From assembly GCF_000499845.2 (NCBI RefSeq), contig NC_023750.2:1225590-1289589 (forward strand): DNA of 64,000 nt, given 5' to 3'. Below are positions 1 to 64,000 of this stretch, piece after piece. A model generated the notes under the pieces. It saw only the letters and a list, made by a program, of their open reading frames with translations. It had not been told where the DNA came from and did not search any database. This DNA is from Phaseolus vulgaris. Lineage: Eukaryota; Streptophyta; Magnoliopsida; Fabales; Fabaceae. Position 1 is the stretch's first letter. Every line of letters begins with the position of its first letter. The translations under genes and the position numbers were made by a program.

Positions 1-640
1 TTAAAATTGTTCCAATACGTTGGTATGGTATTTTAAATATACTTTTTCTTTTTAATCTTTTGGTTATTTTTAAGTCGAGTTTTAAAATAAATAATACCTT
101 AAATACATTTATATTAATTACGTTATCCGAAACATTAATATTAATCAAATTAAAAGATTTTGAATAATTAATTTTTATTATCGAATTAAGTAAGTATCAA
201 TATCTAATATAGAAAGAAGAAAGAACAAAAAAAATAAGACAGATTTAGACACTATTCTTAATCACATTGAATATTTTAGATGTAAGATAAAACATTTTTT
301 TTTTGAAATAATATTTTTTAAAAGATTTTAAAATTAAAAATAGATAATATTTCAAATACGACGATGATTGATTTTAATGATATTATTTAAAAAAATTGTG
401 ATAAAAAAAACTTTTATGAGAGAGAAACATAATATTTTATGGAATGCAGAGTTGAGATTCTTTGGAATTTAGAATGCATTAGAATATTATTTGTTGGGAG
501 AAGTTTTGGTGTGAGGGCATGCAGATTTTCTAAGAAGAGAATTGGCGAGCTTCGAGAAGTACAGGGAAAGCGGAATGATGCAGAATATATGGGTCGGTCC
601 CTTCTAACACAAACAAATTACCTATGTGAGATTTGTCGGT
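1..640. other. AT-rich intergenic DNA
   Basis: No gene or repeat with clear boundaries is visible. A short open frame near 439-684 has no recognisable domain, and the GC content rises towards its end where an LTR-like repeat begins. Confidence 0.5.
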
Positions 641-1190
641 CCAACCTCATAATTTTTCCTCTTTTTCAATCTTATTTATGTTAATCTTCACATATCATAT
701 ATAAAACACTTCTATCTATCGAAAGAGTGTTGAGAGAACGATTGATTCTGCTTCTATCTTTGGTCGATTACTATTGTTCAAAGCTTCTTGTTTCTTTTTT
801 CTCTTTTTGGTCGTTTGTCTTTACAGGCGGGGATGGTACCTGCAGAAGGCACTCCAATGTTTAAGTCAGTTAGGGTGTCGGCACTCGGGTGTCAGAGTAC
901 AATAGATAATTATCTGGTCCTTGGAATTTGTGCTATTTATATTACTTTAATGGACCTTTGTTGGTGGGCCGCATTAGGAGGTTGGTTCATGTTTAGAGTT
1001 GTGTTAAACAATCCTTAATTATGGATTAACCCTGATGACTTGGTCAACCCATGGCTAGTCGACATGAGTCGGTCGGTCACGTGTCGTCGTGTGACCTTCT
1101 CGTTGTAGTTGATTGGTTGAATGATCAAGTTTCTGACTGCCTGATCGACTCGATCGTCGTCTGAGTACAACACTATTTTAGCTTTTAATT
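641..1190 (+). repeat. LTR-like repeat, copy 1
   Basis: The stretch shares an ordered string of motifs with 36780-37260: a GATGGTACCTG-type block, then AAGGCACT, CAATG and AAGTCAG, later TTGTGCTATTTATAT and TTCATGTTTAGA. The region has a TATATAAAA-like box near 700 and is GT/GA-rich, as in legume LTRs. Related copies lie in the opposite orientation at 1191-1560 and 2550-2950. I infer a solo LTR or non-autonomous LTR element. No primer site or coding region adjoins it. Confidence 0.5.
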
Positions 1191-1560
1191 ATTGTTAGAG
1201 TATTTTAATTGGTAAGTGTACTAGTCGGGATTGGATAAAAATTTAATGTCCGATCAAAATCAATTGAGATCATCGTACTCAAAAAGAATTAACAATATTA
1301 ATCAATGATAAAATATTAGGTAAATATTCTTAATTATGATTTATATCTTCAATCTAACCCAATAATAAAGAGTTCATGGTAATTATATAAATAGACACAA
1401 ATTTCAAAAATTAGATATGTCATTATTCAGTACTACAAACACAATGTTGAATACCAAAATCTTACTTGAACATCAAAGAACCTTTTGTAGATATCATCCG
1501 AATCCGTAGTTCACGAAAACAAAGAAATCATTTAAGAAAAAGAAAGAAAGATAGACTGAC
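1191..1560 (-). repeat. LTR-like repeat, copy 2 (inverted)
   Basis: On the minus strand this follows the same motif order as the copy at 2550-2950: GTTCACGAA, ATCCGA, CAAAGAA-CTTT, ATACCGAAAT/ATACCAAAAT, TATAAATAG, CAATAACAAAG and CTTAATCACGAT/CTTAATTATGAT. It lies head to head with copy 1. The exact boundary is not resolved. Confidence 0.45.
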
Positions 1561-2549
1561 CAACTAAAAAGGAAAGTAATCGTTTCCTTAATTACAATCC
1601 ATTTCGAAACTGTAATTATTATTACAAATTACTAAAGATAATATTGATGGTGTTATATACATGTGTTTATCTAGGATTTAAATATGACACAAGTTGGAAT
1701 AATATCTGTGTATTTAATGATAAAGAAAAACAAACTTACTCTTGGCAGAGATTTATTACAATTTGACATTTTAATTATTTTAATTTATGGAAGAATAATT
1801 ATATTTTTGGTAGTTATGTTTTATCTATATATTTGAAAACTGAAAGATAGTTTAGTTAGCATAAAAAAAAGTGATCTATATATATACAAAAACCTATTTG
1901 ACTTATATGGGATTGAATCAAAGTATTACTTTATACAAAGGAGTAATTACCAAAAACTAGTCATGAGTTTTTTTTTTTAGATATTGTAAAAGGAAAATGT
2001 CTCAATACTTAAATTAATGGCTTTATTAAGCATGTGATATTTTTGTTAAAAAATGATATCATAATTTTCTTTAAAAATAATTTCCACTCCTGAAGTTCTT
2101 GGAAACGCGATTGAGTCCATTTATTATAGCTTTTTTCAAGGAAAATCACTTTTGATTCAAATATTTTAAAAATGATTTAGTACTTTAGTTTAAACATTTT
2201 AGAACTAAAAGTGAAATCATAAAAATAAATTACATTTCCTATTATTAATTCAAGAAATTAAAGTTTAAATTAATATTACCTCTTTGTAATGGCTTAGGGT
2301 TATGAAAAGCAAATTGTTCTTTTAAATATTTAAATGTGTTAACTTTTTTCATGCAATCTTAAAATCATTAATTTTTATATGATATTGAAGGTTTCACATC
2401 AATTTAAAATATATAAATAAAACAATCTTTATTTTATAAATCAGTTTTATAAAAATAATTAAGTTTAAATTTAGTATTATCAATAAAAAATAAAATTTAT
2501 TTTAAAAAAAAATTAAAATCAATTTTTTTATATTATATTTTATTATTGT
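1561..2549. other. AT-rich intergenic DNA, nothing recognised
   Basis: The sequence is strongly AT-rich with many short A and T runs. I see no coding potential, no terminal repeats and no RNA gene. Confidence 0.5.
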
Positions 2550-2950
2550 ACCGGTTGGATCCGCACGATAACTGGAAGTTCAATACTCGGTCAGGGTCGA
2601 CCAACACAACTGAATCCATTATGTCTAAACAAAAGATTAACCAAACTAATCAATAGTCAAAATTAGGTAATAGACTCTTAATCACGATCCAAAACCATAA
2701 TCCAACTCAATAACAAAGGGTCTATGATGATCATATAAATAGGCAAAGACTTCAAGAATAAGGTACATCATCATTTAGTACTAATAACACCGAGTGCCGA
2801 ATACCGAAATTTTACTTGAATGTCAAAGTTCATTTTACAGGTATTATCCGAGCTTGGAGTTCACGAAGACAAAAAATAAGAAAGTGAAAGAAAGATACAA
2901 TGACCATTTTAAAAAAACAGAAAAGATAGACCGATGGATCGAAAAAAAAG
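2550..2950 (-). repeat. LTR-like repeat, copy 3 (inverted)
   Basis: This is the better preserved minus-strand copy. It carries TATAAATAGGCAAAGACTTC, CCGAGTGCCGAATACCGAAA and TATTATCCGAGCTTGGAGTT, each of which has a counterpart in the plus-strand copy at 36780-37260 when read on the opposite strand. The TATAAATAG block could be the LTR's own promoter. Confidence 0.5.
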
Positions 2951-3959
2951 ACAAACATTCTCGTTGTTAGAACCTTGTTCGAGAACAACTACTCTACATT
3001 TTTACTTTCTATTCGATCATCACTTTGAGTTATTACCATTTTTTTACCTAGATGGTCTCCAAAAGTGAAAGTTATTTGAAACCCATTAACCATTACACTC
3101 CCACGAAGTAATTTTTGTTCTTATTTACTCAAAAAAGTTGTTTGTAGATTTGTCATTTATCCCTATACCCGATTATGTTCAATCATGATGCGTTTGATGC
3201 ATGTATCTTACCTTATTGGGAAAAAAAGTTTGGTTATTATTGGTTGGATTCTAAGGGCTAAGTTAGTGCGTATAAACGTAGTTAAGATCGAAGAGCAATT
3301 TATTTGTAGGTGACCAATAACTCCAAAAAGAAACATTTTAAACTGTGTTTTTTTATGAAGCTCAAATCCCATCACGTAGACATAAATTAGAAGTTAATGA
3401 TTGTGGTCGAAGAAGTAAGATGAATGAAGATGTCCCACTAGGATATTGAAGGAATAAAATCCATCACCATTTCAATTACCAACTCTTATATCTGGTGCTT
3501 TCTCTCTTTTCAATACAATTTGTAAAGCTCTATTATCAACACAAGTCAAAAAAGTGAGGGGGAAAACATCTCCACATCTTGCACCAATGAAAGTTCGGTG
3601 ATAAAGAAAGCAAATTACGGTGGAAAAACAAATATAAAGGAGTGTTGTGGGGCAGTGTAACAAAAACATTTCAAACAACAAAAACAAAAGGGTCTCACGA
3701 CATTGATGGCATGTCTGATTTGACCATGTTGGAACAAAATTGTTATGGTTTTACACTTGTCTCTCTTCTCTCATAATTTATTCACACGGTTGAATACCTT
3801 CATTGCCACACCCTTGGGTAAATCATTGAAATATGTTATGTAATTGTCATGAGTGATAAATAAATAAACATTAGAAAATTGATGTTACTGAAATGTTGAC
3901 TAGGTTTGTAAAAGAAAACTCTAGAGCACCCTAAACAAAATAATTTCAGTTCAATGACA
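2951..3959. other. Intergenic DNA, unresolved
   Basis: A 71-codon minus-strand frame at 3472-3687 has somewhat gene-like composition but no domain I recognise, and no flanking exon continues it. It could be a decayed gene or transposon fragment. The rest shows nothing. Confidence 0.35.
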
Positions 3960-4560
3960 AGAAATACATAGTATATATTATGCAGTACTTTCTGAGTTTT
4001 TAATAGATCTTTCTAAAAAAGGGAATGAGATGTACTCATGAGTTGTATTTTTCTGTTATTCTCTTTTGTCATTTTCTTTACACAAAAAATGTATATATAT
4101 ATTCTGAGCATTGATTGCAGAATAAGATAACAAACATTTCCATCATCTTTACTTATGTGCTTTTCTATTTTTTACATTGTTTTCTCACATGGTATCAGAG
4201 CTCCAAAAGGAGTTTTTCAAATACCTTCTCCATGTCTGAGGTTCACTCTCACACTAATCTTGGAATTACAAATTCTAGTCTTCATCCCTCCAGCGCTCAT
4301 TACATTCATCCCACTGAAGAACCCAGTTATGTAACCATTACCCTTGTTCTCACTAGCTCAAATTATCAATTGTGGTCCCGAGTCATTCATATGACTTGAA
4401 TCTCCAAAACAAAATGGGCTTTCTGACCGATGTTGTTACTGGACTTGCAACCACTGATCTTTTGTATGCGACATAGGAACCTTGCAATACCTTAATCATG
4501 TCTTGACTTCTCAATTCTCTGTCTCAACCTATTGCCCAAAGTGTAATCCGTGAATAAGAC
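3960..4560 (+). mobile_element. Ty1/copia remnant: LTR tail, primer site, start of gag
   Basis: TGGTATCAGAGC at 4191-4202 is the classic plant retroelement primer-binding site complementary to initiator-Met tRNA. About 40 bp downstream begins a gag-like frame (from 4232) with an N-terminal region rich in Ser, His and Pro, then a block reading N-Y-x-L-W-S-R, the conserved start of copia gag polyproteins. The frame stops at 4399 and similarity fades after about 4560, so the element is truncated. The sequence before the primer site should be the 3' part of the 5' LTR. Confidence 0.7.
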
Positions 4561-5300
4561 CGTAAAAATTTTAAAACATAATTTTTCACTTTTAAAAACT
4601 CATTTTCTTTTTAAACCATTTTAATATGCTTGTGTGTTGATTATAAACTTGTGAATACCTTCTCTTAAAGACTCAACGACATAAAATAAAAGCAAAAGTC
4701 TCTAAGATGTCTTCAGTATCTTCATCTTCAATCATCATCAAAACATCTCCATTTGAAACTTTAGGCACTCTTCAAGTCCAACAATTTTGAGCAAAGCAGG
4801 TCTTATCTATTTCTTTTAGGAATATAAGTTATCGTGTTCCATTTATACAACAAAAGATTCTAGAGGCATTAAAATGGAACTTACATTCAAGATACAATTC
4901 AGATTGTAAAATAATAATGGATAAAAATTTCGTTTGACTTTCAAATTCTATACAAGCGCCAAATCAAAATTTCTATATGAAACCTAGAACTAAAAAAGCT
5001 AATTCCAAATTAACTAATGTAGAAGTGAAAAAAATAATTTCGGATTAAGCAATCCAAATATGAAAGACATTAATTTTGGATTAAACAATCTAAAAGTTAA
5101 AATGCATTCTAGATTAGACAATTGAAACGTTGAACAACATTGAAAATAAACAATTCTAAATTGTATAATATAGAACGAAACAACTAAATTTTTAACTTTC
5201 AGTAATTTAAAATTTTTTCAGATCACTCAATTCAAAATCTTCTGCATGAAGAGATATTTTTGACATTTCTCACACTCCAAAGAAATGTAGAAAGAAACTA
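4561..5300. other. AT-rich intergenic DNA
   Basis: The stretch has many repeats of a loose motif built on GGATTA-CAAT-AAA (for example near 5040, 5080 and 5110), suggesting a very degenerate tandem repeat. No gene is visible. Confidence 0.35.
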
Positions 5301-5720
5301 TGGAAAGGTTTTTGCTTCCTACACCCCTTATAATTACTAACTGCAACCCATACTAGAAAAAGACTAAAATACCCTTCCTTGCACCACGCCACTATTGCCA
5401 CCATTGTTCTTGTCATCGCTACCACTTACACCTACGTTATCCATCGTGATGCACTCTTTAAGAGAAAGAAGAGAGAAAGTTGTTACGTAAAACTCGTTCA
5501 AGAAGCTATCATTTATGTTTTCGAAAGCTTGTTCCAGAATGTATTTCATTTGTTTTGGAAAGCTCATTATATAAAACTTGTTTTGGTAATGGTGCAGTTA
5601 AAGATTATGGGGTTACAAGAAGAAAAAGCCTTGAGAAATGAGAGTTTTGGTGAGAGGTTGAGTAGAGCCTGCAAAAGCCCTTTTTCTTGGTTTCCCAATT
5701 GATACACTTTACAAGCTTAT
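5301..5720. other. Truncated Mutator-type end followed by unassigned open frames
   Basis: The block TTTTGCTTCCTACACCCCTT at about 5310, followed by AATTACTAACTGCAACCC and AAAATACCCTTCCTTGCACC, is repeated in the same orientation at about 6197. It resembles the ends of the MITEs found elsewhere in this window. Overlapping frames on both strands follow (5379-5702 plus, 5364-5567 minus). I recognise neither. A captured gene fragment is possible but unproven. Confidence 0.3.
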
Positions 5721-6055
5721 GACTGTTTCTTCCTGCACCTCCTTAGGTTCTTCTGCCACCCCATAGAGTAGCTTTCGGATTATGTAATCTGGACACGCAT
5801 TTGAAAAAAGACTTCCGAATTATGTAATCTGGAAGCTAAAAAAGACTTCTGGATTACATAATCCGGAAACTAATCATGCATCTAAAAAAAGACTTCTGGA
5901 TTATAAAATTTGGAAGCTAATTAATTATTAGAAAAAAACTTCTGAATTACGTAATTCGAAATATTACACAGGAATATTTTTGAGGGGTATTTTTGAAAAT
6001 ATGAAAGTGTATGGAGGTGGGAGAAGAATACATGGAGGTGCAGGAAGAAACAGCC
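5721..6055. mobile_element. Mutator-like MITE with perfect 9-bp target duplication
   Basis: The left end reads GACTGTTTCTTCCTGCACCT and the right end, read on the opposite strand, GGCTGTTTCTTCCTGCACCT. CAAGCTTAT occurs immediately outside both ends (5712-5720 and 6056-6064), a perfect 9-bp target-site duplication as expected for Mutator-like elements. The inside is a row of about five short palindromes of the form CTTCTGGATTAC/GTAATCCGGAAG. There is no coding sequence, so it would need transposase from elsewhere. Confidence 0.85.
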
Positions 6056-6703
6056 CAAGCTTATCTAGACCTATTCTTACCCAACCAAGAGTTGATAAAG
6101 TTTTGCATTTATTGCAATGAAGTCTCAAAAAATTAAAAAAAATAGCAGTGTTATTTCTGTATTGGATATGAATACTTGCAGTATATTTTAGGGGCTTTTG
6201 CTTCCTAAACCCCTATGATTACTAACTATACCCCTACAAGAAAAAACCTAAAATACCCTCCTTCGTGCACCGTGCTGCGTCGTGGTTTACTTTGTGGGTG
6301 ACAAAGTAAACTTTTCCAAATACAATTTATTTACATATTTTAGTAATTTTTTAAAATTATATACATTTTAATAATTAACCTGCAAAATTATCTAGTAAAA
6401 ATTTATGAAGATGCTCCTACAAACTATGTACATATTTTCCACATCAACACAAGATTTAAAGCAATTCTACATTTGTGCAGTATCTCATGGTATTTAGTCA
6501 ACCAAATTCTGGACAACACTGTGGTAACATCAGCAATATCTCAGATGAATTTGAAGCCAAAAAAGTTGGTTGATGCATCAAGTCCAAGTTGCAAGCTCTA
6601 CCTTGGGGGATCATACATTCAATCATGCATTACCAATTCACAATGTCATCATCCCCCAGAAACTTCTTTTTATCAAAATGAAAATGAACTTTGAGTTTTT
6701 CTC
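6056..6703. other. Intergenic DNA with second truncated Mutator-type end
   Basis: GGGGCTTTTGCTTCCTAAAC at about 6190 begins a second copy of the block seen at 5310, in the same orientation. The rest, up to the stop codon of the minus-strand gene at 6704, is AT-rich 3' flanking sequence. Confidence 0.35.
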
Positions 6704-8042
6704 TCAGTCTTTCTGGTTGTCCTTGTTTTGTTCATTGATGAATAAAGAAAACAAGACAACAAGAACACCTCCAAGAACTGAAACTCTTTTCCAATCAGCA
6801 CCTGAGGAAGAGGCAAAAGAATCAACTATTCCCAAACTCAGCAAGCCAATGAAGAAGAGGTAAACATTTTTCCTGGTTTTGCCACTACCACTGTTTTCTG
6901 TGTTCACCTCTTTGATCTTTTCCACCTTCTCCTTGGGTTTTTTTTCTTTATCATCAAGTGCCTTCTCTCCAAGGTTCTTGAAGAATAGCCCTTCGTTTCG
7001 GTTCTTCTCCATTTGGCCCTCAAACTCCTCTATTTTCTTTTCACTCTCCTCAATCTCTACTCTGTTAAGTTCACTAGATTCCTCAAATGCTAGCATCTCA
7101 CTCTCTATGTTTGCTGTTATCTGTTCATCACAAATGAATGTAAAAGGGTCATTCTTTAAGTAATTTTCACTTTCATATATATTCTGCAGCATGCAGATTG
7201 AATTATGCAGTATTACTGAGATCTCTTGTTTCGTTTCAGATTTCAATTCTGTAATCAGATTATTAACTGATATTTTCCTTTGCAAGGATTTTATTATATA
7301 AGATAGATACTAGTGAAATATCTAATTAAAAAAATATTTATTAGATTTTTAATTATTGTAGAATTTCTAACACAATTTTAAAAAAAATAATACATTATTT
7401 GTGTTTTTATGTCATGCATTTTAAAAATATATAAATATATGTTTTTAGAAATTATAAATATAGTGTCCGTATTTCAGTTTCTACGTACATCATAACTAAA
7501 AAATATTAAAGACTGTAGACAATGAAGAGTAAAAATCATTAAAATAATATATATAAACAAGATTAAAACTAATTATTTTCAAGTATAGAAGCTAAAAACA
7601 ATAACATTGGATTATAAAAACTAAATAAACTCAAACTTAATCTGGAAAACTGAATCTAATGGTGAGCAAGAAGAAGAAAACATTATGAAGTTTTGAAGAA
7701 AACGTGAAGAAGTTGAAGAAGACATACTCTGGCACCAGCTTCATCCAACTCTTTGAGTGCATCTTCTCCGATCTTGTCGAACTCAGCCTTGGCCTCTTCG
7801 CCGAACTGCGACAAATACGCAGACCTCTCATCAAGAAAATCGGTGAGGCGAACCTTCTGCGTCTGAAGCATGGCGATTTGTGCCAGAAGCTCTTGGCTCT
7901 TCGCATCTCCTTCCGCCGGAGAACCCTCGGAATCGGACTCCTTCGACCTGCAAACGCACCACACGGAACCTCTCACGTTGTGCGGTGGCGCGTGGTGGAA
8001 CGCGTGCAAGGAAGCGTGAACAATGGGCTTGAGAGCAATCAT
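6704..8042 (-). CDS. Probable plastid coiled-coil membrane protein (function unknown)
   Basis: Two exons, 8042..7728 and 7120..6704, join in frame to give 243 residues. The donor AGA|GTATGT and acceptor AACAG|ATAACAG keep phase 0. The N-terminus is rich in Ala, His, Arg and Ser with few acidic residues, like a plastid transit peptide. Residues from about 40 to 165 are a Glu/Lys-rich coiled coil. Two hydrophobic segments near the C-terminus (N-V-Y-L-F-F-I-G-L-L and V-L-G-G-V-L-V-V-L-F) suggest membrane anchoring with the coiled coil exposed. I recall an unnamed conserved plant family with the same order of coiled coil, the motif E-G-L-F-F-K-N-L-G, and two membrane helices, but no established role. 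A longer open frame upstream of the chosen acceptor (to 7285) is intron. The ATG at 8042 is the first in frame; an upstream ATG at about 8050 is followed at once by a stop. Confidence 0.75.
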
Positions 8043-8580
8043 GTTTTCATGCCTCTGTGAGAGTTTGCGTTATCTTTTAAGGGAATAATAAACAGTTATG
8101 CTTCTTGTGTCTATTTTTTATTTCGGTTTTCGGTGAAGGTTTGGATAAGGGATGAGTGCTTTTGCTTTTCATTGGAAATTTGTGACTTTTATTTTATTTG
8201 CTTGTTTTTCATTTTGACAAACTCCCACTATAACCTATTTAATATATGAAAAATATTATTTTTATAATTATGTATACTAATAGATGGCTTACGAGAAGAG
8301 GGAGAGAGAAGGTAAGATAAGAAAAATTTATATTTGAAATTTAAAATATTATGTTACATTCTTAGTTTTTTATAAGTGGTTTACATTACTTATAATTTTA
8401 ATTAAAAATAATTTAGTGTAAAATCATTATAATGTGATTCGTCTAAAAGATGATGATTCAACTCAACAATGGATATATAAGATGTGAGTATTTTGTTTGA
8501 CAAACAATATAACATTATGTAATCTTATTTTTATGTTTAATAGGTATGATTGATAAGCGTACACATCAAGTTAACTCCAT
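8043..8580. other. 5' flank of the plastid-protein gene
   Basis: This must contain the promoter and 5' UTR of the minus-strand gene, but I see no convincing TATA box at the expected distance. The rest is AT-rich. Confidence 0.4.
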
Positions 8581-8671
8581 TTCACTGAACAATTGTATGT
8601 ATGTTTATTATATTATTATAGGAAATGTTTCACTGAACAATTGTATGTTTATTATATTATTATAGGAAATG
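8581..8671. repeat. Tandem duplication, 47 and 43 bp
   Basis: TTCACTGAACAATTGTATG...TATAGGAAATG occurs twice back to back (8581-8627, 8629-8671). The copies differ only by a 4-bp TATG present in the first. Confidence 0.9.
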
Positions 8672-11341
8672 TTTGTTGTTTCCGTCTCACTAAAGAGATT
8701 TGTTCAAGTCTAAATACAAATCAACATCAAATGACATTTTGGGAAAAGAGTTAAAGTTGTTTTCTTTGACAATTTCGTGACACAAAGAATATTTCAATAT
8801 TTCAACTTTGATCTAACTACCTGTCTTGTATGTTGTACACTTTTGTCATGAGATGATGCAAAAGGTTATGTTACATAGGGAGTTAAGTAATAGTAGTGAT
8901 CAAGAATGTTGCATAGAGAAGAATGAGTGCATTTAAAGTAGGATGGAATGTATTTAATGCAACACCCATATTCAAGTTCATTACACACAAAAAAGGACGT
9001 GCATGAAAAGTTGAAGCTACTTAACAACAAGAAATTGTCTTTTGCAGCGACTATCTTCTTCCAGCATCTATATAAAACATCTTATCAAGAAGAAGAAAGA
9101 AGATAAGAGGTTGCACTATGTCAAAATACCATCTTGTATTAGTACAACTCTAGCTCCAGGTATAAGTAGTTAAGAAAGGACTTCGTCATGCACAAACTCT
9201 TTAGCTTTTCCCATAATTCCTTTGTGAACACTTTATCACATAGGATAAAAAAAAAAATTATGTTATGAGCCTTAGTAATGTTTTTTTGTCCTTCTCCACC
9301 ATGGCTACGTCAAGCTTGGATCCCTCTTCCAGAGTTTAAGGAGAGATTGTTAAAGTATAGTACCACACATGTTCAACCACCACAACTCAAAATGATTCAA
9401 ACCAATGAATTTTCAATCTTGTACTTTACGGAAGTCATGATAATTAAATTTTACATTCACCACTTCAGTTTATTATGGAATAGACCAAACAAAATCTAGA
9501 AGCATCTACCACACAAACATTAAACAATAACAAAGATGAGACTACAAACAATAAAAACTAGAAGATAAATGAAGTAAGAACAAGAAAGAAACACATGAAA
9601 AAATAATATGGTTTAATTAAAATGTTATACATCCATGCATAGATATTACAACTTAAAATTTCATTTTTATAATGAACTCTCACTTAACTCACTCTTAGAC
9701 AATATAACATATGGACAAAAATTCTAAATTTTATTATTAATTATCATTACAAGTTCCTATATATAGCACATACTTATCATAACTAACTTTCGTGAAACAC
9801 ACCTAACTAAAAAAATAATTTTTCAGAGCATGTTTTCTCAAAACCCTCATTCTTAGATTTCCAAAAATATTTTCTAAACAAATACTTATTAGAATATTTC
9901 GTGAAATATATAGAGATTTCTTAGAATGTTTAATTTTTAAAAATTTGTTAAATTTTATATTTCTTTTACCGTTAAACCTTTTTTTTAAAGGCAAAACATT
10001 TATCACATTTAAAGATCAAGAGAGATGTGAGAATCAGAAAATTTTGAAGACAACAAGATTTATTCTCCTTCTCTTTTCCTCTTTCCCAAATGTGTGTGTG
10101 AGAGATTTTAAATTTTATCTCATTATTATCAAATGATATAAACATAGATAAAATAAATAAACAAATTAAAGTTGATATTAGAAGTTGAATATTATAATGT
10201 TATGTAAAAAAACAAATTTTTATTCTGCAAAGTTTTCACTCAAAGTGAATTATTTTAGTGTAACCTAACAATTGCGAGTCTTTAAATATTATATTTTTAT
10301 TTTAAAGACATAATGACAAGTCATTTTAAATGAAAACACTATTTTGAAAAAAAAATATGATCTATTGAAGACTAGAGTGCTACAAAATGGAAGTAAAATT
10401 CTTGAAATAGAGAAAAATCTTAATAAACTCATTTCACAAATAAAGTCTACAAATAAATTGAGTTAGAAATTTAGTTTTCTACAATTAAATTGGCTTGCCC
10501 TATATGAAGATTTAAGGTCTCTTTCCATTAACATTTATGTAAATATTCCTTTTAAAATAACTAAAATGAAAAAAACCATAAGTTAAATAATACAATCAAA
10601 TTAAATTTTGTTTTTTGTTTTCATTTTTTTTCTTTACTCATATTGCAATAAAAGAAAAATAGAGAAGAAGGGTCAAGTCAATGTTGAAAATGCAATTGCC
10701 ATAGTCTTAATCTTAAATAAATACATTGAAAAACGTTTACAAAGCGTGTGGACTTGGTCCAGTGACCCTTTTGAATGAAAAAAATATTCTTTACTATTTT
10801 AAAGCTTTTCCATAATTAAAATTAAGAATTAAAATAAAATTAAAATTCACAACATTTTCTCAAAATTAAATACTATTTCCATTTCTCTTGGTGGAAAAAA
10901 GTAAACCCCTCCTTCACTTTCAGAAATCTTTAATTGAAAATACATATTTATCTTATTTAACCTATTTTTCAAGACATAATACTTGTCATTTTTGCAATTT
11001 TTTTTACAAAACTACGATAAAATTATTTAAAAATTATAAATCAATATCATATTAATCTTTTCTATTATTTGTTTTAATTTTTTTTTATTGTCTACAATAG
11101 AAAGATTTAGTTGGAGCCACTCAATTCTGTTGACATCTACTTGCTCTGTTTTTTCTTCCCCTTTCCACGCATTTTCCACCCAATGAATCAGTTCTTTAAA
11201 TAAAAAAATTACTTAACAAACAGAGTGAAAGTATCAGCACTGAATGAATGAGTAGAAAGGTTATGGTCTGATCCTAAACATTTCTCTACCAACTTTTCAA
11301 TTTCCTTCTTTCTTCAGCAGCACACAACTTTCATCTCTTCC
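8672..11341. other. Intergenic DNA upstream of the TNL receptor
   Basis: AT-rich throughout. Short frames near 9278 and 9803-10136 have no recognisable domain. A TTTAAATAAA element at about 11196 lies roughly 145 bp before the TNL start codon and could serve as its TATA box, but this is weak. A pyrimidine-rich stretch (about 11285-11341) directly precedes the ATG, as in many plant 5' UTRs. Confidence 0.4.
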
Positions 11342-14300
11342 ATGTCTTTCTCTGATGGTGATGATGAGATGGAGATGGACTTTCTTCGTGATCGGTACGA
11401 GGACAGCAGAAACTATGAAGTGTTCTTGAGTTTCAGAGGGGAAGACACGCGTGCTTCTTTCACTTCCCATCTCTATGCTGCTCTTCAGAATGCCGGAATC
11501 TTTGTTTTCAAGGATGACGAGTCACTTCCCCGGGGAAGGCAAATTTCACCCTCTCTGAGGCTGGCGATCGAACAGTCTCGAATTTCTGTTGTTGTTTTCT
11601 CCAAAAATTATGCAGAGTCGTGGTGGTGTTTGAAAGAGTTGGAGAAAATAATGGAGTGTCACAGAACCATAGGGCATGTGGTGCTACCAGTGTTCTATCA
11701 CGTTGATCCCTCTGAAGTACGTCATCAAAGAGGGGACTTCGGGGAAGCATTTCGACGCCTTTCGAGCAAGATTTCGAATGAGATTGAGGAGAAGGTGCTG
11801 GATTGGAAGCAGCGGTGGAGGACCGTACTTGGTGAGACTATTGAGGAAAAGGTGCTGGATTGGAAGCAGTCCTGGAGGACCGCACTTGGTGAGACTAATG
11901 GCTTCTATTCGAGGTTGAAATCCTACGTGACAGGCAACGATGCGCTTCCTGCTTCCTCAGAGTTTTATAGAACATTGTCTCTAAGAATAACATTTTTGAA
12001 ATTCATAACATGTTTGTAGGATTGAAGAGTTAGAAAACATCGTGCTGAAGAATTGGAAAGAGGAACTTGCTGAGGCTGCTCAGATCTCAGGGGTTGTAGA
12101 CGTAGATCCAACGTAATAGAAACGCTTCATGCTTTACGAAATTTTACTGAACGTTGTCTCTTTAAAATAATAATTGTGATGTTCATGACATGTATCAAGG
12201 GGGAAAATGAAGATTGCTGATGAGATAGACTCGCTCGTGATGCACTGGATGAACGGACTTCGTACGGGTGTTGAAATCCCGATTAGGTGTGTAGTAAAGT
12301 ATGTGTAATTGAAACATTTCCTGCTTTCAGGTTTTTCCTGTACATTGTCTCTAAAAATAACATTTATGAAATTCCCCACATGTATGAACTAGAGAAATGA
12401 AGACTGAAGATAGGACAGACTTCCTCTTGAAGCAATGGAGGGAGGTATTTTGTGAGCCAGTTAGCATCTCAGAGGTTGCATTCTTAGATCCACGGTAATT
12501 GAAACACTTTAAACTTTCAGAGTTTTACTTAACATTGTTACTTTTTAGCCAAGATAAAAAGGCTATTGCATCACTATACAGGTTATAATACTAACTAGGT
12601 TATATTCTAACCAACCTGTTTCAGTCAATCAATCACATGCAACATTCTTCATATTATTAACAAAAATGCGGAGTAACCAAACCAAACCTAATAAGAAAAC
12701 CTAAAATGCGGAAGATCACGTCTATATCTGCCAACAATCATAAGCGATACAAGGAGGAACACCCTCCCACTGAGAGAGAAGAGAGAGAACATAAAGAAGA
12801 AAGAAACTAAAGTATTATTATTGATTGTATGTCAGCGAAGGTACAATCGAGAAAGATATATATAAGTGGGTATGTATCATAGATACCCAAGCATACCCAT
12901 ACATAACTATGTAATACATCTAACACCTCCCGTAAACTCATGGTGGGATTGGGAACCACCATGAGTTTACCTCGAATGACAAAAAATTTGGAGTCAGACA
13001 CATGTTTAGTGAGAGCATTTGCAATCTACCAGTAGGGAGATGAACCAGAGAGACACACTTCCGTAGTATGTGATCGCGCACGAAATGTAAATCTAGTTCT
13101 GTTTTGGTGCTGCTTCTGGAAACTGACTTCTGTTTGTGAGGACCAGACAATGATGTTAGATCCCATATAAACACTATAACCCGTGGTGGACTTGCGGTCA
13201 TCGACATCTACTCCTCAGTTAGCGTCGCAAATACCAATAATGGAGGAGGAAGAGTTTTTGCAAAGAAGACTTTCATAATGAACTCTTTCGGCGAGATATC
13301 TAAGGATACGTTTTATAGCTTGCCAATGATGATTATGTTGTTGATGCATGATAACGTATGTACTGAGACTGGGAGAGATGCATGTGCCCATCACTAGTGC
13401 AAGTAACCTGTATCTCTAGAAAGTGGTGGAGCGGTCCTAGATCCTTCAAAGCAAACAAAGTACTTAGTTCAGTAATAAGACATTGAACCACAGTAGATGA
13501 TCATCCATTTATGATGATATCATCTACATATATAAGAATAAACATAGTAGATGATGCAAAAAACTTGGAAAAAGAGTTTGCAATGTTGTGCTTAGCTTTT
13601 GGAACCAATATTTTGGTGCCTGCTCAAGTTGTAAGTTGCTTTCTAAAGTTTACACACGTGTGCTGGATCACCAGTGAAAAAACTAGGTGGTTTCTGCATG
13701 TATTCTTGTTCTTCAACCGATGAGGAATGCATTGTTGATATCTATTTGCCTTATGGTAGTTGGAAGTGACAACATGAGCCAAAATAACCCGAATTGTAGT
13801 GTGCTTTACAACTGGGCTAAAAGTCTCGATGTAGTCAAATCCTTCTGTTTGATTAAACCCCTTAGCTACTAACCGTGCTTTGCAACGCTGGAACGAACCA
13901 TCGACATTGAGTTTGGTCTTGAAAATCCCTTTGCAGTCCACCAAAGACGCTCCTTTAGGTAGGGTTGTTAAAGACCACGTATGGTTCTTGAGAAGAGCAA
14001 AGTATTTAGCTTGGAACCATTGTGATGAAGCCACAACCACTTTAACAGTAGCAGGAGGAGAAGGTACAGTAGAGAGGTGACCATAATAGACTTTCGTTTT
14101 AAAAATTCCCACCTTTGATCTAGTAGTCATGGGATGATAATTTATTAAAGGTGATGGAGATGGAGATAAGGTATTGTTGGAAATCCCACATCGACTAGAG
14201 ATAATAATATTTTATTGTATATAAGTGGGTGCAAACCTCACTCCATGAGCCGGTTTTATGGGGTTGAGTTAGGCTTAAAGTCCACTTTGTAATATGGTAT

Positions 14301-17300
14301 TAGAGCCATTTAAAGTCTATCCTAGCGAGTATTTGTTGGGCCTATCGTGCCACCTGCTATCGGACCGTTATCGGACCATTCATAATATGTTGTCCCACGC
14401 ACGAGCTGTCACTCTCGACGTGAGGAGGGTGTGTTTGCAAACATGTTGCAAAGCAATTATTGGAGGAGAAGAAGTAATATTTTCAATCACAGAAGAATAC
14501 GGTATTTCAAACCGATTGGTTTTATCATTGTAAGGAAAATCTGTTTCATTGAAAAGCACATGTCAAATTTTACCAGCGAATAGGAAGTGAAGCATTGGCT
14601 AACAAAGTCAACCCCATATTAGTAATATGGCGATGTTTCTGTTCCACAGATCCATTCTATTGATGAGTACGAGGACAAGTAAATCAATGACGAATTCCAT
14701 GTTCTATAAGAAATTGATTTAGACAAACAAATTCCATGGCGTTATCAATTTGAATAGCACAAATTTTATACCTAGTTTGATTTTTGGAAAACATCTTGAA
14801 TTGTTTAAAAACAGTCGAAACTTGAGATTTAGTATGCATGACATATAACCATGTGTACTTAGAGTATGCATAAAAAAATAGACATAGTACTTGGCACCAT
14901 TAGAGGCAGGAACAGGGGAAGGTCCCCAAACATCAATATAAACGCATTCTTAAGGTACAAAATAAACAGATGAAGAAGAAGTAAATGCAAGATGATGAGA
15001 CCTGCCACGCACACAAGCACCACAATGGTACCATCAGGACCAACTTTGATAGCAAAAAATCACCCACCACCAACAACAAATTTCTCAGAAAGTAAAGGAA
15101 CTAGGTCCCAAGTTTCATTATTTTGAAGCGCACTCTTTTCATCAAGCACAACCTGATGCCAACCAGGTTAAGCTAAGACATCATCTACAAACTTTGGAAT
15201 GGACACATAAGAAATAAATGAAAGGCAGGTAAAAGGTTGAGATAGTCGATGGTAGCTTAAAGCATTATAATGTGGAGAGAGTTTATGGGTAGAACATATA
15301 CCTATAGGATGGCAATGGGAATATTAGGTTCAACTATTGGAGCCAGAAGGGACAGAGAATCTGGCACTAGAAGAGAGTTATCCTGTGGACGATGGGAAGA
15401 CTGACAACTGTAAACTTGAAGAGGTGGTGGAGGAGGAGAATCTTTAGGTACAGTAGACATAATAGGAGGATCAAAGACAACTGGAATGTGTACTTGTTCA
15501 GATGGAGATATAGGTGGAGAAGATAAAAACTTAAAATAAAAGGAAAACTCAGAGAAGGTGACATCTGCAGAAATGAAATTACGGTTAAGAGAGAGTGAAA
15601 AACATTTATATCCTTTTTGAGGTCTAGTAAACCCTAAAAAAACACATTTGTGTGACCTAATAGATAATTTATCAAGACCAAGACAAAAATTGAGAACAAA
15701 ACATGTAAACCCAAAAACTTTAGGTGGTAAGGGATGAAGATGTTCATTAGGAAATAAAATAGAATGAGGAATTTTATTCTATAATACTGAAGATGACACA
15801 CGATTATTTAGATAACATGCACTAAGAACAACATCACCCCAAAAACGTTGAGGAACATCACCATGAAGTAACATTGTACGAGTAGTTTCAACAAGGTGTC
15901 TATTCTTGCGCTCAACCACCCCATTTTGTTGAAGAATGCCATGAAATTTCATAAAAGTGGTAAAAGAATGAGAAAGATACCCATGAAGACACGGTAAACT
16001 CACCCTACTTTTGGTCTATGTAGATGATATGATTATTATAGGTGATGATGAGATTGAAAAACAAACTTTGAAGGACAAACTGACTGCTCAATTTGAGATG
16101 AAGGATCTCGGGAAACTGAAGTACTTCTTTGGGATAGAGGTTGCTTACTCTAGACAAGGCATTAGGCATCTTTATTTCTCAAAGAAAATATATCCTTGAT
16201 CTCCTCAAAGAGACTGGTAAGTTGGGTTGCAAGACTACTGGAGTGCCAATAGAGCAAAATCATAGGATTGGGAATGATGAAGAAAATCCAAAGGTGTAGA
16301 AGACACAATATCGAAGACTTGTAGGAAAACTCATTTATCTATCATACACTAGGCCAGTCATAGCTTATGCAGTTAGTGTGGTTAGTCAATTCATGCTTGA
16401 TCCAAGAGAAAGACACTTGCAAATAGTAAATAGAATTATTTAGTACTTAAAAGCCTCTTTAGGGAAAGGATTGCTATTTAAAAAAGGGGAAAACTTATCC
16501 ATGAAAATATAAACTGATGTTGACTATGCAAGAACAATTGTTGATAGGAGATCCACCACAGGCTATCGCATGTTCCTGTGTGGAAATCTGGTGACATGGA
16601 GGAGCAAGAAACAAAATGTAGTTGCAAGATCAAGTGCAGAAGCAGAATTTAGAGCCATGACTCAAGGGGTTTGTGAACTATTATGGATGAAGATCATACT
16701 CGATGATCACAAAATAAAATATGAAGCTCCTATGGGTTTGGTGTGTGATAATAAGTCCGCCATCAGTATTACACACAATCCAGTTCAACATGACCGAACA
16801 AAGCACGTAGAATAGTTTGACATTTCATTAAGGAGAAGTTGGATAATGGTCTTATAGCCACCGAGTACATCCCTTCAAGACTCCAATTGGCATATATGTT
16901 TATTAAGGGACTTCTCACAAACCAGTTCAAAGATCTTACTTGTAAGTTGGGAATAATAAATATACATTCACCAACTTGAGGGAGAGTGTTGCATAATTAG
17001 GAGAATTATTCCGTAATTAAATGCAGATTTCATTCTCTATTTATTAGGACAAATTTGTTAGTACTTTGATGTGTACAACTTTAATCACCCATTATTTCTT
17101 GCTTTCATTACCTATTATTTCTTTTATTAATTAGGTTGTAAACAGTCTATAAATTGAGACTGTAATTACATTTGTAAATAATATCAGAAATACATTTCAT
17201 CTATTTCTTTCAACTCGTTTATGAAATTGATTATATAAATGCAGAGCGGAGATCGCTAATGTGATAGATTTCCACGTGAAGCATTGTAGGGAGGCACTTT

Positions 17301-20300
17301 TTGAGGCTGCTGGCATCTCTGGGGGCGCAGTCTTGAATTCCTGGTAATTGAAACATTTAGTGCTTGATCATATTTTCACTAAACATTGTCTCTAAAAATA
17401 ACATTTATGAAATTCATCACATCTATGAAGCGGAGAAATGGAGATGATATGATTATTATAGGTGATGATGAGATTGAAATAGTTTGTGCTTTCAGATTGC
17501 AATGGTACACTTTCTCTTAAAGTAACATATTTATGAAAATTCGTAACAAGGTGGGAGATATTGGACCTCATGAATCATTGGAGGGATAAACTTTTTGAGG
17601 CTTCTGGTATTTCAGGGGATAATAAACAACTCTCTTCCAGGTAATTGAAACAGTTCCAGCTTTCAGATTTTTACTGTTCATTATTTTGTCTAAAAATAAC
17701 ATTTATGAAATGTAATGACAAAATAACATTTATGAAAATCATAACATGTATCAAGTAGAGAAATTGAGATAGAAGAGTTGTTGGAGTCTTGGAGGCAGGA
17801 ACTATATGACGCTCTTCAAAACTCAATAGGTGCTGTTGACAACTCAGCAGGTTCTGTTGACAACTCAGCAGGTGCTGTTGACAACTCAGCAGGTGCTGTT
17901 GACAACTCAACAGGTGCAGTCTTTGAATCCAGGTAAGAGGAACTTTAACTCTCTTAAAACTTTTTTATTTTCAGCACTCTTCTATTAGTTGAAATTTGTT
18001 TATTATTACAATTGTTTATATCTCTTCTCTCTCATTTTAGGAACCATTTCATGATTTAGAAATTAAACCTATCTAAAATTGCAACTTCTAATAAATTTTA
18101 ACAAATAGTAAAAAGAAGGCTGGAAAGAGTGTTAAAGAGATTCTCACTACCACTCCTCTTCGAGAGACAGTTGAAACAATTTGTGCTTTCATGTTTTTAC
18201 TTAACATTGTCTATGATAGTAACATTTATTAAATTCATAACATGTATAGAAGTTTAAAAAAGCTGAAGGCTTATAATCGTATAGAGAGCCTTCTGAATCA
18301 TTGGAGGATGGCACTCTGTGAGGCTGTTGCCATCTCGAGGTTGGTAGCCCAGCATTACAGGTAATGAAACACCTACTTTCTCCAATTTTTACTAAACATT
18401 GTCTCTAGAAATAACATGAAATTCATGATATGTATGAAGAGGAATAAAGGATAACGAGATCAACTACCTTGTGAAGCATGCTGGTGACACACTTTGTGAG
18501 GCTGCTGGCATTTCAGGGGTTGTAATCCTGAATTCTGGGTAATGAAACACTTCTACTTTCTCTGATATTTTTTTTAAAGAAATACCATTACTTTATACTT
18601 CAAATTTTTATGTGTCACAGTATCATAATGCACAAATTATAAATTTGCAATTAACCTTTTAAATCAACCTCTTTATTGTAATTTTTTCTCGTTAATTTTA
18701 TCATTGAAAGGTCATGCAGAAACAATCTCATAGAAAGATAAATATTTAAAAGATGAAACCAGGGGAAATATACATGACAATGTAAGAATAGTTATGGTAA
18801 TTGAGTTCTGATAAATATTATAAACACAAAAATTCAAATTAAAAAATATTTATAATTAATTAGAAAGTAATACTAATGGTTTGATGAAATAATAGTTCTA
18901 GTTTATTTAACTGTATTTTCAGGAAATCAAACAAACATTGGTTAAAGTACTAAGAACAAGAGCATGTTTGTTTCATGTTCGTACAAAAATATGTTTTTAT
19001 AAAACCAAAAAATAAGAACAATTGTTTCAGAGAAGTAATTTCTACTAACAATTCCAAAAATAGTCTTTGTTTAACTTTAGTTTTCAATTACTTATATTCA
19101 CAGTTGTGTCACTCCAGCTTATTCCCCATTAAATTTATTTTTTCCCATTCGAAAGGATAGTTTGACATGTGTGCTACAAAATAGTTCTTAAAAATCTAAA
19201 AAATAAAAAAAAACAGTGCATTAGATGAACACACATTTGTTCAAGTATAACTTTCTACTCAAATTTTCCTTTTATTTTGATGCGCATAGTATGGCTCTTG
19301 TTGTAGGAATGAAAGCGAGGCTGTGAAAAATATTGTTAAAAATGTTACAAGTTTGTTGGACAAGACAGAGTTGTTTGTTGCCAATAATCCAGTCGGAGTA
19401 GAATCTCGAGTGCAAGAAATGGTTCAATTGCTAGAACAAAAACAATCAAACGATGTTCTACTACTTGGGGTATGGGGGATGGGAGGAATTGGTAAAACAA
19501 CCATTGCAAAAGCAATTTACAATAAGATTGGCCGCAATTTTGAGGCAAGGAGTTTCCTTGCAGATATTAGGGAAGTTTGGGGGCAAGAAGCTGGCCACGT
19601 TTGTTTACAAGAACAACTTCTATTTGATATCCACAAAGAAAACAATACAAAGATACATAACATTGAATCAGGAAAAATTATATTAAGAGAAAGACTTCGC
19701 CATAAAAGGATACTTCTTATACTTGATGACGTAAATAAATTACAGCAATTAAATGTTTTGTGTGGAAATCGTGAATGGTTTGGTTCAGGGAGTAGAATAA
19801 TCATCACAACCAGAGACGTACATTTACTTAGAGGGAAAAGAGTTGACCAAGTGTTCAGTATGAAAGGAATGGATGTAGATGAATCTATTGAGCTTTTTAG
19901 TTGGCATGCATTCAAGCAAGCAAGTCCCAAAGAAGATTTTATTGAACTTTCAAGAAATGTAGTTGCTTATTCTGGGGGATTGCCACTAGCTCTTGAAGTC
20001 CTTGGGTCTTATTTGTTTGATATGGAGGTAACAGAGTGGAAGATTGTATTGGAAAAACTCAGGAAAATTCCTAATGATGAAGTACAGGAGAAGTTAAAAA
20101 TAAGCTATGATGGTTTAAGTGATGATACAGAGAAAGGAATATTCCTTGATATTGCATGTTTCTTTATAGGGAAGGATCGAAATGATGTTATACATATATT
20201 GAATGGTTGTGAACTTTTCCCAGAAAATGGAATTCGTGTCTTGGTAGAGCGAAGCCTTGTAACTGTAGATGATAAGAACCAACTTGGAATGCATGATTTG

Positions 20301-22837
20301 CTACGAGACATGGGAAGGGAAATTATTCGTTCAAAATCACCAATGGAGCTTGAGGAGCGTAGCAGGTTATGGTTTCACGACGATGTGCTTGATGTGTTAT
20401 CAAAAGAAACTGTAAGACCTTCATTTATTATTTTAGTATTTAAAATATATAAAGCTCATGGAAATATACACATTTATGAGTTGGTTATTAGCATTTATTT
20501 GTTTAATTGATTGTCACAAGAATTATAAAAATTACTTTGGTTGTGAATTGTTTGTTTCCTCTTAGCTTCTAGAATAAATGAGATTTTTTTTTCTCAGGGT
20601 TTTAAAGCTATGCATATTTTACCGTTCCTTTTTTCTGTGATAGGGAACAAAGTTTATTGAGGGATTGACTTTGAAGTTACCAATAAGTAATACAAAATCT
20701 CTAAGAACTAAAGCTTTTATGAACATGAAGAAACTCAGGTTGCTGCAACTTTCTGGTGTAGAACTTGTTGGAGATTTTGAATATCTTTCCAAAGACCTTA
20801 GATGGCTTTGTTGGCATGGATTTCCTCTAGCCTTCATGCCAAAAAGCTTTTATCAAGGAAATATAGTCTCTATTGAGTTAGAAAACAGTAAGATTACAAT
20901 GATGTGGAAGGAGGCTCAGGTATTAATTTAGTTTTTTTATGAATTTTCTTTTAATTTTTCTGTGTTTTGTCTTTTCATGTTAAATTGTGGATTATAGGAT
21001 TTCTTATAGCTAAATTGTTATCATTGACATCACTACAAAAATGGCATATAACTATATATTTAACTTCCCACTTCACTGTTCATGACATTTTAATTGCTTT
21101 CATTTATTTTGTTGTTTTTTATCTATTTTTTCTCTATTGTATTTCTTTTCTTGTAGCTGATGGAGAAGTTAAAAATTCTCAATCTTAGCCATTCTCATTA
21201 TTTAACAAAGACTCCAGACTTTCTGAATTTGCCTAATCTTGAAAAGCTGGTACTCATGGACTGTCCAAGGCTGTCTGAAGTTTCATATACCATTGGTAAT
21301 CTCACCAAAGTTCTACTAATAAATTTTCAAGATTGTATTGGCCTTCGTAACCTTCCAAGAAGTATCTATAAGTTGAAATCTCTTAAAACACTCATTCTCT
21401 CTGGATGTTTAAAGATTGACGAGTTGGAAGAGAGCTTAGAACAGATGGAGTCTTTGACAACCCTTATTGCAGATAAGACTGGTATTACAAGGGTGCCCTT
21501 TTCAGTAGTTAGATCAAAAAGTATTGGATATATTTCATTATGTGGTTATGAAGGATTCTCACGCGATGTATTTTCCTCTATCATTTGGTCTTGGATGTCA
21601 CCAGTAAATAGTCTCTCTTCCCGTGTTCAAACATTCGTGGACATGTCTTCTCTTGTTTCTTTAGATGTACAAAAAAGCAGTTCCAATCAGCTATCATATC
21701 TCTCTGAGGAGCTTCCAAAGCTTCAAAGTCTTTGGATTGAGTGTGGCTCAGACCTTCAACTTTCTCGAGATACATCAAGTATTTTGGATGCTTTATATGC
21801 GACAAATTCTGAAGAATCGGAGTCATCTGGAACCACATCACAAATGCAGAATGTATTTACATTAATTGAATGCAACTCAAGTTCAAAACGTTTTGAGAAA
21901 ACACTTTTAATTCAAATGGGAACAAGTTGGGAAATCACACATATTCTGAAACAGAGAATTTTACAGGTTCCCCTCTCTCTCTCTCAAATGCATCTAATTG
22001 TATTCTGGTTTGAAAATTTACTTATTTTTTGGCAGCTGAATTATTTTTAATACATCAATTCTATCTGCAAGTGTCTTTTGAACAATTTACTTCTTTCGTG
22101 CAAGCTATCATCATTTAGAATACTTTTTGGAAAAAGATCAGAATATTAATTCATGGTAAAATGCGTTTATATCTTGTTATATCATGAATTGTTGAATTTA
22201 TTATAAGGTGGTATTAATGAATGAATTGATAAACTTTGATAAACTTTCAGCATATACATCTTTACTTTTACAGAATATGACTACAAGTGAGGGCGGTGAT
22301 TGTTTGCTCCCTGGCAATTGTTATCCAGATTGGTTAACCTTCAGCAGCAAAGGTTCTTCTGTGACTTTTGAAATCCCTCGAGTGAATGGGCGTAACTTGA
22401 AGACAATGATGTGTCATACCCATTATTCTTCCTCTGAAAATATAACTTCAGATGGGCTAAAAAATTTGTTGGTGATAAATCACACAAAGACCACCATTCA
22501 GCTTTACAAGAGAAATGCATTAGCGTCGTTTGAAGATGAGGAGTGGCAGAGGGTACTATCAAACATTGAGCCTGGAAACAAGGTGCAAATTGTTGTTGTT
22601 TTCTGGAGCGGATTAACTGTTAACAAGACCACAATTTATCTTATATATGAGGGAATTGATGAAAAAGACCATGCACCAAATCTGAATGTTCCCAGTGATG
22701 AATCTTCTCCTCGAGTGGAATCCATGGAGGACTTGAGGGGTGTTTCCGTTAAAAGCTTAACTAAAAGCTTATTGAATAAACTCTCATCATGTACATACTG
22801 TTGTAAATTAAAATTGGAAAAGAAAAATAAAGGTTAA
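11342..22837 (+). CDS. TIR-NBS-LRR immune receptor with expanded TIR-NBS linker
   Basis: Exons: 11342-11913, 12020-12112, 12200-12286, 12393-12494, 17245-17343, 17551-17640, 17759-17932, 18253-18360, 18440-18538, 19307-20411, 20644-20919, 21157-21966, 22274-22837. All junctions are GT-AG and in frame, giving 1392 residues. The TIR domain (about 24-185) starts Y-E-V-F-L-S-F-R-G-E-D-T-R and has the W-C-L-K-E-L segment carrying the catalytic Glu of NADase TIRs. The NB-ARC exon has the P-loop G-M-G-G-I-G-K-T-T (about 532-540), kinase-2 L-L-I-L-D-D-V, G-S-G-S-R-I-I-I-T-T, G-L-P-L-A-L and M-H-D. LRRs follow, then a post-LRR domain opening C-L-L-P-G-N-C-Y-P-D-W. By family, it senses pathogen effectors and signals through TIR enzyme products. 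Unusual points are eight extra linker exons and a 4.7-kb copia mosaic in one intron. Reading through the first donor yields a TIR-only 225-residue frame. The gene looks intact, but expression is unknown. Confidence 0.85.
11783..11896 (+). repeat. 57-bp in-frame tandem duplication in TIR exon
   Basis: Two adjacent 57-bp copies (11783-11839, 11840-11896) each encode 19 residues built on E-E-K-V-L-D-W-K-Q-x-W-R-T-x-L-G-E-T. They differ at a few bases. This is the same W-R-x-x-L-x-E segment that is amplified downstream as separate mini-exons, so the linker module has been duplicated inside an exon as well as exon by exon. Confidence 0.9.
12020..12112 (+). other. TNL linker mini-exon 1 (93 nt)
   Basis: Acceptor TTTGTAG, donor AC|GTAATAG, phase 2 on both sides. 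It encodes 31 residues with core N-W-K-E-E-L-A-E-A-A-Q-I-S-G. It is close to the presumed ancestral end of the TIR exon. The preceding intron (106 bp) keeps the unit-intron features ACATTGTCTCTAA and ATTCATAACATG. Confidence 0.75.
12200..12286 (+). other. TNL linker mini-exon 2 (87 nt)
   Basis: Acceptor GTATCAAG, donor ATTAG|GTGTGT, phase 2 on both sides. It encodes 29 residues. The core is degraded to H-W-M-N-G-L-R-T-G-V-E-I-P, the most diverged of the open units. The GTAATTGAAACA block characteristic of these introns lies about 18 bp after the donor, so the splice site appears to have shifted upstream. Confidence 0.6.
12393..12494 (+). other. TNL linker mini-exon 3 (102 nt)
   Basis: Acceptor GAACTAG, donor CACG|GTAATTG, phase 2 on both sides. 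It encodes 34 residues with core Q-W-R-E-V-F-C-E-P-V-S-I-S-E. The intron that follows is the one enlarged by the copia mosaic. Confidence 0.75.
12536..12925 (-). mobile_element. Copia 3' LTR (minus-strand element)
   Basis: On the minus strand the LTR starts TGTTAGATGTATTACATAG at 12925 directly after a polypurine tract ACGGGAGG, and ends near 12536, where TNL intron sequence (TTAACATTG) resumes. It contains a TATATATAAG-type box. Its start differs from that of the plus-strand LTR at 16987-17212, so the two ends of the mosaic come from different families. Confidence 0.7.
12926..15034 (-). mobile_element. Decayed Ty1/copia pol (integrase, RT, RNase H), minus strand
   Basis: Read on the minus strand from about 15034 to 14530 there is an integrase core with frameshifts and stops (C-G-A-C-V-R-G-R-S-H-H, D-V-W-G-P-S-P-V-P). 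From 14130 to 13624 there is the start of reverse transcriptase (C-K-A-R-L-V-A-K-G-F-N-Q-T-E-G, then F-S-P-V-V-K). From about 13207 to 12938 there is a broken RNase H. The order is normal for copia and runs into the LTR at 12925. No gag or 5' LTR is present. A TRIM fragment sits between integrase and RT. Confidence 0.8.
14175..14440 (+). mobile_element. TRIM-type LTR fragment nested in copia
   Basis: It starts TGTTGGAAATCCCACATCGA, has ATATAAGTGGGTGCAAACCT and GAGCCGGTTTTATGGGG, and is followed at 14295-14307 by TGGTATTAGAGCC, a near-perfect initiator-Met tRNA primer site. Non-coding internal sequence runs on to a purine-rich GAGGAGGGTGTG near 14430, after which copia resumes. The 3' LTR is missing. 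A second copy of the LTR lies at 34083-34201 on the other strand. Confidence 0.75.
15035..15985 (-). mobile_element. Inverted copia segment: integrase C-terminus to RT start
   Basis: On the minus strand the block opens with Q-Q-N-G-V-V-E-R-K-N-R-H and R-F-W-G-D-V-V-L-S-A-C-Y (integrase core end), passes a long linker, and reaches an RT-start block (N-N-E-T-W-D-L-V-P-L) near 15080, stopping at about 15035. What follows leftwards is the integrase start of another copy, so this segment does not belong to the minus-strand element. It would be collinear with the plus-strand element on its right if inverted, apart from missing mid-RT. Confidence 0.6.
15986..17212 (+). mobile_element. Copia 3' half: RT catalytic block, RNase H, 3' LTR
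   Basis: The frame opens inside RT (G-K-L-T-L-L-L-V-Y-V-D-D-M-I), with the YVDD catalytic motif, then continues with stops and frameshifts to a well preserved RNase H (W-R-S-K-K-Q-N-V-V-A-R-S-S-A-E-A-E) at 16570-16815. A polypurine tract GAGGGAGAG precedes an LTR starting TGTTGCATAATTAGG at 16987 and ending about 17212. TNL intron sequence resumes with TTTATGAAATT. The 5' half is missing, as is any clear target duplication across the whole mosaic. Confidence 0.8.
17245..17343 (+). other. TNL linker mini-exon 4 (99 nt)
   Basis: Acceptor AATGCAG, donor CTG|GTAATTG, phase 2 on both sides. It encodes 33 residues with core H-C-R-E-A-L-F-E-A-A-G-I-S-G-G-A-V-L-N-S. The end V-L-N-S is what the last residues of the TIR exon should look like before N-E-S-E-A-V-K of the NB-ARC exon, so it is close to the ancestral form. 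Confidence 0.75.
17431..17530 (+). pseudogene. Dead linker unit carrying a 38-bp copia patch
   Basis: A normal unit start (CGGAGAAATGGAGAT after ATCTATGAAG) is followed not by exon sequence but by 17442-17479, identical to 16022-16059 of the copia reverse transcriptase. The unit intron then resumes (TTGAAATAGTTTGTGCTTTC). Entering at the normal acceptor meets TGA within eight codons, and the exon body is gone, so this unit should be skipped. Confidence 0.8.
17551..17640 (+). other. TNL linker mini-exon 5 (90 nt)
   Basis: Acceptor GTAACAAG, donor TCCAG|GTAATTG, phase 2 on both sides. It encodes 30 residues with core H-W-R-D-K-L-F-E-A-S-G-I-S-G. Confidence 0.75.
17759..17932 (+). other. TNL linker mini-exon 6 (174 nt) with internal minisatellite
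   Basis: Acceptor CAAGTAG, donor TCCAG|GTAAGAG, phase 2 on both sides. It encodes 58 residues. The core S-W-R-Q-E-L-Y-D-A-L is followed by four seven-residue repeats before the exon ends. It is almost twice the usual unit size yet stays in frame. Confidence 0.75.
17829..17912 (+). repeat. 21-bp coding minisatellite, four copies
   Basis: Four adjacent 21-bp units start at 17829, 17850, 17871 and 17892. Each encodes G-A/S-V-D-N-S-A/T. The period is seven codons, so copy-number change keeps the TNL frame. Units differ by single bases. Confidence 0.9.
18253..18360 (+). other. TNL linker mini-exon 7 (108 nt)
   Basis: Acceptor TATAGAAG, donor TACAG|GTAATGA, phase 2 on both sides. It encodes 36 residues with core H-W-R-M-A-L-C-E-A-V-A-I-S. 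The preceding 320-bp intron holds about 200 bp of unrelated sequence (roughly 17945-18165), probably an insertion, before unit-type intron sequence resumes. Confidence 0.7.
18440..18538 (+). other. TNL linker mini-exon 8 (99 nt)
   Basis: Acceptor GTATGAAG, donor TCTGG|GTAATGA, phase 2 on both sides. It encodes 33 residues with core H-A-G-D-T-L-C-E-A-A-G-I-S-G-V-V-I-L-N-S. The following 768-bp intron to the NB-ARC exon holds only AT-rich sequence. Confidence 0.75.
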
Positions 22838-23930
22838 AGAGGATGGTGAATGGATGTAAGGTTAAAGTTGTTTATTATGGTGACTGCAAGCAAACCTTCT
22901 ATTGGTGCTACTTTTTTGTTCAGTCATGTTGAAAGCAGATGCTATGCTCTGCACAGGACCTTGATCATTTGTCCACAAATTTGCACTAGTCTTTTATTTA
23001 TTTTTGTGCTTTATTTTGTTAAAATACATATTATAATATTTTGAAATGTTAAATTTTGGCTTTGTTTAAATATTAGGAGAGTCCAATTTCATGATTTTAA
23101 ATTGGTAAGTTCTTCTTACACCCAATCTTTCTGAACACACTACACTTTTAAATTTCTGGAAATATCTTTCATTCTAGAAATGAAAATCTGAAATTGGAAA
23201 TAATACATTTCAGAAAAGGAGATGCTGAGGAGATTATTGTGTTTTGAATAAAAATTCAGAATAGAATTCAAAAATCAAAATCTCATTCTGAAAATATAAT
23301 TCTGCAATACAAAAAATTTGTTTTGGAAAAAATAATCCGAAAACATATTGCTTTTGTTGGACTGATAAGAGATAGGGCAATTACGCATTCTTTGTTTCTT
23401 CTTGTACCTCTATAATTTTTTAAGACCGTAGGGAAATTACTTTGTAGCCAATGGTCTTCTTTCAACTTCTTTGTGCAATCGACCATACTCTCTCAAAAAA
23501 TAGAAATGATTTTCAAAAGATGTAAATTGATTTTGCACACATGGTTTTGAAAACAAGAGTGATATTTATAGAATTCTAATCTAAGTTATTTTAATTAATT
23601 AAACCTCTTTAGTCAATTATAACAAAGTCTAAGTTTTAACAAATTAAAGCTTCATTTTAGTATGTTAAAATCATTTGTAAGTAATTTTAATTGATTAATT
23701 TGTTATTTAATAAATTAAAACAAAGAATTTAAAAAAACAAATGAAATCTTCAAAAGACAAATTAAATTTTTAAAACACATATGAAGTCTTCAAAGACATA
23801 ATGTCTTTAAATGACAAATGAAAACTTCAAAGATTGACGAAGTCTTCAAAGTCAGACAAAGTCTTTAAGACAAATGAAGTCCTTAAATGAATTTGAGAGA
23901 ACTTTCTAAATGCAGTACTAGATCAAATGA
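22838..23930. other. 3' flank of the TNL gene
   Basis: AT-rich. Around 23110-23480 there is a degenerate stretch with TTCTTCTTACACCCAAT and several TTCTGGAA/TTCCAGAA-like dyads, resembling a worn copy of the Mutator-type MITEs elsewhere in the window. I see no gene. Confidence 0.4.
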
Positions 23931-26640
23931 AGATAAAAAAAACTTACAATACACATCCTATAAAGTACAAACCATACAATAAGAGTTTAGATCTTCACAC
24001 ATAACATTTGATCTTAGTTTTGTTGAGTTAGTAGATGAAAGAATACCCAATCAAATGATCTCATGATTCAACATTTATATGTTTTGACAATATGTATTGT
24101 AATATACGAAGCTCGCTCATGTACATAACTAGTAGAAACTATATATCAGACGATCATGAGAGCCAAACAAATCTATGAACAAATAGACTCTACGCATAAC
24201 ATATCGGACAATACATGTTGTGAAGATTTTATATGATAGACACTGCTAGACATTGCTCGAAGAACAAGAATTGTCAAAAGGATTAACATATCAGACGATG
24301 CAAAGAATACAGGTGCTAGACTATATAGTGAATGCACACTAAATGATATATTGGAAACACTATATAGTGAATGCACACTAAATGATATAATGGAAACACT
24401 ATATAGTGAATGCACACTAAATGATATATTGGAAAGGAAGAAGAGGATGTTACACAAAATTTTAAGACTATATCAAATACTATATCCATCACAGAGGACT
24501 TTAGGGAACAAATGATATAATCAAAGTCTACATCATCTAATGAAGATGAACAAGAATCACTAGACGTTCAACCAAAGAGGGCTGCTAGATGATGATGAGA
24601 GTGAACACTGTCTTCACAGAAAGCATCAGACAATGTCAAGCATATGAGTTGGACAATGCTCAAGCATATAGGAGATATACAAAGGTCTCACAAAGCGTGG
24701 TAGACGATGTCTACAGAAAAACTCAATGAACCTAGCTCATTACAGTGTTAAAGAAAGCTAACAAAATCGACAGACAATAAAAGCTCAACAACGTGTTAGA
24801 CGATAATCAAGTCAACATGACAGACGATGATACGTGTTGGAAAATCGTCTGACGACGAAGTTTCCAAACTTAATATTTCCATTCTATATATGTTCAAATG
24901 TTTTTTATACTCTTTTTGAGAATTCATTGAAAACAGATTAAATTAAAACGAACAATTGGAACCAAGAATAGAATATGCTGGCAAAATTAATTTGAAATAC
25001 AATGCTTAAAATGATCTGCAAGATTATGAACAAATCTCGCTCATCAGGTTCATTGTTTTCTCGTTAGACGCAAAAAATGAAAATTTAGCTTTTATCTTTA
25101 CTCGCGTCTTTAAGTCTCTTTAATAATATTTGGGAAGAAAATAAGTATTAGTGAACATTACAATTTATAATTTAATTCATGAGTATCATTGAAATAATAT
25201 CTACGAATTATTGAGACTTTATTTTCTCAGTTTTTTTCATGTTTAATGCACTTTCAAATACATTTCAAGTTAATATTAAATCAGAACATTGTAACCTAAT
25301 TATATTTAACTTGTATATTATTTCAAAAAAACATATTTTGAAAATTCTTCGATATAGAAAATTATGCTTTGTTTTTTGAATACTTTATAGTGAAATATTC
25401 ATTAGAAAACTTTTCAATAAGTCTTGAATCTAATTCTAATTGCACAACTATATTCGAAAACTTTTTATAATCAATGTGGAATTTTTTTCCATTCACAAAA
25501 CATTAAAGCACAAGGTATTTGAGATTTTCATATTTCTATATTACGCTCTCAAATACGAAAAATTTCCCAAATAATGTAACCAATAATATTATTTGAAAAT
25601 AATATTTTCTATGATTAAGAAAAGTCAAATAAGATTGGAAAATATAAGAGTAGTGTCATAAAACATTATGAGAATGTAAAGATTAAGTATGGACACTTTC
25701 CTAATGTGTGCAATCTTCAGTGTGCGTTTGATGACTTGATAATAAGTGCTTCAATATCACATGCCTTGTGTTATTACTCAAGGGGTTGATCTGATGAGAT
25801 CTTTTGATGAGTTTGTGAGCACTAGGATCATCTGATAAGATCTTTTCAACTACTTCATCTGAATCTTCTTATTGGTATAGTTTGTCGTAGTTTTTCGACA
25901 TCGTTTGACCAATTTCATGTTATTGTCTCATGCGAGACTTTCCTTAAATGTTATCTTTATAAACTCTTGGGCATTTGTGCAATATTAAGACCAAACCATG
26001 GTTGTTTGATTGTCTTTCGTTATAAGCATGTGTCATTATTTGTCTAATAGTCTTTTACTATGTGTATCGTCTGATACATTGACGTTAATGGGTCTTGCTC
26101 ATCTTCTCTATTGTTTTTATTTTTCTAAACTTATGTTGCACATGATTGAGCTTTATTATATACCATAACACATTTTATAGTGTTTATTATCATCAAAATA
26201 TATAGACGCTGATATCATGAAGTCGTCTGATGAATATTGATCATCTGCTGACTTAACATAGTAAAGGTTGAGTTTATGGCATAAGAGACTTGGCTTGTAA
26301 CTTTCTCCAAGGACTTTCCTATCTTCCTTAGCCCTCATTTCTTGCTTCTTACTTTGATTATTCTAATCATTTGGTTGAAAATGAACAACTTCTTCAGGAA
26401 GTTCAACAAACAAATTGATGCAATGGTGCCTTGAGTTTGACCATGGATGCAATGGAGGCAGCGAAATACTTGTAAAGTTGTGGAGGAAGCTCCGAAATGG
26501 TATGGAGTTTAGAGAGTGAAATGGCAGTTTTCTAGGTTCTAGGGGTCAAAGAAAAGGTTAGGCCAACTTGCTTGAGTTATAGTATGCAAGAGAGGATCAT
26601 AGAAAGAGACTAGATGTGCTGAGAGTTTCAGAAAAAAAAA
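23931..26640. other. Degenerate repeat region with CAGACGAT motifs
   Basis: The motif CAGACGAT (or near matches) recurs on the plus strand between 24140 and 24830 and its complement ATCGTCTG/GTCGTCTG between 25890 and 26250, with plain AT-rich DNA between. This suggests two related blocks in opposite orientation, perhaps remnants of one transposon family. No protein domain is visible. Confidence 0.4.
24321..24434. repeat. 39-bp minisatellite, about three copies
   Basis: CTATATAGTGAATGCACACT begins at 24321, 24360 and 24399. The third unit is nearly complete. Units differ at one or two bases (TATAT/TATAA). The open frame on the minus strand through it (24173-24457) is only a consequence of the 39-bp period. 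Confidence 0.9.
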
Positions 26641-27069
26641 TAAAAAATAATATATCATTCAAGTCTAAAGTGCTACAAGGCAAGCACATTTATTTATAGT
26701 GCTAAGAGTCTCCTGAGATGACTATTGAAGTTCTAAAAATCCTCTCCATTCATAGCATGTCATGTGACAATCCTAAGTGCAAGAAACTCTCCATTCATGA
26801 GTTTACACATGGCATCAAATGATTAGAGACTCCTTTGCATAAGGCACCTTACTTATTCTCTTAAAGAGCTTGAAGAGTTCTATCTTGCAAGGAGGAAGCT
26901 CCATGTTGGGTGCCCTGTTGGAGAAATTGGGCTTCCTTTTAAGAGTTTCTAAAATGTGGACTCAAGACCCAACATTCCTATACTAAATTGGCTTAGAATA
27001 CAAAGTCAGAAAATACTTTTATACTATTTACAAATTTATACAAGGCTACAAATATGATGGCTTGGCAGT

Positions 27070-27958
27070 GAAGATGGTTCTCCATCACAAATGAAATAAC
27101 TCAATTGTTAAATCAAAGGATTGCACAGTTGGAGGACCCAATCAGGCTCATACAACAACAACTTGTCATGGTGATGGACTGACAACATGTTGATGCTTCA
27201 ACCGGTACAAGTCAATTCCACCACCATTATGCTAAAGACCGTGACCATGACCCCTTCTACGAAGTTGATCCTAAAATGTAAATTTCATTATTTCATATAA
27301 TGTATTAAATGTTCTATTTATTGAAATGATTTGCATTGTTTTCACAAGCTATTTTTATGGATGATATCAGTGTTCATTACAATGCATGAGAGACTTCTCT
27401 TGTATATTCTAATATTTTTATTTTTATTTTCATACATTTTTATATTTTTTACTTTGAATTGGTTTTTTTTATACATAAATGTACTTTTATTACAATTAAT
27501 ATTTTTAATTCAATTGAATTTTGACGGAGGATTGATCCATTAATACTAGATGGTTTCAAATAGAAAATTGAATTCTTTGAAATTGAAAATTGATGGGTTG
27601 AAATTGAAATTTTGATGATTTAAATGTTTTTATAAATTAGGTGTCCATTGGTTTGTTCCAAATTACAATATTTTTTTAATAATTTTATTTAGCATCGACT
27701 TAAGTGTGGGACAAACCCATTGTAATTTTTTTTTTCGTTTACATTGGCTCGATAAATACAAAATATTATAATATTTAATGTCTCTTTAACATGGGTTAGG
27801 TCGACATTACGTGCATCGATTTTTCACGCCGACACTACACTCGATAGCTTTCACACTTTTAGCATCCGTTAAATGGCCAACACATTGCCCATACATAAGC
27901 ATCGACTCTTATATGTGTCTGTGATTTACTAACTCTAGTTTATTATTTTATTGTAGTG
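27070..27958 (+). mobile_element. CACTA transposon 3' remnant
   Basis: At about 27100-27280 there is a coiled-coil segment (T-Q-L-L-N-Q-R-I-A-Q-L-E, then Gln-rich) typical of the C-terminus of plant En/Spm transposases, broken by a stop. After a long AT-rich tail and a zone of GTCGACATTACG and CATCGACT-type subterminal repeats, the sequence ends TTGTAGTG at 27958, the expected CACTA 3' terminus. The 5' part is missing. Confidence 0.55.
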
Positions 27959-28583
27959 CATATTTCAAATTCTTTAGTTCTTTCAATATTCAACCCTATT
28001 GTTTGATGACAATATGTTGTTTATACAACATCTTAAGGTAAATCCAAATATTTTGGTAGTTAAATTTTATGTTTATTTTATTTATAATATTACTTAAAAT
28101 AAAGACTTTAGTTATTAAATTGCTTTGTTTTTTTAGGAAATGATCAAATATATTATGCTGGTTTATTATAACTATTATTTTTTGTCTACATATTTTGTAT
28201 TAATTGCAAAACAAACAATGTATTTAAAGAAATATCATATTCTAAGTTTGTTATGATCATAACCCATATTGAATATGAAGGTTTCAATGTCAATAATACC
28301 CGTTACAAACAAATAAAACTACATCATTTCTAGAACCCGTGTGAATAAAATGGCCCTTTTTATATTATATTGGTTAGATAAATGACATTATTTGATAAAA
28401 AAACAATCTAAAAGATTGTCTTTGAACCGTACACATAATTAAAGAAAGAACTGAATGATACAACGATTATTATAAAAAATAAAACTCTACACTTTTGACT
28501 CTTTTATTAACTTTAGATGCAAAACGAATCTCGTTTATTTTGTTCAACATAGTATGAACATTGCTTTAATCTTCAAAGAATCC

Positions 28584-30647
28584 TTATCTAATCAAAGGCA
28601 TGAGGAAGTATGCCACGTACAATAGCTGCAATAACAAACCAAACATCAATACAAAGGAAAATTCGACAATCATTATAATAATATAATAATATTTTAAATT
28701 AAATATGATTAAAATATTAGTTTATTGGATGTGATGTGTATGTTTTATATCAGCATGTTCCACGCTGCATAAAAGAAACACAAGAATATAGAAAAAATAT
28801 AAAATGTCCTAATTTGGTGATGTTGAATTTTTTCACACCATGAAGTAAGTATCTTAGATTATTACCTTCCAAATGAGCATGTAGTAGGATCTTATGGAAG
28901 CTTTGTCACTCAAATCTACAAATTTGGCATTGTGCCAGAGAATTGAACCAAGAACAGCATGTCCCACAACCTAAAAGTTTGACATCCAAACAAATTTCAA
29001 GTTATTGTAAAATAATAAATCTACACTTGTAAGCAATATCGAACATCTAAAGATTCAATGTTCAAAGAAACTGTTCATAGAGATTTTCATGGTTAAGTGT
29101 CTATCTCTATTATAATGAATGTATTATAATAAATATATTATAGTGAATATATGAAATCACTACACAAAAATCATTAAATAAAAACCAATTTATAGAGACC
29201 AAAATAATTACTTGTAATAGTAACTAAATTAGAGACCATTTTGGAAACTAAAACAAAAATTGGTTTCTAAATTAGTTAAATAGTTTTTAAATTGGTATCT
29301 AATTAGCAATCAAGGCTTTAGAGACTAAATTTAGAAATTAAATAATTGGTAGTTAAAACCTTGGTTGCTAATTAGATACCAATTTAGAAACTATTTAACA
29401 ATAATAGAAATTAATTTAGAAACCAATTTTTGTTTTAGTTTCTAAAATGGTCTCTAATTTAATTAATATTACAACTAATTATTTTAATTTTTAAAAAATT
29501 GGTTTTCATTCGATGATTTTCTTGTAGTGAATGTAAAAATTATAGTTTGTAAAATCACATATGCATTATTGTTTATTACTGTACACCATTGATTTTACAC
29601 TTCAATGCAAACTTTTGGTTTATTTTCTTAACAAATAATATAACTTGTTTATGATAATTTTTCCTATTAGAATTACTAATCTAAAGATTCGTTTTTGTAA
29701 AAATGGGAGAGAAGTGAATATTTTAATAATATAATGTTATTAATAATGATGTGAAAAATGTATGACCAAAGATAATAGTTTAAGAAAGATTCATCACACT
29801 CATAATTACATGTATTATGAAACTGTTGTTCTCTTATTATTTAATTATTGTTTTGCTATTCATTAGAACACAGATTAGATTGTAGGTTATAGGTTATGTT
29901 AATAAATTTTTTATAAAAATTGAAACATTAATTTATTTATTATTTGTGAATAAAAAAACACTAATTACATGTGAAAAAGTATATTACCGTGATAAGTTTA
30001 GCCCAAAGGAAAGGAGATGATAGTCCTGCTATAATGGCAACTCCAAAAGCAGATTCCAAAAGGGAAATACAGATCCAGAAAACCTAATTAAGGAAGATTA
30101 GTTAGAAATATCATTAAAAAAATTATTAAATAAAAAATATAAATTTTATCATATGTTTTATTAAATACAAGAAACATATATATCATCTTTAAATTTAATT
30201 AATATTTAATAATTTTCTTGTATATAATATTACGCAACTTACTCACTTCATCATATGTTTGATTAAAGAAAAAACATACCTTCTTTTGACCTAAACGTGT
30301 TGAAAAAGATTGGATGCCAAATGCTTTATCTCCTTCAATATCAGGTATATCCTGTATAAAATCAAATAAACATTCTCAGTTTTGATATTCAACACTAAAT
30401 TATTTTAGATTATAACTGTTACAAATAAAAAAAATAAAAAATTTAAAAATGTGTGTTTTGATAAAGAATAGAGCTTTACCTTGAAGAGTGCTATACCCAG
30501 TGAGTATATGGTCGTGAATGCAACAAAAAACATCAATGGCTTAGGAAACCCAACTGCTCTCTTCAACACAAAAGTCTGCAAAATTTCACACAAATCATTA
30601 GTTCTCGACACCAACTCTAAACCCTAAACCCTGATACAATATGGATA

Positions 30648-30688
<41 letters not shown>

Positions 30689-33600
30689 TTTTTAAATATA
30701 AGATACATTAACATGAATATATATTATATAATTATAAATTATATAAATTGACAATAAAAATTTATGTGCACAAGTATGTTTTAATTTTTTTTAATAAAAA
30801 AATTTATTTTTTATTTTTATAATCATAATAAAATTTATATAATAAATTTAAATTTTTAGAATATTAATGTATTTTTTTCTTTTTAAAATTTTGTTATAAT
30901 CATGTTAAAATTGTTAGAAATTTAATAAATACTTTTAAATTAGACACTTCACAAATACATAATATTCTACAAATGTATCGTATGAATGTTGATATCCAAT
31001 ATGTATGTTCAACACAAATACATCATCTAATAATAAGAGTGTTGAAACTTCATAAATTATCATTATTACATGCATATAAGCTAATACTAAATGTCTATAA
31101 AAAAAATCATAATTAGTTATTAGACAAACCTTGATGTGATAGAAGAAGGCAATGGGAAATACAATAGCCATGGTAGAAATGATGGAAGCTGCAGCAAGCA
31201 CTGGATTTTGCTTCCATCTCAATAGGGGACCCTGAAAAGTTACAAAAACAGTGTCGTCACAATAAAATAAAAAGCAAGTTTTGTGTTTATTATAAAATAC
31301 CCATTTAGGTGAAATCTAAAAGAACTCACCTTGATTGAATAACCACTCCATATCACAAAGAATGATAGAAGACCCCAAAATAGTGGCCAAGAACCTATCA
31401 TATAGGTCGTCAAAAAACCCTGTAACCAAAGAATAAACTAATAAGTCTCAACTACTATGTAAAAAACATATATTCACTAAAAAAAATCATTAAATAATAA
31501 TTAAAGTTAAAGATAAAAAATAATTAATCACTTTATTAAATTATATATTATTTTAAAAACTAATAAAATATTTATATTTAAAGTAATTTCTATTATTAAT
31601 AAAAAATTATAAAATAATTTTTAAATTGATATCTAAATTAATTATTATATATTTTAAATTAGTATCTCTAAAAAAAACTAATGAAAATTAATTTAAAATA
31701 TAAAATGATAATTAGTTAAATTTTTTGTAATTAATAGTTAAATACTACCTTAAAAACTATTTTATAAATTTTTATTAATTATAAAAATTATTTTAAATAC
31801 TAATATATTTTTAGTTTAAAAATATTTTTAATTTAATTACATAGTAACTAATTATTTTAGATTTTAAAACTAATATATTTTATTTTATTGCAGTGATTGT
31901 TGTAAAAGAAAGATGAATATGAACCATGATTGCAGATGAGACTGTAATTAGAACACCAGTGGTGAAGGAAAATGCTCCAGATGGCAATGGAAGAAAGGGT
32001 TTGTTTATCTGCCAAAAAACATAACAGAGATTAATAAAACACAAACAATACAATACAAAAGCTTTTAAGCTATAAAAAGTGGCAGGTTTTCTTGACCACA
32101 TCAAATATTAATTAAGAACCAGTTTGACATTTTTCTACAAAACAAACTTGAGGTAAACTGCACAAGAAATTTGTCTTTAACATATTTTTTAATGGTATAA
32201 TAATACAAACCCTAAAAGACATAAAAAGTAATAACTTATTCTGCACTCAAATTATTTATTTCTAATAGTAACTTTCATTTACCTTGTCAATATCAAGATC
32301 ATACAATTGATTCACGCCATTAACATAGAAGTCCATTAACGTGAAAGGTAGCAGAGCCTGAAACATTCAAAAGTCAAAAAAAATATTAACAAAATTAAAG
32401 GATTGGTTATAGTTAAATAACTAAAAAAAATATCATTAAATATAAATCAATTTTAAATATAAAAAATAATTAGTTTTTATATTGTTTAAATTAAAAACGA
32501 TTTTAGATCTAAATAATTATTGGTTTCTAAATTAGTTTCTATTATTAATAAATAGTTTTTAAATTAATTTTTATTTAATTACTAAGGTTTTAACCACCAA
32601 TTATTTAAATTCTAAATTTGGTAGCTAATTATATACCAATTTGAAATTATTTATTAATTAAAAATAATTTATTAATAATAAAAATTAGTTTAAAAATCAA
32701 TAATTTATTTAATATATAAAAGGATATCTAATTTAGTTAATATAGTAACTAATTTTTTTTTCTTTAAAATTAATTTTATTTAATAATTTCTTTTAGTGAA
32801 TATTTAATAAAAACAATATATTTAGAATCTCACCTGTAATACACCAATGTAAAATAAAGGAGATGATATATCTGATAGTTTATCCACTGCTAAGAATGAT
32901 GCAGCAATTGTGCTTAATGTCTGTCAAACACAAATAAAATTGAAACATTTAAAACATTAGTGATATAACCAAAGTTTTTTTTTAATATAAAGTAGTGTTT
33001 CATACAAATAAATTGAATTAAGTATTAAGCATAACATTAATTTAGGATTATGTCTATTAAAACAATTGAACTTACCCGACCAAACATTGTGTAAGGATAG
33101 ACAAACCAATATAACGCAACAAGAAAACGTTTTACAGAACCAACAATGTCTTTTGATTCAGCAGCATCAGATTCTTCAGACCCAAAAGATTCTTTTGAGA
33201 TTGCTTTTGGAATATATTTCTTGTTGTGTTCTTCATAGTTGGATCCTCCTTCAACACTTTTGAACTGATTCTTAATACTCAGTTGTTGGAACTTCAAAGG
33301 GTTATATTCTATTTGACTTTTTCTTTGCTGCATTGAAGTTTTTGGTGCAAAAGAAGCTACAACACAAATGCAGTATCAGTGACCATGCACAACAACAGTG
33401 AAAATGTTTGACTAGAAAACCATTATTTCATAAATAAAAGAAATTGTTTTCAACAATTGTCTTTATATACCCTTAAGTCCTTTGAAAAATCAAAGTCACA
33501 TATAATTATTTTTATATTTTTAAAAAAAAAAATTCATTCGCATATTCACGTTAATTAAGATTAAATTAATTCGTTGATCAAAATTTTCATAGTGTGAAAG

Positions 33601-34573
33601 AAAATAAAAATTAACGCAAATATTTCTATATATTTTTTTGTGTAAATCATATGAAACACAAACACACTATTTAAAAGTGTTTAGGACACGAATATATCAT
33701 TAAAAGACTATTAAATATTTTAAAAATGAAAAAAAAAATCAAATAATGTAATTTTGAAAACCTTTATTTTATTACAACAGTAAAAAAATAAGTACATCCT
33801 TCCTTGCAATATTTATATCAAAGTTTGCAAAATAAAGAGAGAAAAAGTAATTTAATCTTTACCTTTGCTTCAATTTATCAGATTTCAAAGGTTATGTAAT
33901 TATATGGCATCCCATGAATCAATTATATGGTATCCCATGTCTAAAGCTTAAAATTACACAATTATTATTATTATATTTTATTATGAAGTGTAATTTAAAC
34001 CTAATGTCCTTCACATTCAGAGTGACAACTCATGCATGGGACAACATGTGATACGATATGTTTTAAATTGTTCTGATACCATATTACGAAGAAGACTTTA
34101 AACCTAACTCAATCCCATAAAACTGACTCATGGAGTGAGGTTTCCATCCATTTATATACAATGAAATATTTTTATCTCTAGTTGACGTGAGATCTCAAAC
34201 ATATTTTCTCACACCATTACTATGAAAGGTAAAAGTATTTGAGTATTTCTTTCGGATGAAGAAAAAAAAATGTGAAAGTAAAATAGTTATTAGTTATAAC
34301 AAAAAAAGAAGGTTAATTAAAGAAAACAGAGGAAATATATGTGAAACATACTTCCATAGGAAAAATTCTTGGTAGAATGTTTGCTCTGCCAGATATTTCC
34401 TCCTGCAATTACGAACAGTTCATCATATTAATAACCATAAAACTGGAAAAAATGATAAAAAAAAATGGTTGAAACATAATAAGCAAGTAAGTGTTGTTGC
34501 AAAAGTAGAGATAATAGGTACCGTTTGTGAGTGAAGTGACATTAGGAGAAAACCTTAGAGACATCGAAGCCAT
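28584..34573 (-). CDS. UbiA prenyltransferase, isoflavonoid dimethylallyltransferase type
   Basis: Thirteen exons: 34573..34522, 34402..34352, 33356..33076, 32920..32834, 32357..32283, 32008..31925, 31419..31330, 31231..31130, 30575..30480, 30351..30280, 30083..29988, 28970..28866, 28625..28584. All have GT-AG introns in frame, giving 410 residues. It has a Ser-rich plastid transit region, then several membrane helices. Both Asp-rich Mg-diphosphate sites are intact: N-Q-L-Y-D-L-D-I-D (173-181) and K-D-I-P-D-I-E-G-D (306-314). Length and motifs fit the family of homogentisate phytyltransferases and the legume flavonoid/pterocarpan prenyltransferases derived from them. The wording F-Y-W-F...Y-P-Y-T and the C-terminus [13 protein letters not shown] are nearer to pterocarpan 4-dimethylallyltransferases than to vitamin E enzymes. 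It probably adds dimethylallyl groups to (iso)flavonoids in plastids, towards phytoalexins. The exact substrate cannot be read from sequence. Confidence 0.88.
29158..29529. mobile_element. CACTA-type foldback MITE, copy 1
   Basis: It starts CACTACACAAAAATCATT and ends GATTTTCTTGTAGTG, with AAT on both sides (3-bp target duplication). The whole element is nearly palindromic: blocks such as GGTATCTAATTAGC recur inverted around a centre near 29340. It lies in the intron between exons 11 and 12 of the prenyltransferase. Confidence 0.85.
30653..30682. repeat. (AT)n microsatellite
   Basis: About 15 AT units lie within the intron between exons 8 and 9 of the prenyltransferase. Confidence 0.95.
31475..31895. 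mobile_element. CACTA-type foldback MITE, copy 2 (diverged)
   Basis: Ends are CACTAAAAAAAATCATTAAA and TTTTATTGCAGTG with ATT on both sides. The body is an AT-rich, worn version of copy 1. Its right end lies 30 bp from the donor end of prenyltransferase exon 6 (31925). Confidence 0.65.
32418..32798. mobile_element. CACTA-type foldback MITE, copy 3 (diverged)
   Basis: The internal blocks GGTAGCTAATTATATACCAA and AAAACGATTTTAGA correspond to those in the better copies. The right end reads TTTCTTTTAGTG. The left end has lost its CACTA. It lies in the intron between exons 4 and 5 of the prenyltransferase. Confidence 0.6.
34083..34201 (-). mobile_element. TRIM LTR fragment with primer site
   Basis: On the minus strand it starts TGTTTGAGATCTCACGTCAA and ends before TGGTATCAGAA (rest of primer site at 34070-34082). 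It shares TATATAAATGGATGGAAACC and CCATGAGT-type blocks with the copy at 14175-14294. It lies in the second intron of the prenyltransferase. No 3' partner is seen. Confidence 0.7.
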
Positions 34574-34672
34574 GGAAACTGAACCTTAAAACAAAAGCAC
34601 TTTCTGATGAAGAGATAAACAAACACAGCCTAGTACTGGAGAAGACAAGGGGAAGAGAGAGATTTATATACT

Positions 34673-34680
34673 ACACTCAG
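34673..34680 (-). promoter_or_regulatory. Candidate TATA box of the prenyltransferase
   Basis: TATATAAA read on the minus strand lies about 100 bp before the start codon at 34573, followed by a CT-rich leader (CTCTCTCTTCCCC). Both position and sequence fit a plant core promoter; no test is possible here. Confidence 0.5.
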
Positions 34681-36779
34681 TTTCACATAACTTATTAATA
34701 AATTCCATTTCTTGACCATTCTTTCAAAGATAAACAAACACATTAATAATATAATATAACGAACGAGTAAATAGCCGCCGTAGAAAAAATTGGTCTACAA
34801 TTTCATTAGTTCAAAGCTGCTCAAAATTAATTTTAATTATTATCCTTAAAATATTTGTTAATATATTTAATATTTAATTAAAAAGATCAGCGTTGTCATT
34901 TTTGAACCATGTTTTAAAAATTCCATTTAATTTGGGCAGCGATTGAATTATAATTTCAAACGGCACTGTGGAAACTACGTCTTCGTCATCGTTGTCCTCA
35001 GATATTCAATACACGTCAGCACTTGGATTCAAGATTGTTACACTTGTTGAAAAAGTCTACATGAATCTTATTCATTCTTTTTAAGATTTTAGGTTAATGA
35101 TATAAATCATATTACAATTTTCAATATTATTATTTTAATATTTTTATATTATTTAATTTTTATTATATATATATATATTTATATCTAAATTAATCACATT
35201 AAAAATTATATAAAAAAATATCATTTCTTTTTAATATAAAACTTTGACAAAGTTTCATTGCCATTTTTAGTAACCTGCAGAAACACATTCGCACACGTTA
35301 TTTCCATTTTTAAATCTTACTAATATGTGTATCAGTATTTTTTAAATATTATTTTAAATTTATTATAATATTTTAATACTTGTATAATAATACAATGCAT
35401 ATAAAGAAGATAGAAGAAATAGAACACAATCATATAATTTTAAATTTAAATTTAATAAAGAGAATAATGTTTTGTAGAGATTAATCAAAATATAGAAAAA
35501 TATAGAAAAAGAAAGAAAATTGAAAATGACAGTGTATGTATGAAAATAAAAGAAAAGGAAAGAATGAGAGTAGGAATGGAGAAAAGAAGATGAAGTTTGG
35601 AATACGTTATTTAAATAATGTTGTAACTGATAACTTTGAAGGAAAAAAAATTATTAAATTGAGAATAGATATTTTTTTATGAATAAAATTGAAAAAAAGT
35701 TATTAAATTGATATATTAAATTAATTATTATTTTTTGGAAATAAAAATCAAAAAATTGTGTAAATAAATTATAAGGACAATCTTCGTTATATATTGTTAT
35801 AAATAATTCAATTAAAATTGGATAATTATATTAATAAAAAAATCATTAAATATATTTACGTATATCTCTGAGTTTACTAAGTATAATATTGTTTTAAATT
35901 TTAACGTTTAATTATATGATCTATTTATCTTTTAGAATTAATTTTTTAAATGTAGAAGGTTAGATTATTATATTTGCTCAAAAAATCCCACGACTTTATT
36001 TATTTATTTATTTTGTTGACTTCTTCCTTATTGGTGGCTATTTCGGCACTCGTTTGGCTAGATGAGTGTTTTTGCTCCAAAGTTTCACAACCTTACTTTT
36101 ACTTGTATTTCAAAAAGTGTGCTGTAGAAAATATTTAAGTCCTCTGTTCAGTCTTTCCTCTTTTAAAATTATTTTTTTATTTTAATAATATAAAACTGAT
36201 AACATGAAATTTGACTTTTTTTTAAAAGAATAGTCTAACTATTTATGTGAGGTTAACTTCAGAAAATATTCAAAATAGTTAATATTTAATGTTCAAAGTA
36301 AGTAAAATGAAAATTGTATTTATATTTTTGAAACGATTTAAGTAGTTGTTGATAAACCTTATCACTAATCAAAGATTCTTGAATAACAATTGGACTGATT
36401 TTATTACCCTCATAAATATTGAAATCTTAGCTTAAACCTTAAACAATTAAAAGGATTGTGAATTTGGAATCATTAATGAGTGGACAAAGTTTTTGTACGA
36501 AACACAAGTCTATATGAAGTAGATTAGTCTAATGTGTGAAAATTAAAAAAAAAAGTACATTCATTAATGCAAGAACGTGAACAAGTGGTGCAAGTTAACT
36601 CACACATAAGTTAACTCACACATGTTCAAGGCAATTTTGACAAAAAGGCAATTTTGACAAAACGAACATAGTTTTTGAGTTTGAATGCTCATTTAGTGTT
36701 GAAAAAAATGAAAGATATAGTTAACTCTAGAAAATGGGGTTTGAATAGAAATGTTATGGAAAAATTTCACATGTTGATG
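34681..36779. other. AT-rich intergenic DNA
   Basis: No genes are recognised. Short direct repeats TAAGTTAACTCACACA (about 36590-36620) and GGCAATTTTGACAAAA (about 36630-36660) are present. The upstream regulatory region of the prenyltransferase must lie at the left end. Confidence 0.45.
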
Positions 36780-37260
36780 AGGTTGTTTATTGGTGTTCTC
36801 GAACGGGTTGGAATCAAGAGAGTGATTCAAGTTGCTCTTCTACCCCCTCGGTCAGTCGGTCAACACTTATATTCCTCTCCAAGCAAGCTCCTCACTCTCC
36901 TCTTCTCACTCTGCCTCTCGGTCTTCACAAAGTTTAGACTCGGATGATACCTGTAAAAGGCACTTCGATGCTCAAGTCAGAATTGAGTATTCGACAGTCG
37001 GTACTCTGAGCATTGTATAATGACGTACATGATTCTTGGATTTTGTGCTTATTTATATGGTTATTATGGGTTTTTTCTTATTGGATCAGATTATGGAGTT
37101 GGGTCATGTTTAGAAGTGTATACCTAGCTCTTAATTGTTAATTAACCTCACTAATTCTACTTAGGCGTAATTGACTTTGCGGTGTCGGTCGGTGCAATGA
37201 CTGGGTGCAAAGTCATAATCTCGATCGTACGGACCCAACCTGTACAATAGGTTTTGAAAT
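36780..37260 (+). repeat. LTR-like repeat, copy 4
   Basis: Carries GATGATACCTGTAAAAGGCA, TGCTCAAGTCAG, TTTGTGCTTATTTATATGG and GGGTCATGTTTAGA in the same order as the copy at 641-1190, and matches the inverted copies at 1191-1560 and 2550-2950. The open frames on it are incidental. Confidence 0.5.
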
Positions 37261-38819
37261 AAGTTCAAAAACTTTTCTTACAAGCCTTTGAAAGGATAAC
37301 TAAGAGAAACGTTATAAGTAATGAAAAAAGCAATGAACACTTTACATTGGTTCATCTCAAATTGTGGTACATAATATTCTCATTTGCAACCTATAAAAGA
37401 TTTCACTAATCATAACAAATTACACTTTACATTGGTTCACCTCTTTAGGCTATCTACTAATCTCCCCCTTAGATTTAGCACTATGTACACAACGTATTTC
37501 TAATCAAACACATAAAGTATGTTTGGAGTATACAACAATAAAGTTGTTTTTACAAGATAAACACTCGCTAGAGAGGATAAACAAATAATGATCCTTTATT
37601 CTAGAGTCTTAAAATTAATTGAATGAATGATTTATAAAATGATAACTCGTTATGCATGATTCATCAAACACACTACTTTGATTAAGCACTTAGAAACCTC
37701 AAACCTTATTCACATGCAATATTTACATAAGACTACTTTGATTAAGCATTTCAGAACCTCAAACCTTATTCACATGCAATATTTACATTAGACGTAAAGG
37801 TCTTCTTTTATAGACATCTCAGATTAGACCACTGAAGTTTGTGTAATGTAGCTTGTCCTGGTGTTAGCGCCTTTTTATAACATGTTCGACTTTAGGTTGA
37901 CATATTTTGTTGTTACATTCAATTGACTTATTTTGTTGTTACATTCAAAGTGCTATATAAAGGACAATATTTTCCATCTTACTTTTTTGTTGTTTTGGCA
38001 ACACTATTTTAATTATAGTCATATAGTATGTGTGTTATGTTAAATTCATCCCTGGGATGTGTTGTTGAGTAGCTTTACATAATTTTTACAAGTCTTGCAC
38101 TTTGTAAAGTTTCTTCTATTAAACACATGTATATTGTCTCTAAGGTTTATTGAATCTTGTGACTTTTGAATATGTATCTTGATTATGTCTTAGGCCTTCT
38201 CTCTTCTCTCACACCGAATGTAGTAATTTCTTTCTCTTGTTGAATTTAAAAACTTTTGAATTCTATTAAAACACATAAAAACATAGTTTTACCTAAAATT
38301 GAAACTATCAATTTTAACCGATTCAAACTTCATTTTAATATTTTGATATCACTTAAACTAAAAAAATAAACTAATTCAAGTTTTTAATATATCAAGACTA
38401 CAACCTTCTAAAACTTAAGAAATTTAGTCTATTGAAAACTAGTTTTAGCTTACTGAAAAATCTTTACATAACCTCTGAAAATCTTAACTGGTTTTAACTA
38501 ATTGATTTGATATGTCAACTAGTTAAAATATTTACTTTAGTCTTTAAAGACTCTCGTTAATAATATTTTAATAGATTAAATTATCAATTCAACCAATTAA
38601 AGTTCTCTTAATATTATCACCAAGTTCCAAACAATTTATAAAATATTTTGAAACCATTCTTGGATCAATTAAGCTTGGTAAGGGATAAGTATAGACTCAT
38701 ACATAGAAATCAAACGCACACACTAAAAACATAAAGTCTTCATTCTTCACTTGGTGACGTAGATCACTCAGTTTTTTTATTGTCACTTTGAGTGTATCCA
38801 TCTAATAGTCTATGTTGAC
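37261..38819. other. Intergenic DNA with short tandem duplications
   Basis: Contains a 60-bp tandem duplication (listed separately) and a shorter one, TATTTTGTTGTTACATTCAA, at about 37905-37948. A loose run of TTAA/CTTTTAA-rich sequence at 38270-38640 shows nothing definable. Confidence 0.4.
37672..37791. repeat. 60-bp tandem duplication
   Basis: Copies 37672-37731 and 37732-37791 both begin ACTACTTTGATTAAGCA and include CTCAAACCTTATTCACATGC. Only a few bases differ. Confidence 0.9.
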
Positions 38820-39298
38820 AACATTGTTCTTATAGGAAATGATCATCATGGAATCTCACAAGTAAAACAACACCTTTCTCACCATTTTTAAACCAAAGAT
38901 ATTAACAAACTCAAATATTTCTTAGTGATTGAAGTAGCACAATCCAATATTGATATTGTTATCTCTCAACGAAAATATACATTGGATCATTGAAATTTAC
39001 TGTTGCTCGTCTTGATATTACCTTTGTAGTTAGTGTGGTGAGTTAATTTCTTAATTCCTTCATGTGAAGATCATTGGAATGTAGTCTTTTGTATACTGAA
39101 GTACATTAAAGGCCTCCTAGAAAAAGTTTGTTATATGGTCAGAATAAGCATACTAAAGTCGTCTATTATTCAGATCGTTTGATAAAAGATTTGTTTTTGG
39201 ATATTATGTCTCAATTGGTAATAACTTGATCTCTTAGAAAAGAAAGAAACACAATATTACGACGATATCTAATGAAGAAGCATAATACAGAGTTGTAG
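38820..39298 (+). mobile_element. Decayed copia pol, left part
   Basis: With frameshifts and stops, the translation still shows an RT piece (N-I-V-L-I-G-N-D), then A-R-L-D-I-T-F-V-V and, near 39160-39290, an RNase H-like stretch (Y-Y-S-D-R-L). It is interrupted at about 39299 by a different repeat and resumes at about 40557. Confidence 0.55.
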
Positions 39299-40556
39299 TT
39301 GTTAGAATTTTAGGCCTTAAACAAGAGGGGGGTGAATTATTTATAAAAGACTTTCGCAAATATTGAAGGTATAGAGAAAGCCAATGAAGAATCAAAGAAA
39401 GAGAAACCAAGTTAGACAAGAAACAAATCTATTTTATTATGTTTCCAGAAAATCAACCAGTTGCTTATGCGATTCAAACGGTTGTTTTCATCAGCAGTTA
39501 ATAAAAACAAACCAAAACAGACTTAAATGAGATTAAGGATTAAAAGAATCACACAACAAATTTATACTGGTCCACTCTTATCCAAGAGCTACATCCAGTC
39601 CCCAGAACCACTAGGTATTCCACTAAGTAATCAATAACCTTGATTACAAACCACATACAAAATAGGTGATCTTGAACCCTTCAAGAACACACACCTCCTT
39701 TGGCAAACAACACACCACAGATCACAGATCACCCTCTAGATCTGCACAGAACACGTTTACCCAGAATTACAATATTCAAGAGAGAAAAGGAATGATCACA
39801 CATGATACAATCACAGATTGAATTCAAAAGTTACAAAACAATCATATTTCACTCTTAGAAAATCCAAAGCTTGAAGCAAATCTTGGAGAAAACTGATTTG
39901 AAAGATTTAATCTGATATCATTACTACCAGGAGCGTAAAACAGATTATTTAAACTCTAAAAGGTTGTTAAAAATATTTAATGAAAGAGCCAAATCAGTTT
40001 TGAATCTATTTACCAAACTTAACAAATTTTGTTGAGGATTTTCAAAAAACAATCGGTTGAAATGTTGAAATAATCGATTGAATTGGTTTGACAGCAAGGT
40101 AAACCAATTTCAAGCTTTGTCAAAACCTGTTTCAAAAACACTTAGTGTAAAACAACTAGTTGAAACGATAAAAAAACAGGTTGTTTTTTCACTTCTTTAG
40201 AAAACACTTTTTTTCAAAAGAATTTGATTTAAACCAACTTTGGATCCTAACTAAAGTGGATTTACAAATTCAAACTACCCAGAATCCACACACACAAGCA
40301 GTTCAAGCAATCCACACAGATTTGGAGACATCAAAGCTCATGTTCAACAATCTCCCCCTATTTGATGAAGACAAATCTCTGGTTTGCTTGTGTTGTTGTG
40401 TTTGAATTTGAAAGCACCTGCAAAATCGAAAATGTGCATGTACCAAAGAGCAATCATATCCAGGTTTCACTTGCACCAATGAACCAATTTTCACTGTGAT
40501 TTTCATAAAGAAAACCAGCAAAATCAGTATGAGTGAGGTGCATAATTAGAGTTTTT
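39299..40556 (+). repeat. Inserted repeat of the GAGGGGGGTGAATT family
   Basis: It begins TTGTTAGAATTTTAGGCCTT followed by AAGAGGGGGGTGAATT and interrupts a copia RNase H. A diverged copy lies on the other strand at about 48060-49010: both share GAGGGGGGTGAATT, a TATACTGGTTCA/TATACTGGTCCA block, AAGAGCTACAT and GAACCCTTCAAGAAC-like text. No coding domain is visible and its class is unknown. Confidence 0.5.
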
Positions 40557-41010
40557 ACAACAACATACTAAACCAGTTTAAACTTGGAGAATTGCAATTT
40601 GAAGAGGTAAATCATATGACACATTTATGTGATAATCAAGTTGCTCTTTGTATTAGCTCAAATCCCAATTTTTATGAAAGGATCAAACATATTGAGATTA
40701 ATTGTTATTTTATTTGATAAAATATTGTGTAGAGAGATACCAAGACGGAGTTTGTTAATTCAAATTATCTATTAGCATATCTTCTTACTAAATATTTAAC
40801 ATGGTGTGTTGGATTGATTATATTTATAACAAGCTGAGTATGTACAATTTATATGCACCAGAGGGGGAGTGTTAGATATTTCTAGATGTTAGATATTTTT
40901 GTCTATGTCATTAGCTTAGTCCATATTTTTATATATTTTTTCTCTATATAAACATAACCTTATGTGCTCAATAAAGACAAAAGATTTATCCTATTTTTTC
41001 TTTTCTTCTA
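40557..41010 (+). mobile_element. Copia RNase H end, polypurine tract and 3' LTR start
   Basis: The frame H-L-C-D-N-Q-V-A-L-C-I-S-S-N-P is the conserved copia RNase H end. A polypurine tract AGAGGGGGAG at about 40860 directly precedes TGTTAGATATTTCTAG, the expected LTR start, with TATATAAACATAA beyond. The LTR fades after about 41010. Confidence 0.7.
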
Positions 41011-41340
41011 TTTTAATAAGTTTATAAGTATTTGCAGGTTATTAAAACAAATTAAAATAGAATAAAAAATATTTTCATTCAAAATAGTTCGTGATGCTAA
41101 AAGTAGAATACTTAAGATTTTCAATCAATGCATTTATTTTAAGTTTTAGAAATATATACAAATATATCCAAAAATATTTTCAAGATATAATTTCAACAAA
41201 TCTATTTAGAAAATGATAGATTTAAAGATATACTAAAATCATGGTCAAACAAAGCCGGTTAAAAAAATCTTCCACAAAACACGCAGTTTGAAATCTTTTT
41301 ATTCTTTATATATAACTTTGATTGAAGAAATTTTTAACCC

Positions 41341-41379
<39 letters not shown>

Positions 41380-43267
41380 AGATTTTGTTTATTTTTTTTA
41401 ATCTATTACTCGTTTAGTTCATTCATAAGACCATCTATCACAAATGATATATCAAACCATCTATTATAAATATATATTCATAAGAATTTATTGGATTTAG
41501 GGTTTAATATATTTATATTATTTTTTGTTATCATCAAAATATAATAAAATTCACATATGATTAAAATATAAATAACACATGATCTTCTGGTCATCCAACC
41601 AATTTTTTTTTTTTTATGGCAATAGGTCATCCAACCATCTAATGTGGTATAAATTGTCTATGGTCTCAAGAGACTATCTAGAATTTGAAAAGAATACACC
41701 CATAGAGATATTAACTAAATTAGAAGAAAATGCATCCTTTTTTAGACCATTTCAATTCTTGCAAGCACAATTTTTTATTGTATTTAATTCTCAATTTTAA
41801 AAATATGTCAAAATACTGTCACATTCCATTTTATATGATGTCCCGAAACTGATATCTTTTTCAATAATGCAAAAAAGCTATAAGTTCCATGCATATGTTT
41901 CCCTCAGTTTCACTCTATTATATTAAAATAACAAAAATTATAGATAACAGAACTAAAAATTTAACAAAATTGTCTAAAAACAAATCTAGGAAGCAAAATT
42001 GTGTTAAAAGAAATTTAGACAACAATATTACATATAAATACAAGTTTAAAGATTAAAATTACAGAAAAGAAAATTAAGAACCATATTATTATTTTATAAA
42101 ATACGAAGACCACAATCACAACTACACCTAATTTTACTTAAAAAAAATTTAATGCATATTTGACTAAAGTAGTTTTTAGAGCACTCTTTTGCCATTATCA
42201 TGCCACTATTCTCAATTCTGCTCTGACCCACCAACCCATGCTGCTCACATGGATCTTCATTGTTTAGAAATCTTCCAACTTGACCTAAAAGCATGTAGCA
42301 TGTGGATTCCAGAGAGATTTTAATTTGGAAAAAGAAGAAGGAAAAGGGAACATAATCCTTCTAATAGTCAAAAGAAATGGCGTAGCATATTAATTTTTAA
42401 AAGTTTTCTTTGAATTGGGTTTTTTAACTTTTGATTCAAGTTATATTGCATCCTTTGCTTGTGAGTTGATATTATGAATCGTAAATTGTTCCGTGAGTTG
42501 TAAGTTTGATAAACATTAAAAAATTTAATATATACTTAAATATATAAAATATCTATACATGCAAGATACAATAAATTATATATATATATATATATAATTA
42601 TATATATACCACACAATTTTACCTAAACAATCTCTAAAAAAAATAATGTGTTACATACATGTTATTAAACAAATTTTGTTTATTTTTTTTATTTACTCAT
42701 TTTTTAAAATCCACACTGATTCACACAATACGAAATAGTTTCGTTTTGCGATTCATCGTGTGAATCGCACGATATATCTAAGATTCAGGGACGAAAAAGA
42801 TTCTTCAAGAGATTCGTATCGTGGGAGGGTGAAACTATATTGTTTCATACAATACGTATCGTGAATCGTAAGATATTAATTACTATGATTTTGACAATGG
42901 CAGCACTTCCAAACATATCAACAATATATGCAACAAAATATAGAAACTACTTAGGATTATGAGACCATTTTGTTTTGACATGTTAATAGGCAAAAACATA
43001 AATATAAATGTCAGAAATTTAAGGATTAGAAGAAAATTTTGAGGCCTAATGGCCTTATATATGGCACTCAGATTAAATTATTCCTTCAATAAAGTCAAAG
43101 AGTGAGAGCTAAAATACAGAAAGCATCATATATCTATAATATGACTCATTCTTATTAGACACCAAAATAGTTTAGGAAAGGAAATATGATTCTACTAGAT
43201 CAAGAACATTGCAAAGAAAATATCATATGAAATTTAAATGTTCTCTTCTCTCCCAATTGATTTATCT
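41011..43267. other. AT-rich intergenic DNA
   Basis: Contains an (AT)n microsatellite at 41344-41375 and a shorter one near 42577-42605. Around 42730-42880 the motif CGTATCGTGAATCG/TCACACAATACG recurs in both orientations. No gene is recognised. Confidence 0.45.
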
Positions 43268-45434
43268 TTACTTGCTGATAGGTTCCTTCACGATAGTCAC
43301 AGGGCAAGAAGCATGGGCCATCACAAAGTTGCTTACACTTCCCAAAATGATCCTGTTTTTTCAATACAAAATAGACATGTCAATTAGACTCATATTTCAA
43401 TAACATGGGAAATATATGAGATTAATATAATTTTATATAAAATTATCATACTAAGAAGATTTTGAAAAAAAAAAATTACTTGTATAAATAAGTCATACGA
43501 TTTTAATAAAAAAAAAGTTGTACTCTAGTATACCATTTAGTTTCTGTACAACTTTTTTTACAAGTTTTAAAGAAAATTTTCTTTTTCTACAGAAGTCTTT
43601 CTGACTATTTTATTTGATATATATTACACAAATCGCTCTAGAGTAATGATTTCTGATTAAATCTTTCTACTTATTACTCCAAAGAAGTCATGTTTTCTCC
43701 TAACAGTTCCATATTCTTAACTGGTGTTATTTTTATACTGTGTTTTCAAAATATACTGATATATTAAAAAAAATTATATACCAAAATCAGTATATTTTGA
43801 AGACATACTAAAGGGTCAACACCAAAACTCAAGATTAGAGAATCTTGATTATGATGATTCATAACTTATAACATAACAAGTGGTGAAATTGTTGGTAAAA
43901 ACAAATCCAAGGGAATAGTGCAATATTGAAAGCTAATATAAAGGGCACTTGTATTTAATTTTGTTGTTGTTATGAAGTCTCAAAGTCCTTGCTGAGTCCA
44001 ATTGTATTATTTACTAAGACTTTATCTCTCTTTCTCTCTTCTCTCCTTCCCTCCCTAAGTCTGCATCTCTTTATCTCCCTCAACCCATTGAAATTTAAGG
44101 CAAGAGAGGTGGAATCTCTCCATGATTCAAATCCAAATAGGAGCTTCTCCTCCCACAAGCCACTAGTTCTCAACTCTTTCCCTAAAGACAACAACAACAA
44201 CAACCTCAACAACTGAAGAGGCCAACACAAGTGGAAACATCCCAACATGGATGCCGCAATTACCAGAAACAGATTTCTTCATCTCCTCCAAACAACACCA
44301 CCACCTCCACCATCTCCTCCCAACAACAACACCACCTCCACCATCTCCTCCCAAGTCAACCTTACCTCCGATGATAAGAGGGCCCACATCGATGAGAATC
44401 ACTTCTTTGGAATTGAAAAGAAAAATTAAACAGGTAACTAAAACATTAGACAAAGACTTCAGTTCAAACAAATTAAGCAAAGACTACTTACAGGTAAATT
44501 TTCTCAAAATTTATCCATTTCCTTAATTTTTGTGTACAATCGCAGCCATTTAGTTTTTTCTTTGCCAAAATCTATCTATTGTCTTAATTTTTGTATAAAA
44601 TTGCAACCCTTTAGTAAATGTCCCAATAAATGCAGATGATAAAAATCCATGGCATTAATGGCAACAGAAAAGTCACACTACAACAAAAGATAAATGAAAA
44701 ACAAATATCTATCAATGCAAATACATCTCTTTGAAACAATCGGTGGGAGATGCTGAAAAATAGAATTCGGGGACAAAAGTGGGCACCTTTTGATTGTGGT
44801 CAGACCCCTGCTTCCCATAACCAGAGAATCCAGCTTCAGATCTTCAATTGCATCCAGAAGTTTCTCTCTTGCATCGCCCCAGTAAATTTTTGTAACAATG
44901 TGCACCTAAAAAATCAACAAGTTCAGAGACAACATGGGAACACCCAAAAACATGGTTGTCTGGATTGAATTCCATTTAGAGAATCTAAGTAGAAGGAAAG
45001 GGAGAGAGAGGGGGAAGCATTTTTTTTTTCAATTCACCTCCTTTTGTCTGGAAGCAGTGTCAAGCGTATCAAGAACCTCGATATCAATTTGAACACCATA
45101 CTTGCTCATAATCTCAGGCTCTCTGAACTCTTGCAGAGGAATAAGAGCTTCAAAAACACAAAGCAGAATCGAAATCAGAACAGATCTGATGAACCCAGAT
45201 CAAAAGATTCCTGAAAAAGTGATCACAAAAAGTAAAATTGAGAGAAAATCGATACTGACGAGAACCAGATTTAGCCCATAGCTGGTTTCGAGACTCGTCT
45301 AGAGAATTGGGGCTGATGTGAATGACATAAATGGTGTCACCCTTATCAGCTAAGTTCTCAAGTGCCCATTTGAGAGCATTCTTGCTGCTCTTGGAGAAAT
45401 CCATAGCCACACCGATCGTTCTGTCCTTTGCCAT
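43268..45434 (-). CDS. Universal stress protein (UspA-like)
   Basis: Four exons, 45434..45260, 45147..45038, 44905..44787 and 43352..43268, join in frame (phases 1, 0, 2) to 162 residues, the usual size for single-domain plant USPs. The start [14 protein letters not shown] is the typical first strand; the frame is open further upstream to 45524, but that part is unlike the family. The ATP-binding signature G-x2-G-x9-G-S is intact across the last junction (G-S-R-G-L ... I-L-G-S-V-S), with the C-terminal strand C-P-V-T-I-V-K. By family this is a small cytosolic nucleotide-binding protein induced by stress; its specific role is unknown. The third intron (1434 bp) is much larger than the others and holds foreign-looking sequence. 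Confidence 0.9.
43990..44450 (+). other. Coding-like fragment in USP intron, opposite strand
   Basis: The plus strand has frames rich in Asn, Pro and Ser with L-N-S-F-P-K-D-N, then in another frame [13 protein letters not shown], ending near a plausible donor AAACAG|GTAACT at about 44432. Stops and frameshifts break it. The order (short Asn-rich region, then D-K-R-x-x-I-D-E-x-x-F-F) recalls the N-terminus of group IIb WRKY factors, but this is a weak resemblance from memory. A 30-bp Pro-coding repeat (CACCTCCACCATCTCCTCCC) occurs twice. Confidence 0.3.
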
Positions 45435-45547
45435 GGTTTGTGCCTGAAGTTGGAGAAGAGTGTAGAAGTTGAAGAACAACAAAGAAATTGACAAAGGGTT
45501 TAAAGTTTCGACACTGTAGCACAAATTTTGGCATCTAATAAAGCGTG

Positions 45548-45556
45548 TATATATAT
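45548..45556 (-). promoter_or_regulatory. Candidate TATA box of the stress-protein gene
   Basis: TTATATATA on the minus strand lies about 115 bp before the start codon at 45434. It borders an AT-repeat tract, so it may be fortuitous. Confidence 0.35.
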
Positions 45557-45607
45557 AATAATATTAAGAAGAATAAATATTATTATCATCATCATCATTA
45601 TTTTTAT

Positions 45608-45661
<54 letters not shown>
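45608..45661. repeat. (AAT)n microsatellite, about 18 units
   Basis: An uninterrupted ATA/AAT triplet run lies about 175-230 bp upstream of the stress-protein start codon. The poly-Ile open frame across it is an artefact of the triplet period. Confidence 0.95.
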
Positions 45662-45662
<1 letters not shown>

Positions 45663-48059
45663 TGTGCAGCTGTTCCATTATTATGTTTTTATTCTTTTCT
45701 CTTATTTATATTTTACTGTAGATTGTTATGGATATATAGTCTGATAATTACGGATTTCACTGAAAAACAAATACATGTTGTTTTACTTTGATTTGTACGA
45801 GAATTACAGATTAAATAATAGTTATTTTCAGAGAAAAAAATATATTTTTACTGAATTTAATTTCTTTTCTTTTTTGAGAAATTTCTTATTTCATACAGTA
45901 TAGTAATCTTATTTATAAAGAATATTTATCTATTTGTATTAAATTCTTATTTAGTTCAGTACTAAATAAGTTTATTTCAAGTAATATTTGTAGCTTGACT
46001 TATAAATAACTTCTACTTGTATTCATATATGTTGGATTTTATTCTCTATTAAATAAGTTTATTTCAAGTGAAATTAGTGAATATATCTATGTTCATTTAA
46101 TAAGCCCGTATTTATTTATTTAAATAAGATTATTGTTTATTTTATCCCTCTTTTATATTATTGTGGTATTAAAATTGTGTCCTATTGGTATGAAAATAGT
46201 CTAATTCATTATTCTATATAATTACAGTTGATAACTGAAGAATCTTATTTTAGATTGCAAATTTATATTTTAGTAGTTGATTTGTTATCTTTAAATTTAT
46301 TTAATTTAGATAATAAAGTTTCCATATTAATTTTTATGGATTTAATATTAATGTATTGTGAATAAAAAAACACAAGATATTGTTAATTTGTGATTTAATT
46401 AATTTTGAAAACTCTTAAAAAAAGTATCATTTGATCTTTCATAATAAAGAAAATGATTTGAATTGTAAAATACACAAAAAAATTCATCAGATATATTATG
46501 TCATTAGCACTTTATCACTCATTCGTCAAGATATTTTTTTATTCATTTATTAAGGATTTGACTCTAAATCTTTTGTTTGATAGACACACCCGATATATAT
46601 TTCACTTATGAGGAATTTTTAAAGAATCCAGACTTAAAGTAAAACCTTTATTTAAATACATTTATTTTGTTTGATGAAAGTAAACATTTTTTCTTGAGGA
46701 AAAAACTCATAACAAGTGTTGTAGTCAGACGAATATAGTCAGTCAAAGACTTATTTTATACTTAACTTTTCTAGCTTAGAGAGATTGTGTCAAACACAAA
46801 TTTTACAGATAACTAAATCACTTGATTAACATAGATTTATGTTTACTTTAAAAAGTAATTAGATCATAGTTTTAGTGCCTGACTAACCGATGCATGTGTA
46901 GATTAGATACTTAGTTTAAAATCGCTTAACAAAACATTTAATAAGTTATTAAGTATTAGCTCTACTTAGGTTAGAGCAGATGATAATGATATGCAATGTA
47001 AAAATAGAAAAGGAGAGAAAAACTACACACAATAATTTATATTGGTTCATCTATTACAATAGATTACATCCAACTCTTAACTAACTCTATCAAGTTCAAC
47101 TAAGCATACTAATGTTACGAAGTAAGCGTTGGGTATTATGTGGGTTCACAGTCATTCCTAGTTAAACCCTTGAATATTCTTTCCTATAACCTCACCTAGC
47201 TGACACTAAGTATTATTGACACCAGGCACTCCTGACTAAACATTGAGTATTCTTTGCTGAAGTCATTCTTGACTAATACTAAGATTTCTTAACACCAACC
47301 ACTCTTGACTCAACACTAATTATTATTTGTTCAAGCCACTCTTCACTAATACTTTGAGTATTATTTTATACTTTTTAGTCACTCATTGCTAACATAGGAA
47401 AGGTCGAAGATTTGAATGATCGTCCAATCATTTTGTCTAACTAAGGGAGAGTGTTTGCGTCTTAAGATGAATATAAGATTTTGGTTACCTCTCATAGTTT
47501 AGATCATTTCTCACTCTGTGGGGGTTACATCTTTTGACAAATACAAGATGAAAATTCACTCTCCTAAGAGACCAAAGAGACTTATCTTGTGTTCTCTTCT
47601 TCTTTACGTAATCTCTTGAATGACTGATAGTATATGCTTCCCTCAGTTATAAAGGCTTTTGTACCATCGTATGGTAAAAGTGCATATCATACATGACAAG
47701 TAAGCCAAATTTCAAATGTAGTTTGTCACGAGAGTTGTTGGTCCTTGCAACTTTAGCTCATATCCCAAGAAATACTGAAATGTTGTCTTGACGCAAATCT
47801 TTTTTAGGATAGATGTAGAAGGTAGTCTCTAAAATAGATTCAAGCTTTAGGAATATTCTTTGATTTTGTGTTTGACTTTAAGTCTTCATTGAGCGCATCA
47901 TCAAATGCTCTCTCACTTCTTTATCAGACATTTTGGTTGATCTTTGTAACACTCATTTCGTCTGACACTCATCAATGCTTATCAGAGGAAGTAAAAGGTT
48001 TGTTCAATGATTTTTTGTTTGTTATTCATTCTGCTACAAACCTTGTTGTTGATCAACAA
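45662..48059. other. AT-rich intergenic DNA with degenerate tandem repeats
   Basis: At about 47150-47400 the phrase CACTCTTGACT-AACACT-GAGTATTCTTT recurs at roughly 45-60-bp intervals in worn form. At 47020-47060 TTTATATTGGTTCATCTATT resembles the conserved block of the GAGGGGGGTGAATT family. No gene is visible. Confidence 0.4.
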
Positions 48060-49010
48060 TTTCCTATCATTTGATAGAAAAGACACTAGTATGTGTTGAA
48101 GATAGATGAAGACTCTTCTCAACTTGGATAAAGAAAGTGTTTGATGAAGAAAATCTTCTTAAAGGTTGATGTACATTGTATTCATGGTCCTGTTTTTGAA
48201 CTCTTGTATCTGCACTCTAGGTGTTTTCTTTCCTATAATTTCTCTTTGTAAAGGTGTTTATAATTGTACTTCTTGACAGGGTTTCTTGAAGTAAGTGTGT
48301 TGCTGAAATAGGGTGTTTCAGCTTGTGTTCTTTGTTCTTGGAGGGTTCAAGAACCAAGTAGTGTTTCTAAAGATTGCTTTGGCTTAGTGAAATCCATCTT
48401 GGTAAAAAGTGGGAGTGCATGTAGCTCTTGATGAGTGAACCAGTATAAAACTATGTGTGCTCTTCTCCTTCCTTGATCTTTTCTTTAAATCTAAAATCTG
48501 TAATAAAATGAATCTGTTGTTTGAAAATTGAATCTATTGTTCTTTTTACTGTTACTGGGTTAAATCATATACTGTTCTTCAAGATTCTGATAAGGCCTGT
48601 ATCTTGCTTAAAATTCACTGTGTCTGTAATTGTTGATTGAGTAATACAAGTGTTTAAAATTCAATTAAGCAATCTTGTTCAGAATTCTTTTGTCTTTGAA
48701 ACTGCTTTCAAAAAGATTTTAAAGGTTGTCTGTCAAAATTAATTTCTACACTGAGTATCTCTTAACTGAATTGTTCCTTTTAAATCTGCTAGTATTTGGA
48801 ATTATTAAGCAAGAAATTAAATATGTTATTTCTAAAATAAATATGTTGTATTTTTTGAACTACTACTTGAACTCAGAAAATAAATATGTTTTTACTTTGA
48901 ATCAATCTTTTTTTTTTCTATTAGGATTTCTTAAAACTGTTTTCTTTGCAAAAAATTTATAAGTCCAATTCACCCCCCTCTTGTACTTAGACACTAATAA
49001 ACCTAATACT
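48060..49010 (-). repeat. Second copy of the GAGGGGGGTGAATT repeat family
   Basis: Read on the minus strand it starts near 49010 with AAGAGGGGGGTGAATTGG, then later TATACTGGTTCA, AAGAGCTACATGCACTCCCA and TTCTTGAACCCTCCAAGAAC, collinear with 39299-40556 but strongly diverged. Ends are not resolved. Confidence 0.5.
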
Positions 49011-51396
49011 ATGATATGATTTTTGCCTTAACAAACTCAACTTCATGCTTTGAAAAATATTTGTTATTTGAAAATTGAATGTAATTGATTTAGGAATGAA
49101 GATTGATAATGATTAATAAAAACAAAATAAAAAAGAGAAAGAAAAAGAAAGATCACAAAAAAATATATATACTAGTTCATATCACAACTAATCATATATC
49201 TAGTCTCAATTATTCAACCTTAGAATACTTGGAATTCATTATCTTTATATATTTATACCACAAGCAAAACATACACAAGACAACAGATAACAAAGATCAA
49301 CTCTTGAGTACAATCAAAAGGATATGTCCCACCTTGGGATCACACCAAGAGAAAACCAACTAAATTAACTCTTGAACACTTAAGAGGATATAAATTGGAA
49401 ACACTCTACCAACTCAAAAAAATTGATGTTACCAGAAACAACATAACAAAAGCAACACATAAACTTCTCTTGATGCTTGACTTTACTCGTCAAGTCCAAA
49501 ATCTCCCTTTTTTTTAGATGACACATACTTAATGCATGATCAAAACTTAGATGTTGGAGATACTCACACATTGCTTCCATTAGAGTATTCAATCACATAT
49601 GTAAAAACTCAGTGCATGGAACTCTCCCTTGTTAAGACATGAAATACAAGGGAAAAAAAAAAATAAAGAGATCAGATTAAGAGTAGAAAAAAAAAACTCA
49701 TCTTAAGCTCATGTATGAGCAAACATGCATATATTCTTCCCCTAAAAAAAATACATCAAAAATCATATAAAATAGCATGTGCTAAAGAAATAGATAAGAA
49801 ATATTAAAAAAGTCTGGAATAATCATTATGCTCACATGCTAATAAAAAAAAAACTTCAAAAAAACACAATTCTCTAATATAATTGATTATCATCCTTGTA
49901 ATCAAAACACTAAAAAAATATTTATGCATTTTTAATCTATTATTTGGTAATTTAATCTATTATTTCACCCTACTAATCGATTAATTTATAGTTTAATAGA
50001 TTTAAACATGAACTATGAGCATAAAGCAATCCCTGGAATACAAACACAAAATTGAAATTTATTCAAACATAATCCATTTATTGAATTCAACAAAAAATTG
50101 AAGAGGCCATTTTTGGGCTATTTTCAAGGCGCTAGTGTTTAATCCTCACTTATTCAATCCACTTTTTTGCTTATTTTTAAGTCTCATATTTTCTAGGATT
50201 GGAATAGAAAAAGGCTTATGTATCTATAAATAAGACCTCTTTTTTCCTTGTACACTCACCTTGAAATTGAACTTGAATTAATGATCATTTTTTCAATCTT
50301 CTTGCTCTTTTGAGGTTAGAAACATGAGAGTAATCTTCTTGTTCTTGTTGTGCATATTTATGTGTAATATTTCTAATACATGCTCTAATGTTTTTTTATG
50401 CACTTATAAATTTTGCTATCATAAAAAATGGAGAGATTGTTGAGACCCTATACAATCTAAGCCCTAATAGATAATCTTAAGCCAATAGACCACCTATAAA
50501 GTTTTGATAATAACAAACACTCTAAGTGTTTTATATGTTTGAATGAGTTTAATTTATTTGAACATTTTAACACGTGTTTTGTGGTAGCTCAAGGATAAAT
50601 AAACCATCCAATGTTTATAGCAAGTCTCGTAGTAATTAATTAATTGTACAAGCTAAAATCATCAAAGGATTTTTTAGATAAATAAAGTGTTAAAAACAAT
50701 TGTATCATACAACTATAATATATATGTATAAAACTGATTTAATTCAAACGATCAAATAGGTTATACTAATATGGAAACAAACGAATCAACACGATTATGA
50801 TCAATTATGATTAATTATCATATTTGTATATTGTGTTTGAAATGTTTTCATTTTAGAACAAATACATAAACACCTTATTGATTAATATAAAAAAAAAAAG
50901 CTTTCTCATCAAGCATTTATGAAAAAGAAGATGAAGATTCTCATTGAAGTCCAAGCAAAGATCAAGTCTTCATATTTCAAACTACAACTGTCATCTTCTA
51001 GAGTCTATATAAAGAGAACAAGTTGAAGAGGAATAACACACAAGAATATAAAACAATACAAGTTTTCTCAATTCTTTCTATCTTAGTGTTCTTTAGGGGA
51101 GCTATAGCCTTTTATCCAGTGAACTTATATTGTGCTTTCTTTGAAAGTCTTCTTTTCTTTTTAGAGGTTTTAATCTTAGGGGAGTTAGGACAACTGGAAT
51201 CAAGAGTGGTTAGTGTACTTATGAGAACCAAGATTGGTTAGTGTACTCATTTTTAACTAGGAGTGATTGATGTATTCGTTTTTTAATCATTCATTTGATT
51301 CTTTGAGCAATCTACTTAAGGGACAACTAGATATAACTGTGTGTTTTGGTGAACCAGTATAAAAATTTGTTATTCTTCTTTAATTTCTTTACTATA
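49011..51396. other. AT-rich intergenic DNA
   Basis: Blocks such as TATACTAGTTCATATCACAA (about 49170) and GTGAACCAGTATAAAAA (about 51350) echo the repeat family above, so much of this may be its worn copies. No gene or terminal repeats are defined. Confidence 0.4.
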
Positions 51397-51427
51397 TAGT
51401 CTAGTCTAGTCTAGTCTAGTCTAGTCT
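51397..51427. repeat. (TAGTC)n pentanucleotide microsatellite
   Basis: Six consecutive TAGTC units. Confidence 0.95.
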
Positions 51428-52149
51428 GTTGCGAAAAAAAGTTTAAGACTTTAATAAATGCCATTCTAGAACTAGTTGTTCCAAAAAATTGATCCTGGAA
51501 GCTTGCAACCATATAACCTATAAATAGGGCCACTTGTAAATTAACATTTGATTGAGTGAGGGTATGTTTACTATAACAAAATTGTGAGGGAAAAGTTCTC
51601 TTCTTTTTTGAAGTCTTATCTTGTTATATTGATTCAAGTGGCAACTCTAATAATCACTCATCTTGAAAAGTCTTCCAAGTGGCAGAACATCACCTTTCCA
51701 TTTCCAAATAATTTATTTCTTAGTTTTTCTCTTTACTTGTTCTTACTTAATTATCTAATGCCTCTTATACTACACTTTCTGTCATGATTAAGCTTGTTAT
51801 ACTGGACTTTTTGTCATGATTAAGCTTGTAATGTAATAGGTTTATTTTTCTCCTGCTTTTTGAAATAAACACACTTATATTCTTTATTGAGTTACTTTCC
51901 TTCCATCCTAAAGCATCTAAACATCTCGATAAAATCATGCATGTGTCATTTCAACTCATATCAAGTAGTTTTCGGGTTGGCGAAGTGCCAAGACTAGGGG
52001 TGGTCATGGATTAGATTTTTTATAATCCAATCTAGATCCAAACAAATGGATTCGATTTAAAATTCATATCCATTTTAACTAGACCAAATTTATTTGGATT
52101 TTTTCAAATCCATTTAAAGTGGATTAAATCTATATTAAATTCACTTTGT
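51428..52149. other. Intergenic DNA, start of a possible composite element
   Basis: At about 51997 CTAGGGGTGGTCATGGATTA resembles hAT-type MITE ends (TAGGGGTGGCA class). It is followed by AATCCAATC/GGATT-rich AT sequence that reappears in inverted form near 52900-53040. Confidence 0.35.
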
Positions 52150-52880
52150 CAATTAGACTAAATCCATTTCGATATGGACACGGACTAATCTGACTCAACC
52201 TCGGTCTAAGCCGACTCAAGTTGGACCTAGACCGACTTGGCTAAATCTATACCCTGGTCCACTCGGCTAGACCTGGACCCGAACCAAATCGGGTCGACCT
52301 AGACCCGGGACGACTCGTGTCAACTTGGACACTAGACTCGACCTAGTACTAGGAAGGCTCAACTCAACATGGGCACGAGGGCCCATATCAAGTCGAGTCG
52401 GTTCGGGGCTATGACGAGCTGAGTTGACCCAAGCCCATGTCAAGCGAGTCGGTCTAGACTGATGAAAAGCTGAATTGGCCCGTGCCGATGTCGAGCCGGG
52501 TCGGTTGGGTCGATGTCGAGCTGAGCCAAGTCGACCCAGGCGGATGTGGAGCTGAATCGACTCAGGCCGATGTGGAGCTGAGTTGGTTCGGCCCATGTCG
52601 AGTCGAGTCGGTCCGGTCCATATCGAGTTGAGTCTACTTGGGCCTATGTTGAACTGAGTTTGCCTAGGCCTATGTCGAACCGAGTTGGCCTGAACAAACT
52701 TAACCTTGTTCGGGTGCCAACTCGACTTGGGCTTTGGCTCACTCAGCTTGACTTGGGCTTTGGCTCATTCAGCTCGACTTGGGTTAGGGTTTACTTGGCT
52801 TGACTTTGGCATGGACCGACTCGACTCAACATTTTAGACTGACTTTACTCGACCTGGGTTCAGATTGACTCGACTTAACT
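52150..52880. repeat. GC-rich degenerate satellite built on GAGTCGG/CGACTCG
   Basis: The block is strikingly GC-rich for this window and consists of variable units of about 30-36 bp such as GGCCCATGTCGAGTCGAGTC with GGTTCG-type spacers. The left flank carries the complementary form (CCGACTCAA, GACCTAGACC), so the array seems to switch strand near 52340. AT-rich arms on both sides contain GGATT/AATCC words in opposite orientation. The open frame across it is a by-product of base composition. Confidence 0.7.
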
Positions 52881-54333
52881 TAGACCGAGTCAAGTCAAAA
52901 TCCAAACAATCCAAAAATATATCTAATTTATATCTAATCTATATTCAATTATATGGATTAAACTTAAAATTAAAAAATATAGATTTAAATTTTAAATAAA
53001 TTCATTTAAATAAATTAAAAGTAATATCGATTTGGATTTTTTTACTACCCTAATAAGACAAATTGAAATATTGTTGGAATGAAATAATATAAAGGGACTT
53101 AAAATATTGTAAAATATACACCTGAGATTTGTTAGACTTAAGATATATAAACCTTAGGAGTTAAAGAGTATTTAAGCGACAAGATAAATAAATACAGTGT
53201 AATTATTTTTATTCTTTAGATGTGGTCCAAAAATAAGAAGAAAGCCAAATGGGAACACGTGGAGGACAAAAAGAATCTATGTTACTTTTAAATAAGACAT
53301 TGCATTCTCCTGTCAATATCGCCATCACTCATCACAGATTTAGTTGAATCACAGCCGTTCGTATATCTTTTGCCATATTAGTGGGCCCTCATGTGGGCAA
53401 TGATGCTTTTTCTTAGCATAGTTGGAAACCAAACAAAACACTGTGTGTGACCGAAGGAAACTACATTCTTTGAATAAACAATTCACGGAAGTTGTCAGAA
53501 ACCGACCACAGTTATAAAATTATAACACGTTAATTTTTTCTTTGCGTGCATGAATAAACCATCATTTTTTTAAATATAATTATCTTATCTAAATAGTTTC
53601 TAAAGTTTTGTTAAATAACTATTTTAAAGAAAAAAAATATTTGATATCTTATGGTCGATTCTAATATCAAATAAAGAAAAAAATTGATAAATAAATATTT
53701 TTAACTATTTTTTTAATTGTTATATTTACTCTCTTTTGTTTCGTACTTTTGAAGTATTGTATAAGTTTTTTTTTCTATGTATCTGATTCCGAGATACTCA
53801 GATACAAAATTATAATTAAATATAGAATAATATAGAATTTGGTATTCAAATAACTCAAATAATATGATAACAAAAGTATAAAGTATAAGAATTTAGTAAT
53901 TAATTATATCTTTTATTTCTTTTTATTATTTTAGTATTTATTAAAAAATGTTCAAAAGTCTATAAATACATATTGATTATATAGGGAGTTCTTACTAATC
54001 TTGTCACAAAATAATCATATACTCAATATTTTTTATAAATATTATCAAGTCGAGTATAAAACAATCTTTTGCAGATAGTTCTTCCAGTTCTTCCATTGGT
54101 CTTTATCAAAAGTTTGGTGGTTACATTTAGGAGAATCTAGTTTGATTTTCTAGGGACTTACTTCTTTCACCTTATTAGAAGAACAATATGTTTATATTCA
54201 GTATGAATATTTGGTGCTCAAAATGAGACTTGGGTAAAACTTTTTCCCAAAGCAGAAGTGTTATCTTATAGTACTTAACTGAAGCAAAACTATACTTTTC
54301 ATCCTTGTCAAATTTAGAGATGGACCCTCAAAT
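52881..54333. other. AT-rich intergenic DNA
   Basis: The left end (to about 53050, ending ATTTTTTTACTACCCTA) may close the composite element that starts at about 51997. The rest shows no gene. Confidence 0.4.
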
Positions 54334-54755
54334 CACTACAAGAAAATCATGAAATAAAAACCAATTTTAGAGACAAAAAATAATTAGTTGTTATAATGAC
54401 TAAATTAGAAACCATTTTAGAGACTACAAAAATTTTTGGTTTCTAAATTAGTTTCTATTATTGTTAAATAGTTTCTAAATTGGTATCTAATTAGCTACCA
54501 AAGTTTTAACTACCAAGGTAGTTAACTACCAAGTTAACTACCTTGGTAGTTTTAACTACCAAGTTTTAACTACCAAGGTAGTTAAAACTTTGGTAGCTAA
54601 TTAGATACCAATTTAGAAACTATTTAACAATAATAGAAACTAATTTAGAAACCAATTTTTTTTAGTTTCTAAAATGGTCTCTAATTTAGTTATTATAGCA
54701 ACTAATTATTTTTGGTCTCTAAAATTGGTTTCTATTTCATGATTTTCTTGTAGTG
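54334..54755. mobile_element. CACTA-type foldback MITE, copy 4 (best preserved)
   Basis: Starts CACTACAAGAAAATCATGAA and ends TTCATGATTTTCTTGTAGTG, with AAT on each side. The two halves are almost perfect reverse complements over about 190 bp each. The centre is a small cluster of GTAGTTAACTAC/TACCAAGGTAGTT dyads. Confidence 0.9.
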
Positions 54756-55827
54756 AATGAAAAGTCTCATTTAAGAAAACGAGGAGAAACCAACATGGGT
54801 CAAGTTGCAAGCTATCCATGAACAACTCACGATATTGACCTAGTATTGAAAAACACACATTGAAGTAGAATTTGCAGGAAAAAACCCAATACACTTTGTT
54901 TTGTAGGTAGTTGAGTCTTATCCCATCCCGATGGAGAAAAACCTGTAAAGGACAAGGGACAACCAATGAATGATGCCCGATCTTGGAGGTACGAAGTAGA
55001 GGTACGGACACAACAACTTCACATTAGCATCGAACACCAAATCAAGTTCATGGCTCGTTATCATAGAGGGAGTGATGCAATCTGTGTGGTTATTTCTTGG
55101 AGTGAATTGAATTGGCAGCGAAAGAGAATGAGAATGCACCGAAATTGGAGAGGAATTGGTGAAGAAATAGAATGATTTAGGTGCTAAATTTAGGAAGAGG
55201 TGTGACCAACTTCCTAAGGCTTTATTAGGCCAATTGGCTCTCTAGAAAAAGTATATTTAGGGAGAGAATGAATATGAAAATTCAGCGTACTCATTCAGCT
55301 TCCATAGCTCTTAAGCTTCCATAACTCTAGTTAAGCAAGCTTAACCATGGTGAGCTCTAGTAATCTAAGAAGTCATCGCCCAAGCTTCTTAAGATAGTCT
55401 AAAAACCCTTGCTTGTATGACAAGTGAGGGTTTCTAGAATGTCTTTGAATTACTTAAGAACCTACCCTAAAAATGGTCCAAAAATACAAGACATGAAGAA
55501 TTATCTACTCTACTTTTTACAAGTTTTTATAAAAGCTAAGAAAAATATTTATTTTGTATATCTTGAGATTGTTATATGCTCTTAGTTTTTTGTATGATGG
55601 CTTGGAAAGTGAAGATGGTCCTCCATCAGGTTCCCCCCTTCAAAAGGATTTGTCCTCAAATCCGAATTAGGGTGTCACCTTATTAATGGAGCATGGTGAG
55701 CATATTCCACCTGGGTCATGTATCCACATGTAAAAAGTAGCAAACATAAGGTGCGAAAGAATAAAATCTGGAGGATATATAAACATGGTGAAAAAACAAA
55801 AGAATTGGGTTGTGTGATATCGTTATT
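54756..55827. other. Intergenic DNA, unresolved
   Basis: At 55590-55630 TGATGGCTTGGAAAGTGAAG with TCCATCA resembles a stretch near 27056-27095 (GATGGCTTGGCAGTGAAGAT), so an unnamed repeat is shared. Small overlapping frames at 54706-55175 have no recognisable domain. Confidence 0.35.
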
Positions 55828-57140
55828 CACTAGTGTAGAAAATGCATTCTACAACAACATATTAAGTCGGTTAATTGAGAACCGATGTAACTAAAAATGC
55901 AGTGACATTTTTGTAAATATTTGACATATATTACACCGGTTGTAAGGATCAACCGATGTAATATGTTTTTTTCAAAGTTAAAAAATAAAGTTTTTAAAAA
56001 ACTTATTTTAGTGTTAAACATATTACACTGGTTGGTTAATCCAACCAATGTAATATGTCCTTGAAAGTTTTAAAAAAAAAGTAATTTGGCGATACACATA
56101 TTACAACAGTTGGTTCGTCCAACTGATGTAATATGTCATTGAGAGTCTAAAAAAGAAAGTTTAAAAAAAAGTAATTTGGTGCTAGACATATTACATCGAT
56201 TGGTTCATCAAATCAGTGTAAATATGTTTATTTACCCTACCGTTTCCTCACACTCTCACTACTCACTGCGCTTAAAATTATTTCTCTCTAGCTTTTGCCT
56301 TCACCATTGATGTCGCACTACTGCCACTGTTCTAATTCGCTTATACCACCGCTCCGCACCGCTTCCTCCACCATTAATGATGAAGAGACATAGCATCTTT
56401 TTGTTCAAAGCTGTGAATCTGAAGTGTGGTTGGTAAGTGAAGTTATTTAACTATTTTATTTATATAACATTAATAACTTAATATTATTTAATTCACTTTG
56501 TTTATTTCATTTATGACAGGACTGTTGGAAGAAAGCTCAAGTCACAACACAAAAGAATGTTATTCTGCACCTAATGTCTCGTTCAGGATATCAAAAGCTT
56601 GAACAATCACTAATGATGGAAAATGAGCAATCTAGACAGGAGACTAGGTTTGAGATTGATACCGGGGTCACTGAACCTCCATCACTATCTTCCCGCCACG
56701 AAAAATGGAAGATGGCCCGATTTAAAAAGTCGGGTGCATTTAAATCTGAGCAATCATGGATAGTCTCGGAAAAAAATTGTAAGTTATTTTTATCCTCTTT
56801 TACATTTATTTTAAAGCATTAATTATATTAAAAACTTATATGATTTTGGTCTCTTGCATGATTCATTGTTTGAGCAAAGCTCCCATGGTAATTTTGTACC
56901 TGAAGGTCGTCATGATATCTTGGTTGAAGCAATTGGACAATCTGAGCATTGTAGTTGTGTACACTCATCCTCTCTCCCCGCCTCAGAGACCAAAGCATAA
57001 CTGACGAATAAAATACGTCAAGAACTAATAAAGGAGATGAGAAAGGAGACTGATAGGTGCGACTAGAGTTGCAACAGGAGTTTCTATAACAAAAACTTTG
57101 TGTTGAGCCGCATGTTAGTCCCGCACCCAAGAGCACAAAT
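55828..57140 (+). mobile_element. CACTA transposon: 5' end and transposase fragment
   Basis: Starts CACTAGTGTAGAAAATGCAT, followed by subterminal repeats with hairpins. From about 56520 an exon (after TTATGACAG) encodes a piece typical of plant En/Spm (Ptta) transposases: C-W-K-K-A-Q then P-P-S-L-S-S-R-H-E-K-W-K-M-A-R. A continuation with stops runs to about 57140 (G-R-H-D-I-L-V-E-A-I-G, then H-P-R-A-Q-I-D-K). No 3' terminus is present; the UGT gene begins about 250 bp further on. Confidence 0.7.
55925..56225. repeat. Four subterminal hairpin repeats of the CACTA element
   Basis: Each of four units about 80-90 bp apart contains an inverted pair, CATATTACACCGGTTG and its complement CAACCGATGTAATATG, around a short loop. 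Such repeats bind transposase in En/Spm elements. Units differ at several bases. Confidence 0.75.
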
Positions 57141-57386
57141 TGACAAGACAAGCCAATATGAAGTGCTGGTAGAAGGCGACATCTTTCCTAAGGTGGCCAT
57201 AAAAAGTCTATTAAGAGGCCACCATCTTAGAAGTACAAGTATCTTGTGGAATCCGCTGCAACTTCGTGGCTTTGTTATGAGCCTTACATTACATTATGCA
57301 GACGAATAAATGAAAAACACTTATTTTTCTGTTCTTATTTCGAAAGAAAATCTTTCCCTCTTCTCACCAATCACCGATCACCGAAC

Positions 57387-60300
57387 ATGGAAAAACGGTC
57401 AACAGCACCACCCCACCTACTGGCCTTGCCCTTTCCAGCAGAAGGGCACATCAAACCCATGTTTTATCTGACAAAACTTCTTTGCCACAAAGGCCACAGA
57501 ATCACCTTCGTCAACACCCAGCACATCCACAATCGCCTCCTTCAACACACAGACCTACCCTCCTTCAACTCCGATTTTCCCGATTTTCGGTTCACATTCG
57601 TCGCTGACGGCGTGCCTCACGACCTTGCTCCCGACGACTTTAGCGTCACAATATCTCCGACGAGTAGGTCCAGGGTCGCGGAGGAGTTCGGAGAGATGTT
57701 GAGAGGCCTTGTGGAGAATCCTTCGGAGTGGGGCCCACCCTCTTGCATCATTGCAGATGGGATCATGTCGACGATTGCCATGGACGCTGCTCAAGAGGTG
57801 GGGGTTCCGGTCATTGCTTTCCGAACCTACAGTGCCACTGCCACGTGGGTCACAATCCATGTAATCAAAGTTCTTCATGAGGGACTCATGGATATGCAGG
57901 ATCCGGGTTAGTATATAAATTTCATCCATCAAATTTTACTTCATACCAATGTTTCATCAGTGTAACTGTATAATGCAAAACCTCAAAGACAACTAAAACG
58001 ATTCATCTTTACAAAATTAGCTTAAACTATATTGTGACGTGAAAATTATATTTACTTTAAACTATAAATTGATTTTAAGTGAAAATTAATCTTATGTTCA
58101 GTTCATCTGAAAATATATATTTTCATTCGGTATGAGTAATTTGATTCGGATATTAATAAATTTTATTAGAATAAATTTTAATCACTTATTAAGAATTGAA
58201 TTTAAATTTAACTTATTATTTTAAAAATTTAACTTGTAGGATGAGGGTGGTCTCTATATATAAATAAAAATTGATTATATTGATATGTGATTTTTAACAT
58301 CATTTTTTAATCTATTTTTTTTTATTTATATTCTTTAAAACTATATTGACTTTGTAATTTTTTTTTATATATATAATGAATAAGTTATTTTATTGGTAGA
58401 TATAAAACCCAGAGAACAACATTAAAATTTAGCTTTTCTTACCATCCACAAAGAGATGTTCAAACGAAAGTTCTCAATTGAGATTAGAAGCTTACCTACA
58501 TTGCTATATCAAAAAGCACCCTCACTCTTGGTACAATATCTCCACCTCGTAGAACTATGTCACAACATGACCCAACAAGCCCAAACAAACCACTTTGAGG
58601 ACAGGCAATTGCTTCCTGCACCATATCACTGCACCCAATCACATGAGAAAAACCGAAAATACCCTTAAAAAAATGGGGTGCATATAAAATTACATTCTGA
58701 ATCCCCTTTTCCAGAACACAATAATCTCTTCCGGATAAATTTTTCTGGAATGTATTATTTTCTGTTCCAGATTTTTTTATCCGGAATGGGATTTTGATTT
58801 TCTTTTTCTGGATTTTTATATCCAAAACACAAAAATCTCTTTCGAATTTATTTTTCTGGAATGCATTATTTTCAATTCTGAATTTTCATTTCTAGAATAA
58901 AGGGTATTTTTGGGATTTTTGAAATTATGTTGGGTGCAGGTTCAAAAGTGTTGGGTGCAGGGAGCATTTGCCTGGAGGACAAAGTGCTTGACCCAGAGGA
59001 TGGTAATATTACACCACGGTCCATCATTCCCTCAAACACAAAATACAAATTACTCAACCCAATGTTAGACCTTCGATACACATAAACTTAGAAAACTAGG
59101 GTAACTAAATTCTTCTTTACTCATTCGTGATGATTTTAGACCTAAAATAGGAACTGAATGAGTCAATTTGGGCATTTACAAAGTTAAAAGTACTTTCCAC
59201 CTATACGGCTAATTTATTACATCTCTATATAGTAAGCTCAATTACACTATTTTCTCCATCCATTTGAGTTGAATAATTTATCTTTTGGGTCTGTTGGGAT
59301 TGATGGATCATGGTGTAACATTTGGTTTCACTTAGAATAATTGATTCTAAAACAAGACCTTATTTTACATTTAAACAAATTTAGGGGATTTTAGTCGTGG
59401 ACAAAAAAATTATACTATATTTTTACTTCGAAATTGATTTTATAATAAACCCATATAAAAACATAAACTCCTTTGACCAGTTTGAACTAAAATTAACTTT
59501 ACAAAAGTAATTCATTCAAATTTAATTTTACAAACATTCTTCTAAACACGATACGAAAAACGTATATTCACGTCGGTTATGCATCAATTCAAGAGCAGAC
59601 ACTAAAAACCTACAAATAACATTAGCTTGTGTCGACTTGAAAATGGAACGATATTTGTGTGGACCAAATCTAAGATTAACTTACGTAAATATTATGGGTT
59701 ACATCGACGCTAATGGGACTCAAGAGAAAAAATTTAAAAGAAGCTACATTGCGTAGGTTAAGCCCACATAAAAATTTTAATAAATTAGTAAATTTAAACA
59801 TAGATTCGCTTACACCGACGCTTAAGTAGACGAAATTGAAAAAAAAGCTAGCATGCATAGGTCCATGCGAAACATGAAACTAAGAATAAAATTAAATGTA
59901 ATTAAAGGTATGCGTGAGCTTTGGCCTACGCTTGTACACTATAAAAAAAAAGCATTTTTGAGTAGTTTAAGGGATTCCTTAACCTGTATTCTAAATTTCA
60001 TTCAAATTCCAAATTCATCTAGAAACTCAACAAATTGAAAAAAAAACCCATCAAACTCGCCTTTATGTTAATTTTAGTTATCAGCAACGCACACCACCAC
60101 AAGTAACACCAAACCCTTCAATCCCGCTGCAATGACACAAAAATGCTTTCAACGAACTTAGGAACTCAAAATAAAGAACCACAACACACGCGTATTGGGA
60201 TTTACTTACCAAATGGAGTTGCGGAGGAACTGAAACGGACCTGTGGAGAAACTCAAACGAACCTACGAGGAAACAAAAATAGAAGTGCAGTGGGATTTTT

Positions 60301-61867
60301 TATGGAAAGAAGATGAACAACGGCGAAGGAATGAAAACGGTGAGAACCTGGAAAATAACAAAGGTTAACACAAATGTAACTCACCAAGAGGGAGGAATTC
60401 ACTGTCACAAAAAACCCTTCAACTTAGATTTTCTAATTTTGGAAAATATAAGAACACAAAGGAAGAAAGTGAGTCAGTTCTAAATATATCTCTTAAATAG
60501 TGTCGGCCAAGCCGACACAAAGTTCAACACGTGTTTAACGTAAACTACATTGACGCAAAGTTCAACACACGTTTAGCATCAGCAAGTCGGCGTTAGCCCT
60601 TTTTCAAATTTACTGTCCCCTCATTTTTATTTATTTTTAACTACTCTTTTTCATTATTACTTTTATGTCTTTTTATAACTTTTTTGTTTAATTTAAATAA
60701 TTTTATTATTATAAATTGTTGTTAATTACATTTAAAAAGTAATAAAAAAGAATGATACTCTATTTAATTAACTTAAATACATATATTCAAATTAATAATG
60801 TCATTTAAATAAGTATATGGTATATTTTTATATAGAAACTTTCTTCATTTCTTGGTAATTAGTGCATTACAATTTCACTCTTATTACACTGAGAAGCTAC
60901 AATTTGATGATTGACTTGGAATTAAAATGCAGAAGATGTACATAAGGTGGTATCAAGCATTCCAGGGTTAGAAAATTTACTGAGAGATTGTGATCTTCCA
61001 AGTGTTTACAAACTGAAACGTGGAAGCCTTGCTCTTGAATTCTTCATGAAAGAATACCAAACCATGACGCGAGCTTCTGGTCTTATACTCAATACATTTG
61101 ATGAGTTAGAAGCTCCCACCATCACCAAGCTCACCACTGTGTTTCCCAGAGTCTACACAATTGGCCCTCTTCACACTCACCTCAAGAACCAAGTCACACA
61201 AAACCCTTCACTGTCCCTTAATGTCCGAACACAAGATAGAAGCTGCATAACATGGCTTGACCATCAAAGGGCAAAGTCAGTTTTGTATGTGAGCTTTGGC
61301 ACGGTGGTGAAGCTATCAGAGGAGCAGCTTTTGGAGTTTTGGCATGGTTTGGTGAATAGTTTGAAGCCTTTCTTGTGGGTTATTAGGAAGGAGTTGATGG
61401 ATGGAAAAGCTGGTTTTGGTAACAATGTAGCTAAAGAGCTTGAGTTGGGAACTAAAGAGAGAGGGTTGTTGGTTGAATGGGCACCTCAAGAGGAGGTTTT
61501 GGCACAACCAGCTGTGGGTGGTTTCTTGACACATTGTGGTTGGAATTCAACACTGGAATGTATAGGTGAAGGTGTGCCTATGCTTTGTGTGCTTTTCATG
61601 GTGGATCAGACAATCAACAGTAGGTGTGTGAGTGAGCAATGGGGGATTGGAGTTGGTATAGATGGGATCTTTGATAGGTTGATTATTGAGAAGATGGTGA
61701 AGGATGTGTTGGAGAATCGGATCGAAGGGCTCAGAAACTCTGCGGATCAGATTGCAAAGCAAGCTCGTGATAGTATCAAACAAACTGGTTCTTCTTCTCG
61801 TAATATAGAGAGTATGATAAAGGACATCTTGTCAATGAAGGAACAAAATATTCAGCATAAGAAGTAG
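57387..61867 (+). CDS. Family 1 UDP-glycosyltransferase
   Basis: Exons 57387-57906 and 60933-61867 join in frame (phase 1; donor CCGG|GTTAGT, acceptor ATGCAG|AAGATG) to 484 residues, normal for plant UGTs. The catalytic His is H21 in F-P-A-E-G-H-I-K-P-M and the partner Asp is D124 in I-I-A-D-G. The PSPG box spans exactly 44 residues (356-399), from W-A-P-Q-E-E-V-L through H-C-G-W-N-S to D-Q, ending in the Gln usual for UDP-glucose users. It should transfer glucose to a small hydrophobic acceptor in the cytosol. The N-terminus and single intron fit the UGT85/UGT709 neighbourhood, where iridoid and other terpenoid acceptors are known, but the acceptor here is open. The ATG at 57387 is preferred over one at 57246 because family similarity begins there. 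A truncated CACTA element lies directly upstream, and the 3-kb intron is full of transposons. Confidence 0.88.
58541..59065 (-). repeat. Repeat block interrupted by a MITE
   Basis: Read on the minus strand, 59065..58973 followed by 58603..58541 is collinear with 62680-62800 (TGAGTAATTTGTATTTTGTG, ATTACCATCCT, AAGCACTTTGTCCTCC, TTTGTTTGGGC). A partial third copy lies at about 59265-59330. The nature of this repeat is unknown. Confidence 0.65.
58604..58972. mobile_element. Mutator-like MITE in UGT intron, with empty-site relative
   Basis: Ends: GGCAATTGCTTCCTGCACC on the left and, on the other strand, GGCAAATGCTCCCTGCACCC on the right. Flanks TTGAGGACA (58595-58603) and TGGAGGACA (58973-58981) form a 9-bp target duplication with one mismatch. 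The related block at 62680-62800 has the same flanks joined with a single TGGAGGACA, so it shows the site before insertion. It is non-coding, with TTCCGGATAAA/TTTTCTGGAA dyads inside. Confidence 0.85.
59520..60620. mobile_element. CACTA-derived sequence in UGT intron
   Basis: CACTATAAAAAAAAAGC at 59937 resembles a CACTA terminus. Around it are many GTCGAC, CACCGACGC and GTCGGCC words typical of CACTA subterminal regions: 59565-59850 on one side and 60495-60600 (GTGTCGGCCAAGCCGACAC) on the other. Coding sequence is not visible. Boundaries are uncertain, and two elements may be nested. Confidence 0.5.
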
Positions 61868-62679
61868 TTTGTTTGTCCAATGATAAAGAATAATTTCAAA
61901 TCCAGTGGGGACGAACTCACTAATCGAAGTGGGACGAATTCACTAATTTAGTTCGCAGCTCTTTAAAATCTGCAACCCACGTGGACCAACGGCGGGACGG
62001 AGCATGTTGGTCTGCTGGTCCGTGTAAATAAAAAATTAATTATTTAATTTTTTGTAAAAAAATAAATTTATACCTCATTCACCTAGTATTGCAGTGTAAC
62101 ATTTATTTTATTTTATTTTAAAAAATTAAATTTAATGTACTAAAAAAATGTTTTATTTTAATCATCTAACAGAGTTAGTATTAAGAGTGACAATGAATTT
62201 AGTTTTAAGTAAAGTCTTATATTTAAAATTTGTTAATAAAAAAATATAAAAAAGAGATTTCAATAGGATAGTTAAAAAATTAGTCATCTTCATTAAAATA
62301 CTTTGTAGTAAAACTTTGATATGATACTCTTATACATTTATATACATATAGGAAAAAATAGATGCAAAGCCAAACTTTAATTATTTTTAATCAAATCTTC
62401 TAACAACCCTCATACTTGAATTTATATTTTTATCTTAATTAAATGAATTGAAACCTGGATAAAATTTTATTTTTCTGCCGTAGGAATACATTTTTTATAA
62501 TTAATAAAATTTTAATTTTTGAAAAAAAAGGATTCTTATGCGGGCTGACCCGCATGTTACTTCTTATGCGGGGTGAGCTAGTGAAATGAGCCCACATTCC
62601 TAGTGTGGGCGCGGCCAAATGCGGGATAGGCCTATGCGAGGCGGGCCAGCCCACATTGCCACCCCTCTAACGTTAAGTT
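61868..62679. other. 3' flank of the UGT gene, with MITE-like GC-rich tail
   Basis: AT-rich except for 62535-62670, where ATGCGGGCTGACCCGCAT forms a hairpin and GCCCACATTGCCACCCCT resembles a hAT-type MITE end. The matching start may be near 61903 (AGTGGGGACGAACTCACT), but this is not convincing. Confidence 0.35.
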
Positions 62680-62800
62680 GAGTAATTTGTATTTTGTGCG
62701 TGTGGGATTGATGGACTGTAGTGTAACATTACCATCCTTTGGGTTAAGCACTTTGTCCTCCAAGTGATTTGTTTGGGCTTGTTGGGTTGGTTGTATGGGA
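62680..62800 (+). repeat. Uninterrupted copy of the repeat found in the UGT intron
   Basis: It carries TGAGTAATTTGTATTTTGTG, ACCATCCTTTGGGTTAAGCA and CTTTGTCCTCCAAGTGATTT in one piece, whereas the copy at 58541-59065 is split at the CTCC by a 369-bp MITE. Confidence 0.75.
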
Positions 62801-62819
62801 AGTGTGTGAGTCTGGGAGG

Positions 62820-63179
62820 GGCTGCTTCTTCCTACACCTCCATACCTTCTTTTCTCATCTCCATAGATTTTCGTATTTCCAAAAATGCTCCTCTTTAATA
62901 TCTCGGATTACATAATCTGGAAGTCATTTTTCAAATTTGTAATTAGCTTCTGGATTATATAATCCGGAAGCCTTTTTTTTCAGATGTATGATTACTTTTC
63001 GGATTACATAATCCGAAAGTCTATTTTAACTTTCGGATTATGTAATCCGGAAGTCTTTTTTCAAATGCATTTTCGGATTATATAATTCGGAAGTTACTCT
63101 ATGAGAGTGATACAAGAAAGATAAGAATGTATTTTCATGTTCTGAAAAAGAAGATATGGAGGTGCTGGAAGAAACCGTC
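62820..63179. mobile_element. Mutator-like MITE with palindrome array, second copy
   Basis: Left end GGCTGCTTCTTCCTACACCT; right end, on the other strand, GACGGTTTCTTCCAGCACCT. Both are close to the ends of the element at 5721-6055. The interior has five palindromes such as TTCGGATTAC/GTAATCCGAAAG, spaced 40-55 bp. The flanks (TCTGGGAGG and TCTGAGGTT) agree only partly, so the target duplication has decayed or the ends are slightly off. Confidence 0.7.
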
Positions 63180-63789
63180 TCTGAGGTTCTGGATGGTTGG
63201 AGTGAACAACTGTAAACTCTGTAGTCTAACAAACATTTGCATCAACTCATTCGATTGAACTCAAAATTCAATATTTATTACTTTGATTAGTTGTGCATTT
63301 ATTAGATTAGATAAATTGTTATGTACATGGATGTCAAAAAATTTTAAAATACTTTTGTTACCCGCAAGTTTTTCGAGATAAACGTGGTTTTGAAAAATTA
63401 AAGTCTATTTAAAATACAGAACGTAGGAATGTATTTTTTGTACAGTGTGAATTTTATACTACATTATGTTCTTATTTTTGTATTGATAAAACTGATTTTT
63501 TTCACATATTAATTAAAGAGGAGGATATATAATATATATTTGAGTACAAATTTTTGAATATATATGAGTCACTTTTACTTTTGGTCAAGTTGGCCACTCA
63601 TTAGATTTTTTTTTAAACTCAGTATCAGACCAATTTAGTGATATATAGTCTCAATAGTTTACTCAACCTAAACTTCATAAATTAAAACGGTTTTTAAATC
63701 TGGAACTTTAGATAATAAGGAAGTATATCAAACTTATACAAATAAGCATGTAACCAATCAAATGGAAGAAAAAAACACGATATTTAGAA
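63180..63789. other. AT-rich intergenic DNA
   Basis: Nothing recognised. Confidence 0.5.
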
Positions 63790-64000
63790 CTATAAAATAA
63801 CATATAAAAATTAAAAATATTATTGATATTTAAAATAGTTTTTATTATAATAAATTTATAAATTAAGTTGAATTCTAAAATTGATATCTAATTAGTTATT
63901 AATATTTTAACTAAAGTTAGTAGTTAAAACCTTGATAACTAATTAAATATTAATTTAATTTTTTATTAATAATAGAATAATTTTAAATATCAATAATTTC
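63790..64000. mobile_element. CACTA-type foldback MITE, copy 5 (cut by window end)
   Basis: GATATCTAATTAGTTATTAA, TTTTAACTA, GTTAAAACCTTGATAACTAA and TAATAGAAT appear in the order of the better copies. The element is worn and the right end lies beyond the window. Confidence 0.5.

Follow-up and report, generated by a model that had tools for sequence, protein, structure and literature searches.

TNL genes are generally described as carrying the TIR domain in exon 1 and the NBS in exon 2, with three or four introns (PMC4100160; the papers cited here are drawn on as excerpts). RCT1 of Medicago truncatula, a legume TNL like the bean gene described here, gives resistance to anthracnose and has alternative isoforms that matter for its function; however, its alternative splicing takes the form of intron 4 retention and affects the C-terminus (PMC4100160). 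The excerpts of PMC4100160 and PMC9820483 make no mention of a linker-exon array in RCT1, and the latter gives RCT1-like of M. sativa, by BLAST label, as the known gene most closely related to soybean Glyma.03G054100. The Prunus genes Ma and RMja resemble the bean gene in that exons were duplicated in tandem within a TNL, giving repeated modules with duplications and losses (PMC6141779, PMC4851768). In Ma, however, the repeats are five C-terminal post-LRR (PL) exons that form a huge region, whereas those of bean are short linker exons that separate the TIR exon from the NB-ARC exon and thus not of the PL type. The TIR domains of ROQ1, RPP1 and RPV1 offer a further comparison: a segment equivalent to one bean unit aligns with ROQ1 and RPV1 where their TIR domain ends, but these alignments hold one segment, whereas bean has two within its TIR exon and eight in separate exons. 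No earlier description of such a TNL linker-exon array was found in the literature searched.

PHAVU_010G008700 of Phaseolus vulgaris encodes a TIR-NB-ARC-LRR receptor and lies in a 64,000-nt stretch of genomic DNA, referred to here as the window. Its features are as follows; the limits of U1 to U8 come from splice sites in the window and the database models, those of the LRR exon from our own splice, the database models and the domain search, and those of the last exon from our own splice and the database models.

11342..11913, plus strand: TIR exon (PF01582), ends in phase 2
12020..12112, plus strand: mini-exon U1, 93 nt, present in models P0001 and P0002
12200..12286, plus strand: mini-exon U2, 87 nt
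12393..12494, plus strand: mini-exon U3, 102 nt
12538..17213, no strand given: retroelement stretch in the U3-U4 intron, ends approximate and set by eye
17245..17343, plus strand: mini-exon U4, 99 nt, last two bases TG
17431..17550, plus strand: dead ninth unit with a stop in the array frame, and the intron remnant after it; no intact exon
17551..17640, plus strand: mini-exon U5, 90 nt
17759..17932, plus strand: mini-exon U6, 174 nt, with an in-frame minisatellite
18250..18360, plus strand: mini-exon U7, 111 nt if spliced at the TAG acceptor that the annotated models use, 108 nt from an AAG acceptor
18440..18538, plus strand: mini-exon U8, 99 nt
19307..20411, plus strand: NB-ARC exon (PF00931, PF23282), begins in phase 2
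20644..20919, plus strand: in-frame 276-nt exon, missing from NCBI isoform X3
21157..21966, plus strand: LRR exon
22274..22838, plus strand: last exon, with the stop codon

Judged by its sequence, this is a complete TNL gene. Its TIR domain scores 159.5 bits against PF01582 (cut-off 21.3), the NB-ARC 107.2 bits against PF00931 and the winged helix 75.6 bits against PF23282 (WHD_ROQ1); the LRR region reaches 29.4 bits against PF13855 (cut-off 27), with no single stretch passing the E-value limit by itself. Our own splice yields an open frame of 1392 aa in 13 coding exons, eight of which lie between the TIR and NB-ARC exons and one after the LRR exon. The gene thus departs from the general TNL layout, which is not a requirement. 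Since every exon is open up to the terminal stop, a pseudogene reading was rejected.

A sequence-only reading of the window had proposed eight open units, all multiples of three and flanked by phase-2 GT-AG introns, between a TIR exon that ends and an NB-ARC exon that begins in phase 2. The window bears this out: the donors and acceptors of the array are all GT and AG in phase 2, and U1 to U8 each have no stop in the used frame and one to seven in each other frame. Intron and exon repeats are both real, as expected if the duplicated unit is intron plus exon. The unit sizes proposed there stand except for U7, which is 111 nt and not 108 with the acceptor used by the database models, and the greatest linker extension, put at 284 residues, becomes 855 nt or 285 residues. 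The conserved core motif claimed for most units keeps its W in six of the eight, with C in U4 and A in U8. Three of the eight acceptors are AAG (U2, U5, U8). Isoform X3 implies an alternative in-frame donor for U2 at 12299; the exon then runs to 12298 and gains 12 nt or four residues. In addition, the minisatellite of U6 comprises 4.7 in-frame copies of 21 nt (17820-17917). By eye, U8 looks like the single linker segment of ordinary TNLs.

Both bean database models, P0001 (1393 aa, PHAVU_010G008700) and P0002 (NCBI isoform X3), include all eight units, which contradicts the possibility that the TIR exon is always spliced directly to the NB-ARC exon. Since both hold the whole array, the bean gene probably yields by default a receptor lengthened by 285 residues, likely helical, between TIR and NB-ARC. 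The suggested spacer-length role is upheld in that the units are real, retained TNL exons that set TIR-NBS spacer length. Inclusion of all units and some skipping are known only from annotation, in gene models that are predictions. Dscam-type tandem arrays likewise place homologous, phase-compatible exons in a row, but there one exon per cluster is chosen, whereas both bean models include them all.

On the similarity of their sequences, each unit is a copy of the TIR exon end, which comprises the last TIR helix and the TIR-NB linker. The 3' end of the TIR exon is itself duplicated, with two in-frame 57-nt copies of the linker-helix segment (11783-11896, 91%). When the linker protein was searched against the 537.7-Mb bean genome, eight of the nine hits fell at the array locus and the ninth had E = 7.8; the unit profile gave nothing above threshold at eight other bean TIR loci (best 8 of 150, one strand), with a best E of 0.12. 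A genome-wide repeat family was rejected, as units were found only at the array locus at the sensitivity of these searches, in which only the best candidates were scored, and so was a known domain in the linker, since no Pfam family matched the stretch between TIR and NB-ARC at an E of 0.01 or less. Bean TIR-to-NB-ARC gaps have a median of 183 bases among likely pairs chosen by eye from 86 of 150 TIR hits and 83 of 97 NB-ARC hits. The array locus has the largest (7477), but gap length alone is not distinctive because another locus reaches 7318 bases.

Neutral decay of the eight units is unlikely. In neutral simulations, all eight units remained open and in frame with a probability of 3e-4 to 7e-3 when indels were left out and of 1e-9 to 3e-5 when they were allowed, the eight tested being the open ones out of nine. 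Chance open frames were rejected on these values and on the stop counts per frame. Neutral decay in homologues, which the sequence-only reading had named as evidence against itself, is contradicted in part, by the eight open bean units and by Vigna and Glycine models with arrays, although any annotated protein is necessarily open and one of the bean units is dead.

Arrays are also present in related legumes, where we infer their exon structure from the proteins alone. The 15 array proteins scanned (Phaseolus, Vigna, Glycine, Sphenostylis, Psophocarpus) have four to nine unit matches each, some proteins lacking part of the N-terminus; 94 matches were reported and 89 aligned. At least seven units occur in Glycine P0012 and in Phaseolus/Vigna proteins. 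The single-segment TNLs P0021-P0031, in contrast, have one match each (11 of 11), just ahead of the NB-ARC start and of the type WREALREAxxIxGxVVLNSR. Best matches to Vigna radiata fall in order for eight of nine segments (the TIR end plus U1-U8, the exception being U6), and to V. unguiculata for seven of nine. In the soybean comparison, the matches of U2 and U8 are clear and that of U7 is ahead by one point (50 to 49). Six of the nine segments lack an in-order best match, so a large share of the array may have undergone expansion or turnover separately in each branch. The ordered Vigna matches and the soybean U2 and U8 matches suggest that some array probably predates the Glycine-Phaseolus split, and the array may have expanded separately in the Glycine and Phaseolus/Vigna branches. 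An NB-ARC tree groups 14 of the 15 array TNLs in one clade (support 97/97); Psophocarpus P0013 falls outside it, which may point to a second origin or to losses.

The linker diverges far faster than the TIR, NB-ARC or LRR; between bean and four Vigna proteins its identity is 52-57% (25-35% gapped columns), against 93-94% for the NB-ARC. Unit number also differs among relatives. Across several crop legumes, natural receptors carry anything from one to about nine linker units and so amount to a length experiment run by evolution, and this range makes spacer length testable with existing genes; repeats in soybean, mung bean and cowpea relatives offer a natural test of the role of the TIR/NB-ARC hinge. 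In soybean, a GmDR1 study gives Glyma.03G053500 an average fold change of 20 among chitin-regulated genes, and a rust study lists Glyma.03G054100 among those upregulated. These members are hence expressed and regulated, and not silent relics.

Across the 89 aligned units, hydrophobic residues recur in helix spacing together with the core W/L/E-A/I-S, although the profile itself selects for both. Two structure models, both poor (mean pLDDT 43 and 56), run helices through the array at roughly one per unit. The equivalent segment of a Lotus TNL aligns with the solved chains of ROQ1 and RPV1 where the TIR domain ends. In the active TIR tetramer the alphaE helix contributes to AE and BE contacts, and a review suggests that the number of monomers in the oligomer may be set in part by the linker on the N-terminal side of the NB domain (PMC8813719).

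With a probability of roughly 0.57, we read the array as a fast-evolving helical spacer made of duplicated TIR ends, normally spliced in whole, in which symmetric phase spares the receptor from most losses and skips. The 3' end of the TIR exon would have been duplicated in tandem along with the first intron, probably starting before Glycine and Phaseolus/Vigna separated, so that the relatives with the most complete arrays have seven to nine units in a chain. All units would be spliced in by default, adding about one amphipathic helix per unit. Given the symmetric phase, length would change by whole codons in most cases where a unit is lost or skipped or a repeat within an exon varies, and the spacer could therefore evolve fast with the receptor unbroken. 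It may tune the reach and packing of TIR domains within the activated oligomer, whether by acting as a long tether or through TIR-helix copies that touch the AE/BE contact surfaces. Counting against this reading are the predicted nature of the gene models, the low linker identity, the pN/pS between units, the dead bean unit, the scarcity of in-order soybean matches, the poor structure models and the position of Psophocarpus P0013.

It is unlikely, though it deserves serious weight, that the exons are instead tolerated baggage with no role of their own, harmless through phase symmetry and kept only because a stop or frameshift in an exon that is spliced in would kill the receptor, while their residues drift. 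The pN/pS between bean units is about 1.1 (0.81-1.53), with no sign of strong purifying selection on unit residues, and the rapid linker divergence, the variable unit number and the loss of one bean unit with the frame kept all agree with drift. The recurrent helix pattern and core, with the profile's selection for them borne in mind, and the finding of at least seven units in both Glycine P0012 and Phaseolus/Vigna proteins speak against it. Both observations are also compatible with baggage kept by frame constraint.

We regard as doubtful the earlier idea of combinatorial splicing, in which unit subsets would differ by tissue or infection to give a repertoire of spacer lengths. The claim that any subset gives an intact receptor fails: 200 of the 256 subsets keep the frame open, but 56 make a stop because U4 ends in TG and its joining to U6, U7 or U8, which start with A, creates TGA. 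The alternative U2 donor of isoform X3 and the three AAG acceptors would fit such splicing, as would soybean GLYMA_03G054100, whose models P0018 and P0019 (both named GLYMA_03G054100v4) differ by an in-frame 85-residue unit block and in their C-termini, and G. soja P0020, from which about 150 residues of a similar array are missing. All three part ways after the same unit end. Nevertheless, P0019 is one sequence, and both bean models contain every unit.

We give similarly long odds to a more specific version of the spacer for the Phaseoleae, in which TIR contact-helix copies would occupy or bridge TIR-TIR surfaces and the number included would set the assembly threshold, as an exon-counted rheostat. 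If true, that number would be set both by splicing and by unit gain and loss. Still less probable is a recognition surface, where the fast-changing helices between TIR and NB-ARC would serve as a kind of integrated decoy that binds proteins of the pathogen or the host: rapid divergence with the frame retained would suit it, but pN/pS is not clearly above 1, and ROQ1 and RPP1 bind effectors via their LRR and C-terminal domains (PMC8813719). We dismiss as highly improbable a poison-exon role, in which occasional inclusion of the dead unit or of weak units would lead to transcript decay or to truncated products with the TIR only, since neither bean model includes the dead unit, for all that this unit has an AAG acceptor, a GT further downstream and an early in-frame stop and that some U4 junctions yield TGA.

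The dead ninth unit was overlooked in the sequence-only reading. Its array frame stops after GEMEMI, and it contains a copia-like patch of 42 nt (17438-17479) that is 98% identical to 16018-16059. The array is split between U3 and U4 by about 4.7 kb with copia-type matches on the minus strand (13627-14211 and 15305-15778). A plus-strand element piece, judged by eye only, lies in the same intron at about 16000-17210.

The window covers positions 1225590-1289589 of C10 in the 537.7-Mb bean genome. PHAVU_010G008700, a TNL gene of common bean, has 13 coding exons; bean TNL genes average 5.56 exons according to PMC5552710. On the forward strand, its exons include:

11342-11913, TIR exon
12020-18538, series of eight small exons, U1-U8
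19307-20411, NB-ARC exon
20644-20919, exon after the NB-ARC exon
21157-21966, exon
22274-22838, last exon, with the stop

TIR, NB-ARC, WHD_ROQ1 and LRR domains were detected in the receptor using Pfam, and the stretch separating TIR from NB-ARC gave no Pfam match with an E-value of 0.01 or less. The TIR exon itself carries two 57-nt copies, 91% identical to each other. Both bean database models, P0001 (1393 aa) and P0002 (NCBI isoform X3), include all eight units; comparison of P0001 with the DNA showed that it exceeds the spliced frame read from the window (1392 aa) by one residue because the U7 TAG acceptor is used.

We conclude that the exon array is real and fast-changing and that it makes the TIR-NB spacer longer. 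The sequence-only reading had claimed open frames and homologous introns, and both were confirmed: the used frame has no stop in any unit against 1-7 in each of the other frames, and the inter-unit introns are also homologous. In a neutral model started from a hand-written consensus, with divergence intron-like or up to twice that, the probability that eight units (chosen as the open ones out of nine) would all be open and in frame was 3e-4 to 7e-3 without indels and 1e-9 to 3e-5 with them. Between units, pN/pS was ~1.1 (bootstrap 0.81-1.53; pooled over 36 non-independent pairs). Mean pairwise identity was 55% for exons (full codon alignment, 36 pairs) and 73% for introns (28 pairs), or 66% and 74-77% when aligned pairwise. 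Since exon identity lies below intron identity, the exons appear no better conserved than their own introns, which is only suggestive, the intron alignments being gap-optimised and the exon ends poorly aligned.

What is the origin of these units? In all 11 TNLs P0021-P0031 (from Glycine, Vigna umbellata, Sphenostylis, Psophocarpus, Trifolium, Lotus, Lathyrus and Cajanus) one such segment closes the TIR region directly before NB-ARC, and the single segment of a Lotus TNL aligns with the ROQ1 and RPV1 chains. The bean units are therefore best read as duplicates of the TIR exon end plus intron. On one reading, drawing on these alignments and the AE and BE interfaces of TIR domains described in PMC8813719, the segment is the alphaE helix. 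Hydrophobic columns show helix spacing across 89 aligned units, and models of Vigna radiata P0006 (mean pLDDT 43) and soybean P0033 (mean 56; block means 58-83 at residues 181-250 and 361-440, 38-60 in between) run helices through the array, ~1 per unit. The models give weak support for helices and no reliable information on packing.

Three protein searches, two of which scored only the best 7997 and 7999 candidates by shared words, returned 13, 25 and 11 overlapping relatives (33 in all). Among these, array-bearing proteins came from Phaseolus, Vigna, Glycine, Sphenostylis and Psophocarpus, and the Trifolium, Lotus, Lathyrus and Cajanus proteins have a single segment. In 15 scanned array proteins, 94 unit matches were reported, of which 89 were aligned. 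A tree built on NB-ARC from 25 of the 33 relatives groups 14 of 15 array genes in one clade (support 97/97), with Psophocarpus P0013 outside it; the clade splits into a Glycine side and a Phaseolus/Vigna side. With unit boundaries in relatives set by hand, 8 of the nine bean segments (TIR exon end plus U1-U8) keep their order in V. radiata, and 7 of 9 do so in V. unguiculata. In the soybean comparison, clear matches are limited to U2 and U8; U7 wins by a single point, and the remaining six are ambiguous or out of order. A match of U8 is expected anyway, given its likeness to the one segment found in ordinary TNLs, which leaves U2 as the chief unit-level indication that an array predates the split. 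The array is thus probably old in origin. Among the scored matches there was no close bean paralogue of the array gene, the next NB-ARC match being 59% identical, and no unit-like sequence was found elsewhere in the 537.7-Mb bean genome at the sensitivity of the searches run.

Whole inclusion of the units is the best-supported state, and their optional use is possible. The earlier claim that any subset gives an intact receptor stood for 200 of 256 subsets; however, 56 fail, all through splicing of U4, which ends in TG, to U6, U7 or U8. Contiguous block skips are intact in 33 of 36 cases, and use of the alternative AAG acceptors at U6 and U7 raises the intact subsets to 248/256. U6 also holds an in-frame minisatellite (21-nt x 4.7, GAVDNSA, 17820-17917), a further source of whole-codon change in linker length. 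By annotation, P0002 departs from P0001 in two places: CVVK is added after U2, consistent with a donor at 12299, and the 276-nt in-frame exon 20644-20919 is missing. This exon may be a second region of the receptor open to alternative splicing. P0018 and P0019 are both annotated as GLYMA_03G054100v4; relative to P0018, 85 unit residues are missing from P0019, and their C-termini differ too, while the annotated G. soja P0020, otherwise similar to both, lacks ~150 residues. Glyma.03G053500 (P0033) and Glyma.03G054100 appear in lists of regulated genes in expression papers.

A ninth, dead unit lies at 17431, between U4 and U5. Vigna models have an additional unit following the U4 equivalent, V. 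radiata P0003 reading ...NSC GEMEITYAIELHMKHW; in bean, U4 closes with TG, and the acceptor that follows gives C, GEMEM and a stop. This GEMEM-stop sequence is the remnant of the additional Vigna unit. Part of it has been replaced by 42 nt (17438-17479) that match 16018-16059, within the upstream retroelement stretch, at 98% identity. A deletion filled from copia sequence would explain the patch, with 16018-16059 as candidate source; the shared patch resembles break-repair filler DNA. Copia-type sequence lies between bean U3 and U4 (12538-17213), and in V. mungo model P0008 the U4 equivalent is immediately preceded by a copia-type reverse-transcriptase domain. Judged by eye the two elements differ, and the U3-U4 intron may therefore attract insertions.

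No description of these exons was found in titles or abstract starts, in a search covering few subscription journals. Elsewhere in the window, a 39-nt x 3.0 tandem repeat (97% match) lies downstream of the gene at 24320-24435, several GC-rich tandem repeats of 25-51 nt cluster within ~400 bases at 52381-52783, and an open frame at 60926-61864 matches UDP-glycosyltransferase (PF00201, 73.5 bits).
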